Below are positions 1 to 64,000 of a stretch of DNA of 64,000 nt, in pieces; position 1 is the stretch's first letter; every line of letters begins with the position of its first letter. Position numbers and translations under genes: made by a program. The notes under the pieces were generated by a model that had not been told where the DNA came from, made no database searches, and saw only the letters and a list, made by a program, of their open reading frames with translations. This DNA is from Nakamurella flava (GTDB lineage Bacteria; Actinomycetota; Actinomycetes; Mycobacteriales; Nakamurellaceae). The DNA lies in contig NZ_SZZH01000002.1 of assembly GCF_005298075.1 (NCBI RefSeq), forward strand, positions 62,001 through 126,000. The letters run 5' to 3'.

Positions 1-195
1 CACGGCCACACCCCCGAGGGCAACCGGCTGGTCATCCGCGCCGACGCCCGACTGCACCCGTCGCAGGGCTCGACCGTGCACGTCCTGCCGACCGACGCCG
101 AGCACACCCACGTGTTCGACCCGGGCACCGGCATCCGCCTGAAGTCCTCGGGCGCCGTCCCCGCCGACGCCTCGATCGCGTCCGCCGGTCTCTGA
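1..195 (+). CDS. ABC transporter ATP-binding protein, C-terminal end (partial)
   Basis: Only the last 64 codons are in the window; the reading frame is open from base 1 to the TGA at 193-195. The residues ending in VHVFD-PGTGIRL resemble the TOBE-type regulatory domain that closes MalK/UgpC/MsmK ATPases, where a phrase such as HxFDxxTGxRL is usual just before the C terminus. This would be the energising subunit of a carbohydrate or glycerol-phosphate importer. No Walker motifs are visible because the ATPase domain lies upstream of the window, so the substrate cannot be told. A hairpin terminator follows 18 bases after the stop, so this is the last gene of its operon. Confidence 0.7.
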   Translation, partial: HGHTPEGNRLVIRADARLHPSQGSTVHVLPTDAEHTHVFDPGTGIRLKSSGAVPADASIASAGL

Positions 196-213
196 CCGAC
201 ACCGCCTGAGCCC

Positions 214-248
214 GAAGCCGGGTCACGCCTCCCGCGTGGCCCGGCTTC
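214..248 (+). terminator. Hairpin terminator after the ABC ATPase gene
   Basis: An inverted repeat with arms of about 14 bases (GAAGCCGGGTCACG and its near complement) surrounds a short loop. One position would be a G-T pair. There is no long T run, as is common in high-GC actinobacteria. Confidence 0.6.
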
Positions 249-292
249 GCCGTTCCCGGGGCGGAAGTGTGACCGACGCCGACGGAACCCGC

Positions 293-359
293 TGACGCTG
301 ATCACCTCCGCGCCCGAGCGAGGAAAACGCCCCCTCCGACGGAAAGACGATCAGCGTCA
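293..359. repeat. 11-bp perfect inverted repeat, arms 45 bp apart
   Basis: TGACGCTGATC at 293-303 is matched by its exact complement GATCAGCGTCA at 349-359. The pair lies in the space between two convergent genes, beyond the terminator. Arms this far apart could form a long-stem RNA structure or be two protein half-sites; no function can be assigned. Confidence 0.4.
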
Positions 360-413
360 ACATCATTCAGCCGCGTGAGCCACTTCGGGCGGCGTCGACC
401 CACGTGGGCGGCG

Positions 414-1442
414 TCAGCCGCCGACCGCCTCCGCGCGACGCCGCCGGGCCACCTCGGCCAGCACGACACCGGTGGCGACGGAGGCGTTGAGCGACTCGAC
501 GTTGCGGACCATCGGGATGGAGACGGTGACGTCGCAGACGGTGCGGGTCAGGCGGGACAGCCCGCGGCCCTCCGAACCGACGACGACGACGAGCGGTGAG
601 GTGGCCAGCTCGAACGTGTCCGTGTCGACGGTGCCGTCGGCGTCCAGGCCGGCGATCATCAGGCCGGCCTCGGCGTAGTCCTTGAGCACCCGGACCAGGT
701 TCGGGCAGCGGGCCACCCGGATCCGGGCGGCGGTCCCGGCCGAGGTGCGCCAGGCCGATGCGGTCATCCCGGCGCTGCGGCGCTCGGGCACCACCACCCC
801 GTGGGCGCCGAACGCGGCGGCCGACCGCACGATGGCGCCGAGGTTCCGGGGGTCGGTGACCCCGTCGACCGCCACGATGAGGGGGGCCCGGCCGGAGTCG
901 GCGGCCCGGGACAGCAGGTCGTTCGGGTGCGCGTACTGGTAGGGCGGCACGGACAGGGCGACGCCCTGATGGACCGCCCCACCGGTCAACCGGTCCAGCT
1001 CGGTGCGGGCGACGTCCAGCTGGGCGATACCCCGCTCGGCCGCCGCGGTGATGGCCTCGGCGATCCGCTCGTCGGAGGCCAGGCCGGTGGCCACGTACAG
1101 GGCGGTCGCCGGCACCCCGGCGCGCAGGGCCTCGACGACCGGGTTGCGGCCGACCACCGTCTCCGGCAGGTCCGCGTGCCGGCCACCGCGGGCCTGGCCG
1201 ACCGGCGCCCCGGTGGTGCGGGTGCGCGGAGCCGCACCAGCGGAACGTCCGGTCCCCTGCTTGTTGGCGACCTCGGCGCGCTTGGCCGCGCGGGCCTTGG
1301 CGTGCCCCTTGCGATCCTCCGCGGGCGGGGTCGGGCCCTTGCCCTTCAGGGCCCGCCGGGCCTGTCCGCCCGATCCGACCTGGGCGCCCTTCTTGGTGCC
1401 GCCCTTGCGGATCGCTCCGCGCCGCTGTGAATTCCCGGCCAT
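414..1442 (-). CDS. rlmB: 23S rRNA 2'-O-ribose G2251 methyltransferase RlmB (SpoU family)
   Basis: Cytoplasmic enzyme that methylates the 2'-OH of a guanosine in the peptidyl-transferase loop of 23S rRNA using SAM. The 342-residue product has a basic, Lys/Arg/Gly-rich N-terminal extension of about 95 residues, then the substrate-binding domain starting near [11 protein letters not shown]. The SpoU/TrmD knot methylase follows, with its three motifs: [28 protein letters not shown] and [15 protein letters not shown]. The start at 1442 has a GAGGAG site 6-7 bases upstream; the frame stays open further upstream only because it runs antisense to cysS. It lies 25 bases after cysS, an arrangement common in actinobacteria, so the two are probably cotranscribed. 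Confidence 0.93.
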
Positions 1443-1467
1443 GTCGTTTCTCCTCGATCGTCCGGTG

Positions 1468-2889
1468 TCAGCTGCGCGACTCGGCCACGGACCACTGCGG
1501 CCCGTCGGCGGTGTCCTCGATGGCGAAACCGGCGTGCGCCAACTGGTTGCGGATGGCATCCGCACGAGCGAAATCGCGGGCGGCCCGGGCGGCCGCCCGT
1601 TCGGCCAGCAGATCCCGGAGCAGCTCGCCGGTCGCCGCGACCAGCGCGCCCCCGTCGGCTCCGGCCCGCAGACCCGGGGTGGTGGATCGCCACGGCTCGG
1701 CGAACGGGTCGACCCCGAGCACGGCGACCATCGCCCGCACCGCTGCGGCCAGGTCGAGGGCCGCGGCCAGGTCCCGGTCGGCCAGCGCCGCGTTGCCCCG
1801 GCGGACGTGGTCGTGGATGACGGCCAATGCGCGCGGCACCGACAGGTCGTCGTCCATCGCTTCGGCGAACGCCGGCGGCACGGTTCCCACCGGCAGTTCC
1901 CCGTCGGCCTTCTCGGCCGCGCGCACGAGGAATGCCTCGATGCGCTCGTAGGCCTTGGCCGCGTCGTCCAGTGCGGGCCGCGAGTATTCGATCGACGACC
2001 GGTAATGGACGCTGATGAGGTAATACCGCAACGCGACCGGCCGGGTGTGCGCGGTGATCGCGGGAACGGACAGGATGTTCCCCAGCGATTTGGACATCTT
2101 CTCGCCGGCCATGGTGACCCAGTGCGAATGCATCCAGTACCGGGCGAACTCGTCACCGACGCCGTGCGACTGCGCCGCCTCGTTCTCGTGGTGCGGGAAG
2201 ATGAGATCCAGTCCGCCACCGTGGATGTCGAACCGATCACCGAGATAGCTGCGGGCCATCGCCGAGCACTCGATGTGCCATCCGGGTCGCCCCGGCCCCC
2301 AGGGGGAATCCCAGAACGGTTCGCCGGGTTTGGCGGCCTTCCACATGGTGAAGTCGGCGGGATCGCGCTTTCCGCCGGCCTCCGTCTCCCCCTGGGTCAT
2401 CTCGTCGATGCGCTGACCGGACAGGAATCCGTAATCGGACTGGGTGCGCACCGCGAAATAGACGTCACCCGCGGCGGCATAGGCATGGCCCCGCTCGATG
2501 AGGTCGCCGATCATGGCCAGCATCTGCGGAATGTGGCCGGTCGCCCGGGGTTCGATCGACGGACGCAGGCAGCCGAGTGTGTCGTAGGCGTCGGCGAAAC
2601 TGCGTTCGTGGGTGGCTGCCCACTCCCACCAGGGTCGACCGGCCTCGGCCGCCTTCGCCAGGATCTTGTCGTCGATGTCCGTCACGTTCCGGACGTGCCA
2701 CACCTCGTGACCGGAGTACTGCAGCCACCGGCGCAGCACGTCGTACACGATTCCGGCGCCCCGCAGATGTCCGATGTGCGGGTGCCATTGCACCGTCGCC
2801 CCGCAGTTGTAGAGGGTGACGATGCCGGGGCGCAGCGGCTCGAAGGGTCGGACGGACCTGGTCGCGGTGTCGTAGAGCTGCAGGGCCAC
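1468..2889 (-). CDS. cysS: Cysteinyl-tRNA synthetase
   Basis: Class I aminoacyl-tRNA synthetase that charges tRNA-Cys. The 473-residue length is normal for the family. The HIGH motif is at residues 38-41 and KMSKS at 264-268. The zinc ligands expected from E. coli CysRS are present as C29, C208, H233 and E237 (in FPHHENE). The C-terminal third is the helical anticodon-binding part. It is distinct from the mycothiol ligase MshC, which shares the fold: the tRNA-binding C-terminal domain is full length here. It is the first gene of a cysS-rlmB pair. Confidence 0.95.
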
Positions 2890-2979
2890 CCGACGATCCT
2901 ACGGGGACCGGGCCGCTCCGCCCGGCCCCCGCAGCTCCGTCACCGGCACGTGGCGGCACGATCCGCGCCGGTCGGCGCC

Positions 2980-3000
2980 GTCACCGCGCCGGCCGGTGAC
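2980..3000 (-). terminator. Possible hairpin terminator after lsr2
   Basis: GTCACCG and CGGTGAC form a perfect 7-bp stem around a 7-base GC loop, 8 bases beyond the lsr2 stop codon on the minus strand. No T tract follows, so this is tentative. Confidence 0.3.
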
Positions 3001-3008
3001 GAGGGAGG

Positions 3009-3359
3009 TCAGGAAGTGGCGGCCTGGTACTGCTCCAGGACGTCCGCGGGGACGCGCCCGCGCGCCGACACGGTGATGCCGTTCTCCTGCGCCCACTCAC
3101 GGACCGCGCGGGCGTCCACGGAGCCGGTCGAGCCGGCACCCGCCGCGCCGCGGGCACCCCGGGACGACGACGCCTTGGCCCCGCCGCGCACCTTGCGGGC
3201 GGCGGCGGTGAAATCGGCCAGCGCCTTCCGGAGGGCGGCGGCGTTCTTCTTGCTCAGGTCGATCTCGTAGCTACGGCCGTCGAGCGCGAAGGAGACGGTC
3301 TCCACCGCCTTCCCGCCGTCGATGTCGTCGGTGAGCGTGATGGTGGTCTGCTGGGCCAT
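3009..3359 (-). CDS. lsr2: Lsr2-type nucleoid-associated protein
   Basis: Small (116 aa) histone-like protein that bridges DNA and silences AT-rich, often horizontally acquired genes in actinobacteria. The N-terminal half (about residues 1-55) matches the dimerisation domain, with ITLTDDIDGG and SYEIDLSKKNA. A Gly/Ala/Ser-rich linker joins it to the DNA-binding domain, which ends WAQENGITVSARGRVP, including the RGR minor-groove motif. The start is the ATG at 3357-3359, preceded by a GGAAAGG-like site; an upstream in-frame extension has no such support. It is monocistronic. Its presence is relevant to the lower-GC island at 19.6-21.9 kb, a natural kind of Lsr2 target. Confidence 0.93.
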   Translation of the reverse strand: MAQQTTITLTDDIDGGKAVETVSFALDGRSYEIDLSKKNAAALRKALADFTAAARKVRGGAKASSSRGARGAAGAGSTGSVDARAVREWAQENGITVSARGRVPADVLEQYQAATS

Positions 3360-3447
3360 GGTGCGGGCCTTTCCGGCTGGAAGCGGATACTGAGCGGGGA
3401 TATGCAATCCCGGTCTCAGAGGTCGAATGCGGTGTCGAGCTGGACCA

Positions 3448-3453
3448 ACAATA
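3448..3453 (-). promoter_or_regulatory. Possible -10 box for lsr2
   Basis: TATTGT on the minus strand, about 90 bases upstream of the lsr2 start, fits the TANNNT pattern of actinobacterial housekeeping promoters. No convincing -35 box was found. Confidence 0.25.
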
Positions 3454-3538
3454 GCGCGCGACCGGGCGAAAGCTGCTCGCCCGCCGAGCATCTGCATTCA
3501 CTCGATGCGTCGTGAAGGAACTGTCCGAACTCGAACCG

Positions 3539-4384
3539 TCACAGTTCCCGATGCTCGCCCGGGCCAATCACCGTATTCGGGGCATTCGACGGAATGGCCA
3601 GATGCAAACGCGCGAACGACAACGCTTCCGCCAGATCCGTCGACCGGTCGGCCTCCGAACGCCCCCGGGTCGATATCTCCAGCACGACGGCGCCGTCAAA
3701 ACCGTTGCCCGCCAACAACTCCAACATCTGCGCGCACGGCTGACCGCCTCGCCCGGGCACCAGATGTTCGTCACGCGCCGAGCCGGATCCGTCGGCCAGA
3801 TGCAGATGACCGAGCCGGTCACCCATCTGGGCGGCCATCGCCAGGGCGTCGGACTGCGAGGTCGCGGTGTGGGACAGATCAAGGGTGAACCACCGGTGGC
3901 CGGCGGGGATGGGATTCCAGTGCGGACGGTAGGAGTTGACCAGCGCGCCCCGCACCTTCAACGGGAACATGTTCTCCACCGCGATCCGGACGTCGGTGCG
4001 CTCCTGCAACTCGGCGACCGCATCGTCGAAATGGGCGGCGGCGCTGCGCTGCCAGACGAAGGGCGGGTGAGTCACCACGGTCGTCGCGCCCAGTCGTTCG
4101 GCCATCTCGACCGACCGCGCGATCTTGATCACCGGATCGGTGGACCACACCCGGGCGGTCAGCAGCAGACACGGCGAATGGACCGAGAGCACCGGGACCT
4201 CGTAGCGCTGGGACAGCTCGGCGAGCGCCGCGGCGTCCTGGCTGACCGGGTCGGTCTGGACGAGAACCTCGACCCCGTCGTAGCCGAAATCGGCAGCGGC
4301 CCGGAACGCCGTCTCGGCGTCCCCCGGGTAGACGCTGGCCGTGGACAGGCCCACCGGGATGCTGGGCACACGCACCGCCCGCAT
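3539..4384 (-). CDS. Sugar phosphate isomerase/epimerase-like TIM-barrel protein
   Basis: A 281-residue protein of the xylose-isomerase-like TIM-barrel (AP endonuclease 2) superfamily. Typical strand ends are VGLSTASVYP near the start, DGVEVLV, VLSVHSP, VVTHPP, IAVENM, FTLDLSHTA, LGHLHLADG and VVLEIS; the conserved Glu, Asp and His residues are the usual metal ligands of the fold. The start at 4384 has GGAGG nine bases upstream; ten further in-frame codons upstream lack a better site. It lies 94 bases downstream of regX3 on the same strand. Similar genes sit next to senX3-regX3 in other actinobacteria. The substrate is unknown. Confidence 0.8.
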   Translation of the reverse strand: MRAVRVPSIPVGLSTASVYPGDAETAFRAAADFGYDGVEVLVQTDPVSQDAAALAELSQRYEVPVLSVHSPCLLLTARVWSTDPVIKIARSVEMAERLGATTVVTHPPFVWQRSAAAHFDDAVAELQERTDVRIAVENMFPLKVRGALVNSYRPHWNPIPAGHRWFTLDLSHTATSQSDALAMAAQMGDRLGHLHLADGSGSARDEHLVPGRGGQPCAQMLELLAGNGFDGAVVLEISTRGRSEADRSTDLAEALSFARLHLAIPSNAPNTVIGPGEHREL

Positions 4385-4478
4385 GCGGCGTCCTCCGAGT
4401 CGTCGACCGATCACGCGGAGGGCGGAGCCCCCCGCCCTTGCCGCTCTCGAACCTACCTGTCCGACCGCCGGATCGGGG

Positions 4479-5156
4479 TCAGACCTCGAGCTTGTACCCC
4501 AGTCCGCGGACAGTGACCAGGTGCCGCGGGGCCGCCGGGTCCGGCTCGATCTTGGCGCGGAGCCGCTTCACGTGGACGTCCAGGGTCTTGGTGTCGCCCA
4601 CGTAGTCCGACCCCCACACCCGGTCGATCAGCTGCCCCCGGGTGAGCACCCGGCCGGCGTTGCGGATGAGGTACTCCAGCAGGTCGAACTCCTTGAGCGG
4701 CAACGACACCGGCTGCCCGTGCACGCTCACCACGTGCCGGTCGACGTCCATCCGGACCGGTCCGGCCTCGAGTACCGCCAGGTCCGGTTCCTCGGCGTCC
4801 GAGCCGCGGCGCAGCACCGCCCGGATACGGGCGATCAGCTCGCGCGACGAGTACGGCTTGGTGATGTAGTCGTCGGCCCCGATCTCCAGCCCGACGACCT
4901 TGTCGATCTCCTCGTCCCGCGCAGTCACCATGATGACGGGGACGGACGACCGGGTTCGCAGCCGGCGGCACACCTCGGTGCCGCTCATTCCGGGCAGCAT
5001 GACGTCCAGCAGCACGATGTCGGCGCCGTTGCGGTCGAACTCGTCGAGCCCGCTGGGACCGTCCGGGGCCAGGACGGTGTCGAAGCCCTCCTTGCGCAGC
5101 AGATAAGCCAGCGGCTCGGCCATGGCCTCCTCGTCCTCGACGATCAGGACCTTCAT
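4479..5156 (-). CDS. regX3: Two-component response regulator RegX3
   Basis: OmpR/PhoB-family response regulator of 225 residues. The receiver domain occupies about 1-115, with the acidic pocket in VEDEE, phosphoacceptor D51 in LLDVMLPG and K100 in YITKPY. A winged-helix DNA-binding domain follows (about 130-225), with LPLKEFDLLEYLIRNAGRV and DVHVKRLRAKIE. In mycobacteria RegX3 activates phosphate-scavenging genes under phosphate limitation. Its ATG directly abuts the senX3 stop codon, so the two are translationally linked. The symbol rests on family similarity plus the conserved gpmA-senX3-regX3 order. Confidence 0.92.
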   Translation of the reverse strand: MKVLIVEDEEAMAEPLAYLLRKEGFDTVLAPDGPSGLDEFDRNGADIVLLDVMLPGMSGTEVCRRLRTRSSVPVIMVTARDEEIDKVVGLEIGADDYITKPYSSRELIARIRAVLRRGSDAEEPDLAVLEAGPVRMDVDRHVVSVHGQPVSLPLKEFDLLEYLIRNAGRVLTRGQLIDRVWGSDYVGDTKTLDVHVKRLRAKIEPDPAAPRHLVTVRGLGYKLEV

Positions 5157-6401
5157 TCAGACGCCTCCTAGCGGCGAAAGGGACGACCCGGGGCTCGGGT
5201 CGGCCGGGACACCGGCCGGGCCGGGTGCGGATCGAGGGGCGGTGAGGACCGGCAGGATCAGGGTGAACGTCGACCCGGTGCCGGGGCGGCTCCAGACCGT
5301 CGCCGTGCCACCGTGGTTGGCCGCGATGTGCTTGACGATGGCCAGGCCGAGACCGGTACCGCCGGTGGCCCGCGACCGGGCCGGGTCGACGCGGAAGAAG
5401 CGTTCGAAGATGCGGCGCTGGTTCTCGCCGGAGATGCCGATCCCGCGATCGGTGACCGCGAGCCGGACCATGCCGTCGCGCTGGGCCCGGCTGATGGAGA
5501 CCGGGGTACCGGCCGGCGAGTACTGGACCGCGTTGTCGATCAGATTGGTCAGGGCAGTGACGAGCAGGGTGCGATCGCCGCGCACCACCAGGCCACTCGG
5601 ACCGTCGCTGGCCAGGGTGATGCCGCTGGCCTCGGCCCGGGTCGCGACCCGGTTCAGAGCCTCGTCCACGACGCCGTCGATCTCCACCGGCACCAGGTCG
5701 AGCAGCGGTTCGGCACCCTGCAACCGCGACAGCGAGATCAGCTCGTTGACCAGAGTGCCGAGCCGCACCGACTCGGAGTGCAGCTTGGCGACGAAATGCC
5801 GTACAGCTTCCGGGTCGTCGCTGGCGTCCAGGGCGGCCTCGGCGAGCAGGCCCATGGAACTGACCGGGGTCTTGAGCTCGTGCGAGACGTTGGCGATGAA
5901 GTCACGGCGGACGTCCTCGACCCGGCGGGCGGCGGACTCGTCGGTGACCGAGACCAGCACCCGGCCGCCGTCGACGGCCTGCACGATGGCCGTCACCGCG
6001 GTCGGGGTGCGGGTGATGACACCGGCGAGGTTCGGTAGGGCGGGCGGCGGGTTGAGCTTGACGTCGATCGGTTCCCCGGACACCCGGGTGCGGTCGGCGG
6101 CGTCCGCGATGGCCTCGTCGATGACCCCGGCGCGCAGCGCCCCCAGTTCGGACGCCCGGTCGTTGGCGAGCTCGGTGTGGCCCTCGGCGTCCAGCACCAG
6201 ATAGCCGGTGGCCGAACGGCGGACGACCTCGACGGCCAGGGCGGCGTCGGACTCGGCGCGGCGGGCTTCCGGCCGGTTCTCGAAGCGGCGTTCAGCGACG
6301 ACCACACCGGCCACGAACCCGGCCGCCGCACCGGCGATCCCGACCAGTGCGACCACCAGATACGCCCAGGCCGACACAACCAGAATGGTAGGGGCCGACA
6401 C
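5157..6401 (-). CDS. senX3: Sensor histidine kinase SenX3
   Basis: Membrane sensor kinase partner of RegX3. With the GTG start at 6399-6401 the product is 414 residues: one or two N-terminal membrane segments (AWAYLVVALVGIAGAAAGF), a PAS-like domain (about 55-145), a HisKA domain with phosphoacceptor H174 in NVSHELKTP, and an HATPase domain with NLIDNAVQYS, DRGIGI and GGTGLGLAIVKHI. This is the SenX3/PhoR layout, with a short extracytoplasmic part and phosphate sensing expected through the Pst/PhoU system. The frame continues to a TTG at 6437; I prefer 6401 because the membrane segment then begins almost at once, as in mycobacterial SenX3. The last base of its stop codon meets the regX3 start. 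Confidence 0.9.
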   Translation of the reverse strand: MSAPTILVVSAWAYLVVALVGIAGAAAGFVAGVVVAERRFENRPEARRAESDAALAVEVVRRSATGYLVLDAEGHTELANDRASELGALRAGVIDEAIADAADRTRVSGEPIDVKLNPPPALPNLAGVITRTPTAVTAIVQAVDGGRVLVSVTDESAARRVEDVRRDFIANVSHELKTPVSSMGLLAEAALDASDDPEAVRHFVAKLHSESVRLGTLVNELISLSRLQGAEPLLDLVPVEIDGVVDEALNRVATRAEASGITLASDGPSGLVVRGDRTLLVTALTNLIDNAVQYSPAGTPVSISRAQRDGMVRLAVTDRGIGISGENQRRIFERFFRVDPARSRATGGTGLGLAIVKHIAANHGGTATVWSRPGTGSTFTLILPVLTAPRSAPGPAGVPADPSPGSSLSPLGGV

Positions 6402-6460
6402 CTGCGGTGACCGTCGGCTGACGCGGTCGGTGACCAAGAACCGCAGGTCGCCGCGGGGCC

Positions 6461-6489
6461 CTTCACCGACTGTTCATCCCCCGGTCGCC
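6461..6489. promoter_or_regulatory. Candidate PHO box (three GTTCACC-like units)
   Basis: CTTCACC, GTTCATC and GGTCGCC occur at exactly 11-base spacing (6461, 6472, 6483) between gpmA and senX3. This matches the direct-repeat layout of PHO boxes (GTTCACC-N4-GTTCACC) bound by PhoP/RegX3-type regulators. The position, upstream of senX3-regX3, suggests autoregulation. The units match best on the plus strand, and the third matches poorly. Confidence 0.4.
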
Positions 6490-6575
6490 CGGAGGCCCCC
6501 CACGACGTCGTGTCGAGGGCATCCGGGTGACCGGTGCGCACACCGTTCGGGTGGCGGGTGACGGACGGCTCGGGG

Positions 6576-7319
6576 TCAGCGCCCCTGGTTGGCGACGGCG
6601 GTGATGGCGGCGGCCGCCGCGTCAGGGTCGAGGTACTCACCGCCGGCGGTGACCGGCTTCATGTCGTCGTCCAGTTCGTACCGCAGCGGGATACCGGTCG
6701 GCAGGTTCACCTTGGCGATGCCCTCGTCGGTGATGCCGTCGAGCATCTTGACCACGGCGCGCAGCGAATTGCCGTGCGCGGCGACCAGCACGGTCTTGCC
6801 GGCGCGCAGGTCGTCGAAGATCGGGCCGTACAGGTAGGACTCCATACGGGCCACGACGTCGGCCAGGCACTCGGTCTTGGGCGCCTCGTCGCCGAGGTCG
6901 GCGTACCGGGGGTCGCCTGCCTGCGAGTACTCGTTGGTGTCGCTGATGGGCGGCGGCGGGGTGTCGTAGGAGCGGCGCCAGAGCATGAACTGGTCCTCGC
7001 CGTAGGTCTGCAGGGTCTCCTTCTTGTCCTTGCCCTGCAGGTCGCCATAGTGCCGTTCATTCAGGCGCCAGGAACGGCGGACCGGGATCCACAGCCGGTC
7101 GGCCGCGTCCAGGGCCAGGTTGGCGGTGGTGATGGCGCGCCGCAGCAGCGAGGTGTGCAGCACGTCGGGCAGGACTCCGTTGTCCTTCAACAGTTCACCC
7201 GCGCGGGAAGCCTCGGCCGTGCCCTTCTCGGACAGCGGCACGTCGACCCAGCCGGTGAACAGGTTCAGCTTGTTCCACGTGCTCTCGCCGTGACGCATGA
7301 GGATCAGAGTCGCAGTCAT
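6576..7319 (-). CDS. gpmA: 2,3-bisphosphoglycerate-dependent phosphoglycerate mutase
   Basis: Glycolytic enzyme interconverting 3- and 2-phosphoglycerate, 247 residues as usual for the dPGM family. The phosphohistidine motif [10 protein letters not shown] is at the N terminus. The second catalytic region, [19 protein letters not shown], and the second histidine in [13 protein letters not shown] are intact. The start is the ATG at 7317-7319; the longer upstream frame is the antisense of the Ser/Thr-rich tail of the next gene. In mycobacteria gpm1 also lies immediately upstream of senX3. Confidence 0.95.
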
Positions 7320-7422
7320 GGCTGTCAGTGTGCCCGAGTGACCGACGCCGGGCAGGGCGGACCCCCCGGTTGTCTGAGCACGCCGCGGAACGCCTGCGCG
7401 GACCGTTCGGGAAGCGCCCGGA

Positions 7423-10400
7423 TCAGCTGTGGCGGGCCTGGCTGCGCCGCGGCTTGGCGTCCGCCGGCAGCGCCGCGGGCGAGGTGTTGGCGGCCGGCCG
7501 CGGCTCGCTGGGGTGACGGTCGCCGTCCCGGGTCGCGCCTCCCTGATCGGCCCCGTCCGCCGCCTCGACCGGCCGCTCCACCCCGCCGGGAACGACACAC
7601 GGCGGCGCCGTACTGGTCGTCGGGGTCGTCGTCGTCGGTATGGCCGTCGTCGGCGAGGTGGCCGTCGTCGGCGAGGTGGCCGTCGTCGGGGTCGCCGCCG
7701 TACTGGTGGACGACACCGGTCCGGTCGTGGTCGGCGCGCCGAGGACGGCGGTCGGGCACACCAGCGGCTCGGCAGTCGCCGCCGACGGAGTGGTCGTTGT
7801 CGGGGCCGCGCTGCTGGACTGGGCCGGCCTGCTGCCGACCGACGTGGTTGGCGCCGGAACGGACGACGCGGTCGTCGGAGTCGAGGCGCTGGACGGCGCG
7901 GCCGCACTGGACGAGGCAGCGCTGCTCGACGACGTGGCACTGCTGGCCGACGTGGCACTGCCGGACGACGTGGCACTGCCGGACGACGACGCGGTGGCCG
8001 ACCCCGTCGTGTGGGGCGCGGTAGTCACCGGCGTGGATGCCTGCGGTGCCGCGCTCGCGCCGGTGGTCGACTCGGCCGCAGACGACGGGCCCGTCGGGGT
8101 CGGCGCACTCGTCGGGGTCGAGGTGACGGAGGAGGCCGCTTCCGTAGCCTCCCGGGTGGAAGCCGCGGCCGAGCTGGACGCGACAGTCGTCGAGGGCGTC
8201 ACGTCCACGCTGGTCGTGACCTCGGGGGCCGGGTCGGGCGCGGTGACCGGTGCCGGGAACGGCCGCGGAGTGACCGCCGGCGAGGCCGCGCCGGTGGTCG
8301 GATAGGGCACCGGGACGATGTGCGGGGTCCAGACGAGAGAGGCGCCGACGGCCGCGCCGCGGTCACCCGCGGGCCGCGTAGTCGAGCCGGTCACGGTGCT
8401 ACCGCCGGTGGCGGAGTTCACGGCGTCGGAGACGGCCCGTCCGGCGGCGGCCAGACCGGCCGCCAGGTCGGAACCGGCCGCGCTGCCCGACGGGGCGCTC
8501 GGGCTCGCGCTGTCGGTGATCGGAGCCCCGGAGGACGGTCCGTCCCAGAACCGGTAGAGCCGGGCGTCGACGTCGGTCCGGGTCAGCGGGACGATGTGCA
8601 CCGGGGTGCCGACCCAGGACGCCTCGAGGATGTAGGGCCGTCCGCCGAACGTGCCGAGGTAGACGGCCACGTGGCCGGGGAAGCCGACGACGTCACCGGG
8701 CTGGGCCTCCGCCCAGCTGACGGTGCGGGCGGTCGCCCGCTGCGAGCCGGAGTCACCGGGGATGGTGTAGCCGGCCTGGCCGAGCACGTAGGCGGTGAGG
8801 CCGGAGCAGTCGAAGCCGATGGCCGGGCCGCAGCTGTTGAACTGTCCCCCGCCGCGCTGGCAGCCGTTGTTGGCGCCGGCACCCGATCCGCCGCCGCCCC
8901 ACACGTAGGGCAGGCCCAGGGAGGCGAACCCGGCGGCCAGGCCCTTGGCGACCTGCTCGTTGGGGGCGGTGATGGTCTGTCCGGCCAGCGCGGCCGAGAC
9001 GTAGGGGCTGCGCGGAATGGTCAGGGTGGGGCCGGTGGCCAGGGTGGCGGAGGTGGTGCCACCGCCGGTCGAGGAGAAGTAGGTGCGGAACAGGTAGAAG
9101 AAGTTGCGGTTGCCGTAGGCCGAGCACTTGTCGCCCGTGCCCGGGTAAGCGGCCAGCGCGGCGGCGTTCGGCTGGTACGGCGTGTAGTTGTACAGCGAGG
9201 CGGTGGCGGTGTTCTTGATCGTCACCGGGGCGGCACCACAGCCGGATTCGGCGACGTTCCACAGGATGTCGACGGTCTGTCCGGCCCGGTAGTTGTACTT
9301 GGCCGGGTCGACCTTGTAGCGGGCCCACTGCTTGGCCATGCCGTAGCCCTGGTTGAAGAACCCGGCGTGCTCGGGGTCGCAGTTGGCCGTCCCGCCGGGC
9401 CCGGTGTCGGGGCAGTGCCAGCCCCAGGCGGCGTCGTAGGTGCTGGCGTCGACCGTGGTCCGGTCGAGCAGGCTGGACTCCTTCTGCAGGGTGACCAGCA
9501 TGACCTGCGGGTTGATCCCGCAGGCGGTGGAGACCTTCGCGATGACGGCGGCCGCGTCCTCGTTCGCCGCCCCGGCGTAGGCGGTGCAGTACTGGTCGGC
9601 CGGCTGGTCGGTGGTGGTGACCCGCAGGTTCTTCAGACACCAGGCGCCGGTGCAGTTCTCGCCCTGCCGGGCGATGAAGGCCCGGATGGCGTCGACGGTC
9701 ATCGCGCCGGTGTTGTAGAAGACCTCGTCGCTGACGATGTTGCCCGGGTCGAAGACGGACCCGGTGTCGGTGGCCGCCGAGGTCGCCGCGGGGATGCAGA
9801 CGGCGTCGTCCTGCTGGAGGGTCACCTTGTCGCCGAGTTCGCGCACCATCGCTGCGGCCATGCCCTCGTAGGGCTCGAACCGGTAGCCGGTGGTGGTGAG
9901 CTGGACGAGGTCGCCGATCTCCCAGTCGGTGCGGGTGTCGGTGTCGTAGCCGGGGTCGACGGCGAGCAGCCGCTGGTAGAACATCCAGGCGGCGCCGGCG
10001 GGGTCGGTGCGCTGGTACTCGGTGTATTCGACCGGGTTCTGCTGGAACAGGCCCAGCCAGTCGTTGTTGACGGCGTCCGAGCGCAGGCTGGACTGCTGGG
10101 CGGCGACGGCGATCCCGACGCGGATACCGCGGTCGGTGATACCCATCTGCCGGCCGACCGCCGTGATGGTGGCCGCGTTGCGGAGCTGCTCGCCGTCGAC
10201 GGCGATCCGGTCGAAGACCCCGCCGTCCGCGGCGTCGTCGGGCAGGCCCTGCAGGTTGCCCAGCGGGGCGGGCGTGCCGGTGCCCGCCGCAGTGACGGCC
10301 TCCTGGCCGGGGATGCAGACGGGGAGCTCGGCGGCGCCGACGGTGCCGGCTCCCGTGACCATTCCGGCGCTGAAGAGCCCGGCCGACACTGCGAGCACCG

Positions 10401-10458
10401 TTCCCAGGGCGGCCAGTCGACGACGCCATGACGCCGCGACGGTTTCGCTCCGACCCAC
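7423..10458 (-). CDS. Secreted NlpC/P60 peptidoglycan hydrolase with long Ser/Thr/Ala-rich tail
   Basis: Large secreted cell-wall protein of about 1011 residues. A signal peptide with an RRR n-region and a hydrophobic core ([20 protein letters not shown]) ends near GAAELP. Residues about 50-200 contain an autolysin-like stretch with LGLFQQNP, resembling lysozyme-like/actinobacterial resuscitation domains; a second such region has [12 protein letters not shown]. An NlpC/P60 endopeptidase domain follows at about 510-640, with catalytic Cys in [10 protein letters not shown] and His in GHVAVYLG. The remaining 350 residues are low-complexity Ser/Thr/Ala/Pro with a basic C-terminal end, probably a wall-spanning region. 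I chose the GTG at 10456-10458 because GGGGGAG lies five bases upstream; a GTG at 10474-10476 is the alternative. The gene sits between gpmA and the YbjN gene, with a long leader. Confidence 0.85.
7642..7695. repeat. 18-bp tandem repeat inside the NlpC/P60 tail
   Basis: Three copies of an 18-base unit (GGCCGTCGTCGGCGAGGT and a diverged third) encode the Thr/Ala/Ser-rich repeat TTATSP near the C terminus. Such in-frame repeats can change length by slippage. Confidence 0.6.
7931..7984. repeat. Second 18-bp tandem repeat in the NlpC/P60 tail
   Basis: Three units of GACGTGGCACTGCYGGMC encode the Ser/Gly/Ala/Thr repeat (SSGSAT) of the low-complexity tail. The last two are identical. Confidence 0.6.
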
Positions 10459-10595
10459 CGGCACTCCCCCAAGCACCTCGAACTACACCCGCCGCCGTTG
10501 CGAGAGGTCTGCCCTTCGCACCCCGGGGCTTCGCTCGTGCATCCGTCCCCCCGGGCGGATGACGACCCGAACGGCCGACCGTGGTGCTGCGGCAA

Positions 10596-10625
10596 ACTCT
10601 ACCCAGCTCGGACCGAGTGAGTCAG
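10596..10625 (-). promoter_or_regulatory. Probable promoter of the NlpC/P60 gene
   Basis: On the minus strand CTGACT (10620-10625) and TAGAGT (10596-10601) are 18 bases apart, a plausible -35/-10 pair. The transcript would start near 10590 and carry a leader of about 130 bases, long enough for a regulatory structure. Confidence 0.4.
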
Positions 10626-10713
10626 CCGCCCGAGGCATCCTTTCGGGGTACTCGCACGGGGGTTTCGCCGATGTTCACGCGACGGTCGCCCACGCATCGA
10701 CGTCGGGTCCGGG

Positions 10714-11202
10714 TCAGTCGGCGACAAGATGCCGGAAGGCCTGCAGGTTGCGGACGGACTGCCCCGTGGACGTCCGCCAGGCCCACTCCCGCCGGATGGC
10801 GGAGGCGAAGCCGCGTTCCAGGATGGCGTTGAAGTCGGCGTCCGAGGTGGCCAGCACCATCCCCAGGATGGCGTCCACCTCGTCGGCGGTGACGGCCGCC
10901 CGGGCGACCCGGCCGACCAGGTGGATGTCCCCGGCGGCGTCGATGGCGTAGGCGACGGAGCGCAGGGTGGCGTTGCGGCGCAACAGGAAGGCGTGCACGT
11001 CGGGTGCGTTCTCGTCCGGGGCCCGGCAGACGAACGACTCGATGAGCAGGTGGTGGCGGCCGAGCATCAACCAGACCAGGGTGCGGTGGCGGCGTTCGCC
11101 GGGCAGCGTCACCAGGAAGGCGCCCGGTTCGGTCTGCTCGTAGGCCACGGCCAGTGCGTCCAGGGTGGCCGCGAGGCCGTCGGCGTCCAGCGGACTGGTC
11201 AT
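10714..11202 (-). CDS. YbjN domain protein
   Basis: A 162-residue cytoplasmic protein of the YbjN/type III secretion chaperone-like fold: N-terminal [27 protein letters not shown] followed by strands such as [20 protein letters not shown] and a helical C-terminal half ending [14 protein letters not shown]. Its exact role is unknown. Its ATG overlaps the mshA stop codon (ATGA), so it is translationally coupled to mshA. The same pairing is conserved beside mshA in mycobacteria, which suggests a role linked to mycothiol or stress. Confidence 0.82.
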
Positions 11203-12557
11203 CGGCCGGCCTGCAGGATGCGTCCGGGCGTGGTTCGGGCCCGGTCGACGTGTCCGCCCAGGAACCAGCCGGCCTGCTCGCGGCGGACGCTGTCCGATCG
11301 GACGGCGGCGACGGCCCGCGTGTAGCTGTCGATGAGTCCGTCCACGGTGACCTCCCAGGAGAACCGGGCCGCGTGCCGGGCGGCGGCCTCGCCCATCCGG
11401 GCGGCCAGGGCCGGGTCGAGGGCGACCCGGGCCAGGGCGGTCGCCCAGTCCGCGGGATCGTGCCCGTCGACGAGAACGCCACTGATCTCGCCGGCCACCG
11501 CCGTCGTCAGCCCGCCCACCGCGGCGGCGACCACCGGGGTGCCGGTCGCCTGGGCCTCCAGGGCGACGAGCCCGAACGACTCGTTGTGGCTGGGGACGGC
11601 GACGAGGTCGGCGGCGGTGAAGACCCGGGCCAGCTGCGCCGCGGGGACGGGGGGCCGGACGTCGACGTGGTCGCGGACACCCAGCTGCTCGGCGAGGTCG
11701 ACCAGCCAGTTGTTCTCCGTGGAGCCGCCGGACCGGCCGCCGACCACGACGAGCCGCCACGGCTCGTCGGGGTGCCGGGCGAGCAGGACGGCGAGGGCGG
11801 AGACCAGGACGTCGGGGGCCTTGAGCGGTTGCACCCGGCCGGCGAAGACGACGATGCGGTCGTCGGCGGGTAGCCCGAGCTCCGACCGGGCCGCGGCGCG
11901 GGCGGCTCGTCGGTCCGGGGCGGGACGGAAGACGTCGAGGTCGACGCCGGGCGGCACGACGTCCACCCGCGCCGGGTCGGCCCGGTAGAGGTCGACCAGT
12001 TCGCGGGCCTCGGCGGAGGTGTTGGCCACCAGTCGGTCGGCCTCGGCCACGACCTGTTCCTCGCCGAGCAGCCGACCCCGCGGTTCAGGACGGTCGCCCT
12101 GGGCCAGGGCGGCGTTCTTCACCTTGGCCAGGGTGTGGGCGGTGAAGACCAGGGGCACGCCCCAGCGGTCTTTCGCCAGGTACCCGACCTGACCGGACAG
12201 CCAGTAGTGGGCGTGCAGCAGGTCGTAGTGGCCGGGGTCGCGGCGGGCTTCCGCGCGGAGCACGCCGGCGGTGAAGGAGCACAGCTCGCCGGGCAGCTGG
12301 TCCTTGTCCAGGCCCCCGAACGGGCCGGCCACGATGTGCCGGACCAGCACGCCGGGGGCGACCTCGGTGACCGGTTCCTGGTGGGCGGACGTGGCCCGGG
12401 TGAACACCTCGACCTCGATGCCGCGGGCGGCGAGCCGCCGGGTGGTCTGGTCGATGTAGACGTTCATGCCTCCCGCGTCACCGGTGCCCGGCTGGGCCAG
12501 CGGCGACGTGTGCAGCGAGATGGTGGCGATCCGGCGGAGCGCGGGGGCAGTGTCCAT
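11199..12557 (-). CDS. mshA: D-inositol-3-phosphate glycosyltransferase (mycothiol synthesis)
   Basis: First committed enzyme of mycothiol biosynthesis: transfers GlcNAc from UDP-GlcNAc to 1L-myo-inositol 1-phosphate. The 452 residues form a GT-B glycosyltransferase family 4 protein. The N-terminal acceptor-domain motif is [12 protein letters not shown]. Donor-domain features are [28 protein letters not shown] and the E-x7-E region of the family in [22 protein letters not shown]. The start ATG at 12557 gives [19 protein letters not shown], as expected for MshA. The YbjN gene follows with a 4-base overlap. Mycothiol is confined to actinobacteria, which supports the placement of the organism. 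Confidence 0.95.
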
Positions 12558-12589
12558 GATCGTTGGTCACGGTACCGCTGACGGTCGGG

Positions 12590-13855
12590 TCAGAGCGCCG
12601 AGAGGGCCTGCCACTTGTCGTACGGGTACGTCCAGTCGTAGATGTAGTCCTTCTCCGACATGGCCACCCCGGTGTTGGTGACTTCGACGGGGTCGCCGTA
12701 GAGCGCGGAGTTGTAGTACTCCTCGGCGTCGGGTGAGCCCATGTTGATGCAGCCGTGGGAGACGTTCTCCTTGCCCAGGTAGGGCGCGGCCTGCGGGTTC
12801 TCGTGGATGAACTCGCCGTTGTTGTTGATGCGCACGGCCCATTTCTCGTTGACACCGCAGTAGTCGAACTGCTGGTTGCACATCTCGAACGTCGGGTGCT
12901 TCTCGGTGACGACGTGGATGCCGCTGACGGTGGCCCGGCCGGGCACCGACTCCTTGCCGTAGGAGACGGGGTAGTTCTTGACCACCTTGTCGTCGACCAG
13001 CACGACCATGTGGAACGAGGTGACGTCGGCCTGCACCACCTGTTTGCGGCCGATGGTGAAGTCGGTGCTGATGTCCTCCTCGCCCCAGGCGCCGTTGCCG
13101 TAGTTGACGCCGGCCAGCTTGGCCTCGACGTGGACGTTCGTGTACGCGGGCCAGTACTGGGCGGGTCGGAAATGCACGATCGACTGTTTGGTCCCGGTGT
13201 TCTGGATGTCCTCGTCCTGCAACCAGCCCCAGGACCCGTCGATGTCGCCCTTGTCGGTGGTGACGGTGAAGGTCCGTTGCGCGGCGGCCTTGTCCTCGAT
13301 GGGTTCGGCGAACGTGATGACGATCGGCGCGGCCACCCCGACGGTGGTGCCCGGCGGGATCTGGAACGAGGCGCGGATCGTGTTCTGCGGTTTGACGGTC
13401 GTCATGGTGCCGCTGATGGGGATGGATCCGCTGCCGTCGCGGGCGGCCGCCGTCCCGCTGAACGTGTAGACGGTGTTGTAGGCCAGGCGCTGGTCCAGGG
13501 TCCACGTCGACTTGTCGTCGGACAGGGCACCGGTGACCGTGGTGCCGTCGTCGGCTTTGACGGTCAGGTCGGCGATGGTGCCGGAGAAGACGGTCAACGA
13601 GACGGTGGCGTCCGGGGCGAGATCGGTGGTGCCGAAGGCCGGGGTCGCGCTGAACCGGACCTTCGTGGTCGGGGCGGCGGACGAGGCGGGGGCGGCCATC
13701 GCGGTGGACGTGACGGTGACGACCTCGTCGCGCAGGGAGCCGGTGGCGCAGCCGGAGGCCAGCACGGTCAGGGCCAGCAGGAGCACACCGAGCGCCGGCC
13801 GGAGTCGGCTGGTCCGGGCTCGCCGGGGGCCGGTGCGACGTGGGGTCACCGTCAT
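12590..13855 (-). CDS. L,D-transpeptidase lipoprotein (LdtMt5/LprQ type)
   Basis: Makes 3-3 peptidoglycan cross-links outside the membrane. The 421-residue precursor has a twin-Arg-rich n-region, a hydrophobic core (ALGVLLLALTVL) and a lipobox LASGC, so it should be anchored to the membrane by lipid. Two Ig-like domains span about residues 55-260, and the YkuD catalytic domain about 265-390. The conserved FIHENP histidine and the SHGCINM catalytic cysteine are present. I set the start at 13855 (MTVTPRRTG); further upstream codons belong to the shared promoter region with divergent murB. The gene neighbours mshA and murB, as in mycobacteria. Confidence 0.9.
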   Translation of the reverse strand: MTVTPRRTGPRRARTSRLRPALGVLLLALTVLASGCATGSLRDEVVTVTSTAMAAPASSAAPTTKVRFSATPAFGTTDLAPDATVSLTVFSGTIADLTVKADDGTTVTGALSDDKSTWTLDQRLAYNTVYTFSGTAAARDGSGSIPISGTMTTVKPQNTIRASFQIPPGTTVGVAAPIVITFAEPIEDKAAAQRTFTVTTDKGDIDGSWGWLQDEDIQNTGTKQSIVHFRPAQYWPAYTNVHVEAKLAGVNYGNGAWGEEDISTDFTIGRKQVVQADVTSFHMVVLVDDKVVKNYPVSYGKESVPGRATVSGIHVVTEKHPTFEMCNQQFDYCGVNEKWAVRINNNGEFIHENPQAAPYLGKENVSHGCINMGSPDAEEYYNSALYGDPVEVTNTGVAMSEKDYIYDWTYPYDKWQALSAL

Positions 13856-13943
13856 CGGTCGAGGGTAGGTCCCGCACCCCTGACGTGGGTGGTCGTCCAC
13901 CGATCGGGTGGCGCGGGCGGGCCGCGACGTCGCTGCGCGGCCC

Positions 13944-13949
13944 TACCCT
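13944..13949 (+). promoter_or_regulatory. -10 box of leaderless murB
   Basis: TACCCT ends seven bases before the murB GTG. That spacing puts the transcription start at or next to the start codon, and there is no Shine-Dalgarno sequence, as in leaderless actinobacterial genes. Confidence 0.5.
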
Positions 13950-13956
13950 GGGCTGC

Positions 13957-15048
13957 GTGTCGACCACAACCCCGCCGGCTGCCGCCCCCACCCCCGTCGC
14001 CCTGGCCGAACTGACGACCCTGCGGTTGGGTGGCCCGGCCCCGGAGTTGCGGATCGCGGCGTCGGTGGACGACGTGGTGGCCGGGGTACGGGAAGCGGTG
14101 CGGTCCGATTCCGGCCTGCTGGTGCTGGGTGGCGGTTCGAACCTCGTGATCGCCGACGCCGGGGTCCCCGACCCGGTGCTGCGGGTGGCCGTCCCCGGCG
14201 TGCACGTGGTCCCGGACGCCGGGTCGGCCGATGCGGTCGTCGCCACCGTCGGTGCCGGGGTGGACTGGGATGCCGCGGTCGCCGAGCTGGTCGACGCCGG
14301 GTACGGCGAGCTGGCACCGCTGTCCGGGATTCCCGGGTCGACGGGGGCGACGCCGGTGCAGAACGTGGGTGCGTACGGCACCGAGGTCTCGGACGTGCTG
14401 GTCGCCGTGCAGGTGGTCGACCGGGCGACGGGTGAGGTGGGGCGGCTGACCGCCGACGAGCTGCGACTGGCCTACCGGTCGTCGGTGCTGCGCGGCACCG
14501 ATCGCGCGGTGGTGACGGCGGTCGAATTCCGGCTGACCACTCGCCCGGTGACGGTGCGGTACGCGGAACTGGCCCGCACTCTCGGGGTGCCGGTCGGTGG
14601 CACCGCCCCGGCGGCGGCCGTGCGCGAGGCGGTGCTCGGGCTGCGCCGCGGCAAAGGCATGGTGCTGGATCCGGAGGACAAGGACACCTGGAGCGTCGGG
14701 TCGTTCTTCACCAATCCGCTGCTGACCACCGAGCAGGCCGCGGTGGCCGGTGACGCGGTCCGCGTGCGGCTCGGCGCCGAGACGGTCTGGCCGGCCTACC
14801 CGGCCGAGGACGGCAGGGTGAAGTGGTCGGCCGCCTGGCTCATCGAGCGCGCCGGATTCGCCAAGGGCCACCCCGGCCCGGGTGGCCGGGTCAGCCTGTC
14901 CACCAAGCACACGCTGGCCCTGACCAACCGCGGTGACGGCACCACCGAGGATCTCGTCGCGCTGGCCCGGGAGATCCGCGACGGGGTGCGCGACGCGTTC
15001 ACCGTGACGCTGGAGCCGGAGCCGGTGTTCGTCGGCGTGCGGTTGTAG
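13957..15048 (+). CDS. murB: UDP-N-acetylenolpyruvoylglucosamine reductase
   Basis: FAD enzyme that reduces the enolpyruvyl group in the second step of peptidoglycan precursor synthesis. The product is 363 residues. FAD-binding residues are seen in VLGGGSNLVIAD and LSGIPGSTGATPVQNVGAYG; the Tyr-Arg segment is LAYRSSVL; the catalytic serine region is SVGSFFTNP; the C-terminal glutamate region is AAWLIERAGF. The GTG at 13957 is preferred because the protein then begins STTTPPAA, with a -10 box directly upstream. Upstream in-frame codons overlap the divergent transpeptidase promoter. Confidence 0.94.
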   Translation: MSTTTPPAAAPTPVALAELTTLRLGGPAPELRIAASVDDVVAGVREAVRSDSGLLVLGGGSNLVIADAGVPDPVLRVAVPGVHVVPDAGSADAVVATVGAGVDWDAAVAELVDAGYGELAPLSGIPGSTGATPVQNVGAYGTEVSDVLVAVQVVDRATGEVGRLTADELRLAYRSSVLRGTDRAVVTAVEFRLTTRPVTVRYAELARTLGVPVGGTAPAAAVREAVLGLRRGKGMVLDPEDKDTWSVGSFFTNPLLTTEQAAVAGDAVRVRLGAETVWPAYPAEDGRVKWSAAWLIERAGFAKGHPGPGGRVSLSTKHTLALTNRGDGTTEDLVALAREIRDGVRDAFTVTLEPEPVFVGVRL

Positions 15049-15095
15049 CGGAACGGCCTTTTGTTCGCCGGGCGACGCGGGCAGGATGGAAATCC

Positions 15096-15515
15096 ATGGA
15101 CGTTCTCGCGGACGGCATCTCTGTCGACGGCGACCGCTGGGTCCTCGAAATCGATGGCCGCGCCGACCAGGTGACGACCGCGCTGCGCGTCACGACTGTC
15201 GGCGGTCAACGGCTGTGGGGCCTCGGCAGTCGGGGTCCGGGACGACCATCGTCGGGACACCTGCAGCTGACCTGGGGCGCTAACGACATCGGGCCGTCTC
15301 AACTGATCATCCGAGCCAGCCCGACGGTCTCGGCCATCGTGGTCGTCCTGTCCGACGGCACCCGGGAGGATCTGATCCTGCACGGGGACGCCTCCCGCCT
15401 GGGCGGTCGGGTGGCTGCACTCGTGTATCCCCGCAGGCTCGATGTGCACCGCATCGATGCGTTCAGCGCGGACGGTTCGGTCCTGAACGACACGTCACCG
15501 GCAGGGTCGAGTTAG
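15096..15515 (+). CDS. Hypothetical protein
   Basis: A 139-residue soluble protein of unknown function. Its codon use matches the genome and it has no signal peptide or membrane segment. Short beta-strand-like segments (DRWVLEIDGRADQVTTALRVTT, SAIVVVLSDGTREDLIL) suggest a small beta-rich fold. It starts at the ATG at 15096, 47 bases after murB, and precedes a sigma-factor operon by about 75 bases. I do not recognise a family. Confidence 0.6.
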   Translation: MDVLADGISVDGDRWVLEIDGRADQVTTALRVTTVGGQRLWGLGSRGPGRPSSGHLQLTWGANDIGPSQLIIRASPTVSAIVVVLSDGTREDLILHGDASRLGGRVAALVYPRRLDVHRIDAFSADGSVLNDTSPAGSS

Positions 15516-15590
15516 TCGTCACGGGCCGTCGTGCCCTCTGAGATCCGGGTGCTGCTGTGGCGCCGCCCCCCTCCGCAGCGAGAGGGTGGG

Positions 15591-16190
15591 GTGTCACGTT
15601 CAGCGCGGTCCGGACATGTCACGAGTGTGGATGTCGTGGATGGTCGTCAACGCTTCCGGGCGTTGTACGAGGAGCACTGGCAGGCGTTGTTCGGTTTCGC
15701 CTGCCGCCGGGCCGAGACGGTAGAAGACGCCGCCGATGTGACGTCCGAGGTGTTCCTGGTGGCGTGGCGTCGGATCGCTGAGGTCCCCCTAGGGCAACAG
15801 GCCCGATTGTGGCTGTTCGGGGTGGCCCGGTTGACGATGAGCAACCACCTTCGCGGAGAGCGTCGTCGTGAACGGTTGGGGGATGCGCTGCTGTCGGCCG
15901 TCCGTGAGAACCACGGCGATGCGGACCGTTGGTTCGATCGCGACGAGTCCGCCGAACGGATCCGCACAGCCCTGGGGAAGCTCAGCGAAGCCGATCGCGA
16001 AGTGATCTGCCTGGTGGCCTGGGAGGACCTCACTCCCGGGCAGGCCGCACACGTCCTCGGGATCAACGCGACCGCGGCCCGCACCCGCCTCTCCCGGGCC
16101 CGCCGGCGCCTGAAGGCTCTGTTGGATCAGCAATCCCCGGTCGAGCTGAGTCGGTTGGCCATCGGTTCGCCATGGAGGGGGCAATCGTGA
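15591..16190 (+). CDS. ECF-type RNA polymerase sigma factor (sigma-70 family)
   Basis: About 199 residues with the two ECF domains: region 2 (RFRALYEEHWQALFGFACRR through VFLVAWRRIAEVP and ARLWLFGVARLTMSNHLRGERRR) and region 4 (ALGKLSEADREVICLVAWEDLTPGQAAHVLGINATAARTRLSRARRRL). It redirects RNA polymerase to a stress or envelope regulon. The start is uncertain: the GTG at 15591 has a GAGGG-like site; GTGs at 15531 and 15636 are alternatives. The stop TGA overlaps the GTG of the next gene (GTGA), the typical arrangement with a membrane-bound anti-sigma partner. Confidence 0.85.
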   Translation: MSRSARSGHVTSVDVVDGRQRFRALYEEHWQALFGFACRRAETVEDAADVTSEVFLVAWRRIAEVPLGQQARLWLFGVARLTMSNHLRGERRRERLGDALLSAVRENHGDADRWFDRDESAERIRTALGKLSEADREVICLVAWEDLTPGQAAHVLGINATAARTRLSRARRRLKALLDQQSPVELSRLAIGSPWRGQS

Positions 16191-17413
16191 TCACCATCCG
16201 ACAGGCGGGGACGCCACGTGACCACGAGCTGCCCACCCTCCGGCCGGCACAGATCGACGCCTTGGTGGAGCAGGTGATCGCGGCGTCTTCAAGCGGCTCG
16301 ACCGCACCGCAGTCAGCGCCAGACAGCCGAGAACGGGTGGACCCGCCCCGGACGCGCACGAGGACGTGGGAGAGGCGGGCCAGCCTCGGTGCGGTCGCTG
16401 CGGCGGTCACGGTCATCACCGTGGGGTCGGTGGTCGGACGTCCCGCGCCGTCGGTCGGAGGTGGCGGGACGACGGCGGTCGTGCAGGCCCCGGCTCCCGG
16501 TTTCAGCTGTCCCCAGCCGGGCGGACCGGTCACCACCGAACGGGCCGTGTACCTGCCGACCGCGGTTTTCGGCGAGGGTGCCAGGTTGGGCGTCGTCGGG
16601 TCGACCGTGTGTTTCGACCAGTCCCCGCGCGGTGGCGCCACCTTCAGCCAGAATGCGTCGGGGCCCGTCCACTATTTCCTGACCACTGATGCACTGCAGG
16701 ATCAGATCGTCTTCGGCCTGGTCGACAGCTCCGTGACCCGAGTCGAATTCGTACCGACAGACGTTTCCGCGCCGACTCGGGACTCCGCCGAGCTGATCGA
16801 ATTCGGGGCGGACCGGGTGTTCACCATCCCGCACGCCGACGAGGGGGTCGTACGGTTCTACCGCGACTCGAGCGTTGTCGCCGAGAGGACGGTCACACCC
16901 TCACCCGAGCCCTGGGACATCCCTCAGCCGGCTCCGACCGGTCAAACCTGCGACCCCACCGCAGTCGGCGCCCTGCTGAACACTTCGGACATCGAATTGG
17001 CCGACAGCAATGGCGGGCCGCTCTTCGCGGCCGTCTACTTCGAGCCGCTGAACCCCGATCAGCCGATCGACGAAGGTGCCCGAACACTCTGTCTGCTGGT
17101 GCGGTCCACCGCCCCGGCGATCTCCGCCAGCGCCGCCCCACTCGGAGCCGACCAACCGATCACCTACCTGGCCACGACACCGGGAAACGGCGGAACCTAC
17201 GTGTGGGGACGAATGACCGGCGACGCCGCCACCATTTCCCTGACCGACACGGCCGGTGTCGTCACCACCCTGCCTGCCGCGCAGTTGGACGCGGGCAGAT
17301 CGGACCAGACCACCTTCGTCACCTTCATCCCCGACACCGCTGCACCGGTCGCCTCCGTCCAGGCCGTGGACAAGGACGGTCGCGCGCTCGGCCGGCCGAT
17401 TCCCCCACTCTGA
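16187..17413 (+). CDS. Membrane-anchored protein coupled to the ECF sigma factor (possible anti-sigma factor)
   Basis: The 408-residue product has an N-terminal cytoplasmic stretch of about 60 residues, one membrane segment (ASLGAVAAAVTVITVGSVVG) and a large extracytoplasmic domain with paired cysteines. The GTG start at 16187 overlaps the sigma-factor stop and has GGAGGGG six bases upstream, so translation is coupled. The topology and position fit a sensor/anti-sigma protein, but the cytoplasmic part has no recognisable zinc-binding anti-sigma HxxxCxxC motif. The role is an inference from context. Confidence 0.7.
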   Translation: MITIRQAGTPRDHELPTLRPAQIDALVEQVIAASSSGSTAPQSAPDSRERVDPPRTRTRTWERRASLGAVAAAVTVITVGSVVGRPAPSVGGGGTTAVVQAPAPGFSCPQPGGPVTTERAVYLPTAVFGEGARLGVVGSTVCFDQSPRGGATFSQNASGPVHYFLTTDALQDQIVFGLVDSSVTRVEFVPTDVSAPTRDSAELIEFGADRVFTIPHADEGVVRFYRDSSVVAERTVTPSPEPWDIPQPAPTGQTCDPTAVGALLNTSDIELADSNGGPLFAAVYFEPLNPDQPIDEGARTLCLLVRSTAPAISASAAPLGADQPITYLATTPGNGGTYVWGRMTGDAATISLTDTAGVVTTLPAAQLDAGRSDQTTFVTFIPDTAAPVASVQAVDKDGRALGRPIPPL

Positions 17414-17582
17414 CGTCGTCCGCAATAGATCCGGGTTCGGCGGTCCGGATCCCGTGTCGGCTTCTCATGGCGTCAGCGCGACCTGCGACGGTATGGTTCG
17501 CGATTCAAGCCTAGCCAGGGTTGGCTCGTCGACCGAGCTGACCGAATGCGCCCCAGCAGCTCGACGGTCACAGGTGAGCCGA

Positions 17583-18332
17583 ATGTGGAATCGAACGCGA
17601 GTCGTGACGCGAATGACCTGCGGTCTCGGGTGCTTCGCCGCAGGAACGCTTCTGATCGCTGGGTGTGGGACAGCCGCACCCACAGCCCAGGCTCCGGGCG
17701 TGGATGTGTCCCCGACGAACTCGACGGCCCGATCGACAGAATCGACCGACGGGCCGACTCGGATGGCAGACCTCCCCCGCGAGACGGTCGTTGATGGAGT
17801 GACGGCGATCCGCGCTGATCTGGTGCCGCCAGTACCGGTCGAGCTGAAGCCGGAGTCCCCTCGGTTCGACACGTTCTGGTTGATCGCGGCAAATGTCGCG
17901 GGATATCCCAGTTTCCAACCGCAGTCGTTCGAGGATCTGTCGCAGCGTTCGGACGTCAGATTCATCGGGAAGATCGTTTCGCTGTCTCCCGAGACAGAGG
18001 AAAAGCCCTTCGGCTCGGTGGGTCTCATCGTCCGACCGGAAGAGGGGCCGGTCGACGGTTCCACGGAACTGCGGGTCGTCTTCAGCTATCCACAGACGGT
18101 CACCAGCGAGAACGCGGAGATCCAGGTACCCGGTCTGCCCACCGAGCGTGTCCTCTGGCTACTCAAGCGCGACCCTGCCACCGGGGAGTATTACTGCACA
18201 CAGCACCAATTCTGCGCATTTGTGGACACCGACCAGGGGGTGCGGTCGGCCACCGCCCCGAACTCACCCCTGCAATTCGTGTGGGGCGGATTCGACCCCT
18301 CGATCTCACTGGACGAACTTGCTCGGCCCTGA
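17583..18332 (+). CDS. Putative lipoprotein
   Basis: A 249-residue precursor with a signal peptide and a lipobox LLIAGC, followed by a Thr/Ser/Pro-rich linker and a globular domain containing two cysteines (YYCTQHQFC). I do not recognise the family. The ATG at 17583 has AGGTGAG at good spacing; a GTG nine bases upstream is weaker. It lies 170 bases downstream of the sigma/membrane-protein pair on the same strand and may belong to its regulon. Confidence 0.7.
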   Translation: MWNRTRVVTRMTCGLGCFAAGTLLIAGCGTAAPTAQAPGVDVSPTNSTARSTESTDGPTRMADLPRETVVDGVTAIRADLVPPVPVELKPESPRFDTFWLIAANVAGYPSFQPQSFEDLSQRSDVRFIGKIVSLSPETEEKPFGSVGLIVRPEEGPVDGSTELRVVFSYPQTVTSENAEIQVPGLPTERVLWLLKRDPATGEYYCTQHQFCAFVDTDQGVRSATAPNSPLQFVWGGFDPSISLDELARP

Positions 18333-18450
18333 TGATCGGTCCGGCCCTAGGGCGTCCGGGGGCAGCCGGCTCGTTCGCTGTTCGACTGAGAAGTCTGGTC
18401 AGGACCACTTCGCTTGTCGGAGCTCCTCTCCGCACATCCTCGCCGGCCGC

Positions 18451-18456
18451 TACCCT
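18451..18456 (+). promoter_or_regulatory. -10 box (TACCCT) of the small membrane protein gene
   Basis: TACCCT lies ten bases before the ATG at 18467, the same hexamer and nearly the same distance as at murB. A leaderless or near-leaderless transcript is likely. Confidence 0.4.
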
Positions 18457-18466
18457 GCTGTGCTCG

Positions 18467-18868
18467 ATGGAGAGCCTGCTGACCGCAGGCGCGCTGTTCC
18501 TGGCCTCCCGGGTCGCCGGTCGCCGTGAGCTGACCCAGATGCGACGCCGGCAACGAGCCCTGGGACAAGCTGACACCCCGCCGCCGCTCAGTCCCCTCAC
18601 AGTCGCCACCCTCTACGCGATCGCTGCGTTCTTCATCTTCGCGGTCGTCCTGATCGCTGCAGTGGTCGCGTTCCCGCCGCGCAGCGACGCGGACGCCCAT
18701 GAGTCGCCGTTCATGTGGTGCTGCATGACGACGGTGGTCCTACTCGGAGCCGGCGGGTACCTGCTCTACCGGCGGGCGCAAGCGCGCTGGGCCCGCTGGG
18801 AACGAGGAGTCAGCCAGCCCCCGCCGACGCTTATCGATTGCCCCCTTTCCTTCCTCATCGCCGGGTAG
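18467..18868 (+). CDS. Small membrane protein of unknown function
   Basis: 133 residues with an N-terminal hydrophobic segment (SLLTAGALFLASRVAG) and two strong membrane helices (LYAIAAFFIFAVVLIAAVVAF and CMTTVVLLGAGGYLLY). The basic, Arg/Gln-rich loop between them is predicted inside. The start is inferred from the TACCCT -10 box ten bases upstream; the frame is open further upstream but without supporting signals. It closes the apparently native segment before the accessory island. Confidence 0.6.
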   Translation: MESLLTAGALFLASRVAGRRELTQMRRRQRALGQADTPPPLSPLTVATLYAIAAFFIFAVVLIAAVVAFPPRSDADAHESPFMWCCMTTVVLLGAGGYLLYRRAQARWARWERGVSQPPPTLIDCPLSFLIAG

Positions 18869-18910
18869 CAGCGGGAAGAATGATCTAGCCCGTTTCAGAG
18901 AGGTTCCAAG

Positions 18911-19365
18911 GTGCCCAGACCGTCCAGGAAGAGCCTAGGTCGGGCAACCCTGCACCAGATGTACATCGTCAAGTCGCTGCCCGTGGCCGCCCTCGCCGAT
19001 CACTTCGCCGTCGCCCAGATCACCGCAAGTCAGTAGCTCGTCGACCGGCATCCAGATCCGTTCGGTCAGCAGCGGCGGGTACAAGCGGCAACTGACCCCA
19101 CCCGCCCGTGAGGTCCTCGCCCAGCTGGGCCTCGAAATGACCGCGCCGGCCATCGCTCGCCGTTTAGCGGTCTCCCCCATCACCGTTCGCCGGTGGTTCG
19201 CCGAAGCAGGCCTGCCCCCACCGGTCGCCACGCTCAAGAACCGGCAACACGGTTCCGCAGTCCCTATCGATCGACCGACGGCCATGCAGCTGCGCCAACT
19301 GTATGAGGATGACCGTCTGTCCATCGCAGCCGTCGCTCGAGAGCTGAACGCCACCGTCCAAGCGA
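18911..19365 (+). pseudogene. Remnant of a multi-HTH protein, frameshifted
   Basis: A GTG at 18911 opens a 41-codon fragment with a homeodomain-like HTH (TLHQMYIVKSLPVAALADHFAV) that ends at a TAG at 19034. A different frame carries on with another HTH (EVLAQLGLEMTAPAIARRLAV then SPITVRRWFAEAGLPPP), then a third (QLRQLYEDDRLSIAAVARELNA). The order of HTH units in shifted frames indicates a decayed gene of the resolvase/homeodomain-like HTH type. Similarity stops near 19365, where an opposite-strand fragment begins. This marks the left part of the accessory island. Confidence 0.55.
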
Positions 19366-19560
19366 GCGGTATCGCACGACCGGGTACCAGCGTTCGATCT
19401 CGTCCGGGGTGTACCCGGCGTAAACCCACACCACGTAGAAGTCGTTCGGGTAGCCGATGGCGTCGCGATGCTGCCGTTCATCGGGGGTCAAAGCCCTCAA
19501 ATCCTCGCGGGTCAGGCTCTCGTACGGGGCGGCGTCGGGCCGTTCGTACCACCGTCCGGC
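19366..19560 (-). pseudogene. Truncated gene fragment with protein-like composition
   Basis: Minus-strand frame running from just after a TAG at 19561-19563 through segments such as RWYERPDAAPYESLTREDL and YPNDFYVVWVYAGYTPDEIERWYPVV. The composition is protein-like, unlike the opposite frames. The fragment lacks a proper start and its end merges with the opposite-strand HTH remnant near 19365, so it is a rearranged gene piece. The family is not recognised. Confidence 0.4.
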
Positions 19561-19561
19561 C

Positions 19562-19607
19562 TATAATCTGGTCGACCCATTAACTCGGTTAAGACCTGTT
19601 GAACAGG
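19562..19607. promoter_or_regulatory. TATAAT box followed by two adjacent palindromes
   Basis: A consensus TATAAT (19562-19567) is followed by TTAACTCGGTTAA (19580-19592) and the perfect palindrome CCTGTTGAACAGG (19595-19607). The layout, a -10 box with two operator-like palindromes downstream, is striking but no intact gene follows on the plus strand. It is perhaps a promoter orphaned by rearrangement. Confidence 0.3.
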
Positions 19608-19652
19608 ATATTAAGCGCCTGGCGAGCATGGTGGCCACCGAATGATCGATTG

Positions 19653-20147
19653 CTAGCCGGAGGTCTCCACCGTTGTGGACAAACTGGGTGCCCCTAACGT
19701 CATATCTCCCACTAGAAGCTTGCTTCCGCCGTTACAAGGCAGGTCTTTAGGGCCGGAAATTTTACTAGTGGTCGCCGGATCGTCGCTCAAGTTTCCTCCG
19801 ACTAGGCTCACCAGCGGCGACGGAGCGCCGTCGGACGGTATCCGAAGCCGAATTTCTTTAACATCGAGCTCGTCGTTTTCGATTGATGCATTAAGTGCCT
19901 CGTCGAATACTAAAACTCCGCGGCCCTCACTATTGCCAGACCCGTGGAATTCGAGGCACTGGCCCACACGCACGAGTGAGCCGTAGGACAGAGCCGCAGG
20001 GACGATGCCGTTGGCAGGAAACTCCAGAAGCTCGATCTCCGACTGCTGCGGGGAGCGCGCGCATGAGGCAGCAACTGCCGCAACCGCTACCGCGAGTACA
20101 GTCGCGGTAGCGGTTGCAGCAGGTTTCGAGTTACGCACGTCCCACAC
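19653..20147 (-). CDS. Putative lipoprotein in lower-GC island
   Basis: A 164-residue precursor with a signal peptide rich in Ala/Thr/Val (ATATATVLAVAVAAVA) ending in a lipobox AASC. The mature part is mostly beta (LVRVGQCLEFHG, GRGVLVFDEA, VKEIRLRIPSDG) with a Cys pair. The family is unknown. The GTG at 20145-20147 has an AGGA site about six bases upstream. Base composition is near half GC, well below the surrounding genes, which suggests recent transfer. A 15-bp perfect hairpin lies within the signal-peptide codons. Confidence 0.6.
   Translation of the reverse strand: MWDVRNSKPAATATATVLAVAVAAVAASCARSPQQSEIELLEFPANGIVPAALSYGSLVRVGQCLEFHGSGNSEGRGVLVFDEALNASIENDELDVKEIRLRIPSDGAPSPLVSLVGGNLSDDPATTSKISGPKDLPCNGGSKLLVGDMTLGAPSLSTTVETSG
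20081..20116. repeat. Perfect 15-bp inverted repeat inside the lipoprotein signal-peptide codons
   Basis: CAACCGCTACCGCGA at 20081-20095 is exactly complementary to TCGCGGTAGCGGTTG at 20102-20116 with a six-base loop. In the mRNA it would form a very stable hairpin about 30-65 bases after the GTG. Confidence 0.6.
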
Positions 20148-20202
20148 CGCCAGTCCTGATGCTTTGTTTTACCAGCAATGATTCGAGGTGGTTAGACACG
20201 AC

Positions 20203-21787
20203 CTAGCTCGTGTAGGTGGCCCATCGCGGAGAACCGCTAGCGGTATAGATGACCATGTTGCCGTCATCTTGGACAAGCAACTCGCTTGCGCCTACCGGAC
20301 TTAGACCGTCCCAGCTCGCTGCCCATGTTGGAGTATTATTAGGCGAATAGACCACCAAATTCCCGTCAGACTGCATCGCTACCCGGCTACCCGAAACTCC
20401 CTGGAATCCCGAATAGAAGCTGGTGGCCCAGATAGCTCAGTTGTTTTTGTAAAGAACTAGATTGCCGTCGGGTTGCATGGTGAGCTTGTACTGTGAGTTG
20501 AAGGCGATCCGGTAGTTCAAAAGATCCGGATTAATCGTTTCGCCCGACGTCAAGTCGTTCGCAATTAGGATCCGTTTACCGTTATCGAATAGGTAACCGG
20601 CGCGGTTGTAAATCATGTCGCCATTACTGTTGACCACCCCGGAGATCAGACCGAATGCGATACGTCCGACGTACACCGGTCCGCCACTGTCCCCCCCTGC
20701 GGTTACCGCATACGCATCGCTGTGCACCTTGATAAAAGTGTTGGTCGCGTTAGGTACATAGGAAGGTGCTTCGATCGTGCTGATCACTCGACCGCAGCGC
20801 GCGCCTAAGGTTCGCCCGTACTTGCAAACGAGGTCATTATATGCGGGCACCCCGGGGGAGTACCCTAATACGGGTTGATACTGTGAACCGTCGTAGAACC
20901 TGGCCCGGATGTCCATCCCGGACCCCCGCCACAACTGCCAGTCGTAGTTGGTGAAGTAAAATTCGCCTTTATATTGCAGCGTAACGCCTTGATACGTACC
21001 ACTGTTGTCGCAGTGTCCGGCGCTCATCATTGTCACTTCGCCGTCGGAATCTCTCGTCGCCCAGCTGGTTGTGCAAGCGTATTGGGTACCCACCTAGAGA
21101 TCGCCACCCCGAAACCTTCGAGCGGCCGGTTGCGGTAGCTGCTGTAGTGGAACCGAGTTCATCTCTAGGCTGACAGCCGGATTTCCTATAGAAGATTCCA
21201 GTTTCCCTTTAAGACTGGTAGGTAGATCTCCCGCGTAGTTGACAGTAACGACCGCGGTTCGGTCGTCTGCAGTGGTCTCAAAGATCACCTTCGCCGCCCG
21301 CAAGATGCCGGCAAGTCGATCCGCGACAGCCACGAGGTCGTCGTGTCGTATCTTAGAAGTTGTTTGGACTACCGGATACCCCTCAATATCTTGGGGCATT
21401 TTAAGATTACCATCCACAGATGCAACGATGCAAGGTAAACGGGTCGTGCTTCAATTCGACGTAGTCGATCGCCGGACTTGACCGGGCGAATGTTGCATAA
21501 AATGCCTCTCGGGCATGCAGTCTCTTTAGGGCCTCGCCATATTCAATATCAAACTCTTTGGCGTATGCTTCTGCTTGCGGATCGTTTCCTGTTTGAGAGA
21601 TCGGGTTGTTCGGTAACGGATCGCCGGGACTCGACGTGTTGGTCCCGAAGCTGGGATCGGCGCCTGACCCGTCTACAGAGCTGGTCGCAGTCGTCGGCTC
21701 CGGTGCGGCTGAAACTGCCGGCGCTGGAGGCAGCAAGCTTCCGAAAAGCACAAGAACAGCCGGAACACCTAGTTTAGAAACCTTCAT
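20203..21787 (-). pseudogene. Decayed secreted trypsin-like serine protease with bulb-lectin repeats
   Basis: The N-terminal frame (21787 to about 21425) has a clear signal peptide (LGVPAVLVLFGSLLPPAPAVSA) and a propeptide-like region. A frameshift near 21420-21430 leads into the next frame, which continues through an in-frame TAG (21094-21096), the protease domain, an in-frame TGA (20437-20439) and ends at a TAG (20203-20205). The catalytic triad is intact: His in MSAGHCD, Asp in GMDIRARF, Ser in GGDSGGPVY. Three QxDGNxVxY mannose-lectin motifs follow (MQPDGNLVLY, MQSDGNLVVY, VQDDGNMVIY). One frameshift and two stops point to a recently dead gene, unless there are assembly errors. GC is low. 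Confidence 0.7.
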
Positions 21788-21919
21788 CGCGTGCTCCTCG
21801 CCAAGCGCCGTTGGAGGACTATGGCATATCGGTGCTCTGTCCGCATGAGATGAGCCAAATCGTTATAGAACCGGACGTGTTGGTCGTCAATAGAAGCAGC
21901 GATCGTGACGTGTCACAGT

Positions 21920-22260
21920 GGCTAGTAGTCGTCGGCAACGAACGCTCGACCGGGGGCGTCGAGCTGCGAGACCGTCAACGCGGGCTCGCTTATCGGTTTG
22001 CCCTGATTGCTAGGCCGGGATGGGCCAGGGCAGGGTCGGTAGCAGTTCGGTGGTGATGGTGCCCAAGAACCGCTCGACCTTGCCGCGGCCGCGGGGGCGA
22101 CCGGGAGACGAGTGGATGATCTCGACTTCGAAATCGGCGCAGACCTGGGCGATGTGGCTGCTGGTGAAGTCGGAGCCGTGATCGGAGTAGAGCGCGCGGC
22201 GGGCGGGGTAGATGGGCCCATTGCACCTGCTCAGCCATGCCGTTCGCCCTCCGCTGTCCG
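21920..22260 (-). pseudogene. Transposase fragment, diverged copy of the neighbouring integrase
   Basis: A minus-strand frame ending at the TAG at 22010-22012 gives YSDHGSDFTSSHIAQVCAD, then SPGRPRGRGKVERFLGTIT. These are the middle Asp and the final Glu regions of the DDE domain seen in the longer copy just downstream. A further matching piece, LTVSQLDAPGRAFV, lies in another frame to about 21920, so the fragment is also frameshifted. Both ends are missing. It shows that at least two related elements have inserted here. Confidence 0.65.
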
Positions 22261-22261
22261 A

Positions 22262-23563
22262 TCAATCCTCTTGGTAGAGCTTCAAGCGCAGTCCGTCAGC
22301 CGCGTCCGGCGCGACCGGGGCCGCCGCCGTATTCCCTCGCGCCGGTTGGGGGTTGTTGAGCAGTTCGGCCAGGCTTCGGCGTGCGGTGAGGTGCTGACGA
22401 GGCTCGCGGCGCCGCTCGTTGCGGGCGGCCTGCAGGTCGTGCATCGAGATGGCCGCGGCGGCGATTTCGGGGGCAACGGCCCGGCAAAGGAACTTGTCAC
22501 GGTGGTAGACCCGGATCTCGGCGAGGTCCCGGGGGTCGTACCGGACGGTGACTGCTTCTCCGACGTAGGGCGCCAGTGTGGTGGCGAAGTACCGCAGACC
22601 GTGCAGGTGGATCCCGTCGCGTTGCACCTTCCGCGGGGTTCGCACGGTGAGCAGCAGTAGGTCGAGCGCCTCTAGTGACTCGGGCATGCGCGGGAGCCAG
22701 CCTCCGGTGGTCCACCGCTGCGCCGGACTCTGCTGGGTTTCGGGATGCTCGCGTTGCAGATAGGTGCCGACGATCCACTCTCCGACCGCTTCGTCGAGCT
22801 GCGTGACCGTCAACGAAGGTGGAGTCACCGGCCGGCCGTGGTTGCCCGGCGGGATGTGCCCCGCAAGCGTGGGGAGCAGCTCGGTAGTGATGGTCCCGAA
22901 GAACCGTTCCCCTTTGCCGCGGCCGCGTGGTCGACCTGGAGTGGAATGGACCAGTTGCATCCGCAGGTCCGCGCAGACGTGTGCGATGTGGGTGCTGGTG
23001 AAGTCGGCGCCGTGGTCGGAGTACAGCGTCGCCGGGATCGCGCAGACCGGCCACCGGGGATCAGCTTTTCGCCAGATCGCCTGTCGCAACGCCAATGCGG
23101 TCTGTATAGCAGTCGGGCTGCCCAGGAACAGGGCGTAGCCGGCGACAGCCCGTGAATGTTCGTCCAGAACGACCGTCAACCACGGCCGGACGGCCCGACC
23201 CGACCCGTCCCGTATCTGGACGTCGAGCTCGGTGTGGTCGGCCTGCCACACGTCATTGGGCTGTAGGGCCTCCCGCCGCAGCACCAGTTCGAACTGGTCG
23301 CGATAGACGTACGGGTCGTGATGGGCCAACGCGACCAGGCCGCGGTCCAGCCGCCTGATGACCCGCCGCACCGAGTTGTACGACGGCGCCGGCAGACCGC
23401 GCTCGACCGCCACCCCCGCCACGATCCGATGGACCTGAGCGATCTGCGGCGGCGGTCGCCGCAGCGCCAAACCCTCGATCAGCTCGACCAGCTCAGCAGG
23501 GATCCGCCGCTCACCCCGATCCGACACTCTGGCTGATCCGGAGGCGCCTTGGACGGCCCCCAC
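22262..23563 (-). CDS. DDE transposase/integrase of the Mu/TniA type, apparently N-terminally short
   Basis: 433 residues with an rve-type catalytic core: first Asp in WQADHTELDV, second Asp in LYSDHGADFTS, Glu in GKGERFFGTI. A Mu-transposase C-terminal beta-barrel region follows, and a helical segment with PPPQIAQVHRIVAGVAVERGLP precedes the core. Relatives usually have an additional N-terminal HTH of roughly 70 residues, missing here: a TAG occurs a few bases upstream of the GTG at 23563. No TniB/TnsC ATPase or TniQ partner is next to it, so it is probably not an autonomous element. It follows the WD40 gene by 115 bases on the same strand. Confidence 0.8.
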   Translation of the reverse strand: MGAVQGASGSARVSDRGERRIPAELVELIEGLALRRPPPQIAQVHRIVAGVAVERGLPAPSYNSVRRVIRRLDRGLVALAHHDPYVYRDQFELVLRREALQPNDVWQADHTELDVQIRDGSGRAVRPWLTVVLDEHSRAVAGYALFLGSPTAIQTALALRQAIWRKADPRWPVCAIPATLYSDHGADFTSTHIAHVCADLRMQLVHSTPGRPRGRGKGERFFGTITTELLPTLAGHIPPGNHGRPVTPPSLTVTQLDEAVGEWIVGTYLQREHPETQQSPAQRWTTGGWLPRMPESLEALDLLLLTVRTPRKVQRDGIHLHGLRYFATTLAPYVGEAVTVRYDPRDLAEIRVYHRDKFLCRAVAPEIAAAAISMHDLQAARNERRREPRQHLTARRSLAELLNNPQPARGNTAAAPVAPDAADGLRLKLYQED

Positions 23564-23678
23564 TGGTTCCTAGCTCTCCTTCCGAGACATTCACCCCTCT
23601 GACCAACAGGTCACATTAGGCTCAGTTGAGAGCGGTGAAACGGCGACAACGCAAGCCGGGGCTGTAAATCCGGGTCGG

Positions 23679-25136
23679 TTAGGGGAAACGCCAGGCGACA
23701 AGCGCTGGCCCGACCGCCGCGTACACCAGTGATCCGCTGATGACGGCAGCAGAGACCCGCGAGATTGATGGAATGCAGTGCGTTTCGGTCCAGTGCTGGT
23801 TCCAGGTTCGAAGGGTGTAGTCCGCACCCGCGGTGACGATGGCGTTCTGGCCGCCACGCGATCTAATCGCGATCGCGTTGATTCGGCGGTGGTGGCCGGT
23901 GAGGGTGCCGACGGGTCGGCCGTCGATGTCCCAGATCCGTGCGGTGGCGTCTTCGCTGCCGGTGACGATGACGTCCTGGCCACCGACCGGTCCGATCGCG
24001 ACCGCAGTGATCCGGCCGCGGTGGCCGGTGAAGGGGGTGTCCGCGGGGTGGCCGTCGATGTCCCAGATCCGTGCGCTGCCGTCGGCGCTGCCGGTGACGA
24101 TGACGTCCTGGCCGCCCAGCGATCCAATCGCGAGCGCACTGATCCGGCGGTAGTGGCCGGTGAGCGGGGCGCGCAGGGGCCGGCCGTCGAGGCTCCAGAT
24201 CCGTGCGGTGCCGTCTTCGCTGCCGGTGACGATGACGTCCTGGCCGCCCAGCGATCCAGTCGCTACCGCACTGATCTGGCGGTCATGTCCGGTGAGGATG
24301 CCGACGAGTTGGCCGTCGATGTTCCAGATCCGTGCGGTGCCGTCGGCGCTGCCGGTGACGATGACGTCCTGGCCGCCCAGCGATCCAATGGTGACCGCAG
24401 TAATCCGGCGGTGGAGGTCGGTGAGGATGCCGACGAGCTGGCCGTCGATTTTCCAGATCCGTACGGTGCCGTCGGCGTCGCCGGTGACGATGACGTCCTG
24501 GCCGCCCAACGGCCCAGTCGCGAGCGCACTGATCCGGCCGTGGTGGCCGGTGACAGGGGTGTCCGCGGGGTGGCCGTCGATGTTCCAGATCCGTGCGGTG
24601 CCGTCGGCGCTGCCGGTGATGATGACGTCCTGGCCGCTCAACGATCCAACGGCGGCGGTCAAGATCGGCCCGTCGTGGCCGGTGAGCGGGGCGCGCACTG
24701 GTTGGCCGTCGATGTTCCAGATCCGTGCGGTGCCGTCGGCGTCGCCGGTGACGATGACGTCCTGGCCGCCCAGCGATCCAATGGTGACCGCAGTAATCCG
24801 GCGGTGGAGGTCGGTGAGGATGCCGACGAGCTGGCCGTCGATTTTCCAGATCCGTGCGGTGCCGTCGGCGTCGCCGGTGATGATGACGTCCTGGCCGCCA
24901 ATCGCGATAGCGTTGATTCGGCGGTGGTGATCGGTGAGGATGCCGACGAGCTGGCCGTCGATGTCCCAGATCCGTGCGGTGCCGTCTTCGCTACCGGTGA
25001 CGATGACGTCCTGGCCGCCGATCGAGCCAATCGCGATAGCGTTGATTCGGCGGTGGTGGCCGGTGAGGATGCCGACGAGCTGGCCGTCGATATCCCAGAT
25101 CCGTGCTGTGCCATCCCAGCCGCCGGTCACAATCAC
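23679..25136 (-). CDS. C-terminal WD40 half of a split STAND ATPase
   Basis: 485 codons of almost pure WD40-type repeats with a 42-44 residue period. The core phrase is IVTGSADGTARIWNIDGQLVG, then a variable stretch ending GGQDV. About ten complete units are present, then a diverged last unit ending ALVAWRFP. It starts in mid-repeat and has no ribosome site of its own; restoring the frame near 25180 joins it to the upstream HTH-NACHT half. Repeats 3 and 6 are identical over about 37 residues. In STAND proteins this domain senses the ligand. Confidence 0.8.
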   Translation of the reverse strand: MIVTGGWDGTARIWDIDGQLVGILTGHHRRINAIAIGSIGGQDVIVTGSEDGTARIWDIDGQLVGILTDHHRRINAIAIGGQDVIITGDADGTARIWKIDGQLVGILTDLHRRITAVTIGSLGGQDVIVTGDADGTARIWNIDGQPVRAPLTGHDGPILTAAVGSLSGQDVIITGSADGTARIWNIDGHPADTPVTGHHGRISALATGPLGGQDVIVTGDADGTVRIWKIDGQLVGILTDLHRRITAVTIGSLGGQDVIVTGSADGTARIWNIDGQLVGILTGHDRQISAVATGSLGGQDVIVTGSEDGTARIWSLDGRPLRAPLTGHYRRISALAIGSLGGQDVIVTGSADGSARIWDIDGHPADTPFTGHRGRITAVAIGPVGGQDVIVTGSEDATARIWDIDGRPVGTLTGHHRRINAIAIRSRGGQNAIVTAGADYTLRTWNQHWTETHCIPSISRVSAAVISGSLVYAAVGPALVAWRFP

Positions 25137-25280
25137 ATCTTGGCCACCGAACGACCCAATCTCGACCGTGTAGATATTGTCATTCGGTCGGTAACGCCGC
25201 CGACGAGTTGGCCGTCGATATCCCAGACTCGTACGCTGCCATCCCAGCCGCCGGCGACAATGACGTCCCGGCCGCCGATC
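23820..25280. repeat. Array of about twelve 126-132 bp WD40-coding repeats
   Basis: Each unit carries almost the same sequence around GATGACGTCCTGGCCGCC and CCAGATCCGTGCGGTGCC. A block starting at 24378 recurs almost base for base at 24771, exactly 393 bases (three units) away. The DNA-level identity indicates recent duplication or gene conversion rather than ancient WD repeats. Confidence 0.8.
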
Positions 25281-27289
25281 TGCCCGGTAGCGACTCCGCT
25301 AGCAACGGTTGCGTGCCCGAAAGCGACACCTCTAGCACTGATCGCATCACCGATGAGGATTTGGTGGGCGGCCCCCGATAGGGCCTGCGCCCATAGCAGT
25401 GTCGGTCCGCCTAGTACCCCAACCTCGTTGGTGAACAGACGTTGCCAGGCCGTAAAACCAAGGTGGGCTGCTGCCTGGGCGAGCAACAACGTCCGCTGAA
25501 GCCGATCCAGCCCGCCGGTCCGGTGAACGCAGCTACGTAGAATCGCCGCCACTTCTCGGAGTTCGCCGACGGGCTGGGAAGGTAGGGCCGGTACGACACG
25601 GGTGAGGTCGGCGACGGCGAGATACCCGGGCTGTTGCAGCAGGGTGAGCAGTTCATTGGCGGCGGCTGCGTGGTCGGCCATGTAACGCTGAAGGTAGGTG
25701 TTGGCTTTTGCCCAGCCGTCAGGACCAATGGGGGTGAGTCGCCGGAAGATGCGGAGCGCGTCGTCGGGTTCGGCGTAGTTCGATGGTTCGGCAAGGTTGA
25801 GTAGCTGGTCGACCAGGGCTTGGTGATAGAGGCGGGTGCGAACACCCAGGCCGTGCCCGTCGGGCTCGGTTTCCAGGAGGTAGTCCGCAACGGATGAGTG
25901 GCGCAACTGCTGAACGTCCTCGCGGGTGGCGGCCAGGCCGAGGGCGTCGGCGAAGAGCAGCCAGGTGTCGTCGTCCAGGCCTGGGCCTCGAGCGAAGGCC
26001 AGTGCGGTGAGCATGCGGCCGGTCCGGAACCGTTGTCGCTCGTCGCTGATGGTGTCGAAGTACTTGCTGAACGCCTCCGCCACGCTGGAGGGGATGCGAT
26101 TGTCGTCGAAATCTGGGTCGGCCGGGTCCCATACCTCGCGCATGAGCGACAGGGAGTGGGCGGCGAACGCGGCAACTAGGAAGTTGCGGTCCGCGCGGCG
26201 GGCGACGACCGCCGCCAGGCGATCGGCCAGGATGCGGTCGGCGCGGTACCGCATCCAGGCGCCCTCCGCCCATCCCGGGTATTCGTTGGCGGCGGCTTGG
26301 GTGAGATGTCTGGTCGCCACCCGCTGCAGGTCCGCAGGGTCGAAGTAGGTGTCGCTGTCCAGGTCGACCAGGTTGGCGTCGTCGTTGTTCCGGATTCCGA
26401 TGTGACGCAGCAGCTGGTCGCCGCGGCCGCGGCGGGTGGCGACGACAACCCGGGACGCGGGCTGGGCGGCGACCGTGGTTAGTAACTGGCTGATCCGGGT
26501 GATCTCCGAGCGGCTGATCGCTTCGTCGAGCGCATCGACCACTACCAGCATCGGCGGCGTCCCGCCGGCGATCTGTCGTCGCAGGTGCGAGAGCCACCCT
26601 TCGGTGTCGGTGATGCTCGGGTCCCCAGCCAGGGTCTGAACGGCGGTAAGCAGCTCGTCGCTGGTGCTCCCGCGGGCGTGGAAGAACAAACCGCCGCCAA
26701 CGCCGGAGGTCTCCAGGTCCCGGGCCGCGCGGGCCACCACCGAAGACTTGCCCGCGCCGGGTTGACCCGTCACCACTAACGGCGTTCCCGGGGGGCTCGC
26801 TGCGGTTAGCCAGCCTCGGACCCGGTCGACTGCCAAGGACCGGCCGGTGAATAAGTCGCCGCTGTGCCCATCACCGGGACGGCGACCAGCTGCCCGCATA
26901 GAGACATGGTCGCGGGGCTTGTCCCCGCCCAGAACCCACGGGGCCGGCGTTCCGATGAGTCGAACGAGTTCCTCGGCCCGGTGCCGTTGCTCTTCCGTAG
27001 CACCCAGCGCCCGGGCGATCCTTCCAACCGTGTCCGGGGAAGGGGGATCCCCAACTCCCCGCAAAGTTTCCGAGACCCTCGATGGGACCACAAACGCTAG
27101 GTCGGCGACTGCGCGCTGCGTCTTGCCCGTCGCTTGGAACAACTTGTCCAGCAGCTCGGTCAACTCCCGGCGGTAGGGGTCAGCGATCGCTGCCGGGAGC
27201 GCCCGCTTCCCACCACCGCGGCGACCAGCCCGCTGGCCAGCGGCGATCGCGTCTGCTTCTCGCCCGCGATCGCCGGGGGGCTGCTGCAT
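25133..27289 (-). CDS. HTH-NACHT-type STAND ATPase, N-terminal half (frameshifted before the WD40 repeats)
   Basis: 718 codons. Residues about 35-110 contain an XRE-like helix-turn-helix (KTQRAVADLAFVVPSRVSETL and PDTVGRIARALGATEEQRHRAEELV). From about 150 a STAND/NACHT NTPase follows: Walker A VTGQPGAGKSSV, Walker B MLVVVDALDEA, sensor-like SRVVVATRRGR, then a long helical region. The last 50 residues are the first WD units (VIVAGGWDGSVRVWDIDG), after which the frame is lost near 25180. The ATG at 27287-27289 has GAGGTGAC just upstream. Intact, the protein would be about 1200 residues. Such NLR-like proteins act in bacterial defence or signalling; the substrate and output here are unknown. 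The HTH may be an effector or adaptor rather than a regulator. Confidence 0.82.
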   Translation of the reverse strand: MQQPPGDRGREADAIAAGQRAGRRGGGKRALPAAIADPYRRELTELLDKLFQATGKTQRAVADLAFVVPSRVSETLRGVGDPPSPDTVGRIARALGATEEQRHRAEELVRLIGTPAPWVLGGDKPRDHVSMRAAGRRPGDGHSGDLFTGRSLAVDRVRGWLTAASPPGTPLVVTGQPGAGKSSVVARAARDLETSGVGGGLFFHARGSTSDELLTAVQTLAGDPSITDTEGWLSHLRRQIAGGTPPMLVVVDALDEAISRSEITRISQLLTTVAAQPASRVVVATRRGRGDQLLRHIGIRNNDDANLVDLDSDTYFDPADLQRVATRHLTQAAANEYPGWAEGAWMRYRADRILADRLAAVVARRADRNFLVAAFAAHSLSLMREVWDPADPDFDDNRIPSSVAEAFSKYFDTISDERQRFRTGRMLTALAFARGPGLDDDTWLLFADALGLAATREDVQQLRHSSVADYLLETEPDGHGLGVRTRLYHQALVDQLLNLAEPSNYAEPDDALRIFRRLTPIGPDGWAKANTYLQRYMADHAAAANELLTLLQQPGYLAVADLTRVVPALPSQPVGELREVAAILRSCVHRTGGLDRLQRTLLLAQAAAHLGFTAWQRLFTNEVGVLGGPTLLWAQALSGAAHQILIGDAISARGVAFGHATVASGVATGQIGGRDVIVAGGWDGSVRVWDIDGQLVGGVTDRMTISTRSRLGRSVAKM

Positions 27290-27319
27290 CCGTCACCTCG
27301 CCGAGCACCGCCCGAGACC

Positions 27320-27416
27320 GTTCGGGAACCTTCGGGACGGTATCGCACTTGGAGCCCGTTTCCGCAGCTCCAGGGGATGCGCAGAACTCCGAAGGAAGGC
27401 CGAAGTTCCCGAAGGG
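27320..27416. promoter_or_regulatory. Inverted pair of TTCGGGAAC-type motifs between the STAND gene and a divergent gene
   Basis: GTTCGGGAACCTTCGGG (plus strand, from 27320) is mirrored by CTTCGGGAACTTCGG on the minus strand near 27402-27416. A minus-strand TACCGT (27337-27342), a possible -10 box, lies between the arms. The site could bind the HTH domain of the STAND protein or another regulator; this is inference. Confidence 0.35.
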
Positions 27417-27506
27417 TCCCGGCGGGAGATTCGGCCCGATGCTGGTCCTACTGAGCCGGCCGGCTGGTTGACAGAACGCCCCACCGCAAGATCGGAGACA
27501 CCCGTC

Positions 27507-27719
27507 ATGACCGCCACTAATGACGCGGGGCGCACCCCGGCCCGACCGACCGCTCCCCGCCGCCGCACCGCGATCCTGCTGATCATCCTGCTGCTGGTGG
27601 CGATCCCGTTGATCACCATCGCAGTCATCTACCCGGCCTACGGCGCCGGCTGCGCGATCACCGTCGGCACGCTCACCGTCGTCCTGCAGAACGTCCACGA
27701 CCGGCACCACCGCACCTGA
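27507..27719 (+). CDS. Small single-pass membrane protein
   Basis: 70 residues: a short Pro/Arg-rich N terminus, a strong hydrophobic helix (TAILLIILLLVAIPLITIAVIY), and a second weaker one (AITVGTLTVVLQNV) before a His/Arg tail. The ATG at 27507 follows GGAGA at acceptable spacing; an upstream TTG in frame has no ribosome site. A hairpin terminator follows directly. It is divergent from the STAND ATPase and may be unrelated, or could be a membrane partner. Confidence 0.6.
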   Translation: MTATNDAGRTPARPTAPRRRTAILLIILLLVAIPLITIAVIYPAYGAGCAITVGTLTVVLQNVHDRHHRT

Positions 27720-27733
27720 GCCCAACGTCGGTG

Positions 27734-27761
27734 CCGGGTCGGCGCATCCTCGCCGACCCGG
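27734..27761 (+). terminator. Strong hairpin terminator
   Basis: CCGGGTCGGCG and CGCCGACCCGG form a perfect 11-bp stem with a six-base loop, 15 bases after the small membrane protein stop. Confidence 0.7.
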
Positions 27762-28097
27762 TGCCAGCGGCGGCAGGCACACCGACCCGCCATCGTCCAC
27801 AGCCACGGTTCCTGACCACTCCGGGTACGAACCGATGCTGTGACCAGCGCTGTTCCCCGCGAATCGGACAAATCAAAGATGAGACCGGGGATCACCGGTC
27901 CTGGGGCTACTTAGCGCACATGGGGCATATCTAGCCCTGCATAATCGAACATTATGCGACCTGGCCACCGGCTGATCAGCTGAAACGCGGAACAAGCTGG
28001 CCATACAACCCTTATGTGCGTACCGACTTCCCACGGGTCCCGCGAAGGGTCCCCGGCTGGGTCAGCGAAGCAATCGAGTCCGCAGTCAGCCGCGCGC
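27762..28097. other. Non-coding right edge of the island
   Basis: About 340 bases without a convincing gene. The only structure seen is GCATAAT-CGAAC-ATTATGC (27939-27957), a 7-bp AT-rich inverted repeat that stands out against the GC-rich background and could be an operator or part of an element end. Confidence 0.4.
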
Positions 28098-29645
28098 CTA
28101 CTCCGGCACGATCAACGACGGCGTGTCCTTACGGAGCGTCTCCCCACGGAAGAACGCCGGCTGCCGGGCCCGCAGGACGAGCATGAGGACCGCGCCGAGG
28201 ACGATCAACCCGACGCCGATGACGAAGACGAGACCCACCCCGCCGACGGAGGAGCCGCTGCCGTAGTCGGGGCTGAGGCTGTCGCGCAGGGTCACGAAGA
28301 AGACGAACCACAGTCCGATGCCGCCGAGCAACGGCAGCAGGAACTTGAACGTGAAGGCGTTCAGGCTGGTGAAGGCGTCCTTGCGGAAATACCAGACGCA
28401 GCCGATGGCGGTGAACCCGTAGTAGAAGCAGATCATCAGGCCCAGCGCGAGGATCGTGTCGTCCAGGACGTTCTGGGACAGGAACCACATCACCGCATAG
28501 AAGACGCCGGCAACGATGCCGGCGACCACGGTGGCGTATCCCGGGGTCAGGTACTTCGGGTGGATCCGGGCGAAGCGCGGCGGCAACGCCCCGTAGGCGG
28601 CCATTCCGAGCATGGTCCGGGTGGTCGGCAGGAAGGTCGTCATCAGGCTGGCCGCCGACGACGCGAGCACGGCGAGAAACAGCAGGTTGTTCCAGGGCTC
28701 CCCCATCACCGGCCCGGCCAGGGCGCCGAAAACGTTGCTCTGGATGTCCTCGTTGTTCAGGCCCAGTTCGCCGGTGCCGTCGCCGGCGTACATCAACGCG
28801 GAGATCGAGACCAGCAGATAGGTCAGCAGGATGGAGATCACGCAGAGGATCGCCGCCCGACCCGGGGTCTTGTCGGCATCCTTGGATTCCTCGTTGACGG
28901 TCAGGGCGGTGTCCCACCCCCAGAACGAGAAGATCGATGCCGAGAGTCCGATGACGAAGGCTGACATGGTCAGTCCGGTGAACGGGTTGAACCAGTCCCA
29001 CGAGAACGAGATGCCGTTCGGGTCGTCCGGCCCGCCGGCCTGGGTGAACGCCGCCACCGCGAACCAGATGAGGACGATCATCTGGAAGGTCACCAGGACG
29101 AACTGCACCTTCTCGGTGGTGGTGATGCCGCGATAGGCGACCCAGGTGGCGGCGGCCAGGAACACCAGGCAGGTCAACACGTTGACCGGCCGGTTGGTGT
29201 AGAGGTTCGCCAGATCGTCGTTGTGGAACAGGCTGCCGAGCAGTTGGTAGAAGAACTGCACGCCGATGCCGGCCAGGTTGGTCAACACGATGATGGTCGC
29301 GAGGATCGCGGCCCACCCGCCGAGCCAGCCGACGTACGGGCCAAAGGCCCGGGTGGTCCAGGTGAACGAGGTGCCGCAGTCCGGGTCGACCCGGTTGAAC
29401 TCGCGGTAGGCGTAGGCGGCGAAGAACATCGGGATGAACCCGGCGATGAAGATGATCGGGATCTTGACCCCGGCGGCCGCGACGACCAGACCGATCGTGG
29501 CGGTCAGCGTGTAGGCCGGGGCGACGCTGGAGATGCCCAGGACTGTCCCGCCGAGCAGGCCGACCGAGCCGCCGGCCAGGCCCTTGTCGATCTGCGGTTG
29601 AGCAGAAGTGCCGGACGATTCGGGGTGGGGCGGCGTGATCGACAT
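28098..29645 (-). CDS. APC-superfamily amino acid/polyamine permease
   Basis: 515-residue integral membrane protein with about twelve helices. The first APC signature is GLLGGTVLGISSVAPAYTL; a Glu-containing segment occurs in TALTVNEESKDADKTPGRAA. It imports an amino acid, GABA or polyamine by proton coupling. The start at 29645 (MSITPPHPES) is chosen because 14 further codons upstream extend into the shared promoter region. It is divergent from an aminobutyraldehyde-type dehydrogenase, so putrescine or GABA are plausible substrates, an inference from context. Confidence 0.85.
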   Translation of the reverse strand: MSITPPHPESSGTSAQPQIDKGLAGGSVGLLGGTVLGISSVAPAYTLTATIGLVVAAAGVKIPIIFIAGFIPMFFAAYAYREFNRVDPDCGTSFTWTTRAFGPYVGWLGGWAAILATIIVLTNLAGIGVQFFYQLLGSLFHNDDLANLYTNRPVNVLTCLVFLAAATWVAYRGITTTEKVQFVLVTFQMIVLIWFAVAAFTQAGGPDDPNGISFSWDWFNPFTGLTMSAFVIGLSASIFSFWGWDTALTVNEESKDADKTPGRAAILCVISILLTYLLVSISALMYAGDGTGELGLNNEDIQSNVFGALAGPVMGEPWNNLLFLAVLASSAASLMTTFLPTTRTMLGMAAYGALPPRFARIHPKYLTPGYATVVAGIVAGVFYAVMWFLSQNVLDDTILALGLMICFYYGFTAIGCVWYFRKDAFTSLNAFTFKFLLPLLGGIGLWFVFFVTLRDSLSPDYGSGSSVGGVGLVFVIGVGLIVLGAVLMLVLRARQPAFFRGETLRKDTPSLIVPE

Positions 29646-29756
29646 AAGACTCTCACCATTCAGCGGTGTAACCCGGATGATCGGCACACCCTAGATCGGT
29701 AGATCCGGCCGATCCAGACCGGGTGACGTTCCCCTCCCCGAAGGGGCGGACGGGGC

Positions 29757-29762
29757 TATCGT
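29757..29762 (+). promoter_or_regulatory. -10 box of the leaderless aldehyde dehydrogenase gene
   Basis: TATCGT ends six bases before the ATG at 29769, which places the transcription start at the A of the start codon. No Shine-Dalgarno sequence is present. Confidence 0.5.
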
Positions 29763-29768
29763 CTGGCC

Positions 29769-31223
29769 ATGACTGGGCAGACCGAGGCGAAGAAGACCTT
29801 CACGAACATCATCGGCGGCCAGCCGGTGCCGGCGGCGGACGGCTCGACGATGGACGTCCTGGACCCGACGACGGGCGCCGTCTACGCGACCGCCCCGCAG
29901 TCGGCGGCCGAGGACGTCGACCGGGCCTACGCGGCAGCGTCGAAGGCGTACGAGACCTGGCGATGGGCCACCCCGTCCGAACGTCAGCTGGGCCTGCTGA
30001 AGTTCGCCGACCACGTCGAGGCCAACGCCGAGGAGCTGGTCGCCGTCGAGGTGCAGGACACCGGCAAGCCGTCCGGGCTGACGATGTCGGAGGAGATCGG
30101 CCCGATGGTCGATCAGCTCCGGTTCTTCGCCGGCGCCGCCCGGGTGCTGGAGGGCCGGTCGTCCGGCGAGTACCTGCGCGGCCACACCTCGTCGATCCGC
30201 CGGGAGCCGGTCGGAGTCGTCGGCCAGGTGTCGCCGTGGAACTACCCGATGATGATGGCGGTCTGGAAGCTCGCCCCGGCCCTGGCCGCCGGGTGTTCGG
30301 TGGTCATCAAGCCGTCCGACACCACCCCGGCGTCGACGGTGTGGATGGTCAACGCGCTGCAGGAGTTCTACCCGCCGGGCGTGGTCAACGTGGTCTGCGG
30401 TGACCGCGACACCGGCGCCGCCCTGACCTCCCATGCGGCCCCGGCCCTGGTGTCGATCACCGGGTCGACCCGGGCCGGCATCGCGGTCGCGACCGCGGCG
30501 GCCAAGAACCTGACCCGCTCGCACCTGGAGCTCGGCGGCAAGGCCCCGGTCGTGGTCTTCGACGACGCGTCCATCGAGGCCGCGGTCGAGGGCATCGCCA
30601 CCGCCGGCTACTTCAACGGCGGGCAGGACTGCACCGCGGCGACCCGCGTCATCGCCCAGGCCGGCATCTACGACGACTTCGTCGCCGCGCTGACCGCCAA
30701 GGCCAAGGAGACCCGGACCGGCGCCCCGGACGACGAGGACGTGCTCTACGGGTCGATCAACAACGCGAACCAGCTCAACCACATCGCCGGGCTCGTCGAG
30801 CGGGCCGCCCAGTCGGCCGACGTCACCGCCGGTGGAACGCGGATCGACGGTCCCGGCTTCTACTATCCGCCGACCGTCGTCGCCGGCGTGCACCAGGACG
30901 ACGAGATCGTGCAGACCGAGGTTTTCGGCCCGGTCATCACCGTGCAGAAGTTCGCCGACGAATCTGAAGCCCTCCGGGCGGCCAACGGCACGGAATACGG
31001 TCTGGCGTCGTCGGTCTGGACGACGAACATCGACACGGCGGCGCGGATGTCGGCGCAGCTGGACTTCGGGTGCGTGTGGATCAACACCCACATCCCGTTG
31101 GTCGCGGAAATGCCGCACGGCGGGTTCAAGAAGTCCGGCTACGGCAAGGACCTGTCGATGTACGGGTTCGAGGACTACACCCGGATCAAGCACGTCATGC
31201 ATTACCACGGCCTGGGCGCCTGA
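29769..31223 (+). CDS. Aminobutyraldehyde-type NAD-dependent aldehyde dehydrogenase
   Basis: 484-residue member of the ALDH superfamily, normal length. Cofactor and catalytic features are VGQVSPWNYPMMMAVWKLAPALAAGCSVVIKPSDTTP, the catalytic Glu in LELGGKAP, and the catalytic Cys in NGGQDCTAATR; the C-terminal EMPHGGFKKSGYGKD is typical of gamma-aminobutyraldehyde (PatD) and betaine aldehyde dehydrogenases. It would oxidise 4-aminobutanal to GABA in putrescine breakdown. It is divergent from a polyamine/amino-acid permease and followed after 30 bases by a spermidine-synthase-like gene, which supports a polyamine role. Confidence 0.87.
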   Translation: MTGQTEAKKTFTNIIGGQPVPAADGSTMDVLDPTTGAVYATAPQSAAEDVDRAYAAASKAYETWRWATPSERQLGLLKFADHVEANAEELVAVEVQDTGKPSGLTMSEEIGPMVDQLRFFAGAARVLEGRSSGEYLRGHTSSIRREPVGVVGQVSPWNYPMMMAVWKLAPALAAGCSVVIKPSDTTPASTVWMVNALQEFYPPGVVNVVCGDRDTGAALTSHAAPALVSITGSTRAGIAVATAAAKNLTRSHLELGGKAPVVVFDDASIEAAVEGIATAGYFNGGQDCTAATRVIAQAGIYDDFVAALTAKAKETRTGAPDDEDVLYGSINNANQLNHIAGLVERAAQSADVTAGGTRIDGPGFYYPPTVVAGVHQDDEIVQTEVFGPVITVQKFADESEALRAANGTEYGLASSVWTTNIDTAARMSAQLDFGCVWINTHIPLVAEMPHGGFKKSGYGKDLSMYGFEDYTRIKHVMHYHGLGA

Positions 31224-31253
31224 GCCGGGGCGCCGGCCTGGTAGCAAGGGGGC

Positions 31254-32768
31254 ATGAGACCTGTCACCGCCGGCGCGCTGGTGTTCGGAACGTCCGCCGC
31301 GGTGCTGGTGCTGGAGATCCTGGCCGCTCGGCTGCTCGCCCCGTACGTGGGCGTCACGCTGGCCACCTACACCGGGATCATCGGCACCATCCTGGCGGCC
31401 ATCGCGTTCGGTACGTGGCTGGGTGGTCGACTGGCCGACCGGTACGACCCGGGCGGGCTGCTCGGCCCGATCCTGGTGCTGGGCGGCGGACTGTCGCTGA
31501 CCATCGTGCCGATCGTGCGGCTGGTCGGCGGGCTGCCGATCGGCACCGGCCCGACCGCCGTGGTCATCCTGGTGACGCTGGCGTTCTTCGCGCCGGCCGC
31601 GGTGCTGTCCGCCGTCCCGCCGACGGTGGTGAAGATGCAGCTGGCGGACCTCCGCACGACAGGCTCGACGGTGGGCCGCATCTCGGCCCTGGGCACGGCC
31701 GGTGCCATCGTGGGGACGTTCGCCACCGGGTTCGTCCTGGTGGCGACGTGGCCGACGACGCCGATCATCGTCGGAGTCGGCGTAGCCCTCCTGCTCAGCG
31801 GGGTGGTCGTCGAGGTGGCCCGGCGCCGGTCCCGGCGGGCCGGCTTCCCGGGCGCACTGGCGGCGGCGGTGGTCGGCGTGGCCGCGGTCGGTGGGGCCGG
31901 CGCGATCGGGGTGAACGCGGCGCTGGACCCGTGCGAGCGGGAGTCGGCCTACTTCTGCGCCCGGGTCGTGCCGAACCTGGCCGGTTGTCCGGACGGGCTG
32001 ACCCTGTACCTGGACACCGTCCGGCACAGCTGCGTGCACCCGGACGACCCGGCCCGGCTGGATTTCGGCTATGCCCAGCTGTTCGCCGAGGTGGCCACGG
32101 CCAAGGCGCCCGACGGCGGCCCGCTGGACGTGGTGCACGTGGGCGGCGGCGGGTTCAGCCTGCCCCGGTGGCTGGAGGTGACCCACCCGGGTTCGGTCAG
32201 CCGGGTGCTGGAACTGGATCCCGCGCTCGTCGACATCGCCGAGCAGCAGCTCGGTCTCGCACTGTCCGACGACCTGACGGTGACGACGGGGGACGCCCGG
32301 CTGGGGCTGCGGAACGAGCCGTCCGCGTCGGCGGACATGGTGTTCGGGGATGCCTTCGGCGGACTCTCGGTGCCCTGGCACCTGACGACGGTCGAGTGGA
32401 CCGAGCAGGTCGAGCGGGTGATGCGACCGGACGGCGTCTACGTCCTGAACGTCATCGACTATCCGCCGTTCGGGTTCGCCCGCGCCGAGACCGCCACCCT
32501 GCAATCGGTTTTCGAACACGTCGCCGTGCTGGCTGTCCCGGGACGGGTGGCCGGCCAGTCGGGCGGCAACCTGGTGTTGATCGGATCGAATGGCCCCATC
32601 GACGCCGCCGGTATCCGCGGGGCGAACGCAGCGGCGGTCGCCGCGGGCGGGGTGGCTGCCGAACTGACCGAGGGCGACGCCCTCGACGCGTTCGTGCGTG
32701 GGGCGGACCCGTTGACCGACGACTTCGCCCCGGTCGATCAGCTCATCGCGCTGGGCCGCCGGCCCTAG
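31254..32768 (+). CDS. Membrane-fused spermidine-synthase-like protein
   Basis: 504 residues. The first 220 form seven or so membrane helices (AGALVFGTSAAVLVLEILAARLLAPYVG and following), as in the MFS-like N-terminal half of fused spermidine synthases. The C-terminal half is a Rossmann methyltransferase-like domain with LDVVHVGGGGFSLPRWL, VLELDPALVDIAEQQL, DARLGL and DMVFGDAFGG. Family members bind decarboxylated SAM or related cofactors, but many are not proven aminopropyltransferases. Only 30 bases separate it from the dehydrogenase, so they form an operon. Confidence 0.8.
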   Translation: MRPVTAGALVFGTSAAVLVLEILAARLLAPYVGVTLATYTGIIGTILAAIAFGTWLGGRLADRYDPGGLLGPILVLGGGLSLTIVPIVRLVGGLPIGTGPTAVVILVTLAFFAPAAVLSAVPPTVVKMQLADLRTTGSTVGRISALGTAGAIVGTFATGFVLVATWPTTPIIVGVGVALLLSGVVVEVARRRSRRAGFPGALAAAVVGVAAVGGAGAIGVNAALDPCERESAYFCARVVPNLAGCPDGLTLYLDTVRHSCVHPDDPARLDFGYAQLFAEVATAKAPDGGPLDVVHVGGGGFSLPRWLEVTHPGSVSRVLELDPALVDIAEQQLGLALSDDLTVTTGDARLGLRNEPSASADMVFGDAFGGLSVPWHLTTVEWTEQVERVMRPDGVYVLNVIDYPPFGFARAETATLQSVFEHVAVLAVPGRVAGQSGGNLVLIGSNGPIDAAGIRGANAAAVAAGGVAAELTEGDALDAFVRGADPLTDDFAPVDQLIALGRRP

Positions 32769-32783
32769 AGCGTTCTCACTCCC

Positions 32784-33728
32784 TCACGAGCTCGGGCGAC
32801 CGACCAGATCGGACGGGTCGGTGTTGGCCCCGCACAACACGGTCACGATCCGCTCCCCCGGCTGCGGCCGATAGGCGCCGGAGTCGAGCGCCGCCTGCGC
32901 GGTCGCCGCAGCGTGCTCGACCACCAGCCGGTGGTCCTCCCACAGCCGGCGGCGGGCGGCGACGATCGCCGCGTCGTCCACCAGCACGGACGTGACCGAT
33001 CCGCTGGCGGCGGCGTCCAGGGCGAGTCGGGTCGCCGTGGTCGCACCCAACGCGTCGGCCGCCACCGACTGCACGTCCACCTCCACCGGCTCACCGGCGG
33101 CGAGGGCGGCGGCGAAGGCCTGGCTCCCGACCGGCTCCACCGCGACGACCCGGACGCCGTGACCGGCGGCGACCGTGGCCAACCCGGCCAGCAGACCACC
33201 GCCCCCGACCGAGACGACCACGGTGTCTACCCCGCCCGGGGTGCGGGCCAGGATCTCCTGCATCAACGTGCCGGCCCCGGCGGCGACCAGCGGATCGTCG
33301 TAGGCGTGGGAGGCCAGGGCGCCGGTCGCGCGGATGTACTCCCGCGCGGCGGCAGCCGCCTGGGCGTACCGGTCACCGACCTGGACGACGTGGGCGCCGT
33401 AGGTGTGCAGCTTGGCCACCTTGACCGGCGGCGCGGTTGCCGGCAGGAAAACCGCCGCCGGCACCCCGATCTCGGCCGCCGACCACGCGCAGGCCAACCC
33501 GGCGTTACCGCCGGAGGCGATGGCCACCCCGGCAGCCGGGAGGCCGCCCGCCTCCTGATGGGCCGCCAGCAGGTTCACCGCGCCGCGGGCCTTGAACGTC
33601 CCGGTGTGCTGCAGGAACTCAGCGGCGAACCACCGGTCGGGACGATCGGTCGGCAGGACGGTCAGCGGTCGGGTGCGGCCGGCGATGCGGACTGCCGCAG
33701 CGTCGACGTCCTCGATGGTCAGGGGCAC
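32784..33728 (-). CDS. PLP-dependent threonine/serine dehydratase-like lyase
   Basis: 314-residue fold-type II PLP enzyme lacking a regulatory ACT domain, like biodegradative threonine dehydratases and serine racemases. The PLP lysine is in TGTFKARGAVN, the phosphate-binding loop is ASGGNAG, and the glycine loop is SVGGGGLLAG. The start is a GTG at 33726-33728 (VPLTIEDVDAA); the long upstream frame runs antisense through the next gene. It probably deaminates serine or threonine. It converges with the spermidine-synthase-like gene and lies 31 bases downstream of the VOC fusion gene. Confidence 0.83.
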   Translation of the reverse strand: MPLTIEDVDAAAVRIAGRTRPLTVLPTDRPDRWFAAEFLQHTGTFKARGAVNLLAAHQEAGGLPAAGVAIASGGNAGLACAWSAAEIGVPAAVFLPATAPPVKVAKLHTYGAHVVQVGDRYAQAAAAAREYIRATGALASHAYDDPLVAAGAGTLMQEILARTPGGVDTVVVSVGGGGLLAGLATVAAGHGVRVVAVEPVGSQAFAAALAAGEPVEVDVQSVAADALGATTATRLALDAAASGSVTSVLVDDAAIVAARRRLWEDHRLVVEHAAATAQAALDSGAYRPQPGERIVTVLCGANTDPSDLVGRPSS

Positions 33729-33759
33729 CCCAGCATCGTGGCAGACCGGTGTCGGCGGT

Positions 33760-34485
33760 TCAGTCGACGGCGGTGGACGGGGCGGCGGGGCGTTCCCGGT
33801 CCTGCCAGGTGCACAGGCAGACCTCGTTGCCTTCGGCGTCGGCCAGTACCCAGAAGGCGCGGGCGTGCGCATCGGAGAGCAGGGTTCCGCCGGCGGCCAC
33901 GGCCGCAGCGATCCGCTCGTCCACGTGGTCGTGGGGCACGTCGACGTCGAGATGGATGCGGTTGCGCTGCCCGCGGGGCGCGTCCATCTGCTGGAACCAC
34001 AGCGCCGGTCCGAGCCCGGTCGGATCGATCAGCCCGCCGTCGACCGGGGAGTCCGTCGGGTCGTCGACGTAGGCCAGGACCGTACGCCAGAACGGCCGTA
34101 CAGCGGGGATGTCGAGCGCGTCGATGGCGATCTCGGTCAGTTGGGCGGCGCTGTCGCCGGTCGGGCCGGGGACGAATCCGGCGTCGGTCAAGGCCGTGGT
34201 GACCGAACGCACCACGGCGAGGTCGGTCTCGGTCAGGCGGCCGGCGCGCCGGTCGACGACCGTCAGCGCCACCCGGTCGTCCCGCAGGTCGATGGTCAGG
34301 CGTCCGGTCGTGTCCGTTGCGGCCCCCGCGGCGACCGCGGCCACCCGCACCGCCTCGTCCAGCGAAGTCACCGGGACGATCGCGCGAACCCGGTTGAGCA
34401 GGTAGCGCCAGCCCAGCGGGGTGACCGCGGCCGACGCAGCCGGACGGGACACGGGCGCAGCTCCGGGTTGGTCGGCGTTCGTCAT
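33760..34485 (-). CDS. Pterin-4a-carbinolamine dehydratase-like/VOC (glyoxalase) fusion protein
   Basis: 241 residues. The N-terminal 110 match the PCD/DCoH fold (LGWRYLLNRVRAIVPVTSLDEAVRVAAVA, then a beta pair and RLTETDLAVVRSVTTALTDAGF). The usual HHP catalytic motif is absent, with TGRLTIDLR at the corresponding place, so dehydratase activity is unlikely. The C-terminal half is a glyoxalase/bleomycin-resistance (VOC) domain with RNRIHLDVDVPHD and LADAEGNEVCLCTW. Similar fusions occur in actinobacteria; the substrate is unknown. It is upstream of the PLP lyase on the same strand. Confidence 0.75.
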   Translation of the reverse strand: MTNADQPGAAPVSRPAASAAVTPLGWRYLLNRVRAIVPVTSLDEAVRVAAVAAGAATDTTGRLTIDLRDDRVALTVVDRRAGRLTETDLAVVRSVTTALTDAGFVPGPTGDSAAQLTEIAIDALDIPAVRPFWRTVLAYVDDPTDSPVDGGLIDPTGLGPALWFQQMDAPRGQRNRIHLDVDVPHDHVDERIAAAVAAGGTLLSDAHARAFWVLADAEGNEVCLCTWQDRERPAAPSTAVD

Positions 34486-34600
34486 GCCGTCCAGGCTGCC
34501 GCAGGCGTGCGGTCGACGCTCCCCGAAGGACCGAATCGTGGGTGACCGGGCTCACAACGTGGTCGGGGAAGGTCCGCAGGAGTGGCATGGTTGTAGCCAG

Positions 34601-34788
34601 CGACGGTCTCCGGTACATGCCCCGGGTACCACCCCTTTTGCCGCTACGTGCGGCCTCGTGCCGAGAGGCGCACTGTCCGGGGATCGTCGCCCTACAGGAC
34701 CGACGGTCTCCCGGTACATGCCCCGGGTACCACCCCTTCGCCGCCGCGAGCGGCCTCGTGCCGAGAGGCGCACTGTCCGGGGATCGTC
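34601..34788. repeat. 88-bp direct tandem repeat, period 100 bp
   Basis: The segment 34601-34688 recurs at 34701-34788 with only a handful of differences. Each copy holds a hairpin-capable stretch (GCGGCCTCGTGCCGAGAGGC) and an inverted GGTAC/GTACC pair. No reading frame is conserved between copies, so it is non-coding. Confidence 0.75.
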
Positions 34789-34806
34789 ACCTGTGAACGT
34801 CAGACA

Positions 34807-34843
34807 GCCGCCCGGTGCCTCCCGCGTCGGGCGGCCTTTCTAT
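34807..34843 (+). terminator. Intrinsic terminator-like hairpin downstream of the tandem repeat
   Basis: GCCGCCCG (34807-34814) pairs with CGGGCGGC (34828-34835) and is followed by CTTTCTATT, a pyrimidine/T-rich tract on the plus strand. Both flanking genes are on the minus strand, so it would end a plus-strand RNA made from the repeat region. Confidence 0.45.
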
Positions 34844-34999
34844 TGCGGCCATGCCGCCCCATGCCTCACAGAGACATGGCGGCTGTCGCGTATCCGGTAC
34901 CACCATGACTTCGCGGCAGCACCATGACGACGCGGCTGTCGCGGACCCCCACGGGTCTTGGGTCCCCTCGTTCCCCCTGAGGCGCACTGCCGCCGCTCC
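34844..34999. other. Non-coding stretch with inverted repeats
   Basis: Contains GCCGCC-CATG/CATGGCGGC inverted segments and repeated ACCATGAC words. No plausible gene was seen. Together with the tandem repeat it makes a 514-base intergenic region. Confidence 0.35.
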
Positions 35000-35671
35000 C
35001 TACTTCGCCGCCCCGGACATCGAGACCCGTCGGATGGCGTCGGCCATCTCGCGTGGTTCGTCGACCCAGATGCGGATGTCGGTGACCTGCGCCGTGCGCC
35101 CGCGGGGCAGCACGACGCACAACGGCTTGGTCAGCGCGAGGTGCAGAGCGGTCCCGCCGTTGTCCACGACGTGCAGGACGTCGTCCTGGCATTGAAGGCT
35201 GGCCATCCGGGGACGACTCTGCCGGTCGACGTGGACCGACTCGATGAGGTCGGCGGGCACGCTCACCTCTGTGCTCAACCCGTTCCGGATGACCACGGCC
35301 GTGCGGCTGACCAGGTGCGGGCGGACGGGGCCGGATCCGAGGAGGTAGCCGAGGACCCAGATCAGGCTGTACACACCCAACGCCAGCAGAACCAGACGGA
35401 CGGGTCCGCTGGGCATCAGCAGGTGAACCACCCCGACTTCGAGAACCAGGACGCCCATCCCGATCCATCGGACCGGGGCCAGCGTCCGGTGGTGCGTGAA
35501 CGGCACCGACCGTTCCGGAACGTCCGGTCGACGCAGGACACCCCTCACGAGTCCCCGCCAGATGCGGCCTTCGAGGCGAACACCGGCCAGGACCGCGGTC
35601 AGGACGACTGCCTGCGACGGCAGAATCGTCACGGGCCGCCACCGTCGCCGGCGATCGAGCCGGCCCCTCAT
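35000..35671 (-). CDS. Membrane protein coupled to a MerR regulator
   Basis: 223 residues with two adjacent membrane helices in the middle (RWIGMGVLVLEVGVVHLLM and LVLLALGVYSLIWVLGYLL). They separate an Arg-rich N-terminal part from a C-terminal cytoplasmic domain of beta strands (RTAVVIRNGLSTEVSVPADLIESVHV), possibly PH-like. No known family is recognised. Its ATG overlaps the merR stop codon (ATGA), so it is translated with the regulator and is likely controlled by it. Confidence 0.65.
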   Translation of the reverse strand: MRGRLDRRRRWRPVTILPSQAVVLTAVLAGVRLEGRIWRGLVRGVLRRPDVPERSVPFTHHRTLAPVRWIGMGVLVLEVGVVHLLMPSGPVRLVLLALGVYSLIWVLGYLLGSGPVRPHLVSRTAVVIRNGLSTEVSVPADLIESVHVDRQSRPRMASLQCQDDVLHVVDNGGTALHLALTKPLCVVLPRGRTAQVTDIRIWVDEPREMADAIRRVSMSGAAK

Positions 35672-36435
35672 ACGACGGAGCCGCTGCCGCGGAGGAGGGC
35701 GATGAGGGCGTCGATCACCAGTTGTTGACCGGGCGAGAGTTCACCGGTGATCCACGTCAGGTCGGTGGTCGCTCCCGTGGCGAGTTCCGCCTCGGCCTGC
35801 TCCACCAGCGGGGCGGGAAGCGCGGCGAGGATCCCGGTGGACAGTTCGGCGATCAGTTCCGGTCCCGGTAGTGGTCCGTCGGCCACAGCATCGAAACGCT
35901 CGTAGAGGAAGGCCAGCCGAGCGGCGGCCTGATCGTCGGCCGCCGCATCGGCCAGCATGTCCGACACCTGCGCTGCCGCCGCACCCGGCAACACCGACAG
36001 GAACTGGCGGTCCTTGTCCATCGTCGCGGTGCCGGTGCCTGCGCCGCGGACGGCGTCGAAGAATTCGACAAGGCCCGCCGGGTCGAGTGCGTCACCCGTC
36101 GCTACCGACGCGTCCACCCGGGACCGCAACTCCACCACGCGTTCTCGCTGTTCCTGAAGTTCCCGCTCGCGACGGTCGAGGTCGTCCATCACTTCGGCGA
36201 GAAGTTCGTCCAGTCCGAGACCGCGCTCTCCGGCGAGAACGTCGGCGATGTCTTCCAACGCCAGACCGACGGCCACCAGCCGTCGCGCTCGCACCAACAG
36301 AACGGCATCCGACACGCTGTACTCGCGATACCCGTTGGCAGAACGGATGGGCTCGGGAAGTACACCGACGCGGTGATAGTGCCGGACGGTGCGGGGCGAC
36401 ACCCCGACGAGTCGAGCCAGCTCTCCGATACGCAT
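35668..36435 (-). CDS. MerR-family transcriptional regulator
   Basis: 255 residues: an N-terminal MerR winged HTH (MRIGELARLVGVSPRTVRHYHRVGVLPEP then ANGYREYSVSDAVLLVRARRLVAVGLALEDI), a coiled coil (about 90-125) and an unusually long C-terminal domain that may bind a ligand. I chose the ATG at 36435 because a -10 box lies directly upstream, making the gene leaderless; an ATG at 36444 would lie inside the -10 box. It is followed with a 4-base overlap by a membrane protein gene, its probable target. Confidence 0.85.
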   Translation of the reverse strand: MRIGELARLVGVSPRTVRHYHRVGVLPEPIRSANGYREYSVSDAVLLVRARRLVAVGLALEDIADVLAGERGLGLDELLAEVMDDLDRRERELQEQRERVVELRSRVDASVATGDALDPAGLVEFFDAVRGAGTGTATMDKDRQFLSVLPGAAAAQVSDMLADAAADDQAAARLAFLYERFDAVADGPLPGPELIAELSTGILAALPAPLVEQAEAELATGATTDLTWITGELSPGQQLVIDALIALLRGSGSVV

Positions 36436-36442
36436 GCGATCC

Positions 36443-36473
36443 ATGCAAAACCATGACGCACGGTCAAGGTCAA
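36443..36473 (-). promoter_or_regulatory. MerR-type promoter with 19-bp spacer and operator
   Basis: On the minus strand TTGACC (36468-36473) and TTGCAT (36443-36448) are 19 bases apart, the overlong spacer characteristic of MerR-activated promoters. The spacer contains the near-perfect inverted repeat ACCTTGAC-CGTGC-GTCATGGT (36450-36470). This fits autoregulation by the adjacent MerR protein. Confidence 0.6.
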
Positions 36474-36562
36474 GCCGGAGCACCGTCGGGCCGACCGGTC
36501 ATCACTGCCAACGCCGGAAATGAGCGCCGGAGAAACTGCGCTCCGTCCGTACTGTCGCTTCA

Positions 36563-36817
36563 ATGACGCCGCCTTGCGATCCGATGGAGGTCTCTTCGTT
36601 GTTCGACACTCCCGAAGAAGCAGCTCTCGACACCTGGCGTTCCTGCCCGGCGGCCCGCGCCCATGTCATCTCGGTCGCACCGAGCCCCCACGCTGACGGT
36701 GCACTGTGGGTCACCGTCCAGACCGACGGACACCCGGGGCATCACGACCAGGACATCAATGTCTGCGAGCAGGCGCCCGACGGTCGATGGTTCGCGACCG
36801 CGAGCTTCCCGGTCTGA
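36563..36817 (+). CDS. Small hypothetical protein
   Basis: 84-residue soluble protein (MTPPCDPMEVSSLFDTPEEA...) with an acidic N-terminal half and beta-like segments VTVQTDGHPG and DGRWFATASFPV. No membrane segment or known family. Codon use is typical. It is transcribed away from merR, with 127 bases between the two starts. Confidence 0.5.
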   Translation: MTPPCDPMEVSSLFDTPEEAALDTWRSCPAARAHVISVAPSPHADGALWVTVQTDGHPGHHDQDINVCEQAPDGRWFATASFPV

Positions 36818-37136
36818 GAGTCATCGCTCGAGGTGTCCGGGACTGTGCGAGCGGGAAACGCGTCACGCCACCTCACTGTCGACCAGGTCGTCCCCTCACC
36901 CCCGAGCAGCAGTTGCAGGCCGAGACTAGTGCGGTCGCGGAGCGAGCTTGGTGGTGAGCAGTCACGGTCTACGGCACTTGCCCAGGTCGCTGGGACGACA
37001 TCGCCGGACGCTGTCCGGTATGTCGGAGTAAGATCGAGATTGCTGGGGAGTTTCTCGTACGTCGGTCACCGACGTCGCTGGCCAGGCACGAATACTGCCG
37101 CCCCCAGCGAACGGGGCGGGGACGGGAACGCCGGCT
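36818..37136 (+). other. Intergenic region upstream of the DUF5994-desaturase operon
   Basis: About 320 bases without a gene. TAAGAT near 37032 and TACTGC near 37093 are possible -10 elements, but neither has a good -35 box. A stress-type sigma factor could be involved. Confidence 0.3.
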
Positions 37137-37643
37137 ATGACCGGATTCGTTCGACTGCAGGAAAAACCCTCCGACACCTCCCCTGATGCCGCTCCCCGGC
37201 TCACCCTTCACGATCCCGGACGGACCACCGGTCAGGTCGACGGCGCCTGGTGGCCACGCTCGGACGTGTTGGCCGACGAATTGCCCGGTCTGCTGGCCGT
37301 ACTGACCGAACGGATCGGGCCGGTCGAGAGACTGTCGTACGACCTGGCCGACTGGTCCCCGGCCGAACGGCGTCTACTCGCCGGCGGACGCCGCGTGCGG
37401 CTGGACGGTTTCCGGTCACGTACCCCCGCCGCCACCGTGCACGCCGTCGGAACCCGCCGCGATGTCGTCACGCTGGCCGTCATCCCGCCCGGCACCCCCA
37501 CCGACACCGCCGAGGCAATGCTGCGGATGGCCGCCGACCCGGACGTGACACTCGCTGCGCTGCAACGCGACAGCCTCCGCGAGGGGGCGTCGCTCCGCGC
37601 GGAACCGCACTCCCGCGCGGCGACGGCCACGGTGTCGGAATGA
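37137..37643 (+). CDS. DUF5994 family protein
   Basis: 168 residues matching the DUF5994 pattern: RLTLHDPGRTTGQVDGAWWPRS, then ELPGLLAVLTERIGPVERLSYDL, GGRRVRLDGFR and VTLAVIPPGTP. The family is common in actinobacteria, often near stress or ANTAR genes, and its function is unknown. Its stop codon overlaps the ATG of the desaturase gene, so the two are coupled. Confidence 0.8.
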   Translation: MTGFVRLQEKPSDTSPDAAPRLTLHDPGRTTGQVDGAWWPRSDVLADELPGLLAVLTERIGPVERLSYDLADWSPAERRLLAGGRRVRLDGFRSRTPAATVHAVGTRRDVVTLAVIPPGTPTDTAEAMLRMAADPDVTLAALQRDSLREGASLRAEPHSRAATATVSE

Positions 37644-38713
37644 CCGTCCGAACGGAGGGCGCCTCGCCGCCCGCCCGTACACGCCGACCTCCGACCGAGT
37701 ACTCGGAGTTGCTGGCCACCGTCCAGGGCCTGGGCCTGCTGCGCCGGCGGCACGTGTACTACGCCATCAAGGGAGTGGTGCTGGCATCCGCACTGGCCGC
37801 GGTGATCGTCGGCGCCGTTCTGCTCGGCCACCACTGGGCCCAACTCGCCCTGGCCGCTGGGCTGGCGGTGGTCCTCACCCAGATCATCTTCCTCAGCCAC
37901 GACGCCGCTCACCGACAGATCTTCACGTCGCCTCGGGCGAACGAGATCGCCGCCCTGGTGATGGGCACGGGGATCGCCGGCGTCAGCCTGGCCTGGTGGA
38001 ACGCCAAGCACACCCGACATCACGCGGCGCCCAACCAGATCGGTAAGGACACCGATATCGCTCCGTCGATCGTCCACTTCTATCCGGCGGCCCAACTGCC
38101 CCGTTCCCGAGTGGGCCGGCTACTGCACGAACGGCAGGGGTGGTGGTTCTTTCCGCTGCTCGTCGTCGAAATGCTCAATCTGCACGTCCAGAGCGCGCAG
38201 GCCCTGCTGACTCGACGAGACCTGCATCGCCGTCGAACCGAACTGACCGTGATCGCGGTGCGACTCGTGGGCTACCCGGCCATCCTCGTGTGGCTGATGC
38301 CCCTGGGCATGGCCATGGCCTTCCTGGGCGTGCAACTGGCCGTGACCGGCGTGTACCTGGGGATGTCGTTCGCCGCGAGCCACATCGGGATGCCGGTGCT
38401 GCCCTCCGGAGCCAAGCTGGACTTCCTGCGGCGCCAGGTGCTGATGTCCCGCAACATCAGTGGTGGCCGGGCGGCCAGCCTGGCCATGGGCGGGTTGAAC
38501 TATCAGATCGAGCACCACCTCTTTCCGAGCATGCCGCGCCCCAACCTGCGGCGCGTCCGCCCGGTAGTGCAGGAGTACTGCCGACAACACGAGATTTGCT
38601 ACCAGCAGGTCACGATCCTGCGGGCCTGGCTGGTCGTCGCCGCTCACCTGAACCGCGTCGGCCGTTCCGGCCGGGATCCGTTCCGGTGCCCAGTGGCGGC
38701 CGCCCTGCGCTGA
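37640..38713 (+). CDS. Membrane fatty-acid (acyl-CoA) desaturase
   Basis: 357-residue diiron membrane desaturase. The three histidine boxes are present: HDAAH, HTRHH and QIEHH, with four or so hydrophobic helices between them (VVLASALAAVIVGAVLLG and others). It inserts a double bond into acyl chains and so adjusts membrane fluidity. The ATG at 37640 overlaps the DUF5994 stop codon; the longer upstream frame is spurious. The final residues include PFRCPVAAALR. Confidence 0.88.
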   Translation: MTVRTEGASPPARTRRPPTEYSELLATVQGLGLLRRRHVYYAIKGVVLASALAAVIVGAVLLGHHWAQLALAAGLAVVLTQIIFLSHDAAHRQIFTSPRANEIAALVMGTGIAGVSLAWWNAKHTRHHAAPNQIGKDTDIAPSIVHFYPAAQLPRSRVGRLLHERQGWWFFPLLVVEMLNLHVQSAQALLTRRDLHRRRTELTVIAVRLVGYPAILVWLMPLGMAMAFLGVQLAVTGVYLGMSFAASHIGMPVLPSGAKLDFLRRQVLMSRNISGGRAASLAMGGLNYQIEHHLFPSMPRPNLRRVRPVVQEYCRQHEICYQQVTILRAWLVVAAHLNRVGRSGRDPFRCPVAAALR

Positions 38714-38745
38714 CGCCCGACCCAGGACAGCCGCGCGACGCAGTC

Positions 38746-39447
38746 TCACTCCCACAGGTGCGGACCCAGCGTGCCGTCGACGATGTCGGCGGCGACGTCG
38801 TCGACGGAACGGTCACCGGCGAACGCGTGCCCACGCAGGATGGCCAGGGCGTCGGGCGCGGTCACGTGAAGCGCAGCGACCAGGATGCCGACAGCGACAG
38901 GCACCTGGGCGCGCCGTCCGCCGACGGCAGCGGGCGTGCCGCTTCTCGGGTCGATGACCATCAGGGCGTCGTTGTCGGTGACGGCCTGCCACACCTGGCG
39001 GGCCACCTCCGTCGCGGCTCCCACGTCGACCGCGAGAGCCCCCTGCTCCTGACAGAAGTAGACGTCGAGCACCCCGATGCCGTCGATGGGGATGGCGAAC
39101 ACCGAGCGGAACGGTGTGCGCAACAGGAAGGGTTCGGCGAACCCCGGCCAGAATCGCGAGATGATCAGTCGGCTAGCCATTACCGCCTCACCACCGGCGA
39201 ACGCGTCCAGGCAGGGTCCCTGGCCGGCGGTGAATTGCAGTTGTTCCGCCACCGCAGCTACCTCGTCGCTCGCTCCCCATGGCAGGCGCAGCATCTGGTC
39301 GACGGACAGGCCCACCCCTGCACCGTCGGCCTGGAGAACCTCGGCCGCCGCCCAGGCCACGCGGGCGCCCTCGCCGCCCGGTCCGGCCAGTTCCGGTCTG
39401 TCCCTGGCGCGTAACAACGCTGCCTGGAACTGGTCCGCCACCGTCAC
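38746..39447 (-). CDS. GAF-ANTAR domain protein
   Basis: 233 residues: a GAF sensor domain (about 20-165, with GQGPCLDAFAGGEAV and FRSVFAIPIDGIGVLDVYF) and a C-terminal ANTAR RNA-binding domain (about 180-230, VAVGILVAALHVTAPDALAILRGHAF). ANTAR proteins bind paired hairpins in nascent RNA and cause antitermination. No obvious partner kinase is nearby. It converges with the desaturase gene. Confidence 0.87.
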   Translation of the reverse strand: MTVADQFQAALLRARDRPELAGPGGEGARVAWAAAEVLQADGAGVGLSVDQMLRLPWGASDEVAAVAEQLQFTAGQGPCLDAFAGGEAVMASRLIISRFWPGFAEPFLLRTPFRSVFAIPIDGIGVLDVYFCQEQGALAVDVGAATEVARQVWQAVTDNDALMVIDPRSGTPAAVGGRRAQVPVAVGILVAALHVTAPDALAILRGHAFAGDRSVDDVAADIVDGTLGPHLWE

Positions 39448-39590
39448 TCGACTGTCCTTCCGCCGGGACGCGGCGGGTCATCCGGCCCCGGCTCGTCAAC
39501 CGCACAGCGTTCCCGACTCGAGGGGCGTTCACACGGTCACCGGCTGGACGGGGTGCCGAGGCTCGGCGTCAGCGACGAGATGATGGTCCG

Positions 39591-40664
39591 ATGCCACCCG
39601 CCGCGACTCCCCCGTCGACCATGCCGGCCGTTGTCTACGACGCCGTCGGGGAGCGCCCCCGGGTCGTTTCCGTCCCCGTGCCCGAGTGCCCGCGAGACGG
39701 GGTGCTGGTGCGGGTGGCCGCCACGGGGGTCTGCCGGTCGGACTGGCATGCCTGGCGCGGCCACGACCCGGTCCCGCTCCCGATGATCCCCGGGCACGAA
39801 TTCGCCGGGACCGTCGCCGCGGTCGGCGACGACGTGACCGGAATCAGCGTCGGCACGCGGGTCACCGCCCCGTTCGTCAACGGCTGCGGGCACTGCGCCT
39901 GGTGCGCCTTGGGTGAGGCCCAGGTGTGCCCGGACCAGACCCAGCCCGGGTTCACCCATCTCGGCTCGTTCGCCGAATACGTCGCGGTGCGGGCCGCCGC
40001 GACCAACCTGGTGCCCCTGCCGGACGGCGTGGACATGACGACCGCCGCCGCCCTGGGCTGCCGGTTCGCCACCGCCTTCCGGGCGCTCACCGCCCACGCC
40101 GAGGTGGGTCCGGGCACCGAGGTCGCGGTGTTCGGCTGCGGCGGCGTCGGGCTGTCCGCGATCATGATCGCCGTCGCGCTGGGCGCGCGGGTCACCGCCG
40201 TGGACGTCAGCGCCACCGCGCTGTCCCGGGCTCGCGAGCTGGGGGCCGCCATGACGGTCGACTCGTCCGCCGCCCAGGAGGGTGTCGCGACTGCGGTCGT
40301 CGCCGCCACCGACGGCGGGGCGCACATCACGGTCGACGCGCTGGGTTCGGCGGCCACCGCCGAGACCGGGGTGCTGAGCCTGCGGCGCCGAGGCGTGCAC
40401 GTGCAGATCGGATTGATGTTCGGCGACGCGGCCCGCGCGCCGCTGCCCTGGGACCGGGTCATCGCCTGGGAGCTCCGCGTGGCCGGGTCGCACGGTATGG
40501 CCGCCGCCGACTACCCGGCGATGCTGGCCCTCATCGAGCAGGGCCGGCTGCGGCCGGCGGAGTTGGTCGGCGCCACCGTCGATCTTGGCGGCGCGGTCGA
40601 CGCGCTGGTGGCCATGGACACCCCCGGAGCGGGGGCCGGCGGCATCGTGGTGGCCCGCCCCTGA
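39591..40664 (+). CDS. Zinc-dependent alcohol dehydrogenase
   Basis: 357-residue MDR-superfamily enzyme. Catalytic zinc ligands are Cys in TGVCRSDW and His/Glu in IPGHEFAG; the structural zinc is held by four cysteines in GCGHCAWCALGEAQVC. The NAD-binding loop is VFGCGGVGLS. The substrate cannot be told from sequence. The start ATG at 39591 is the only one supported before the first strand. A bidirectional terminator follows. It is adjacent to a convergent sugar ABC importer, so a polyol or sugar substrate is possible. Confidence 0.87.
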   Translation: MPPAATPPSTMPAVVYDAVGERPRVVSVPVPECPRDGVLVRVAATGVCRSDWHAWRGHDPVPLPMIPGHEFAGTVAAVGDDVTGISVGTRVTAPFVNGCGHCAWCALGEAQVCPDQTQPGFTHLGSFAEYVAVRAAATNLVPLPDGVDMTTAAALGCRFATAFRALTAHAEVGPGTEVAVFGCGGVGLSAIMIAVALGARVTAVDVSATALSRARELGAAMTVDSSAAQEGVATAVVAATDGGAHITVDALGSAATAETGVLSLRRRGVHVQIGLMFGDAARAPLPWDRVIAWELRVAGSHGMAAADYPAMLALIEQGRLRPAELVGATVDLGGAVDALVAMDTPGAGAGGIVVARP

Positions 40665-40678
40665 GTCCCCGGGCACGG

Positions 40679-40715
40679 CGAAGGCCGGTCCCCCCGGAAG
40701 GGGAACCGGCCTTCG
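40679..40715. terminator. Bidirectional hairpin terminator
   Basis: CGAAGGCCGGT and ACCGGCCTTCG form a perfect 11-bp stem between the convergent alcohol dehydrogenase and substrate-binding protein genes. Confidence 0.75.
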
Positions 40716-40737
40716 CGCGACGTGAGGCTGAGCGGGC

Positions 40738-41880
40738 TCAGCAATCCGTCTTGTAGATGTACTGCTGCACCGTCGGGTCGTCCACGTTGTCCTTGGTGGC
40801 GATGACGAACGGCGTGGTCTGCTGACGCTCGACGGTCTCGCCGTTGAGCAGCTTGACGGCCGACTGGACGCCGAGGACGCCCTCGCCGTACGGGTACTGG
40901 ACGACGACGCCGTCGATGGCGCCGTCACGCAGGCCCTGGACGATCGGGTCGGAGGTGTCGTAGCCGACGAGCTTGACGTCGCCGGTGCGGTTCGCCTCGG
41001 CGATGCCGGTGATGGCGCCCTGGGTGTTGTTGGTGTTCATCGTGTAGACGCCCTTGAGATTCGGGTTGGACGTCGCGGCGGCGGACACGATGCTGGCGGC
41101 CTTGTCGGCGGCGTTCTGGGTGTACTGCTGGCCCAGGCTCTTGATGTTCGGGTACTTCGCGGCCAGCTGGTCCTCGAAGCCCTTGGCGCGCGCGTCACCG
41201 ATCAGCGAACCGGCGGCCTGGTTCAGCAGCAGCACCTCGCCACCGTCCGGCCCGATGGCGGCGGCCAGCGCATCGGCGGCCAGCTGGCCGCCGATGATGT
41301 TGTCGGACTGGATGTTCGTGGCCATGACGCTCTCGTCGGTCAGGTCGCCGTCGATGCCGATGACCTGGATGCCGGCGTCCTTGGCCTCCTGCAGCGGGCC
41401 GATCATCGCCTCGGGGTCGGTGATCGAGATCATCATCGCGTCGGGCTTGTCGGCGATCAGGGCGTTGACGATCGCGGTCTGCTTGTCGACGGCGAACGTC
41501 GGGTCCCCCTGCGTGGTGAACTGCAGGCCCAGCCGGTCGGCCTCGGCCTTGGCGCCGCAGGACACCGAGGAGTAGAACGGCACCCCGGTCAGGCCCGGGA
41601 CGTAGACGACCTTCTTGCCGGCGGCGTTCCCGGCGGCCAGGTTCGGGTCGGGGGTGGCGAAGACCTCGCTACCGGACGCGCCGGTGACCGCCACTGAGCC
41701 CGAGGCGCTCGCAGAGGACGAGCTGCCCGCGGTGGTCGAGCCCGCGGTGGTGGTGCCGGCCGGGGTTCCGGTCGCGGAGGAGCCGGACCCGGTGGTGCTG
41801 TCGCTGCTGCAAGCGGCCAGGCCGAGCGCGGCGGCGAGCATCGCCGCGGCGAGGGCGGTGCGTCGTCGTGCTGTGAACAT
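40738..41880 (-). CDS. Sugar ABC transporter substrate-binding lipoprotein
   Basis: 380-residue precursor with a signal peptide and lipobox (LGLAACSS), a Thr/Ser/Ala-rich linker of about 55 residues, and a periplasmic-binding-protein type 1 fold as in RbsB (VVYVPGLTGVPFYSSVSCGAKAEADRL, IDGDLTDESVMATNIQSDN, YTMNTNNTQGAI). The start at 41880 has AAGGAA upstream. It is the last gene of an ATPase-permease-binding protein operon. The ligand is unknown; ribose or fructose-like sugars are typical for the class. Confidence 0.88.
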   Translation of the reverse strand: MFTARRRTALAAAMLAAALGLAACSSDSTTGSGSSATGTPAGTTTAGSTTAGSSSSASASGSVAVTGASGSEVFATPDPNLAAGNAAGKKVVYVPGLTGVPFYSSVSCGAKAEADRLGLQFTTQGDPTFAVDKQTAIVNALIADKPDAMMISITDPEAMIGPLQEAKDAGIQVIGIDGDLTDESVMATNIQSDNIIGGQLAADALAAAIGPDGGEVLLLNQAAGSLIGDARAKGFEDQLAAKYPNIKSLGQQYTQNAADKAASIVSAAATSNPNLKGVYTMNTNNTQGAITGIAEANRTGDVKLVGYDTSDPIVQGLRDGAIDGVVVQYPYGEGVLGVQSAVKLLNGETVERQQTTPFVIATKDNVDDPTVQQYIYKTDC

Positions 41881-41945
41881 GGGGTTCCTTCGGGGGTGGA
41901 TGGGGCAGGTCGCGGAGAGGGAGAAACGCTGGGCAGGGAAGGACG

Positions 41946-42992
41946 TCAGGGTTGGTCGCGGCGTTTGCGCCGGAGCTGGTCGACGTACACCGCGGCGATC
42001 AGGATCAGACCGATGGCCACCTGCTGCCAGAACGCCGGCACGTTCATCACCACGAACCCGTTGTTGAGCACGGTGGGGATGGACAGGCCGACCACGGTGC
42101 CGGCGACGATGCCGATGCCGCCGAACAGGCTGGTGCCGCCGAGGATGACACCGGTGATGACGGCGAGACTGTCGGTGCCGTGCCCGCCGATCGTGGTGGT
42201 GCCGTAACGGATCAGCGAGAGCATGCCGGCCAGTCCGGCCAGCGCCCCGGTGATCGCATACAGCTTGATGAGGTGGCTCTGCACGTCGATGCCGGCGCGC
42301 CGGGCGGTCTCCTCGTTGGATCCGATGATGTATGTGTGCCGGCCGAACCTGGTGTACGCCAGGATCAGTCCGCCGATCACGGCGACGATCAGGGCGATCC
42401 AGACGATCCACTTCAGGCCGAGGAAGTTCTGGGCGTTGAAGGTGCGCAGGATGCGCGGGACGGTGCGGACGTCGTTGCCGTTGGTCAGCAGGTAGGCGAC
42501 ACCCAGCGCCGCCCCGAGCGTGCCCAGCGTCGTGATGAGCGCCGGCACCTTGAGTTTGGCGATGCACCACCCGTTGAACAGACCCCACAGGACGCCGCCG
42601 CCGACGGACACCGCGAGACCGGCCAGCATGGTGCCGATCCCGTCCCCGCCCATGGCGCCCATCACCTTGGCCGCGCAGACCTGACCGAAGACCAGCACCG
42701 AACCGATTGACAGGTCGAAGCCGGCAGCGACCATCACGAAGGTGACGCCCACGGCCATCACCAGCAGGATCGCCATGTCCATGAGGATGTTCCGGGCGTT
42801 GGCGAACGTCGGGAAGCCCTGCGGCGCCATGATCGAGAAGAAGATCACCAGCAGGATCAGCACACCGGTCATCAGCAGCGGTGAGCTGCCGAAGAGCCGG
42901 CGGCGCAGTCGCCCGAACCGGTCAGAGGCACCGGCCGGACCGGACGGCGACGCGGACACCGCGCCCTGGGTGTCGGGAATGGCCTTGGTCAT
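41946..42992 (-). CDS. Sugar ABC transporter permease (RbsC type)
   Basis: 348-residue integral membrane protein with about nine to ten helices, in the BPD_transp_2 family. The conserved segment ALRYG-like is seen as GMLSLIRYGTTTIGGHGTDSLAVITGVILGGTSLFGG. Its start overlaps the stop of the ATPase gene (ATGA). It forms the channel of the importer. Confidence 0.88.
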   Translation of the reverse strand: MTKAIPDTQGAVSASPSGPAGASDRFGRLRRRLFGSSPLLMTGVLILLVIFFSIMAPQGFPTFANARNILMDMAILLVMAVGVTFVMVAAGFDLSIGSVLVFGQVCAAKVMGAMGGDGIGTMLAGLAVSVGGGVLWGLFNGWCIAKLKVPALITTLGTLGAALGVAYLLTNGNDVRTVPRILRTFNAQNFLGLKWIVWIALIVAVIGGLILAYTRFGRHTYIIGSNEETARRAGIDVQSHLIKLYAITGALAGLAGMLSLIRYGTTTIGGHGTDSLAVITGVILGGTSLFGGIGIVAGTVVGLSIPTVLNNGFVVMNVPAFWQQVAIGLILIAAVYVDQLRRKRRDQP

Positions 42993-43786
42993 GCCGCCGT
43001 CCCGTCCAGTGCACCGGTCATGGCTCCGACGAGGGTCTCCACGTCGGCCTCACCGCGTCGGTACTCGGCGACACGGCGGCCCATCCGCAGCACCTGGACC
43101 CGGTCGGACACCTGCAGCACCTCGGGCATGTTGTGGCTGATCAGCACGACGGCGACCCCCTGGTCGGCCACCCGCCGGATGACGTCGAGGACCTTGCGGG
43201 TCTGCCGGACGCCGAGCGCGGCGGTGGGTTCGTCCATGAAGACCAGGTCGTTGGCCCACATGACCGACCGGCAGATGGCCACGCTCTGGCGTTGACCACC
43301 GGACAGGGCGGCCACCGGCGCGTCCATGTCCTTGACGTCGGTACCGAGGGAGACGAAGGCCTCCAGCGCCCGCTTGCGCATCGCCGCCTTATCGATGACC
43401 CCGAGCCGGCCCAGCAGACCGGACTTCATGATCTCCCGCCCGGCGAACGTGTTCTCGGCCGGGCCGAGATCGGGCGCGAGCGCCAGGTCCTGGTAGACGG
43501 TCTCGATGCCGAGGTCCCGGGCGTGCAACGGCGACGTGAACCGGATGGACTGGCCCTTGTAGACGATGTCGCCGCCGTCGAACGACTGGACGCCGGACAG
43601 GATCTTCACCAGCGTCGACTTGCCGGCTCCGTTGTCGCCGATGAGCGCAGTCACCTCGCCGGGATGCACCGAGAAGTCGACGCCGCGCAGAACGTCGACA
43701 TGGCCGTAACTCTTGTAGATGCCCTGAGCCTCGAGCAGAGGGGTATCGCTCACGGATGCGATATGCCCGTCACCTGGCGTGTTCAC
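42989..43786 (-). CDS. Sugar ABC transporter ATP-binding protein (single-domain type)
   Basis: 265 residues with one ATPase domain: Walker A GDNGAGKST, signature LSGGQRQS, Walker B LVFMDEPTAALG and the switch His in VLISHNMPE. RbsA-type ATPases normally have two fused domains; this is the single-domain type seen in FrcA fructose importers. The first GTG (43784-43786) is used; a GTG at 43751-43753 is possible. It is the first gene of the operon. Confidence 0.87.
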   Translation of the reverse strand: MNTPGDGHIASVSDTPLLEAQGIYKSYGHVDVLRGVDFSVHPGEVTALIGDNGAGKSTLVKILSGVQSFDGGDIVYKGQSIRFTSPLHARDLGIETVYQDLALAPDLGPAENTFAGREIMKSGLLGRLGVIDKAAMRKRALEAFVSLGTDVKDMDAPVAALSGGQRQSVAICRSVMWANDLVFMDEPTAALGVRQTRKVLDVIRRVADQGVAVVLISHNMPEVLQVSDRVQVLRMGRRVAEYRRGEADVETLVGAMTGALDGTAA

Positions 43787-43842
43787 GCGGTGGATTCTGG
43801 GGCATCTCTGCGGGTTTCGGTTGACGGCTGTCCGAGTTGCGA

Positions 43843-45033
43843 TCAGCCCGTGACGGAGGACTTGGCCAGCTCCCGTTCCAGCGGGGTCCGGAACTTGGGG
43901 GTCACCCGGGTCCCCGCCAGCCAGCCGGTCAACCGTTCCGCCTCCCCGGCCACGGCCGTCCGTGCCGCCGCGCCGATGTCACGCAGCAACCGGTGGACGA
44001 CGACCCCGTCGGCCCGTTGACTCCACCCGCCGACGATCTCGCCCCGGCACCAGACGGAAGGGCCGATGTTGCCGGACCGGTCGAACAACGTGGCCCGCAG
44101 ATCCGGGCCCAGGTACCAGTCGCGGTCCTTCCAGCCCATCGGCGTCGGGTCGAGGGCGGGCAGCAGCGCCACTGCGGGGCCGCCGTCGTCGACGTCCGGC
44201 GGGAGATCGGCGAGGACGAGACCGACCTGCCCGTCGCCCAGATCGACCTCCTCGACCGGGAGCGCGGCCATGGCCCGGCGGGTATCGGTCAGGGACCAGC
44301 CGGTCCACCACGCCGCGTCGGTCGGCGTGACCGGGCCGAACCGGTCCAGGTAGCGGCGGAGCAACTCGACCCGCGCGGTGTCCGGGTCGAGTCGGGGCAG
44401 TCCGTCCGGGAACCACCGGGACATCGCCGACCAGGCGTAACGGCTGGCTGTCCAGCCGCCCCCCGGACGGCCGCGGACGATGCGCCCCTGAGCGCCGAGC
44501 ACAGTGAGCACCCGGCTGGTGATGGCGACCGCCCCGTACCGGCCGTCCGGGTCTCCGATCCGGGTGCCCAGTCGCGGCTCGTGGCCGACCAGGGCGGTGG
44601 CGGTGGCGTCGCCGTCGGTGACCAGCCGTTCGACGACCGCGTCCTCCACGTCGGCCAGCCAGCGATCCGCCGCGGGCACGACGGGCGCCAGGTCCTTGAC
44701 CAGCGACCGGCGGATGCGGACCGCGACGGCGTCGGCACTGGAGTGCTGGACGATGGGGGCCAGGGCCCGCGGGACGATGAACAACGTCCGCCGCATCCCC
44801 ATCATCCGGACGAGATCGCGGCGCCCGTAGAGACTTTCGGCCAGCTCATGCCCGCCGGTGCCCGGTCGGCGGGCCGCGACCGACAGGTGGACGCTGGCCG
44901 GGTCGGTGGCGTGCAGGGCGACGAGATCATCGACCAGCTCGACGATCCCACCGCCGAACGGCCGGCCGACGTGCTGGCGCGCGACGAGCGCCCGACGGCG
45001 ATCGGCGACGGTGATCCGACGGCGGGCGGTCAT
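43843..45033 (-). CDS. Winged-helix DNA-binding domain protein (AlkZ/YcaQ-like)
   Basis: 396 residues of the winged-helix family related to the DNA glycosylases AlkX/YcaQ and AlkZ. Motifs are VALHATDPASVHLSV, LVRMMGMRRTLFIVP, RYLDRFGPVTPTDAAWWTGWS and LLPALDPTPMGWKDRDWYLG. Members are implicated in DNA repair of interstrand crosslinks. The start at 45033 (MTARRRITVADRR) is chosen over an upstream extension of 13 codons. Confidence 0.78.
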   Translation of the reverse strand: MTARRRITVADRRRALVARQHVGRPFGGGIVELVDDLVALHATDPASVHLSVAARRPGTGGHELAESLYGRRDLVRMMGMRRTLFIVPRALAPIVQHSSADAVAVRIRRSLVKDLAPVVPAADRWLADVEDAVVERLVTDGDATATALVGHEPRLGTRIGDPDGRYGAVAITSRVLTVLGAQGRIVRGRPGGGWTASRYAWSAMSRWFPDGLPRLDPDTARVELLRRYLDRFGPVTPTDAAWWTGWSLTDTRRAMAALPVEEVDLGDGQVGLVLADLPPDVDDGGPAVALLPALDPTPMGWKDRDWYLGPDLRATLFDRSGNIGPSVWCRGEIVGGWSQRADGVVVHRLLRDIGAAARTAVAGEAERLTGWLAGTRVTPKFRTPLERELAKSSVTG

Positions 45034-45231
45034 GCGTGGCGTGGCCCCATACCGTCGATGGTGACACTTCACGGAGCGTCACCGGTCGTTGACCCGAGAC
45101 CCGGTCGTGCTGCGCTCGGCCACCGTTTGACCACGGCTTGTGGTCACGGATGCCCGGATCGGGTTACGCTGAGCATCCAGCCGTATCCGCCGTTGTCACT
45201 CGATCAACGGACCGACCGCCAAGGAGGGCGC

Positions 45232-45597
45232 GTGACCACGTCCCCCACGCTGTTCGAGGCCCTGGGCGGCACGCCCGCGCTGAAGGCCGCCGTCGACGAC
45301 TTCTACCGCCGCGTGGTGGCCGATCCCGAGCTGGCGCCGTGGTTCGCGGACGTCGACATGGGCGCGTTGCGCCGCCACCAGGTGCTGTTCCTGTCCGCCG
45401 CGACCGGCGGCCCCGCCGCCTATGACGGCCGTGACATGGAGCTGGCCCACCGAGGGCTGGGCATCACCGACGCCGCCTTCGACCGGGTCGCCGGGCACCT
45501 GCGCGACACCCTGATCTCCCTCGGCGTCGACGAACCGACGACCCAGACCGTCCTCGGAGCCATCGGCCCGCTGCGCGCACCCATCGTGCAGGCCTGA
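45232..45597 (+). CDS. Group I truncated haemoglobin (trHbN-like)
   Basis: 121-residue haem protein. The sequence LFEALGGTPALKAAVDDFYRRVVADPEL includes the B10 tyrosine (Y25), and the proximal haem histidine is H73 in DMELAHRGLG. Group I truncated globins detoxify nitric oxide to nitrate or bind oxygen. The GTG at 45232 follows AAGGAGG at ideal spacing. Only nine bases separate it from a flavohaemoglobin gene; the pair is probably an operon. Confidence 0.9.
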   Translation: MTTSPTLFEALGGTPALKAAVDDFYRRVVADPELAPWFADVDMGALRRHQVLFLSAATGGPAAYDGRDMELAHRGLGITDAAFDRVAGHLRDTLISLGVDEPTTQTVLGAIGPLRAPIVQA

Positions 45598-45606
45598 ACT
45601 TCACTG

Positions 45607-46746
45607 ATGGCCGACATCGACACCGCTGCCCTGCAGCGCAGTTTCGCCGCGGTCGCCGCCCACGGTCCCGACGAGGTCGCCCAGTACTTCTACAGCTACC
45701 TGTTCCTGCGCTACCCCGAGACCCGGGAGATGTTTCCGCCGGGCATGGCCCGGCAGCGTGACCGGCTCGTCGGCGCCCTGGTCCGCATCGTCACCCAGGT
45801 CGACCAGCTCGACGAGCTCGTGCCCTATCTGCAGGACCTCGGCCGTGACCACCGCAAGTTCGGGGCCCTGTCGGCCCACTATCCGGCGGTCGGCGAGGCG
45901 CTGCTGGCCGCGCTCGCGCACTTCAGTGGCCCGAGCTGGACCCCCGAGCTGGCCGCCCAGTGGTCCGCGGCCTACGGCCTGGTCGCGGCGACCATGAGCG
46001 GAGCCGCCGAGCAGGTCGCCGCGGACGAGCCGGCCTGGTGGGACGCCGAGGTGCTGGAGGTCGACCGCCGCACGTTCGACATCGCCGTACTGCGGGTCCG
46101 CACGGACCAACCCGTCCCCTACCTCGCCGGCCAGTCGGTGTCGGTGGAGCCGACCGAACGACGCCCCCGCGAATGGCGGTTCTACACCCCCGCGGTCGCC
46201 CCGGGGGGCCTGGAGATCGAGCTGCACGCCCGGCTGCTGCCCGGCGGCCCGGTGTCGACGGCGCTGGTCCGGTCGGTGGACAAGGGCGATGCCCTGCGTA
46301 TCGGGCCGCCGTTCGGGCGGATGGTGCTCGACCCCGCCGACCGTCGGCCCGTCGTGATGATCGCGGGCAGTACCGGCCTGGCCCCGATGAAGGCGTTCGT
46401 CGACCAGCTCGGCCGGTGGGCGGCCGAGTCCGCGAACCCGCCACGGCCGGTCGAGCTGTTCTTCGGCGCCCGCAGCCGCCGCGAGGACTACGACGCGGCC
46501 GATCTGGCCGCCCTGGCCGGCCGGTACGACTGGCTCACGGTGACCACCGTCATCAGCGACGACATCCGTTGGACCGGACCCCGCGGCCTGGTCGGGGAGG
46601 TCGCGGTGGAGCGGGTCCGCGACTGGCCGGCGCACGAGGTGTTCGTCTGCGGATCGCCCGAGATGGTCGCGACCACCCGGGATCTGCTCGCCGCCGCGGG
46701 AGCGCCACCGGAGCAGGTGCACAGCGAAGAGTTCGGACAGGCCTGA
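45607..46746 (+). CDS. Flavohaemoglobin (globin plus FAD/NAD reductase)
   Basis: 379 residues. The globin domain (about 1-135) has H82 in GRDHRKFGA as likely proximal ligand. The ferredoxin-reductase-like FAD domain has EWRFYTP, and the NAD domain IAGSTGLAPMKAF and HEVFVCGSPEMV. It oxidises NO using NAD(P)H. It resembles the divergent type of flavohaemoglobin known from mycobacteria more than the E. coli type. It follows the truncated globin by nine bases. Confidence 0.88.
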   Translation: MADIDTAALQRSFAAVAAHGPDEVAQYFYSYLFLRYPETREMFPPGMARQRDRLVGALVRIVTQVDQLDELVPYLQDLGRDHRKFGALSAHYPAVGEALLAALAHFSGPSWTPELAAQWSAAYGLVAATMSGAAEQVAADEPAWWDAEVLEVDRRTFDIAVLRVRTDQPVPYLAGQSVSVEPTERRPREWRFYTPAVAPGGLEIELHARLLPGGPVSTALVRSVDKGDALRIGPPFGRMVLDPADRRPVVMIAGSTGLAPMKAFVDQLGRWAAESANPPRPVELFFGARSRREDYDAADLAALAGRYDWLTVTTVISDDIRWTGPRGLVGEVAVERVRDWPAHEVFVCGSPEMVATTRDLLAAAGAPPEQVHSEEFGQA

Positions 46747-46798
46747 TGCCGGGCCACATCCAGTTCCATCAGGTCGGGGATCCAGCGGGAGGCTTGCG

Positions 46799-47665
46799 AT
46801 GACGAGTGCCATTCACCCGGACGGCGCGCCCGGAACCGGCGCACCGATCACCGGTCGGGACATCCACACGGTGACGTTCGCGGGCGCCAAGGGCCGCAAC
46901 CAGGGATACGACACCGAGGAGGTCGACGCCTTCCTGGAGCGCTGCGCCGACGGTGTCGAACGCCTGCACGCCGACCTCGCCGCCGCCCGGGCCGAGATCG
47001 CCCAGCTCCGCGACAAGATGGACCGGGACAGCCGGAGCACGGAGGTCGAGCAGGCCATCAGCGTGCTCACCACCGCGCAGCAGACCGCGGACCAGACCGT
47101 GGCGGACGCCGACGACTACAGCCGCCGCGTGATGGCCGAGGCGCAGAGCACCTACGAGGACGCCCGCCGCAACGCCGCCGTGCTGGAGCAGGAGGCCGAG
47201 GAGAAGGCGCGCGCCGTCTACGACGAGGCCCTGCAGCGCGCCGTCAGCATCAGCCGCGAGAACGCCGACTATGTCGAGCTTCTCGAGCAGAACGCGGCCG
47301 CGGCCCAGCAGCGGCTCGAACAGCAGACCATGTACCTGCGCACCCTGCGGGACAGCACCCGGACGCAGATGGAGTCGTTCCTGGAGGGGCTGCTCGACCA
47401 TCTGGCCACCGAGTACGGCAAGGCCGATCCGGCCGCCGCGCAGGCCGCCTCCCCCGCGTCGACCCGATCCGGAGCACGGCGGGGCCGGCGGCGCACCGCC
47501 GAGCGGGCGGCGCTGGCCCGGGGTGCGGCCGGCCGCAACGGTTCCCGACCCAGCACCGAGGCCTCGACGGTCACGGCCGGCCGCAGCAGCTCGCCGGCCG
47601 CCCCGCGGGCGACGCCGACGGTCCTGCCCCAACAGCGCGGCCCGGTCGACCCCTACGGCCGCTGA
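46799..47665 (+). CDS. DivIVA-like coiled-coil protein
   Basis: 288 residues: a DivIVA domain (HTVTFAGAKGRNQGYDTEEVDAFLERC), a long coiled coil (about 45-200) rich in Glu, Ala and Arg, and a basic Ala/Arg/Ser tail. DivIVA/Wag31-like proteins bind curved membrane at cell poles or septa. It lacks the usual cell-wall cluster neighbours, so it is a paralogue rather than wag31 itself. It overlaps the convergent tetR by 13 bases. Confidence 0.82.
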   Translation: MTSAIHPDGAPGTGAPITGRDIHTVTFAGAKGRNQGYDTEEVDAFLERCADGVERLHADLAAARAEIAQLRDKMDRDSRSTEVEQAISVLTTAQQTADQTVADADDYSRRVMAEAQSTYEDARRNAAVLEQEAEEKARAVYDEALQRAVSISRENADYVELLEQNAAAAQQRLEQQTMYLRTLRDSTRTQMESFLEGLLDHLATEYGKADPAAAQAASPASTRSGARRGRRRTAERAALARGAAGRNGSRPSTEASTVTAGRSSSPAAPRATPTVLPQQRGPVDPYGR

Positions 47666-48330
47666 CTCCCTACTCCGGCGACGGGGTCGAGCAGTGACGT
47701 GCTGAGGATGCTGTCGAGCCAGTCGGCGTAGGCGGTCAGCGCCCACCCCCGCTGGTGGACCAGCAAGTCGTAGACCTCCACCGCGGTACACGTCCAGAGC
47801 ACGTCACGCGCATACTCGACGTCGACTCCCGCCGCCAGACAGCCGGTCTCGGCCAGGTGCCGGGCGAACATCGTCATGCCGGCCAGCCGCTCGTCCTGCA
47901 CCTGGGCCCACAACCGGGCGACCGCCGGGTCGGCCTCGGCGCCGTTGCGCAGCACCAGCTGGATGCCGGCCGACCGCGATGCCCGCTCGGCGGCTCCCTG
48001 GACGTAGAGCCGCATCTTCCGGCGGGCGTCGGGTTCCTGCTGAATGCGGTGCACCTCAGGGCGGTCGGCCACCGGTACGGGTTCGTCGTCCCCGGCGATG
48101 GTGACGTCGAAGACCTCCTTGACCAGGGCCGCCTTGGACCCGAACGCCTTGTAGACGCTCTCGGCGGAGACACCGGCCCGCCGGGCGACCGCGGCCATCG
48201 ACGTGCCGGTGAATCCGGACTGCTCCAGCAATTCCCGGGCGGCGGCGACGATCGCCCGACGGGTCGACCGGGCCTTCTCCTGACGGCCACTGCCGTCGTA
48301 GCTCCGGCGCCCGCCCTTGACGTCAGCCAC
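47653..48330 (-). CDS. TetR-family transcriptional regulator
   Basis: 225 residues with an N-terminal TetR HTH (TRRAIVAAARELLEQSGFTGTSMAAVARRAGVSAESVYKAFGSK) and a helical ligand-binding domain. The GTG at 48328-48330 has GGAGGG at good spacing and is preferred over an ATG at 48369, which would sit in the palindromic operator. It is divergent from a SnoaL-like gene that it probably controls. Confidence 0.88.
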   Translation of the reverse strand: MADVKGGRRSYDGSGRQEKARSTRRAIVAAARELLEQSGFTGTSMAAVARRAGVSAESVYKAFGSKAALVKEVFDVTIAGDDEPVPVADRPEVHRIQQEPDARRKMRLYVQGAAERASRSAGIQLVLRNGAEADPAVARLWAQVQDERLAGMTMFARHLAETGCLAAGVDVEYARDVLWTCTAVEVYDLLVHQRGWALTAYADWLDSILSTSLLDPVAGVGSQRP

Positions 48331-48348
48331 CCGAGCCCTCCATCCTCT

Positions 48349-48373
48349 TTGGATACAGTCGGACTGCATCGAA
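48349..48373. promoter_or_regulatory. Likely TetR operator
   Basis: The palindrome TTGGATACAGTC-G-GACTGCATCGAA has two mismatches in twelve per arm. It sits between the tetR start and the divergent gene, where a repressor would block both promoters. Confidence 0.55.
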
Positions 48374-48386
48374 AGGCGGACCCGTC

Positions 48387-48950
48387 ATGGCGACCACCCC
48401 CGTACCCCCGACCACCGCGGATCCGCTCCTCCGCGCAGCTGCCCTGCGCAGCATCGCGATCATGGCCGACGGGGACCGGGCCGCGTTCGACCGGGTCATC
48501 GCCGACGGAGCCGTGAACCACGAGGCCGCGAGTGAACCACCCGCGGCCCGGGTCGGCGGCCCCGCCGGCTTCCACGCCACTGCCCTGTGGTTGCGGGGCG
48601 CCTTCGCCGACCTCGGCCACCGGATCGACCACGTCGTGACGGACGGCGATCTTGTCGTCGTCGACACCACCATGAGCGGGCGGCATGTCGGCCCGTTCGC
48701 CGTCTTCACCCCGGACGGTGACGTGGACCAGGTGTGGGCGCCGACCGGCCGGACGTTCGCGGTCAAGCAGACCCACTGGCTGCGCGTCCGCGTGACCGAC
48801 GGCCAGGCCCGGGTGACCGAGCACTGGGCGGTGCGGGACGACCTCGGACAGGGCCGCCAGCTGGGCTGGGTCCCGCCCACCCCGCTCTACCTACTGCGCT
48901 GCGCCCGGGCGAAGCGCCGGGCTCTCCGGACGCCGGCCGCGGTCAGCTGA
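48387..48950 (+). CDS. SnoaL-like polyketide cyclase-fold enzyme
   Basis: 187 residues of the SnoaL/NTF2-like family (RAAALRSIAIMADGDRAAFDRVIADGAVNHEA, then FAVFTPDG and ARVTEHWAVRDDLG). Functions vary widely across the family (cyclases, hydrolases, or non-catalytic). It is the probable target of the divergent TetR regulator and shares its operator. The last eight bases overlap the convergent MFS gene. Confidence 0.72.
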   Translation: MATTPVPPTTADPLLRAAALRSIAIMADGDRAAFDRVIADGAVNHEAASEPPAARVGGPAGFHATALWLRGAFADLGHRIDHVVTDGDLVVVDTTMSGRHVGPFAVFTPDGDVDQVWAPTGRTFAVKQTHWLRVRVTDGQARVTEHWAVRDDLGQGRQLGWVPPTPLYLLRCARAKRRALRTPAAVS

Positions 48951-50325
48951 CCGACGGCAGGTCCGCCGAGGACGCCCGCGACCCGGCCGCCGCGTCCCGT
49001 TCGCCCCGCTCGACGTCGACCTTCCACAGCACCAGCCCGCCGGCGAGGAAGAAGACGACCAGGATGCCGATGGCACTGCGGTAGGACCCGGTCCACTGCA
49101 GGACCAGGGTGAAGACGAGCGATCCGATCCAGGCCGTGCCCTGCGCGCCCAACCCGTAGAGGCCGAAGTACTCGGCCTCCCGGTCCCGCGGGATGATCTT
49201 GGAGTACAGCGACCGGGACAACGCCTGGGTCCCCGCGATCACCAGCGCGATGAGGCCGGTCATCAGATAGAAGGCGATCGGACTGTCGGCCGGCACCAGC
49301 ACCCCGTACAGGCAGACGAGCACCCACACCACCAGCGAGCCGAGGATGGTGCGCTTCGTCCCGGCCCGGTCGGCGATCCGCGCCATGACCAGCGAGCCGA
49401 GCACCCCGACCACGTTGAGCACGAGAACACCGACGACGATGACACTCTGGCTCAACCGGAGCTCGGACGAGGCGAAGGTGGAGGCCAGCGAGAAGATCGT
49501 GCCGATGCCGTCCTTGTAGAGCAGGAACGCCAGCAGGAACAGGAAGGTCATCGGATAGCGGGGCGCCTGCCGGGCCGTCGCGGCCAGCGAACCGACGGAG
49601 GCCCGGACCGCCGGGCCGAGGTCCAACGGCTCCCGGGGCCGACGATCGCGGAGCCGGGCCATCGGGATGCCCAGCCACAGGGCCCACCACAGACCGGCGG
49701 TCAGCAGACAGAGCCGGACCGCGGTCTCGGTGGACATCCCCGTGTACCGCGGCAGCAGCGCCACCATGGCCAGGTTGATGCCGAGCATGACCGCGCCCGA
49801 CGCGTACCCGAAGGCCCATCCGGCCGCGGACACCCGATCGCGCTCGTCGACGGTCGCAATGTCCGGCAGGAACGAGTTGTAGACGACCCCGGCGCACTGG
49901 TACGCGGCCGAGGCGACGATGGTCAGCAGACCGCCCAGGACGTAACGGGTGTCGGCGACGAGGAAGAAGGCCATGGTCGACACGGCACCGATCCCGGCCA
50001 GCGCCCCGAGCAGCACCCGCTTGTGCGGGGTCCGGTCGGCCACCGCGCCGATGACCAGCATGAGCGGGAGGGCGATCAGCGTGGCCGCGGTGACCACCGC
50101 CGGATAAAAGGCCTCGGGCCGCAGCGCGATCCCGAGTACGGAGATCCGGCCGTCCGGTTGGTCGGCGGCGGCGGTCTGGGCGATACCGGTGAGGAACGGT
50201 CCGAGCATCACCCCGAGGACCGTGGTGATGAACGTCGACCAGGCCCAGTCGAACATCTTCCAGCCGAACTGTTCCCGTCGGCGGGCCGGCAGGTCGGCCT
50301 GCGGGCCGGGCGGCAGGAGGTTCAT
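48943..50325 (-). CDS. MFS transporter, UMF1/Atg22-like family
   Basis: 460-residue membrane protein with about twelve helices. Family phrases are FGWKMFDWAWSTFITTVLGVMLGPFL, ADRTPHKRVLLG, CAGVVYNSFLPDIA and EYFGLYGLGAQGTAWIG, as in vacuole effluxer Atg22-like permeases. The substrate is unknown. Its ATG overlaps the stop codon of the glycerophosphodiesterase gene, so they are coupled. Confidence 0.82.
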   Translation of the reverse strand: MNLLPPGPQADLPARRREQFGWKMFDWAWSTFITTVLGVMLGPFLTGIAQTAAADQPDGRISVLGIALRPEAFYPAVVTAATLIALPLMLVIGAVADRTPHKRVLLGALAGIGAVSTMAFFLVADTRYVLGGLLTIVASAAYQCAGVVYNSFLPDIATVDERDRVSAAGWAFGYASGAVMLGINLAMVALLPRYTGMSTETAVRLCLLTAGLWWALWLGIPMARLRDRRPREPLDLGPAVRASVGSLAATARQAPRYPMTFLFLLAFLLYKDGIGTIFSLASTFASSELRLSQSVIVVGVLVLNVVGVLGSLVMARIADRAGTKRTILGSLVVWVLVCLYGVLVPADSPIAFYLMTGLIALVIAGTQALSRSLYSKIIPRDREAEYFGLYGLGAQGTAWIGSLVFTLVLQWTGSYRSAIGILVVFFLAGGLVLWKVDVERGERDAAAGSRASSADLPSVS

Positions 50326-51080
50326 CGGGCGACCGGGAACGGCTGGAAACCCTCGAAGATGACCGTGTCGGCCCAGTCGGCCGCATCCACCGCGGCCAGC
50401 GGCGAGGTCACCGTCCAGAGCAGAACGGGGACCGGATGTTTGCGGTGCAGGGTGACCATCAGCGGGCCCTGCACCGTCTCGAGGTCGAGCGCGAGGAAGT
50501 CGGGACGCACTGCCGAGATCAGCGGCAGCCGGCCGACCACGTAGCGCTGCACCGCCGAGTACTCCGCCGCCGGCAACCGGCCGCCGATCAGCCCGGTCGG
50601 CTCCGGACGCAGCCGCCGGACCCGGCGGGCGACCAGTGGGTGGAAGCTCATGAAGGCCACCCGGACGGCCGCGTCCGAGGCGGCCACGGCAGCGGCCACG
50701 GTGTCGACGAGCCGACGCCAGTCCCGGGCCGGTTTCAGTTCGATCAGCAGCCCCGGTCCCCCACGCGCGGCGCTCAGGGCTTCATCCAGGGTGGGGATGC
50801 GGGCGTCGGTCCCGAGCAGTCGCAGGCCGCTGATTTCCTTGCGACTGAGGTCCTCGACCCGCAGGGGGACACCGGCCAGGCGGCGTAGTTCCGGGTCGTG
50901 CACGACGACGGGCACGCCGTCGGCGGTGAGCTGGACGTCGATCTCGGCGACGTATCCGGCCGCCCGGGCGGCAGCGACGGCCGGGGCGGTGTTCTCGACG
51001 ACGTCCGGACCGTGCAGGCCCCGGTGGGCGACGGGCCCGGCGACGAGCCACGACACGTCCCGGGATGAGCTGTGCGCCAC
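50322..51080 (-). CDS. Glycerophosphodiester phosphodiesterase
   Basis: 252 residues of the GDPD TIM-barrel family: catalytic AHRGLHGPDVVENTAPA, metal-binding EIDVQLTADGVPVVVHDPELRR, and LLIELKPARDW. It hydrolyses glycerophosphodiesters to glycerol 3-phosphate and an alcohol. The GTG at 51078-51080 has GGGGGGA at good spacing. The downstream MFS permease overlaps its stop codon and might carry the substrate or product. Confidence 0.87.
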   Translation of the reverse strand: MAHSSSRDVSWLVAGPVAHRGLHGPDVVENTAPAVAAARAAGYVAEIDVQLTADGVPVVVHDPELRRLAGVPLRVEDLSRKEISGLRLLGTDARIPTLDEALSAARGGPGLLIELKPARDWRRLVDTVAAAVAASDAAVRVAFMSFHPLVARRVRRLRPEPTGLIGGRLPAAEYSAVQRYVVGRLPLISAVRPDFLALDLETVQGPLMVTLHRKHPVPVLLWTVTSPLAAVDAADWADTVIFEGFQPFPVAR

Positions 51081-51178
51081 TGTGTTCCCCCCAGAGCAGG
51101 TGCGACGGGCGGACCGTAACACCGGTACGCCGGCGCGCGTGGGACGGGCGCGCCCACCTTCCCCGTTCGGGGGTCGGC

Positions 51179-51364
51179 TCAGGAGCCGACGGCGGCGGAC
51201 AGGTGGTCCGCGACGTCGACGACGTGCAGCAGCGTGGCGGAGTGACCATGCAGCACGTGGTGGATCTCGGCGGTGGCCAGTCCGATCACGAGGACGCAGA
51301 TCACGGCGGCGAAGACGACGGCGACGCCGACACGAACGATCTGGGCACGGACGGTGAGTTCCAT
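51179..51364 (-). CDS. Small single-pass membrane protein
   Basis: 61 residues: VRVGVAVVFAAVICVLVIGLATA spans the membrane, and a His-rich stretch (EIHHVLHGHSATLLHVVDVADH) follows outside or inside. The ATG at 51364 has GGGAGA at good spacing. The histidine cluster could bind a metal; no function is known. Confidence 0.55.
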   Translation of the reverse strand: MELTVRAQIVRVGVAVVFAAVICVLVIGLATAEIHHVLHGHSATLLHVVDVADHLSAAVGS

Positions 51365-51476
51365 GGCGTTCTCCCTGCTGATGGACCCCCCACGCTGGGG
51401 ATCCGGACAGGTCTCACTCTCGGCCGCTCGACCTCCGAGTCCCCTCGGGTGATCTGGTGACGCAGGGATGGAAAAC

Positions 51477-51500
51477 GGGGTCCACCGATCGGTGGACCCC
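51477..51500 (-). terminator. Palindromic terminator of ilvD
   Basis: A perfect 24-base palindrome (GGGGTCCACCGA/TCGGTGGACCCC) followed on the minus strand by GTTTTCC, 16 bases after the ilvD stop. It could also work in reverse. Confidence 0.75.
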
Positions 51501-51516
51501 GTTCGCCTGCTCGGGT

Positions 51517-53208
51517 TCAGGAGGTGATGGCGCCCTTCGCGGCGGACTGGACGAGCTTGGCGTACTTACCGGTGACACCGAAGTCCAGGTGCTGCTCCCG
51601 GGGCTGCCAGCGGGACCGTCGACGCTCCAGCTCGGCCTCGTCGACCAGCAGGTCGAGGGTGCGCGCGCCCAGGTCCAGGCGGATCTGGTCGCCTTCCGCC
51701 ACCAGGGCGATCGGCCCGCCGTGCGCCGCCTCGGGGGCGATGTGCCCGATGCACGGGCCGGTGGTGCCGCCGGAGAACCGGCCGTCGGTGAGCAGCAGGA
51801 CGTCCTTGCCGAGACCGGCGCCCTTGATGGCGCCGGTGACGGCGAGCATCTCGCGCATACCGGGGCCGCCCTTCGGGCCCTCCCAGCGGATGACGATGAC
51901 GTCACCCTTGCCGAGGGTGCCGTTGGTGACGGCCTCCAGCACGCCGGCCTCGCCGTCGAACACCCGGGCGGGCCCGGTGAACTCGTCGTACTCGATGCCG
52001 GCGCTCTTGATGACCGCCCCGTCCGGGGCCAGCGAGCCGTGCAGGATCGCGATGCCGCCGGTGGCGTGGATCGGGTTGGACAGCTGCCGCAGCACATCGC
52101 CGTCCAGGGCCGGCGGGTTCAGGTCGGCCAGGTTCTCGGCCATCGTCTTCCCGGTGACGGTCAGGCAGTCACCGTGCAGCAGACCGGCGTCCAGCAGGGC
52201 CTTCATGATCACCGGGATGCCGCCGATGCGGTCGATGTCGGTCATCACGTACCGGCCGAACGGCTTGACGTCGGCCAGGTGCGGGGTGCGGTCGCCGATC
52301 CGGTTGAAGTCGTCGAGGGTGAGCTCGACCCCGGCCTCGTGGGCGATGGCCAGCAGGTGCAGGACGGCGTTGGTGGAACCGCCGAGGGCCATGACGACGG
52401 TGATGGCGTTCTCGAACGCCTCCTTCGTCATGATGTCGCGCGCGGTGATGCCGGCGTCGACGAGGGCCACGACCGCCTCGCCGCTGCGTTCGGCGTAGGT
52501 GTCGCGGCGACGGTCGGGCGCGGGCGGGGCGGCGCTGCCGGGCAGCGACATCCCCAGGGCCTCGGCCGCGGCGGCCATGGTGTTGGCGGTGTACATGCCG
52601 CCGCAGGCGCCCTCGCCGGGACAGATGGCCTTTTCGATCTCGGTCAGCCGGTCCCGGCTGATCTTGCCGGCCAGGCAGGCACCGACACCTTCGAAGGCGT
52701 CGATGATGGTGACGGTCTCGCCGTCGAGCTTGCCCGGCAACGTGGAACCGGCATAGAGGAACACCGCCGAGATGTCGAGGCGGGCGGCGGCCATCAGCAT
52801 GCCCGGCTCGGACTTGTCGCAGCCGGCGAGCAGGACCCCGCCGTCCAGCTGCTCACCGCGGAAGACGGTCTCCACCGAATCGCAGATGACCTCGCGGCTG
52901 ACCAGCGAGTAGTGCATCCCGCCGTGGCCCATGGAGATGCCGTCGGAGACCGAGATGGTGCCGAACTCCATCGGGAATCCGTCGGCGGCGAAGACGCCCT
53001 TCTTGGCGGCCTTGGCCAACCGGTCGAGCGACAGGTTGCACGGGGTGATCTCGTTCCACGAGCTGGCCACGCCGATCTGCGACTTGCGCCAGTCGTCGTC
53101 GCCCATCCCGACGGCGCGGAGCATGCCGCGGGCCGGGGCCCGCTCGATGCCGTCGGTGACGATGTGGCTGTGGGGCTTGCGGTGCTGGCGCGGCTCGGTC
53201 GTGCTCAT
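51517..53208 (-). CDS. ilvD: Dihydroxy-acid dehydratase
   Basis: Iron-sulfur dehydratase of the valine, isoleucine and pantothenate pathways, 563 residues. Cluster cysteines are seen in [20 protein letters not shown] and [17 protein letters not shown]; the C-terminal active-site segment is TDGRFSGGT. The ATG at 53208 has a -10 box eight bases upstream and no ribosome site, so a leaderless transcript is likely. An upstream frame extension is antisense to other sequence. No other ilv genes are adjacent. Confidence 0.95.
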
Positions 53209-53216
53209 GAACGGTG

Positions 53217-53222
53217 ACTGTA
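53217..53222 (-). promoter_or_regulatory. -10 box of leaderless ilvD
   Basis: TACAGT on the minus strand, eight bases before the ATG. The same hexamer, on the other strand, precedes the divergent PAP2 operon. Confidence 0.45.
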
Positions 53223-53468
53223 CGGCGCGGCGATACCACGCACGCCCACGGTCGTGTGCCGGCCACCCACAGGGCCGCCCGACCCGGCCGGGGGTACGAC
53301 GTCCTCGCCGTGGTCGACCCCGCCGGCCGTCGGAGGTCGCGGGCACCCCGGACCGCGGGTGAACCAGGAAAGCTTCCCGGTTCATCGGTGTCGAAACCCG
53401 TTGCCCGGCGGGCAGTTCTCGCGCCGTACCGTAGGCGATCGACCCGCCCCGAGGGTGACGACGATCCC

Positions 53469-53474
53469 TACAGT
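53469..53474 (+). promoter_or_regulatory. -10 box upstream of the PAP2 operon
   Basis: TACAGT ends seven bases before an ATG (53482) that opens a 12-codon leader frame. The start of transcription would fall at that ATG. Confidence 0.4.
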
Positions 53475-53481
53475 GGGGCCG

Positions 53482-53520
53482 ATGGACACCCGGCCGACGC
53501 CAGAACGCAGGGGCCGGTGA
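53482..53520 (+). CDS. Leader peptide frame overlapping the PAP2 gene start
   Basis: ATG at 53482, seven bases after TACAGT, opens [12 protein letters not shown] and stops at a TGA whose first two bases are shared with the GTG of the PAP2 gene (GTGA). A leaderless short peptide could let ribosomes reach the GTG, which has a weak ribosome site of its own. Conservation is unknown. Confidence 0.35.
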
Positions 53521-54428
53521 CGCCGCGCCCGTGGGCCGGACCCGTGGATGGTGGGCCGGCCGCACCGCCCACCCGGCGTCCGTGGACGGCGTCGCTCGCC
53601 GAGTTGCTGGTCGGCCTGATCCCGCTCGGCTTCCTGCTGCTCGGGTACGCGGTCGCCTACCTGGTCAACCTGCCGCTGACCCGCGACCCGGTCGCCGGCA
53701 CCACCAACGCGCTGGGCTTTGCGCTGCGGGCGGCCGAACCGGGGGCGATCGACCGCGCCATGTTCGGGGTGCTGCCGTCGACCTGGCTGCAGGGCCGTTT
53801 CGTCCGCGCCCCCGACGGTGCCTGGTGGGACCGGCTGGTCGCGGTGGTCTACGCCAGCCACTTCGTGGTCATCCCGGTGGTCACCGCGGTGCTGTGGTTC
53901 ACCGACCGTCGCCGGTTCCGGCGATGGGTGTGGACGGTGCTCGCCCTGGTCGGCGCGGGCCTCGTGCTGTACGTGGTCTACCCCATGACACCGCCGTGGC
54001 TGGCCGCCGAGCAGGGGATCGTCGACCCACTGGTCCGCTGGTCCGGGGTGGGGTGGGACGTCATGGGTCTGGACGCCATCGGGTTCCTGCAGGGCAGCGG
54101 CCAGGCCGGCAGCAACCCGGTGGCCGCCATGCCGTCCCTGCACGCCGGTGCGGCCACCCTGGTCGCCGTGTTCTTCCTGCGCGGCGGGCCCTGGTGGCGG
54201 GCTCCGCTGCTCGTCCTGTACGCCCTGGCCATGTCGGTGCTGCTCGTCTACACCGCCGAGCACTACGTCATCGACGTCCTGGTCGGCGATCTGCTCGCCG
54301 TCGCCGCCGTCGCCGGAGTCGCCGCCGTCTTCCGCCTCCGCCGGGCGCGCCGGGCCGGTCGGGCCGATCGGGCGGCGAACCTCCCGGTGCCCACCCCGAC
54401 GCCGAGCCGGGCAGACTCGGCGGGATGA
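53517..54428 (+). CDS. PAP2-superfamily membrane phosphatase or phosphotransferase
   Basis: 303 residues with about six membrane helices ([21 protein letters not shown] and others). The PAP2 histidines are in [17 protein letters not shown] and [14 protein letters not shown], as in inositol phosphorylceramide synthase-like and AUR1-type enzymes, so it may transfer or hydrolyse phospholipid headgroups. GTG start at 53517; the stop overlaps the ATG of the glycosyltransferase gene (ATGA). Confidence 0.82.
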
Positions 54429-55540
54429 CAGCTCGACGGCTGCGGCTCCTGGTGCTCGCGTTCCTGGCCACGAAACTCGGTGTCCTGCTGGCCAACTGCG
54501 CCCTGTTCCCGACGCTGCGTCCGGCGGGGACGGTCCCCCACCGCCGGCCCCGGGTCGCGTTGCTCGTGCCGTTGCGGAACGAGGCCAAACGGCTGCCGGC
54601 CACCCTGCCGGGTTTCCTGGCCGCCGGCGCCGACGAGGTCGTCTTCCTCGACGACGAGTCCACCGATGGCTGCGCCGATCTCGTCCGGCAGCATCCTCGC
54701 CGGGCCGACGAGCCACCGGTGCGGGTGATAACGAGCGCGCCCCGGCCGGACGGCTGGCTGGGCAAGACCTGGGCCTGCCAGCAACTGGCGGCGACGACAA
54801 CCGCCGAACGCCTGGTGTTCGTCGACGCCGACGTCCATCTCGCCCCGGGGGCGGTCACCGCGATCGTCGACGAGATGGATCGGCAGGACGCCGAGGTGTT
54901 CTCCGTCTTCTCCCGGCACCTGACCGGAACCTGGGCCGAACGCCTGCTCACGCCGCTGATCGTCGACGTCGTGCTGTGCTTCCTGCCGTTCCCCGCCCTG
55001 CGGACCCCGGTCCGCGCGGCCGCCACCGCCCACGGCGCGGTGCTGGCCTTCACCCGGCCCGCGTACGACGCGGTCGGTGGGTTCGCCGCCGTCCGCGCCG
55101 AGGTGGTCGAGGACATCGCCCTGGCCCGTCGCACCCGCCGCCGGGGTCGCCGCCTCGGGCTGGCCCTGGGCGGTCCGGTCGCGCAGATCCGGATGTACCG
55201 GGGCGCCCGGGAGGTCCTGGTCGGTCTGAGCCGGGGGCTCGTCCCGGTGGCCGGCGGGTCCCGGGTGGCCGTGGTGGCGGGATGGGCGGCACATGTCGCG
55301 GTCTACACCGTGCCGACCGCGCTGCTGCTGCGCCGGCCCCGCCGGTGGTGGCCGGCCGTCGCGATGGCCGTGGCCGAACGCGCCCTGGTCGAGGCGAAGA
55401 CCGGCGGCCGGGACTGGGCGGCCGCGCTGGCCACCCCGGTCGTCCCGCTGGCCGCCGCCCCGATCGTCGCCCGGTCGTTGCGCCGCGAGCAGACGTGGAA
55501 GGGGCGGACCGTCGTCGACCCGTCGGTGCGACGTGGCTGA
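54425..55540 (+). CDS. Family 2 glycosyltransferase
   Basis: 371 residues: an N-terminal hydrophobic segment, then a GT-A domain with ALLVPLRNEAKRLPATL, VVFLDDESTDG, LVFVDADVHL and the acid/base-like VVEDIALARRTRR. C-terminal membrane helices follow. It resembles membrane glycosyltransferases of carotenoid or hopanoid pathways. It is translated together with the PAP2 gene, which suggests a shared lipid-headgroup pathway. Confidence 0.82.
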   Translation: MTARRLRLLVLAFLATKLGVLLANCALFPTLRPAGTVPHRRPRVALLVPLRNEAKRLPATLPGFLAAGADEVVFLDDESTDGCADLVRQHPRRADEPPVRVITSAPRPDGWLGKTWACQQLAATTTAERLVFVDADVHLAPGAVTAIVDEMDRQDAEVFSVFSRHLTGTWAERLLTPLIVDVVLCFLPFPALRTPVRAAATAHGAVLAFTRPAYDAVGGFAAVRAEVVEDIALARRTRRRGRRLGLALGGPVAQIRMYRGAREVLVGLSRGLVPVAGGSRVAVVAGWAAHVAVYTVPTALLLRRPRRWWPAVAMAVAERALVEAKTGGRDWAAALATPVVPLAAAPIVARSLRREQTWKGRTVVDPSVRRG

Positions 55541-55889
55541 CGGGGACGGCCCGCCGGTCACCCCGGACGGCCGCTACCTGGTGGTCCGGGGACGGCTGTG
55601 GCGGCGATCCGATCCCCGGCTGTCCGAGGACGCCCGGCAGCAGGCCGTGAACGAGCTGATGTCGGCGCGCCGGGCGAAGGCCGCCGCCCGCCGGGCCGAC
55701 GACCGGGCGGCGGTGGACGCGGCGAAAGCCCGGGTCCAGGCGGCCAAGGAGGCCCTGGGCGAGCGCGGCCCGGTGTGGTGGGACGACGGCGCCCCCGACC
55801 TGACCCGGCACCTGGCCCGGACGACCGGGTACGCCAACTGGTGGGCCGACATCGAGAACGGGGCCGCCGACGGCTCCTCCGACGAATAG
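55533..55889 (+). CDS. Conserved hypothetical protein
   Basis: 118 residues, beginning VADGDGPPVTPDGRYLVVRGRLWRRSDP and ending with ERGPVWWDDGAPDLTRHLARTTGYANWWADI. The middle is an Arg/Ala-rich helix. This family is widespread but uncharacterised in actinobacteria and proteobacteria. The GTG at 55533 overlaps the end of the glycosyltransferase gene by eight bases. Confidence 0.7.
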   Translation: MADGDGPPVTPDGRYLVVRGRLWRRSDPRLSEDARQQAVNELMSARRAKAAARRADDRAAVDAAKARVQAAKEALGERGPVWWDDGAPDLTRHLARTTGYANWWADIENGAADGSSDE

Positions 55890-55950
55890 GTACGAAGGCG
55901 ACAATCCGTTGCCTCTGGGACGGTCATCCGTCCCACCCTCGGAGGCCGTC

Positions 55951-56907
55951 ATGTCCATCGCCACCCGCACGTCCGAAGCCGCGGTCGACAGCGCCGAGGC
56001 GCACGTCGCCGCCCTCCGCGCCCATCTGGATCGGGCCGCCCGCGACACCGCCGACCTGGACCGGTTGGCGATCACGGACGAACGGGACCTTCCCGTCGAC
56101 GATCGCGCCCGGGCGCAGGTGGGTGCCCGCCACGAGCGCTACGACCGGATGGCCCGGCTGATCGACGGGCGCGACCTCGCGCACCTGCGGACCCACCAGT
56201 CCCCGTTGCTCGACGTGCAGGATGCTGTGCGCCGGCATCTGCACGAGCTCGCCGCCCCGCGCCTGCGCATCTTCGGCAGCTCCGACTACCGCTACGGCTG
56301 GACGTGGCGGTCGGACTCGCGCCTGCAGCCCACGACGGACCTGCTGCAGGACGTGCTCGAGCAGGAGGCCACCTACGACCTGACGACGGGCCGGGTGCAC
56401 CTGCGACACCGGCTCAGCAACCACCGCTCGGACATCAAGGGGCTCATCGGCTTTCCTTACCAGCCCCGCCTTCCCGTCGGGTACGCGGACATCCGGCCGT
56501 ACTTCCGCTACTCCGTCGGCGGCTACGTCGACGCCTCCGACACCGGGCACTGGCCGGGCGCCAACGCCGACCGCTGCCGCTCCTTCACCTACGGGCAGCT
56601 GTACCTGACCAGCACCGCCGCCGACGGTTCTGATGCCCGGGTCGAAGGGCCGGTGAGCATCCGGTCCACGTTCGACGCGGCCACCCAGGGCGCTTCCTAC
56701 GGCGTCGCCAAGGACGGGGTCCTGACCGTCGGGGACGGTCTGCGCCTCGAAGCCATCGTCATCGACACCCGCTCGTACATCGTCTGGACGGGCGCCTGGG
56801 CGTCGGCGTGGAGCCAGATCGTGCCGCGCCTGGCCACCTCCCAGGTGCTGGCCGTCGACGACGCCTCGGTGCCGTTCGTCGTCGTCGAGGAGAAGCCGAT
56901 CGCCTAG
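55951..56907 (+). CDS. Hypothetical protein
   Basis: 318 residues. The N-terminal half is helical (SEAAVDSAEAHVAALRAHLDRAARD...), the rest is probably beta-rich, with GYVDASDTGHWPGANADRCRSFTYG and QIVPRLATSQVLAVDD. No signal peptide or membrane helix was found. The ATG follows GGAGG at ideal spacing. The family is not recognised. Its last four bases overlap the convergent M20 gene. Confidence 0.6.
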   Translation: MSIATRTSEAAVDSAEAHVAALRAHLDRAARDTADLDRLAITDERDLPVDDRARAQVGARHERYDRMARLIDGRDLAHLRTHQSPLLDVQDAVRRHLHELAAPRLRIFGSSDYRYGWTWRSDSRLQPTTDLLQDVLEQEATYDLTTGRVHLRHRLSNHRSDIKGLIGFPYQPRLPVGYADIRPYFRYSVGGYVDASDTGHWPGANADRCRSFTYGQLYLTSTAADGSDARVEGPVSIRSTFDAATQGASYGVAKDGVLTVGDGLRLEAIVIDTRSYIVWTGAWASAWSQIVPRLATSQVLAVDDASVPFVVVEEKPIA

Positions 56908-58184
56908 GACGCCCCGCCCGGTGACCCCTCGTCGGTCACCAGCCAGGCCCGGGCGGCGGTGGCCAACGCCGAGGCCCCGAGCTCGATGGTCGGTTCGACG
57001 ACCGGGGCGAAGTACGGCGAATGGTTGGACGGCAGCTCGGCGACCCGTCGCGCGATCTCGGCCGGGCCGGCCAGACCGCTGAACCGGGCGGGGTCGGCGC
57101 CACCGAGCAGCCAGTACACGCAGGGAGCGTTCGCGGCCGAGGCGAGCAGGCCGACGTCCTCGCTGCCGGTCACCACCCCGGGGTCGATGACCATCGCCGC
57201 CGGCAGGGCCCGGTCGAACGCGACCCGGACGCGGTCGGCGGCCGCGGAGTCGTTGACGACCGCCGGGAAGGCGTTCAGTGACTCGACGGTCGGCGGGATG
57301 TCGGCCCCGGCCGTCGCCGCCTCACCGGCGACGATCCGGTCGACCGCGGCGAGAACCCTGGCCCGCACCAGGGTGTCGAAGGTACGGATGCTCACCTCCA
57401 GAACGGCCCGGTCGGGGATGATGTTGCCGGCGTCGCCGGCGTGCACGGATCCGATGGTCAGCACGACCTGTTCGGCGGCGGACACCTCGCGCGAGACGAC
57501 GGTCTGCAACCGCAGGATGGTCGACGCGGCCAGCACGACCGGGTCCACGGTGGTCTCCGGCCGGGACCCGTGCCCGCCGCGCCCGAACACCGTGATGCGC
57601 AGCGAATCCGATGCGGCGAACGCGGGCCCGTCGCGCAGGCCCAGCACGCCGACCGGCAGCGGGGCAACGTGCTGCCCCAGGACGACGACCGGCGCGCCGA
57701 ACCGTTCGTAGAGTCCGTCGTCGATCATCGCCCGAGCGCCGGCGCCCTTTTCCTCGGCCGGCTGGAAGACCGCGAGGATCTCGCCCCGCCAGCCCGGATC
57801 GGCCTGCAGCTGCTGCAGCGCCCCGAGCAGGGCCGTGACGTGCATGTCGTGGCCGCAGGCGTGCATGACCGGGACGGTGCGACCGTCCGGCGTCGTCGTC
57901 TCGACGTCACTGGCGTAGTCGAGACCGGTGTCCTCCCGGACCGGGAGTCCGTCCATGTCGGCGCGCAGCAGGACCCGCGGGCCGTCCCCCCGACGCAGCA
58001 CCGCCACCACGCCGGTGCCGCCCACGCCCTCGCTGACGTCATAGCCGAGCCCACGGAGTCGGCCCACGATCACGGCGGCGGTGCGGGTCTCGGCGAAGCT
58101 CAGTTCGGGATGGGCGTGCAGGTCGCGGTAGACGTCCGGCAGCGGCGCGGTCGTCGACGGCAGCGGGCGCTCGGCGCGGGCCAC
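56904..58184 (-). CDS. M20-family amidohydrolase (aminoacylase-like)
   Basis: 426 residues of the M20D amidohydrolase family: metal-binding LRADMDGLPV, VMHACGHDMHV, FQPAEEKGAG and the lid-domain FGRGGHGSRPETTVDP. It hydrolyses N-acyl amino acids or auxin-type conjugates. The GTG at 58182-58184 has GAGGAGG upstream. The gene is divergent from a FUSC-like membrane protein gene. Confidence 0.9.
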   Translation of the reverse strand: MARAERPLPSTTAPLPDVYRDLHAHPELSFAETRTAAVIVGRLRGLGYDVSEGVGGTGVVAVLRRGDGPRVLLRADMDGLPVREDTGLDYASDVETTTPDGRTVPVMHACGHDMHVTALLGALQQLQADPGWRGEILAVFQPAEEKGAGARAMIDDGLYERFGAPVVVLGQHVAPLPVGVLGLRDGPAFAASDSLRITVFGRGGHGSRPETTVDPVVLAASTILRLQTVVSREVSAAEQVVLTIGSVHAGDAGNIIPDRAVLEVSIRTFDTLVRARVLAAVDRIVAGEAATAGADIPPTVESLNAFPAVVNDSAAADRVRVAFDRALPAAMVIDPGVVTGSEDVGLLASAANAPCVYWLLGGADPARFSGLAGPAEIARRVAELPSNHSPYFAPVVEPTIELGASALATAARAWLVTDEGSPGGAS

Positions 58185-58256
58185 GGTTCCTCCTCAGGGG
58201 GACAGGACCCCCCAACCTAGGCACAATCCGCAACCGATGCGGAACTGTTCGTAACC

Positions 58257-59243
58257 ATGAGGGTGGGACCGCGGGATTTCACACTGCCGGGGCGGGCGGT
58301 GGTGCACGCCGTCGTCCTCATCGCGGTCGCCGTGGCCGTGCTGTGGTCGGCCAGTGCCCTCATCGGACCCGACGCGGCCCGAGTCGGCTACCTGACGATC
58401 ATGTTCCTGGTCGGGCCGGCCCGGCTGCCCGATCCACGACTGCGGGTGGCGGCGGCCGCGTGGGCCGTGGCGGTGACCCTCGCCGGTTTCCTGGTCGGGC
58501 CCCTCGGCACGACGGCGGTGATCGTCGGCCTGGTCGTCGTGTGCCTGGTGCAAGGCCTGTTCCGGGTGGGCGAGGTGGCCGCCATGGTGCGCTCACCGGT
58601 GAACTTCGTGGCGCTGGCCGGGATCGGCCAGTCGACCGACCTGCAGTGGTGGCGAGTGGCCGTCGGCGCCCTCATCGGGGCCGCGGTGGTCCTGGGGGTG
58701 TCGTTCGCGCTGCCGGGTTCGGGTGCGGCCCGGCCCCGACCCACCCCGATCCGCCAACGCCTGGTGTTCGGTGCGACCACGGCCGTCGGGTCGATCATCG
58801 TCGTGGTGGTCGGAGACGCCCTGGACTTCCCGTTCGTCGGGTGGGCCCTGCTCTCGCTCTGCCTGATCCTGTCCGTCGGCGAGGAGGACCACCTCCGTCG
58901 CGCCGAGACACGCGTACTCGGGACGGTGATCGGCGCCGTCGTCGCCACGCTCGTCTCGCTGCTCCCCGGGCCCGGGCCGATCGTCGTCGCCGTCCTCTGC
59001 GGGCTGGCCTGCGTGGCGTACCTGCGAGCGGGCCGGTACTTCGCCTTCGTCGTGTTCCTGACCCCGGCGATCCTCCTGACGACGACCTCCGACCTCGGTC
59101 CGCTGGCGCTGGGGATCGGCCGCATCGAAGCCGTCGTCGCCTCGGCCATCCTCGCCCTGGCCCTGACCGCCGTGGCCCAGTGGTGCGCGCGTCGGTGGAG
59201 CGGCGCCCCGGATGACCGCCCCGTGGTATCGGCGCGGGACTGA
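58257..59243 (+). CDS. FUSC-like integral membrane protein
   Basis: 328 residues with about eight to ten membrane helices in two halves (VVHAVVLIAVAVAVLWSASALIG, and FPFVGWALLSLCLILSVGEEDHLRRAETRVLGTVIGAVVATLVSLLPG). The second half resembles the FUSC/aromatic acid exporter domain. An efflux role is likely but unproven. It is divergent from the M20 gene with 72 bases between. Confidence 0.75.
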   Translation: MRVGPRDFTLPGRAVVHAVVLIAVAVAVLWSASALIGPDAARVGYLTIMFLVGPARLPDPRLRVAAAAWAVAVTLAGFLVGPLGTTAVIVGLVVVCLVQGLFRVGEVAAMVRSPVNFVALAGIGQSTDLQWWRVAVGALIGAAVVLGVSFALPGSGAARPRPTPIRQRLVFGATTAVGSIIVVVVGDALDFPFVGWALLSLCLILSVGEEDHLRRAETRVLGTVIGAVVATLVSLLPGPGPIVVAVLCGLACVAYLRAGRYFAFVVFLTPAILLTTTSDLGPLALGIGRIEAVVASAILALALTAVAQWCARRWSGAPDDRPVVSARD

Positions 59244-59412
59244 CCCCTCGCGCGCGGGGACGGAAGATCGCGCGCCGTGGTCGGCCAGGGCCGCGCAGCA
59301 GCAGTCGCGGGCGGCCACCCCCGACGGTCGACCGCCCGCTGTGACCCTTCTACCGCATCCAAGATCAACTTGTCGCGCGGAGACGGTCCGTGCGGTCCGG
59401 TGTGTCGAACGC

Positions 59413-60477
59413 TCAGAACGCGTAGCGGATCGGCAGCCAGGGCGTGTACCGGTCGATCAGCGCCGTCAGGGTGGCCACCGCCCGCGCCTTGGTGGCGCGG
59501 TCGTACCGGACGTTGACCTGGCCGTTCTGGCTGGTCTTGACCTCCTGCAGATCCGGCCGCCACAGCACGTCCTCGGCCCGCGGATGCCATCCGAGATTCA
59601 CCTCGTGCAGGCCGGCGTTGTGGGTCAGCATGATGACCTCGCAGGCGGCCTGCCGCTTGGTCTCCTTGGACAACACCTGGTCCAGGTGTTGCAGCAGTTC
59701 CGTCCAGTCGGGGATCCAGCCGGCCCGCAGCACGACGGGCGAGAAGTTCAGGTGCACCTCGTAACCGGCGGCGACGAAGTCGTCGATGGCGGCGATGCGC
59801 TCGGCGATCGGGGTGGTCCGCACGTCCAATTGGCGGGCGTCGGCGTGCGGCATGAGCGAGAAGCGGATGCGGGTGCGGCCCTGCGGGTCGGCGGCGAGCA
59901 GGTCGCGGTTGACGTACTTCGTCGCGAACGACGCCTTCGCCGTCGGCAGGTCGCGGAACGTGGCGATGAGATCGGTGACGTTGTCACTGACCAGCGCGTC
60001 GACCGAGCAGTCGCTGTTCTCCCCCAGGTCGTAGACCCAGGCGTGCGGGTCGCACTGGTTCGGTTCGGTCTTCGGCCCCTGCTTGGCGACGTGCCGGCGG
60101 AGGTGGGCGGTGATCTTGTCGATGTTGGTGAACACCGCGATCGGGTTGGCGAACCCCTTGCGCCGCGGGACGTAGCAGTACACGCAGGCCATCGCGCAGC
60201 CGTTGGAGGTGGACGGGGCGATGAAGTCGGCCGACCGGCCGTTGACCCGGGTGGCGATGCTCTTCTTGGTCCCGACGACCAGGTCCTCCGCCTTGACCCG
60301 CACCCACCGCTGCAGATTGCCCTCGTTGCCGTGCAACTCCGGGATCGCCCAGTGGGAGTCGACGGCGATGACCTCCGCCTCCGGGAAACGTTCCCGGACC
60401 TGCTGCCCGCGCGGGGAGTCGAGGGCGCCCGGTTCGGCCCACAGGCGGCGGACGTCGAGCAGGGCGGGTCGGGTCAC
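59413..60477 (-). CDS. Spore-photoproduct-lyase family radical SAM protein
   Basis: 354 residues. The radical-SAM cysteine motif is CAMACVYC (CX3CX2C), within NGCAMACVYCYVPRRKG. Neighbouring phrases SADFIAPSTSNG, TNIDKI, LGENSDCSVDALVSDN and SFATKYVN match the spore photoproduct lyase family, which reverses the 5-thyminyl-5,6-dihydrothymine lesion of spore DNA. Whether this member repairs DNA in a non-spore-former is unproven. The GTG at 60475-60477 has AGGAG eight bases upstream. Confidence 0.82.
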   Translation of the reverse strand: MTRPALLDVRRLWAEPGALDSPRGQQVRERFPEAEVIAVDSHWAIPELHGNEGNLQRWVRVKAEDLVVGTKKSIATRVNGRSADFIAPSTSNGCAMACVYCYVPRRKGFANPIAVFTNIDKITAHLRRHVAKQGPKTEPNQCDPHAWVYDLGENSDCSVDALVSDNVTDLIATFRDLPTAKASFATKYVNRDLLAADPQGRTRIRFSLMPHADARQLDVRTTPIAERIAAIDDFVAAGYEVHLNFSPVVLRAGWIPDWTELLQHLDQVLSKETKRQAACEVIMLTHNAGLHEVNLGWHPRAEDVLWRPDLQEVKTSQNGQVNVRYDRATKARAVATLTALIDRYTPWLPIRYAF

Positions 60478-60586
60478 GGGCACGACTCCTGTGTACCCAC
60501 CGCCCCCGACAGCGGGTTCCCGCCGATGACGCGCACACCTCGACCGGCGAGGTGCGGGACTGGGTACGCACTGCCACCATGGCGCG

Positions 60587-60994
60587 ATGACGGCACACCG
60601 ACGGCGGTGGTGGGCGATCCCCGTGGTGGCGACGTGCCTGCTGGCCGGCGCCTGCGGCGCGCCCCCACTGCCCCGGAACCGCGTCGATCCGACCTCCGCG
60701 CCGACGAGCAGGGCAACACCGTCCGACCCGAGCCCGGCTCTGCCGAGCGGCGAGTGCCGAGGCTGGGCCGCTTCCTTGGCGTCGACCGACATCCAGGGCG
60801 CGCAGACACCCGAGGAAGCCGCCAATTCGACCCGGTACGGGGTACCGGTCGAGTCGGCCTTCGAGACCACGACGTGGACGACCACCGCGAGTTCCACGGA
60901 CGGGGTCACACTCGCGCAGGCGGGTGGGTCCGTGCAGGTGTCCCGGCTTCCGAACGGGGGTTGGTACGTCATGTCCGGGCAGCGGTGCTCCTGA
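60587..60994 (+). CDS. Putative lipoprotein
   Basis: 135-residue precursor: basic n-region, hydrophobic AIPVVATCLLAGAC with lipobox LAGAC, a Pro/Ser/Thr linker, then a short domain with VSRLPNGGWYVMSGQRC. The family is unknown. It lies divergent from the SPL-like gene. Confidence 0.6.
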   Translation: MTAHRRRWWAIPVVATCLLAGACGAPPLPRNRVDPTSAPTSRATPSDPSPALPSGECRGWAASLASTDIQGAQTPEEAANSTRYGVPVESAFETTTWTTTASSTDGVTLAQAGGSVQVSRLPNGGWYVMSGQRCS

Positions 60995-61000
60995 TGTTCT

Positions 61001-62524
61001 TCAGCCGCCGCCACCCTGCGCCAACGCCAACCACAGCTCCGCCCGCACCCCCGGCGCCTCCAGCGACCGCCCGAGCAACCCCTCGATCAACACGATCCGC
61101 TTACGCAGGGTGTGCCGGTGCACCCCCAGGTCGGCCGCCGCCGGATCCCACTGTCCGTGGTGCAGCAGCCAGGCCCGCAGCGAGCGCAGCAGTTCCGCCC
61201 CGTCGGGGGCGGTGACCGCGGCGGGCCGGTGGTCGCGGATCGGGGCCAGCAGGCCCGCCGCCCAGGCCGCCGCCCGGTCCGGCGGGACGAGAGCCGACCA
61301 TCCCGTTCCGACGAGGTCGTCGAAGCGGGTGACGGCCGCCCCGGTCCGGTGCCCGACGGCCAGCGCCTCGTCGGCCTCCCGCACTGCTCCCGGGAGCGCC
61401 GTCGGATCGGACGTGGCCCGGGACAGCCCCCACCGCGCTGCCCCCTGGTCACCGGCTCCGGATCGGACCGGCACCGTACGGCCGCCGGCCGCCCCGAGCA
61501 GCAGGACCGGCCGGCCGTGGCGCTCGCCGACCAGTCCGTCCGCGCCGAGATCGGCCCAGCCGGTCGATGGGGGGCGGTCGGCGACGGCGACGGTCCACGG
61601 AGGGACGGGGAGGGCGGCCCCGGATGCGGCCAGTACGGACTCGGCCCACTCCCGCGCCGACGGAGCGGGGTCGTCGAGCAGGCGGGCCAGTACCGCCGCC
61701 GGGACTCTCTCCGGCCCGTCCGTGGAGCCGGTCGCCCGTTCCTGCCGGATGGTCAGCAGCAGCACCGCGGCGTTGACGAGGTGCCGGTCGTCCGGGGTCA
61801 ACGGGACGCCCCGGGCCACGGCCAGGAACGTGCGCCCCCGCCCACCGCCGACGGACTGCAGGCTGATGCTGTCGGTCCCGGCCGCGAACGCCACCCCGAC
61901 GGCGCCGGCGTGCCCGCGCAGTCCGCGTACCTCGGTCCGCAGGACGCCCGCCCGCGCGGGCGACAGGGCCGGCGCGGTCTCCAGGACCGCCCCGTCGGCG
62001 TCCAGCAGCACCACCGAGCCCGCCACCTGGCGGGCCAGCAACCGCACCACCCGGCGGACTCCGGTGTCACTCTGCGCGGCGCGGGTCAGGGCCTGCTGGG
62101 CGGTGAAAGTCCTCTGGACGGCCGCGTACTCGTCTGCGGCGATCGCCCGGGAGACGGCGCGGCTGATGGCGATGAACGGGGTGGCCCGGGGCACCTCGAA
62201 CAGCGGCAGACCGGCCGCGGCGGCGGCCCGGACGAGGGCCGGCGGCACCGTCGCATGGTTCAGGCCGGTGCCGAATCCGAGGCCGACCACCCCGACGGCG
62301 ACCAATCGGTCGACGTAGTTCGTCGCGTCGTCGTCCGGCGCCCGGGTCAGACCGGTGGTCAGCAGCACCTCCCCGCCGGCCAGGAACGGGGTGGGGTCGT
62401 CCAGTTCACTGGTGTGCACCCAGGTGACCGGCCGGCCGCCGCGCTCCGGCGGCGTCGTCCCGGCCGTGGCCCACCGCAGACCGAGCGCGGGCCGACCGAC
62501 GAGATCGACCACCGACAGGGTCAC
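61001..62524 (-). CDS. PucR-family transcriptional regulator
   Basis: 507 residues: an N-terminal PucR domain (SVVDLVGRPALGLRWATAG and VLLTTGL), a middle GGDEF-like/CdaR region and a C-terminal HTH_30 domain with LRSLRAWLLHHGQWDPAAADLGVHRHTLRKRI. The GTG at 62522-62524 has GGGAGG upstream; an open frame continuing to 63913 is only the antisense of gabT. Relatives regulate purine or GABA catabolism genes. It is divergent from gabT, a probable target. Confidence 0.88.
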   Translation of the reverse strand: MTLSVVDLVGRPALGLRWATAGTTPPERGGRPVTWVHTSELDDPTPFLAGGEVLLTTGLTRAPDDDATNYVDRLVAVGVVGLGFGTGLNHATVPPALVRAAAAAGLPLFEVPRATPFIAISRAVSRAIAADEYAAVQRTFTAQQALTRAAQSDTGVRRVVRLLARQVAGSVVLLDADGAVLETAPALSPARAGVLRTEVRGLRGHAGAVGVAFAAGTDSISLQSVGGGRGRTFLAVARGVPLTPDDRHLVNAAVLLLTIRQERATGSTDGPERVPAAVLARLLDDPAPSAREWAESVLAASGAALPVPPWTVAVADRPPSTGWADLGADGLVGERHGRPVLLLGAAGGRTVPVRSGAGDQGAARWGLSRATSDPTALPGAVREADEALAVGHRTGAAVTRFDDLVGTGWSALVPPDRAAAWAAGLLAPIRDHRPAAVTAPDGAELLRSLRAWLLHHGQWDPAAADLGVHRHTLRKRIVLIEGLLGRSLEAPGVRAELWLALAQGGGG

Positions 62525-62543
62525 TGCACCTCCCGGGACTAAT

Positions 62544-62587
62544 GCCAGATTGTCCAGCCGCAGCGTCTGGGCACGCCAGATCTGACA
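62544..62587. promoter_or_regulatory. Direct repeats in the pucR-gabT space
   Basis: GCCAGAT occurs at 62544-62550 and 62575-62581, 31 bases apart (three helical turns), each followed by a matching CAG. Such phased direct repeats may bind PucR. Confidence 0.3.
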
Positions 62588-62653
62588 GTACCGTCCGCAC
62601 TCGATCAGGCGCAGTCTGTGGGAAACGCTCCGCAGCGAGAGGACCATCGCGAC

Positions 62654-64000
62654 ATGACCATGACCGAGCCCCTGACCTCGACCGGTACCACCCCCGAGAG
62701 CTCCGCAGCGGCGGTCGACGGTCTGCCGCAGGAGCGCCGGCTGGTCACCGAGCTGCCCGGCCCCCGATCCCGCGAGCTCACCGCCCGCCGTCAGCGGGTG
62801 GTCGCCGGTGGCGTGAGCTCGATGCTGCCCGTCTACGTGCAGCGCGCCGGCGGCGGGATCATCGAGGACGTCGACGGCAACCGGCTGATCGACCTCGGCT
62901 CGGGCATCGCCGTCACCAGCGTCGGCAACAGCGCCCCCGCCGTGGTCGCCGGGGTGACCGAGCAGGTCGCCGCGTTCACCCACACCTGCTTCATGATCGC
63001 GCCGTACGAGGGCTACGTGCAGGTCTGCGAGGAGCTGGCCGCGCTGACCCCCGGCTCGCACGCCAAGAAGACGGCGCTGTTCAACTCGGGCGCCGAGGCC
63101 GTCGAGAACGCGATCAAGGTCGCCCGGCACGCCACCGGCCGCACCGCCGTCATCGCCTTCGACCACGCCTACCACGGCCGCACCAGCCTGACGATGGCGC
63201 TGACCGCGAAGAACATGCCCTACAAGCAGGGCTTCGGGCCGTTCCCGGCCGACGTGTACCGCGTCCCCGGCTCCTACCCCTACCGGGACGGGCTGGACGG
63301 CGCCGCGGCCGCTGCCCGCGCGATCGACATGATCAACGTCCAGGTCGGCGCGCAGAACGTGGCCGCCGTCATCATCGAGCCGATCCAGGGTGAGGGCGGG
63401 TTCATCGAGCCGGCCCCCGGCTTCCTGCCGGCCATCGTCGAGTGGGCGCGGGCCAACGGCGCGTTGTTCATCGCCGACGAGGTGCAGACCGGCTTCTGCC
63501 GCACCGGCGACTGGTTCGCCAGCGACGCCGAGGGCGTCGTCCCGGACCTCGTCACCATGGCCAAGGGCATTGCCGGCGGCCTGCCGCTGGCCGCGGTCAC
63601 CGGCCGCGCCGAACTGATGGACGCCGTGCACCCGGGCGGGCTCGGCGGCACTTACGGCGGCAACCCGGTGGCCTGTGCGGCCGCGCTCGGCGCGATCGAG
63701 ACGATGCGCGAGCAGGACCTGCGGGGCGCCGCCCACCGCATCGAGGAGCAGATGGTCCGGCGCCTGCGGGAGATGCAGGCCGTCCACCCGGAGATCGGCG
63801 ACATCCGTGGCCGCGGCGGCATGATCGCCGTCGAGCTGATCGACCCGGACGGCGCCCAGGGCCCGCAGACCCCGAACCCGGTGCTCACCGGTGCGCTGGC
63901 CCGGGCCTGCCACGCCGAGGGCGTGGTCGTGCTCACCGCGGGTACCTGGGGGAACGTGCTCCGCTTCCTGCCCCCGCTGGTGATCTCGCCCGAGCTGCTG
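62654..64000 (+). CDS. gabT: 4-aminobutyrate aminotransferase (partial)
   Basis: 449 codons before the window ends. Class III PLP aminotransferase: NSGAEAVENAIKVAR, FDHAYHGRTSLTMALT, VIIEPIQGEGGF, FIADEVQTGF and the PLP lysine in TMAKGIAGGLPLAAV are all present. It converts GABA to succinic semialdehyde. The first of two closely spaced ATGs (62654, 62660) is used. The end of the gene lies outside the window. Context with PucR fits GABA catabolism. Confidence 0.92.
   Translation, partial: MTMTEPLTSTGTTPESSAAAVDGLPQERRLVTELPGPRSRELTARRQRVVAGGVSSMLPVYVQRAGGGIIEDVDGNRLIDLGSGIAVTSVGNSAPAVVAGVTEQVAAFTHTCFMIAPYEGYVQVCEELAALTPGSHAKKTALFNSGAEAVENAIKVARHATGRTAVIAFDHAYHGRTSLTMALTAKNMPYKQGFGPFPADVYRVPGSYPYRDGLDGAAAAARAIDMINVQVGAQNVAAVIIEPIQGEGGFIEPAPGFLPAIVEWARANGALFIADEVQTGFCRTGDWFASDAEGVVPDLVTMAKGIAGGLPLAAVTGRAELMDAVHPGGLGGTYGGNPVACAAALGAIETMREQDLRGAAHRIEEQMVRRLREMQAVHPEIGDIRGRGGMIAVELIDPDGAQGPQTPNPVLTGALARACHAEGVVVLTAGTWGNVLRFLPPLVISPELL

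Follow-up and report, generated by a model that had tools for sequence, protein, structure and literature searches.

A stand-alone, structured small RNA is very probably encoded on the plus strand of the 64,000-nucleotide stretch of Nakamurella flava DNA analysed here (hereafter, the window), where its 87-nt unit is present twice in tandem. Judged from its sequence and that of its relatives, the unit is an actinobacterial RNA and a small RNA gene in its own right rather than a leader, coding sequence or mobile repeat. The best explanation of the whole, namely a tandem small RNA that is driven by an extracytoplasmic function (ECF) sigma factor and would act in trans via a bound core, is given a probability of about 0.5. 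Few actinobacterial small RNAs have a known role, and this one offers a ready experimental target in laboratory species, being matched by the covariance model R2 in 232 of the 394 sampled genomes of the class (own genome counted) and combining covariation with a SigH-type promoter that recurs and a core that hardly varies.

Organisation of the tandem locus

The tandem repeat occupies positions 34601-34788 of the window (TRF score 332, period 100) and holds two structured 87-nt units on the plus strand, at 34602-34688 and 34702-34788, whose starts lie 100 nt apart; the 88-nt stretches of both copies are 93% identical. The original prediction of an 88-bp tandem repeat was right as to the unit, which is of about 88 nt, and wrong as to the period of the repeat, which is 100 and not 88. 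With the covariance models R1 and R2, respectively, unit 1 scores 107.6 and 99.9 bits and unit 2 scores 99 and 90.8 bits, values to be read as those of sequences that were themselves used to build both models. The two units differ by one inserted C in the stem P1, by a missing T and a T/C substitution in the linker that leads to P2, and by three changes in the P2 loop. Because of the spacing of 100 and these insertions and deletions, a shared reading frame is excluded, as the prediction that the copies keep none had it. A coding region was also rejected across the family, as the unit varies in length from 77 to 91 nt, not in threes. Both neighbouring genes, a glyoxalase-like ORF (33760-34485) and an ORF of 223 amino acids (35000-35671), do lie on the minus strand, as first described.

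Read along the plus strand from 34567 to 34845, the locus consists of GGAA, 19 nt, GTT, 9 nt, unit 1, a 13-nt spacer (34689-34701), unit 2, a terminator-like hairpin and a T-rich tail. The hairpin (34807-34835) and the T-rich tail CTTTCTATTG together span 34807-34845, with two overlapping terminator sites where 0.2 are expected from shuffled sequences and a fold z-score of -2.9; the hairpin expected to end a plus-strand transcript was thus found on that strand. Across the family, a terminator-like motif is present within 120 nt downstream in 35 of 101 members (background, 12 of 720). In the window, the promoter motif precedes copy 1 only, unit 2 being one of the 15 of 101 matches with neither of the promoter types described below, and the terminator follows copy 2 only. 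With a promoter motif at copy 1 and a terminator-like hairpin at copy 2, the locus probably yields a single transcript of about 240 nt that carries both units. It would start at or just before 34602 from the SigH/SigR-type ECF promoter, run through the two complete 87-nt units and end at the terminator near 34840, and its tandem form would provide two binding sites per transcript. In two other close pairs (L188 and L288) the starts of the copies are separated by 182 and 168 nt; because each of these copies has its own promoter motif of one or other type, a single double-unit transcript has so far been seen, among the pairs compared, only here.

The small structured tandem RNA of about 200 bases that was originally proposed is supported by the covariation in relatives, the preference for G-U over A-C changes in the stems, the recurring type of promoter motif before copy 1 and the terminator-like hairpin after copy 2, in the form of a two-unit plus-strand RNA of about 200-240 nt whose expression we infer. 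Units 1 and 2 fold better than shuffled sequences on the plus strand (z -3.3 and -2.3) and on the minus strand (z -2.8 and -2.3), and so does the full 246 nt (z -4.4 on plus, -3.1 on minus); because both strands do so, the strand is not set by folding energy alone. When the whole transcript is folded as one strand, copy 1 is predicted to pair with copy 2, which would hide the units unless folding occurs during transcription. Two 19-nt direct repeats, 79% alike, lie at 34895-34932, between the terminator and the ORF at 35000.

Secondary structure and proposed mode of action

In each unit, a long and variable stem, P1, closes a three-way junction composed of a C-rich strand, the hairpin P2 and the hairpin P3, the latter with a GNRA loop. 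In unit 1, the 5′ strand of P1 (34602-34613) pairs with its 3′ strand (34677-34688), the C-rich junction strand CATGCCCCGGGTACCACCCC lies at 34616-34635, P2 at 34640-34654 and P3, with a GAGA loop, at 34659-34670; P2 was defined from an alignment-based fold and the covariation table of alignment A9, and the 3′ strand of P1 from A9 covariation. The core of the family reads CCCCGGG...GCCGNGAGGC. Among 101 members, the CCC and GG of the junction strand are nearly invariant, the P3 loop is GAGA in 76, GTGA in 14 and GCGA in 8, and the commonest letters of the P2 loop are T/A/C/G/A.

These features were assessed on A9, which comprises 101 matches (100 distinct, from 98 sources) obtained with BLAST and covariance models, and none by the core pattern; its effective number is 64.5 at 85% identity, and related sequences inflate all counts taken from it. 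Locus duplicates, 80 pattern-found loci and eight hits (L052, L181, L182, L185-L187, L189 and L198) were left out of it, a spurious match of 20.7 bits (L014, 1584-1619) was removed by a stricter limit, and alignment A8, found by a pattern in which some core positions are preset, was excluded from the counts of core conservation. The MAFFT alignments A1 and A2 misaligned P1, and RNAalifold on A2 gave only P2 and P3. Model R1 was built from 7 sequences with P1 aligned and the structure set by hand, and the other sequences were re-aligned to it.

In A9, 99.1% of the cells are paired and 14 of the 21 pairs show double changes. The double-change cells (405 versus 117 in shuffles) and the covariation score (0.545 versus 0.152) are reached by none of 500 shuffles; the tally of doubly changed pairs is equalled by 47 of 500 and is a weak measure alone. 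Of all column pairs in the alignment, the 13 that covary best belong without exception to the model, and no extra helix or pseudoknot beyond P1-P3 stands out in the A9 covariation. When the partners are slid by 1-3 columns the paired cells fall to 27-48%, a control that addresses only in part the lean of alignments A5-A9 towards the structure given by hand. G-U or U-G combinations fill 132 cells and only 19 are unpaired; because the opposite strand would give A-C mismatches in their place, the transcribed strand is the plus strand. Covariance models, suggested with the original prediction, were built, and the covariation in relatives supports a structured plus-strand RNA.

The variation is distributed very unevenly over the unit. 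All 12 pairs of P1 vary on both sides in the 100 distinct rows, with compensatory changes in 12 of 12, while only two of the nine pairs of P2 and P3 vary in more than one of 100 rows, namely one P2 pair (C-G 57, U-A 41) and one P3 pair with a C-G/U-G change. Because P1 covaries freely and the core, including its stems, is nearly fixed, these data suggest that a conserved partner recognises the shape of the core. The near-invariant core would let a conserved protein or ribonucleoprotein bind, and the RNA would act in trans as a decoy or an effector.

The same stand-alone RNA might instead act by base pairing of its C-rich strand (CCCC, CCACCCC) with G-rich ribosome-binding sites, a possibility placed clearly below even odds. 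The C-rich stretches are partly available for it: in a sample of 119 sequences that includes pattern-found members, the mean unpaired fraction is 0.73 for CCAC (in the 84 of 119 sequences where it was located) and 0.51 for CCCC (in 119). The 6C RNA exerts its regulation by base pairing. It is a class-wide actinobacterial small RNA with C-rich loops that regulates genes of M. tuberculosis, according to the partial text of PMC8388888. Against base pairing, the sequences of P2 and P3 hardly vary even in the stems, which is unneeded for pairing alone, the conserved CCCGGG is self-complementary with its GGG mostly paired (0.26 unpaired), and no site of the own genome lies within 1 mismatch of the 16-nt complement except the RNA itself. 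Complement sites with up to 3 mismatches number 277, against 152 for a backward-pattern control that is crude, an excess that could favour pairing. Scanned against Rfam, 13 complement-site loci and the sigH locus gave no family at gathering score. Between the two mechanisms, recognition of a bound core is placed only slightly ahead of base pairing.

Promoter motifs and sigma factors

The putative promoter before copy 1 is of the SigH/SigR-type ECF class, with a -35-like GGAAG (34567-34571) and, at N19 spacing, a -10-like GTT followed by G (34590-34592), 9 nt before P1. The sigma-H consensus of C. glutamicum is GGAA(T/C) and GTT in the partial text of PMC6338062; the fifth base of the -35-like element in the window, G, is off GGAA(T/C). 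No sigma-70-type promoter was found in 34300-35200. A GGAA-N18-20-GTT motif ending 5-13 nt before P1 is present in 67 of 101 members, compared with 5 of 3600 positions drawn at random from the longer loci, and its commonest spacing is N19 (51 members), as before copy 1 in the window. The sigma-A-like -10 element TANNNT lies 4-10 nt before P1 in 37 of the 101 (background, 23 of 3600). Taken together, 86 members have at least one promoter type, 19 of them TANNNT only, and 15 have neither. An earlier and looser count gave the ECF motif within 60 nt in 76 of 126 (background, 115 of 23,749).

The ECF motif is also found in 37 of the 80 named members detected by pattern, including Mycobacteriales, Nakamurella and Microbacterium. 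The other 43 have a rightly placed TANNNT in 22 cases, one of the 43 having only 6 nt of upstream sequence, and many of these ECF-less members are relatives of Arthrobacter, Curtobacterium, Leifsonia and Cellulomonas. The stricter motif GGAAY-N17/18-GTTG is absent at the RNA locus and has four matches elsewhere in the window, at 9087, 10044, 21046 and 29159 of the plus strand (0.83 expected; 0 of 100 shuffles with as many).

The own genome encodes a SigH_actino gene (TIGR02947, 335 bits, above the cut-off). Upstream of it, in a scan of four sigma-factor loci that gave two further matches at other places, GGAAT and GTTG stand at the same 19-nt spacing as in the RNA promoter, and the ORF after the gene has, by eye, the look of a zinc anti-sigma factor. 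Control of the RNA by a SigH-type factor in this genome is considered probable. Factors of the SigH/SigR type are released under thiol, oxidative or heat stress, and SigH released in this manner would raise the level of the RNA. The thiol-stress regulon would thereby gain an RNA layer. A broader proposal, in which a so far undescribed, class-wide actinobacterial RNA family with a protein- or RNP-bound, near-invariant three-way-junction core would supply the RNA part of the SigH/SigR response to thiol stress in Mycobacteriales and related groups, doubled here in Nakamurella into a transcript with two sites, is tentative and rather unlikely to hold in its full extent. Elsewhere in the window, an ORF at 15531-16190 (plus strand) matches a SigH model weakly (27.9 bits) and resembles an ECF-type sigma factor by eye.

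Distribution, gene neighbourhood and known RNAs

As an alternative, the original prediction had considered a mobile palindromic repeat, and had suggested a search of the genome for additional copies. BLAST found none beyond the two in the 4.84-Mb genome, and model R1 found the same two plus one match of 22.8 bits (E 0.29) that is taken as chance. In the order, R1 matches 122 of 397 genomes (own counted), 104 with exactly one match and 18 with two or more. The repeated hairpin unit and the existence of relatives on plasmids would suit a dispersed mobile repeat, but such an element is highly improbable given only two copies in this genome, a single one in 104 of the 122 matching genomes of the order and the recurring promoter before the RNA, and the alternative was not borne out.

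A BLAST search with the 261-nt region gave matches in 26 of 61 genomes (own counted). In a sample of the phylum, R2 matched 19 of 246 genomes: 18 belong to the class, and the remaining one, from outside the class, scores 34 bits. The 39 plasmid records that match by BLAST, out of 72,556, all come from Rhodococcus or Gordonia, and none of the 20 listed has an annotated feature at the matching stretch; a search of 50,697 phage records with the RNA region gave no match. A fixed-pattern search detected at least 118 stretches in named genomes, and the 80 matches listed include Microbacterium, Arthrobacter, Rothia, Kocuria, Nocardioides, Tessaracoccus, Geodermatophilus, Nocardia, Gordonia, Rhodococcus, Williamsia, Mycolicibacterium and Nakamurella leprariae. 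A similar pattern in a viral collection found one 13.5-kb contig (L292), with the RNA at 12476-12524, near the contig end, which may be host or plasmid DNA.

The neighbouring genes were compared in 94 loci. The commonest neighbour, with no Pfam match in the one member scanned, occurs in 41 loci and is near the RNA 40 times: 28 upstream on the same strand, 11 downstream on the opposite strand and 1 upstream on the opposite strand. DUF47 and phosphate transporter genes also occur near the RNA, as do an ECF sigma factor with an RskA-type anti-sigma factor and, in mycobacterial-type loci, WhiB-like and EVE-domain genes. In two Streptomyces-like loci of the large-genome family f33, the RNA is found between a helicase gene, some 60 nt upstream, and a malic enzyme gene, identified by Pfam on the L200 pair, the L201 pair falling in the same BLAST clusters. 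For seven window proteins, tblastn with a limit of E 0.001 gave no match in 32 relative loci (positive control included), of which 19 span only about 1.5 kb or less on each side. Because the neighbours differ by clade and the commonest one switches side and orientation, no gene is a fixed cis target. The surroundings of the RNA gene seem to change while the RNA keeps its promoter, as would be expected of a trans-acting gene.

A cis-acting leader or riboswitch-like element for the downstream gene is improbable on similar grounds. Aptamers typically combine a fixed core with a variable closing stem such as P1, and a DUF47/PhoU_div gene (Pfam on one member) lies downstream on the same strand in 17 of the 94 loci, all of them in genera that we take to belong to Micrococcales. 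Nevertheless, both window neighbours are antisense, the downstream genes vary by clade, and a terminator-like hairpin follows the RNA here. On plasmids, the RNA of one Rhodococcus locus (L028, 4625-4936) lies about 50 nt after an mIHF-like gene, and at five other plasmid loci a small ORF with no Pfam match lies 50-110 nt upstream of the RNA on the same strand.

Regarding known RNAs, no Rfam 15 family reached its gathering score on any member RNA scanned; the scans covered the region at E up to 5, the whole window and 14 member loci at gathering score, 6 Streptomyces-like loci at E up to 1 and one at E up to 10. Weak hits to Pxr and ar14 (window) and to Thr_leader and ncS011 (Streptomyces-like loci) were rejected, being far below the cut-offs and largely over the terminator hairpin. 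The Rfam model of 6C RNA, which we take to be RF01066, matches none of the scanned loci. Like the RNA described here, 6C is an actinobacterial small RNA with C-rich unpaired stretches beside hairpins, but it has two stem-loops with six or more C each (partial text of PMC8388888), whereas here the C-rich strand is part of a three-way junction and the P3 loop is a GNRA. The proposed binding of a structured small RNA by a conserved protein would be analogous to 6S, Ms1 and CoRP; these, however, are about 160-516 nt long and bind RNA polymerase in the partial text of PMC11077062, and no Rfam family matches the present RNA. CoRP was rejected as a homologue, as it is 516 nt long with close homologues reported only within Corynebacterium (same partial text).

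The Streptomyces member may already be known as scr2952, the window RNA being its Nakamurella relative; this identity, compatible with either mechanism, is quite possible, if somewhat short of an even chance. In its favour, both Streptomyces-like loci have a helicase gene just before the RNA, and SCO2952 is HelD in S. coelicolor (partial text of PMC8655204). The excerpt of PMC8388888 describes scr2952 as an expressed small RNA conserved in over half of the Streptomyces tested, but also as present in Rfam, whereas no Rfam family was found at gathering score on the Streptomyces-like members. The number of scr2952 places it at SCO2952 (HelD), and the likeness is one of location. Another RNA of the S. 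coelicolor host group, scr0792, is about 85 nt long and associated with RNA polymerase; it lies between SCO0791 and SCO0792 (both points from the partial text of PMC11077062), by number near a chromosome arm, and may by this location be distinct from the two Streptomyces-like RNA loci, which sit at 3.47 Mb in a genome of 9.17 Mb and at 4.57 Mb in one of 7.08 Mb. No description of this RNA was found among the matches listed in the literature search, with subscription papers and supplements outside its scope, and the partial texts of PMC3765725, PMC4681348 and PMC3896431, leaving aside their supplementary tables, held nothing linkable to it. Even if the identity were true, the partial texts that mention scr2952 describe neither a family spread through the class, nor the promoter, nor the tandem arrangement.

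Two further features were observed in the window, both on the minus strand. At 38746-39447 a GAF and ANTAR-like protein is encoded, whose ANTAR match (26.8 bits) is just below the cut-off of 27.3. At 23679-25136 there are about ten repeats of 129 bp (43 amino acids), WD40/beta-propeller-like by eye, and this array adjoins an ORF of 718 amino acids with an NTPase-like region and a transposase-like ORF of 433 amino acids (both by eye).
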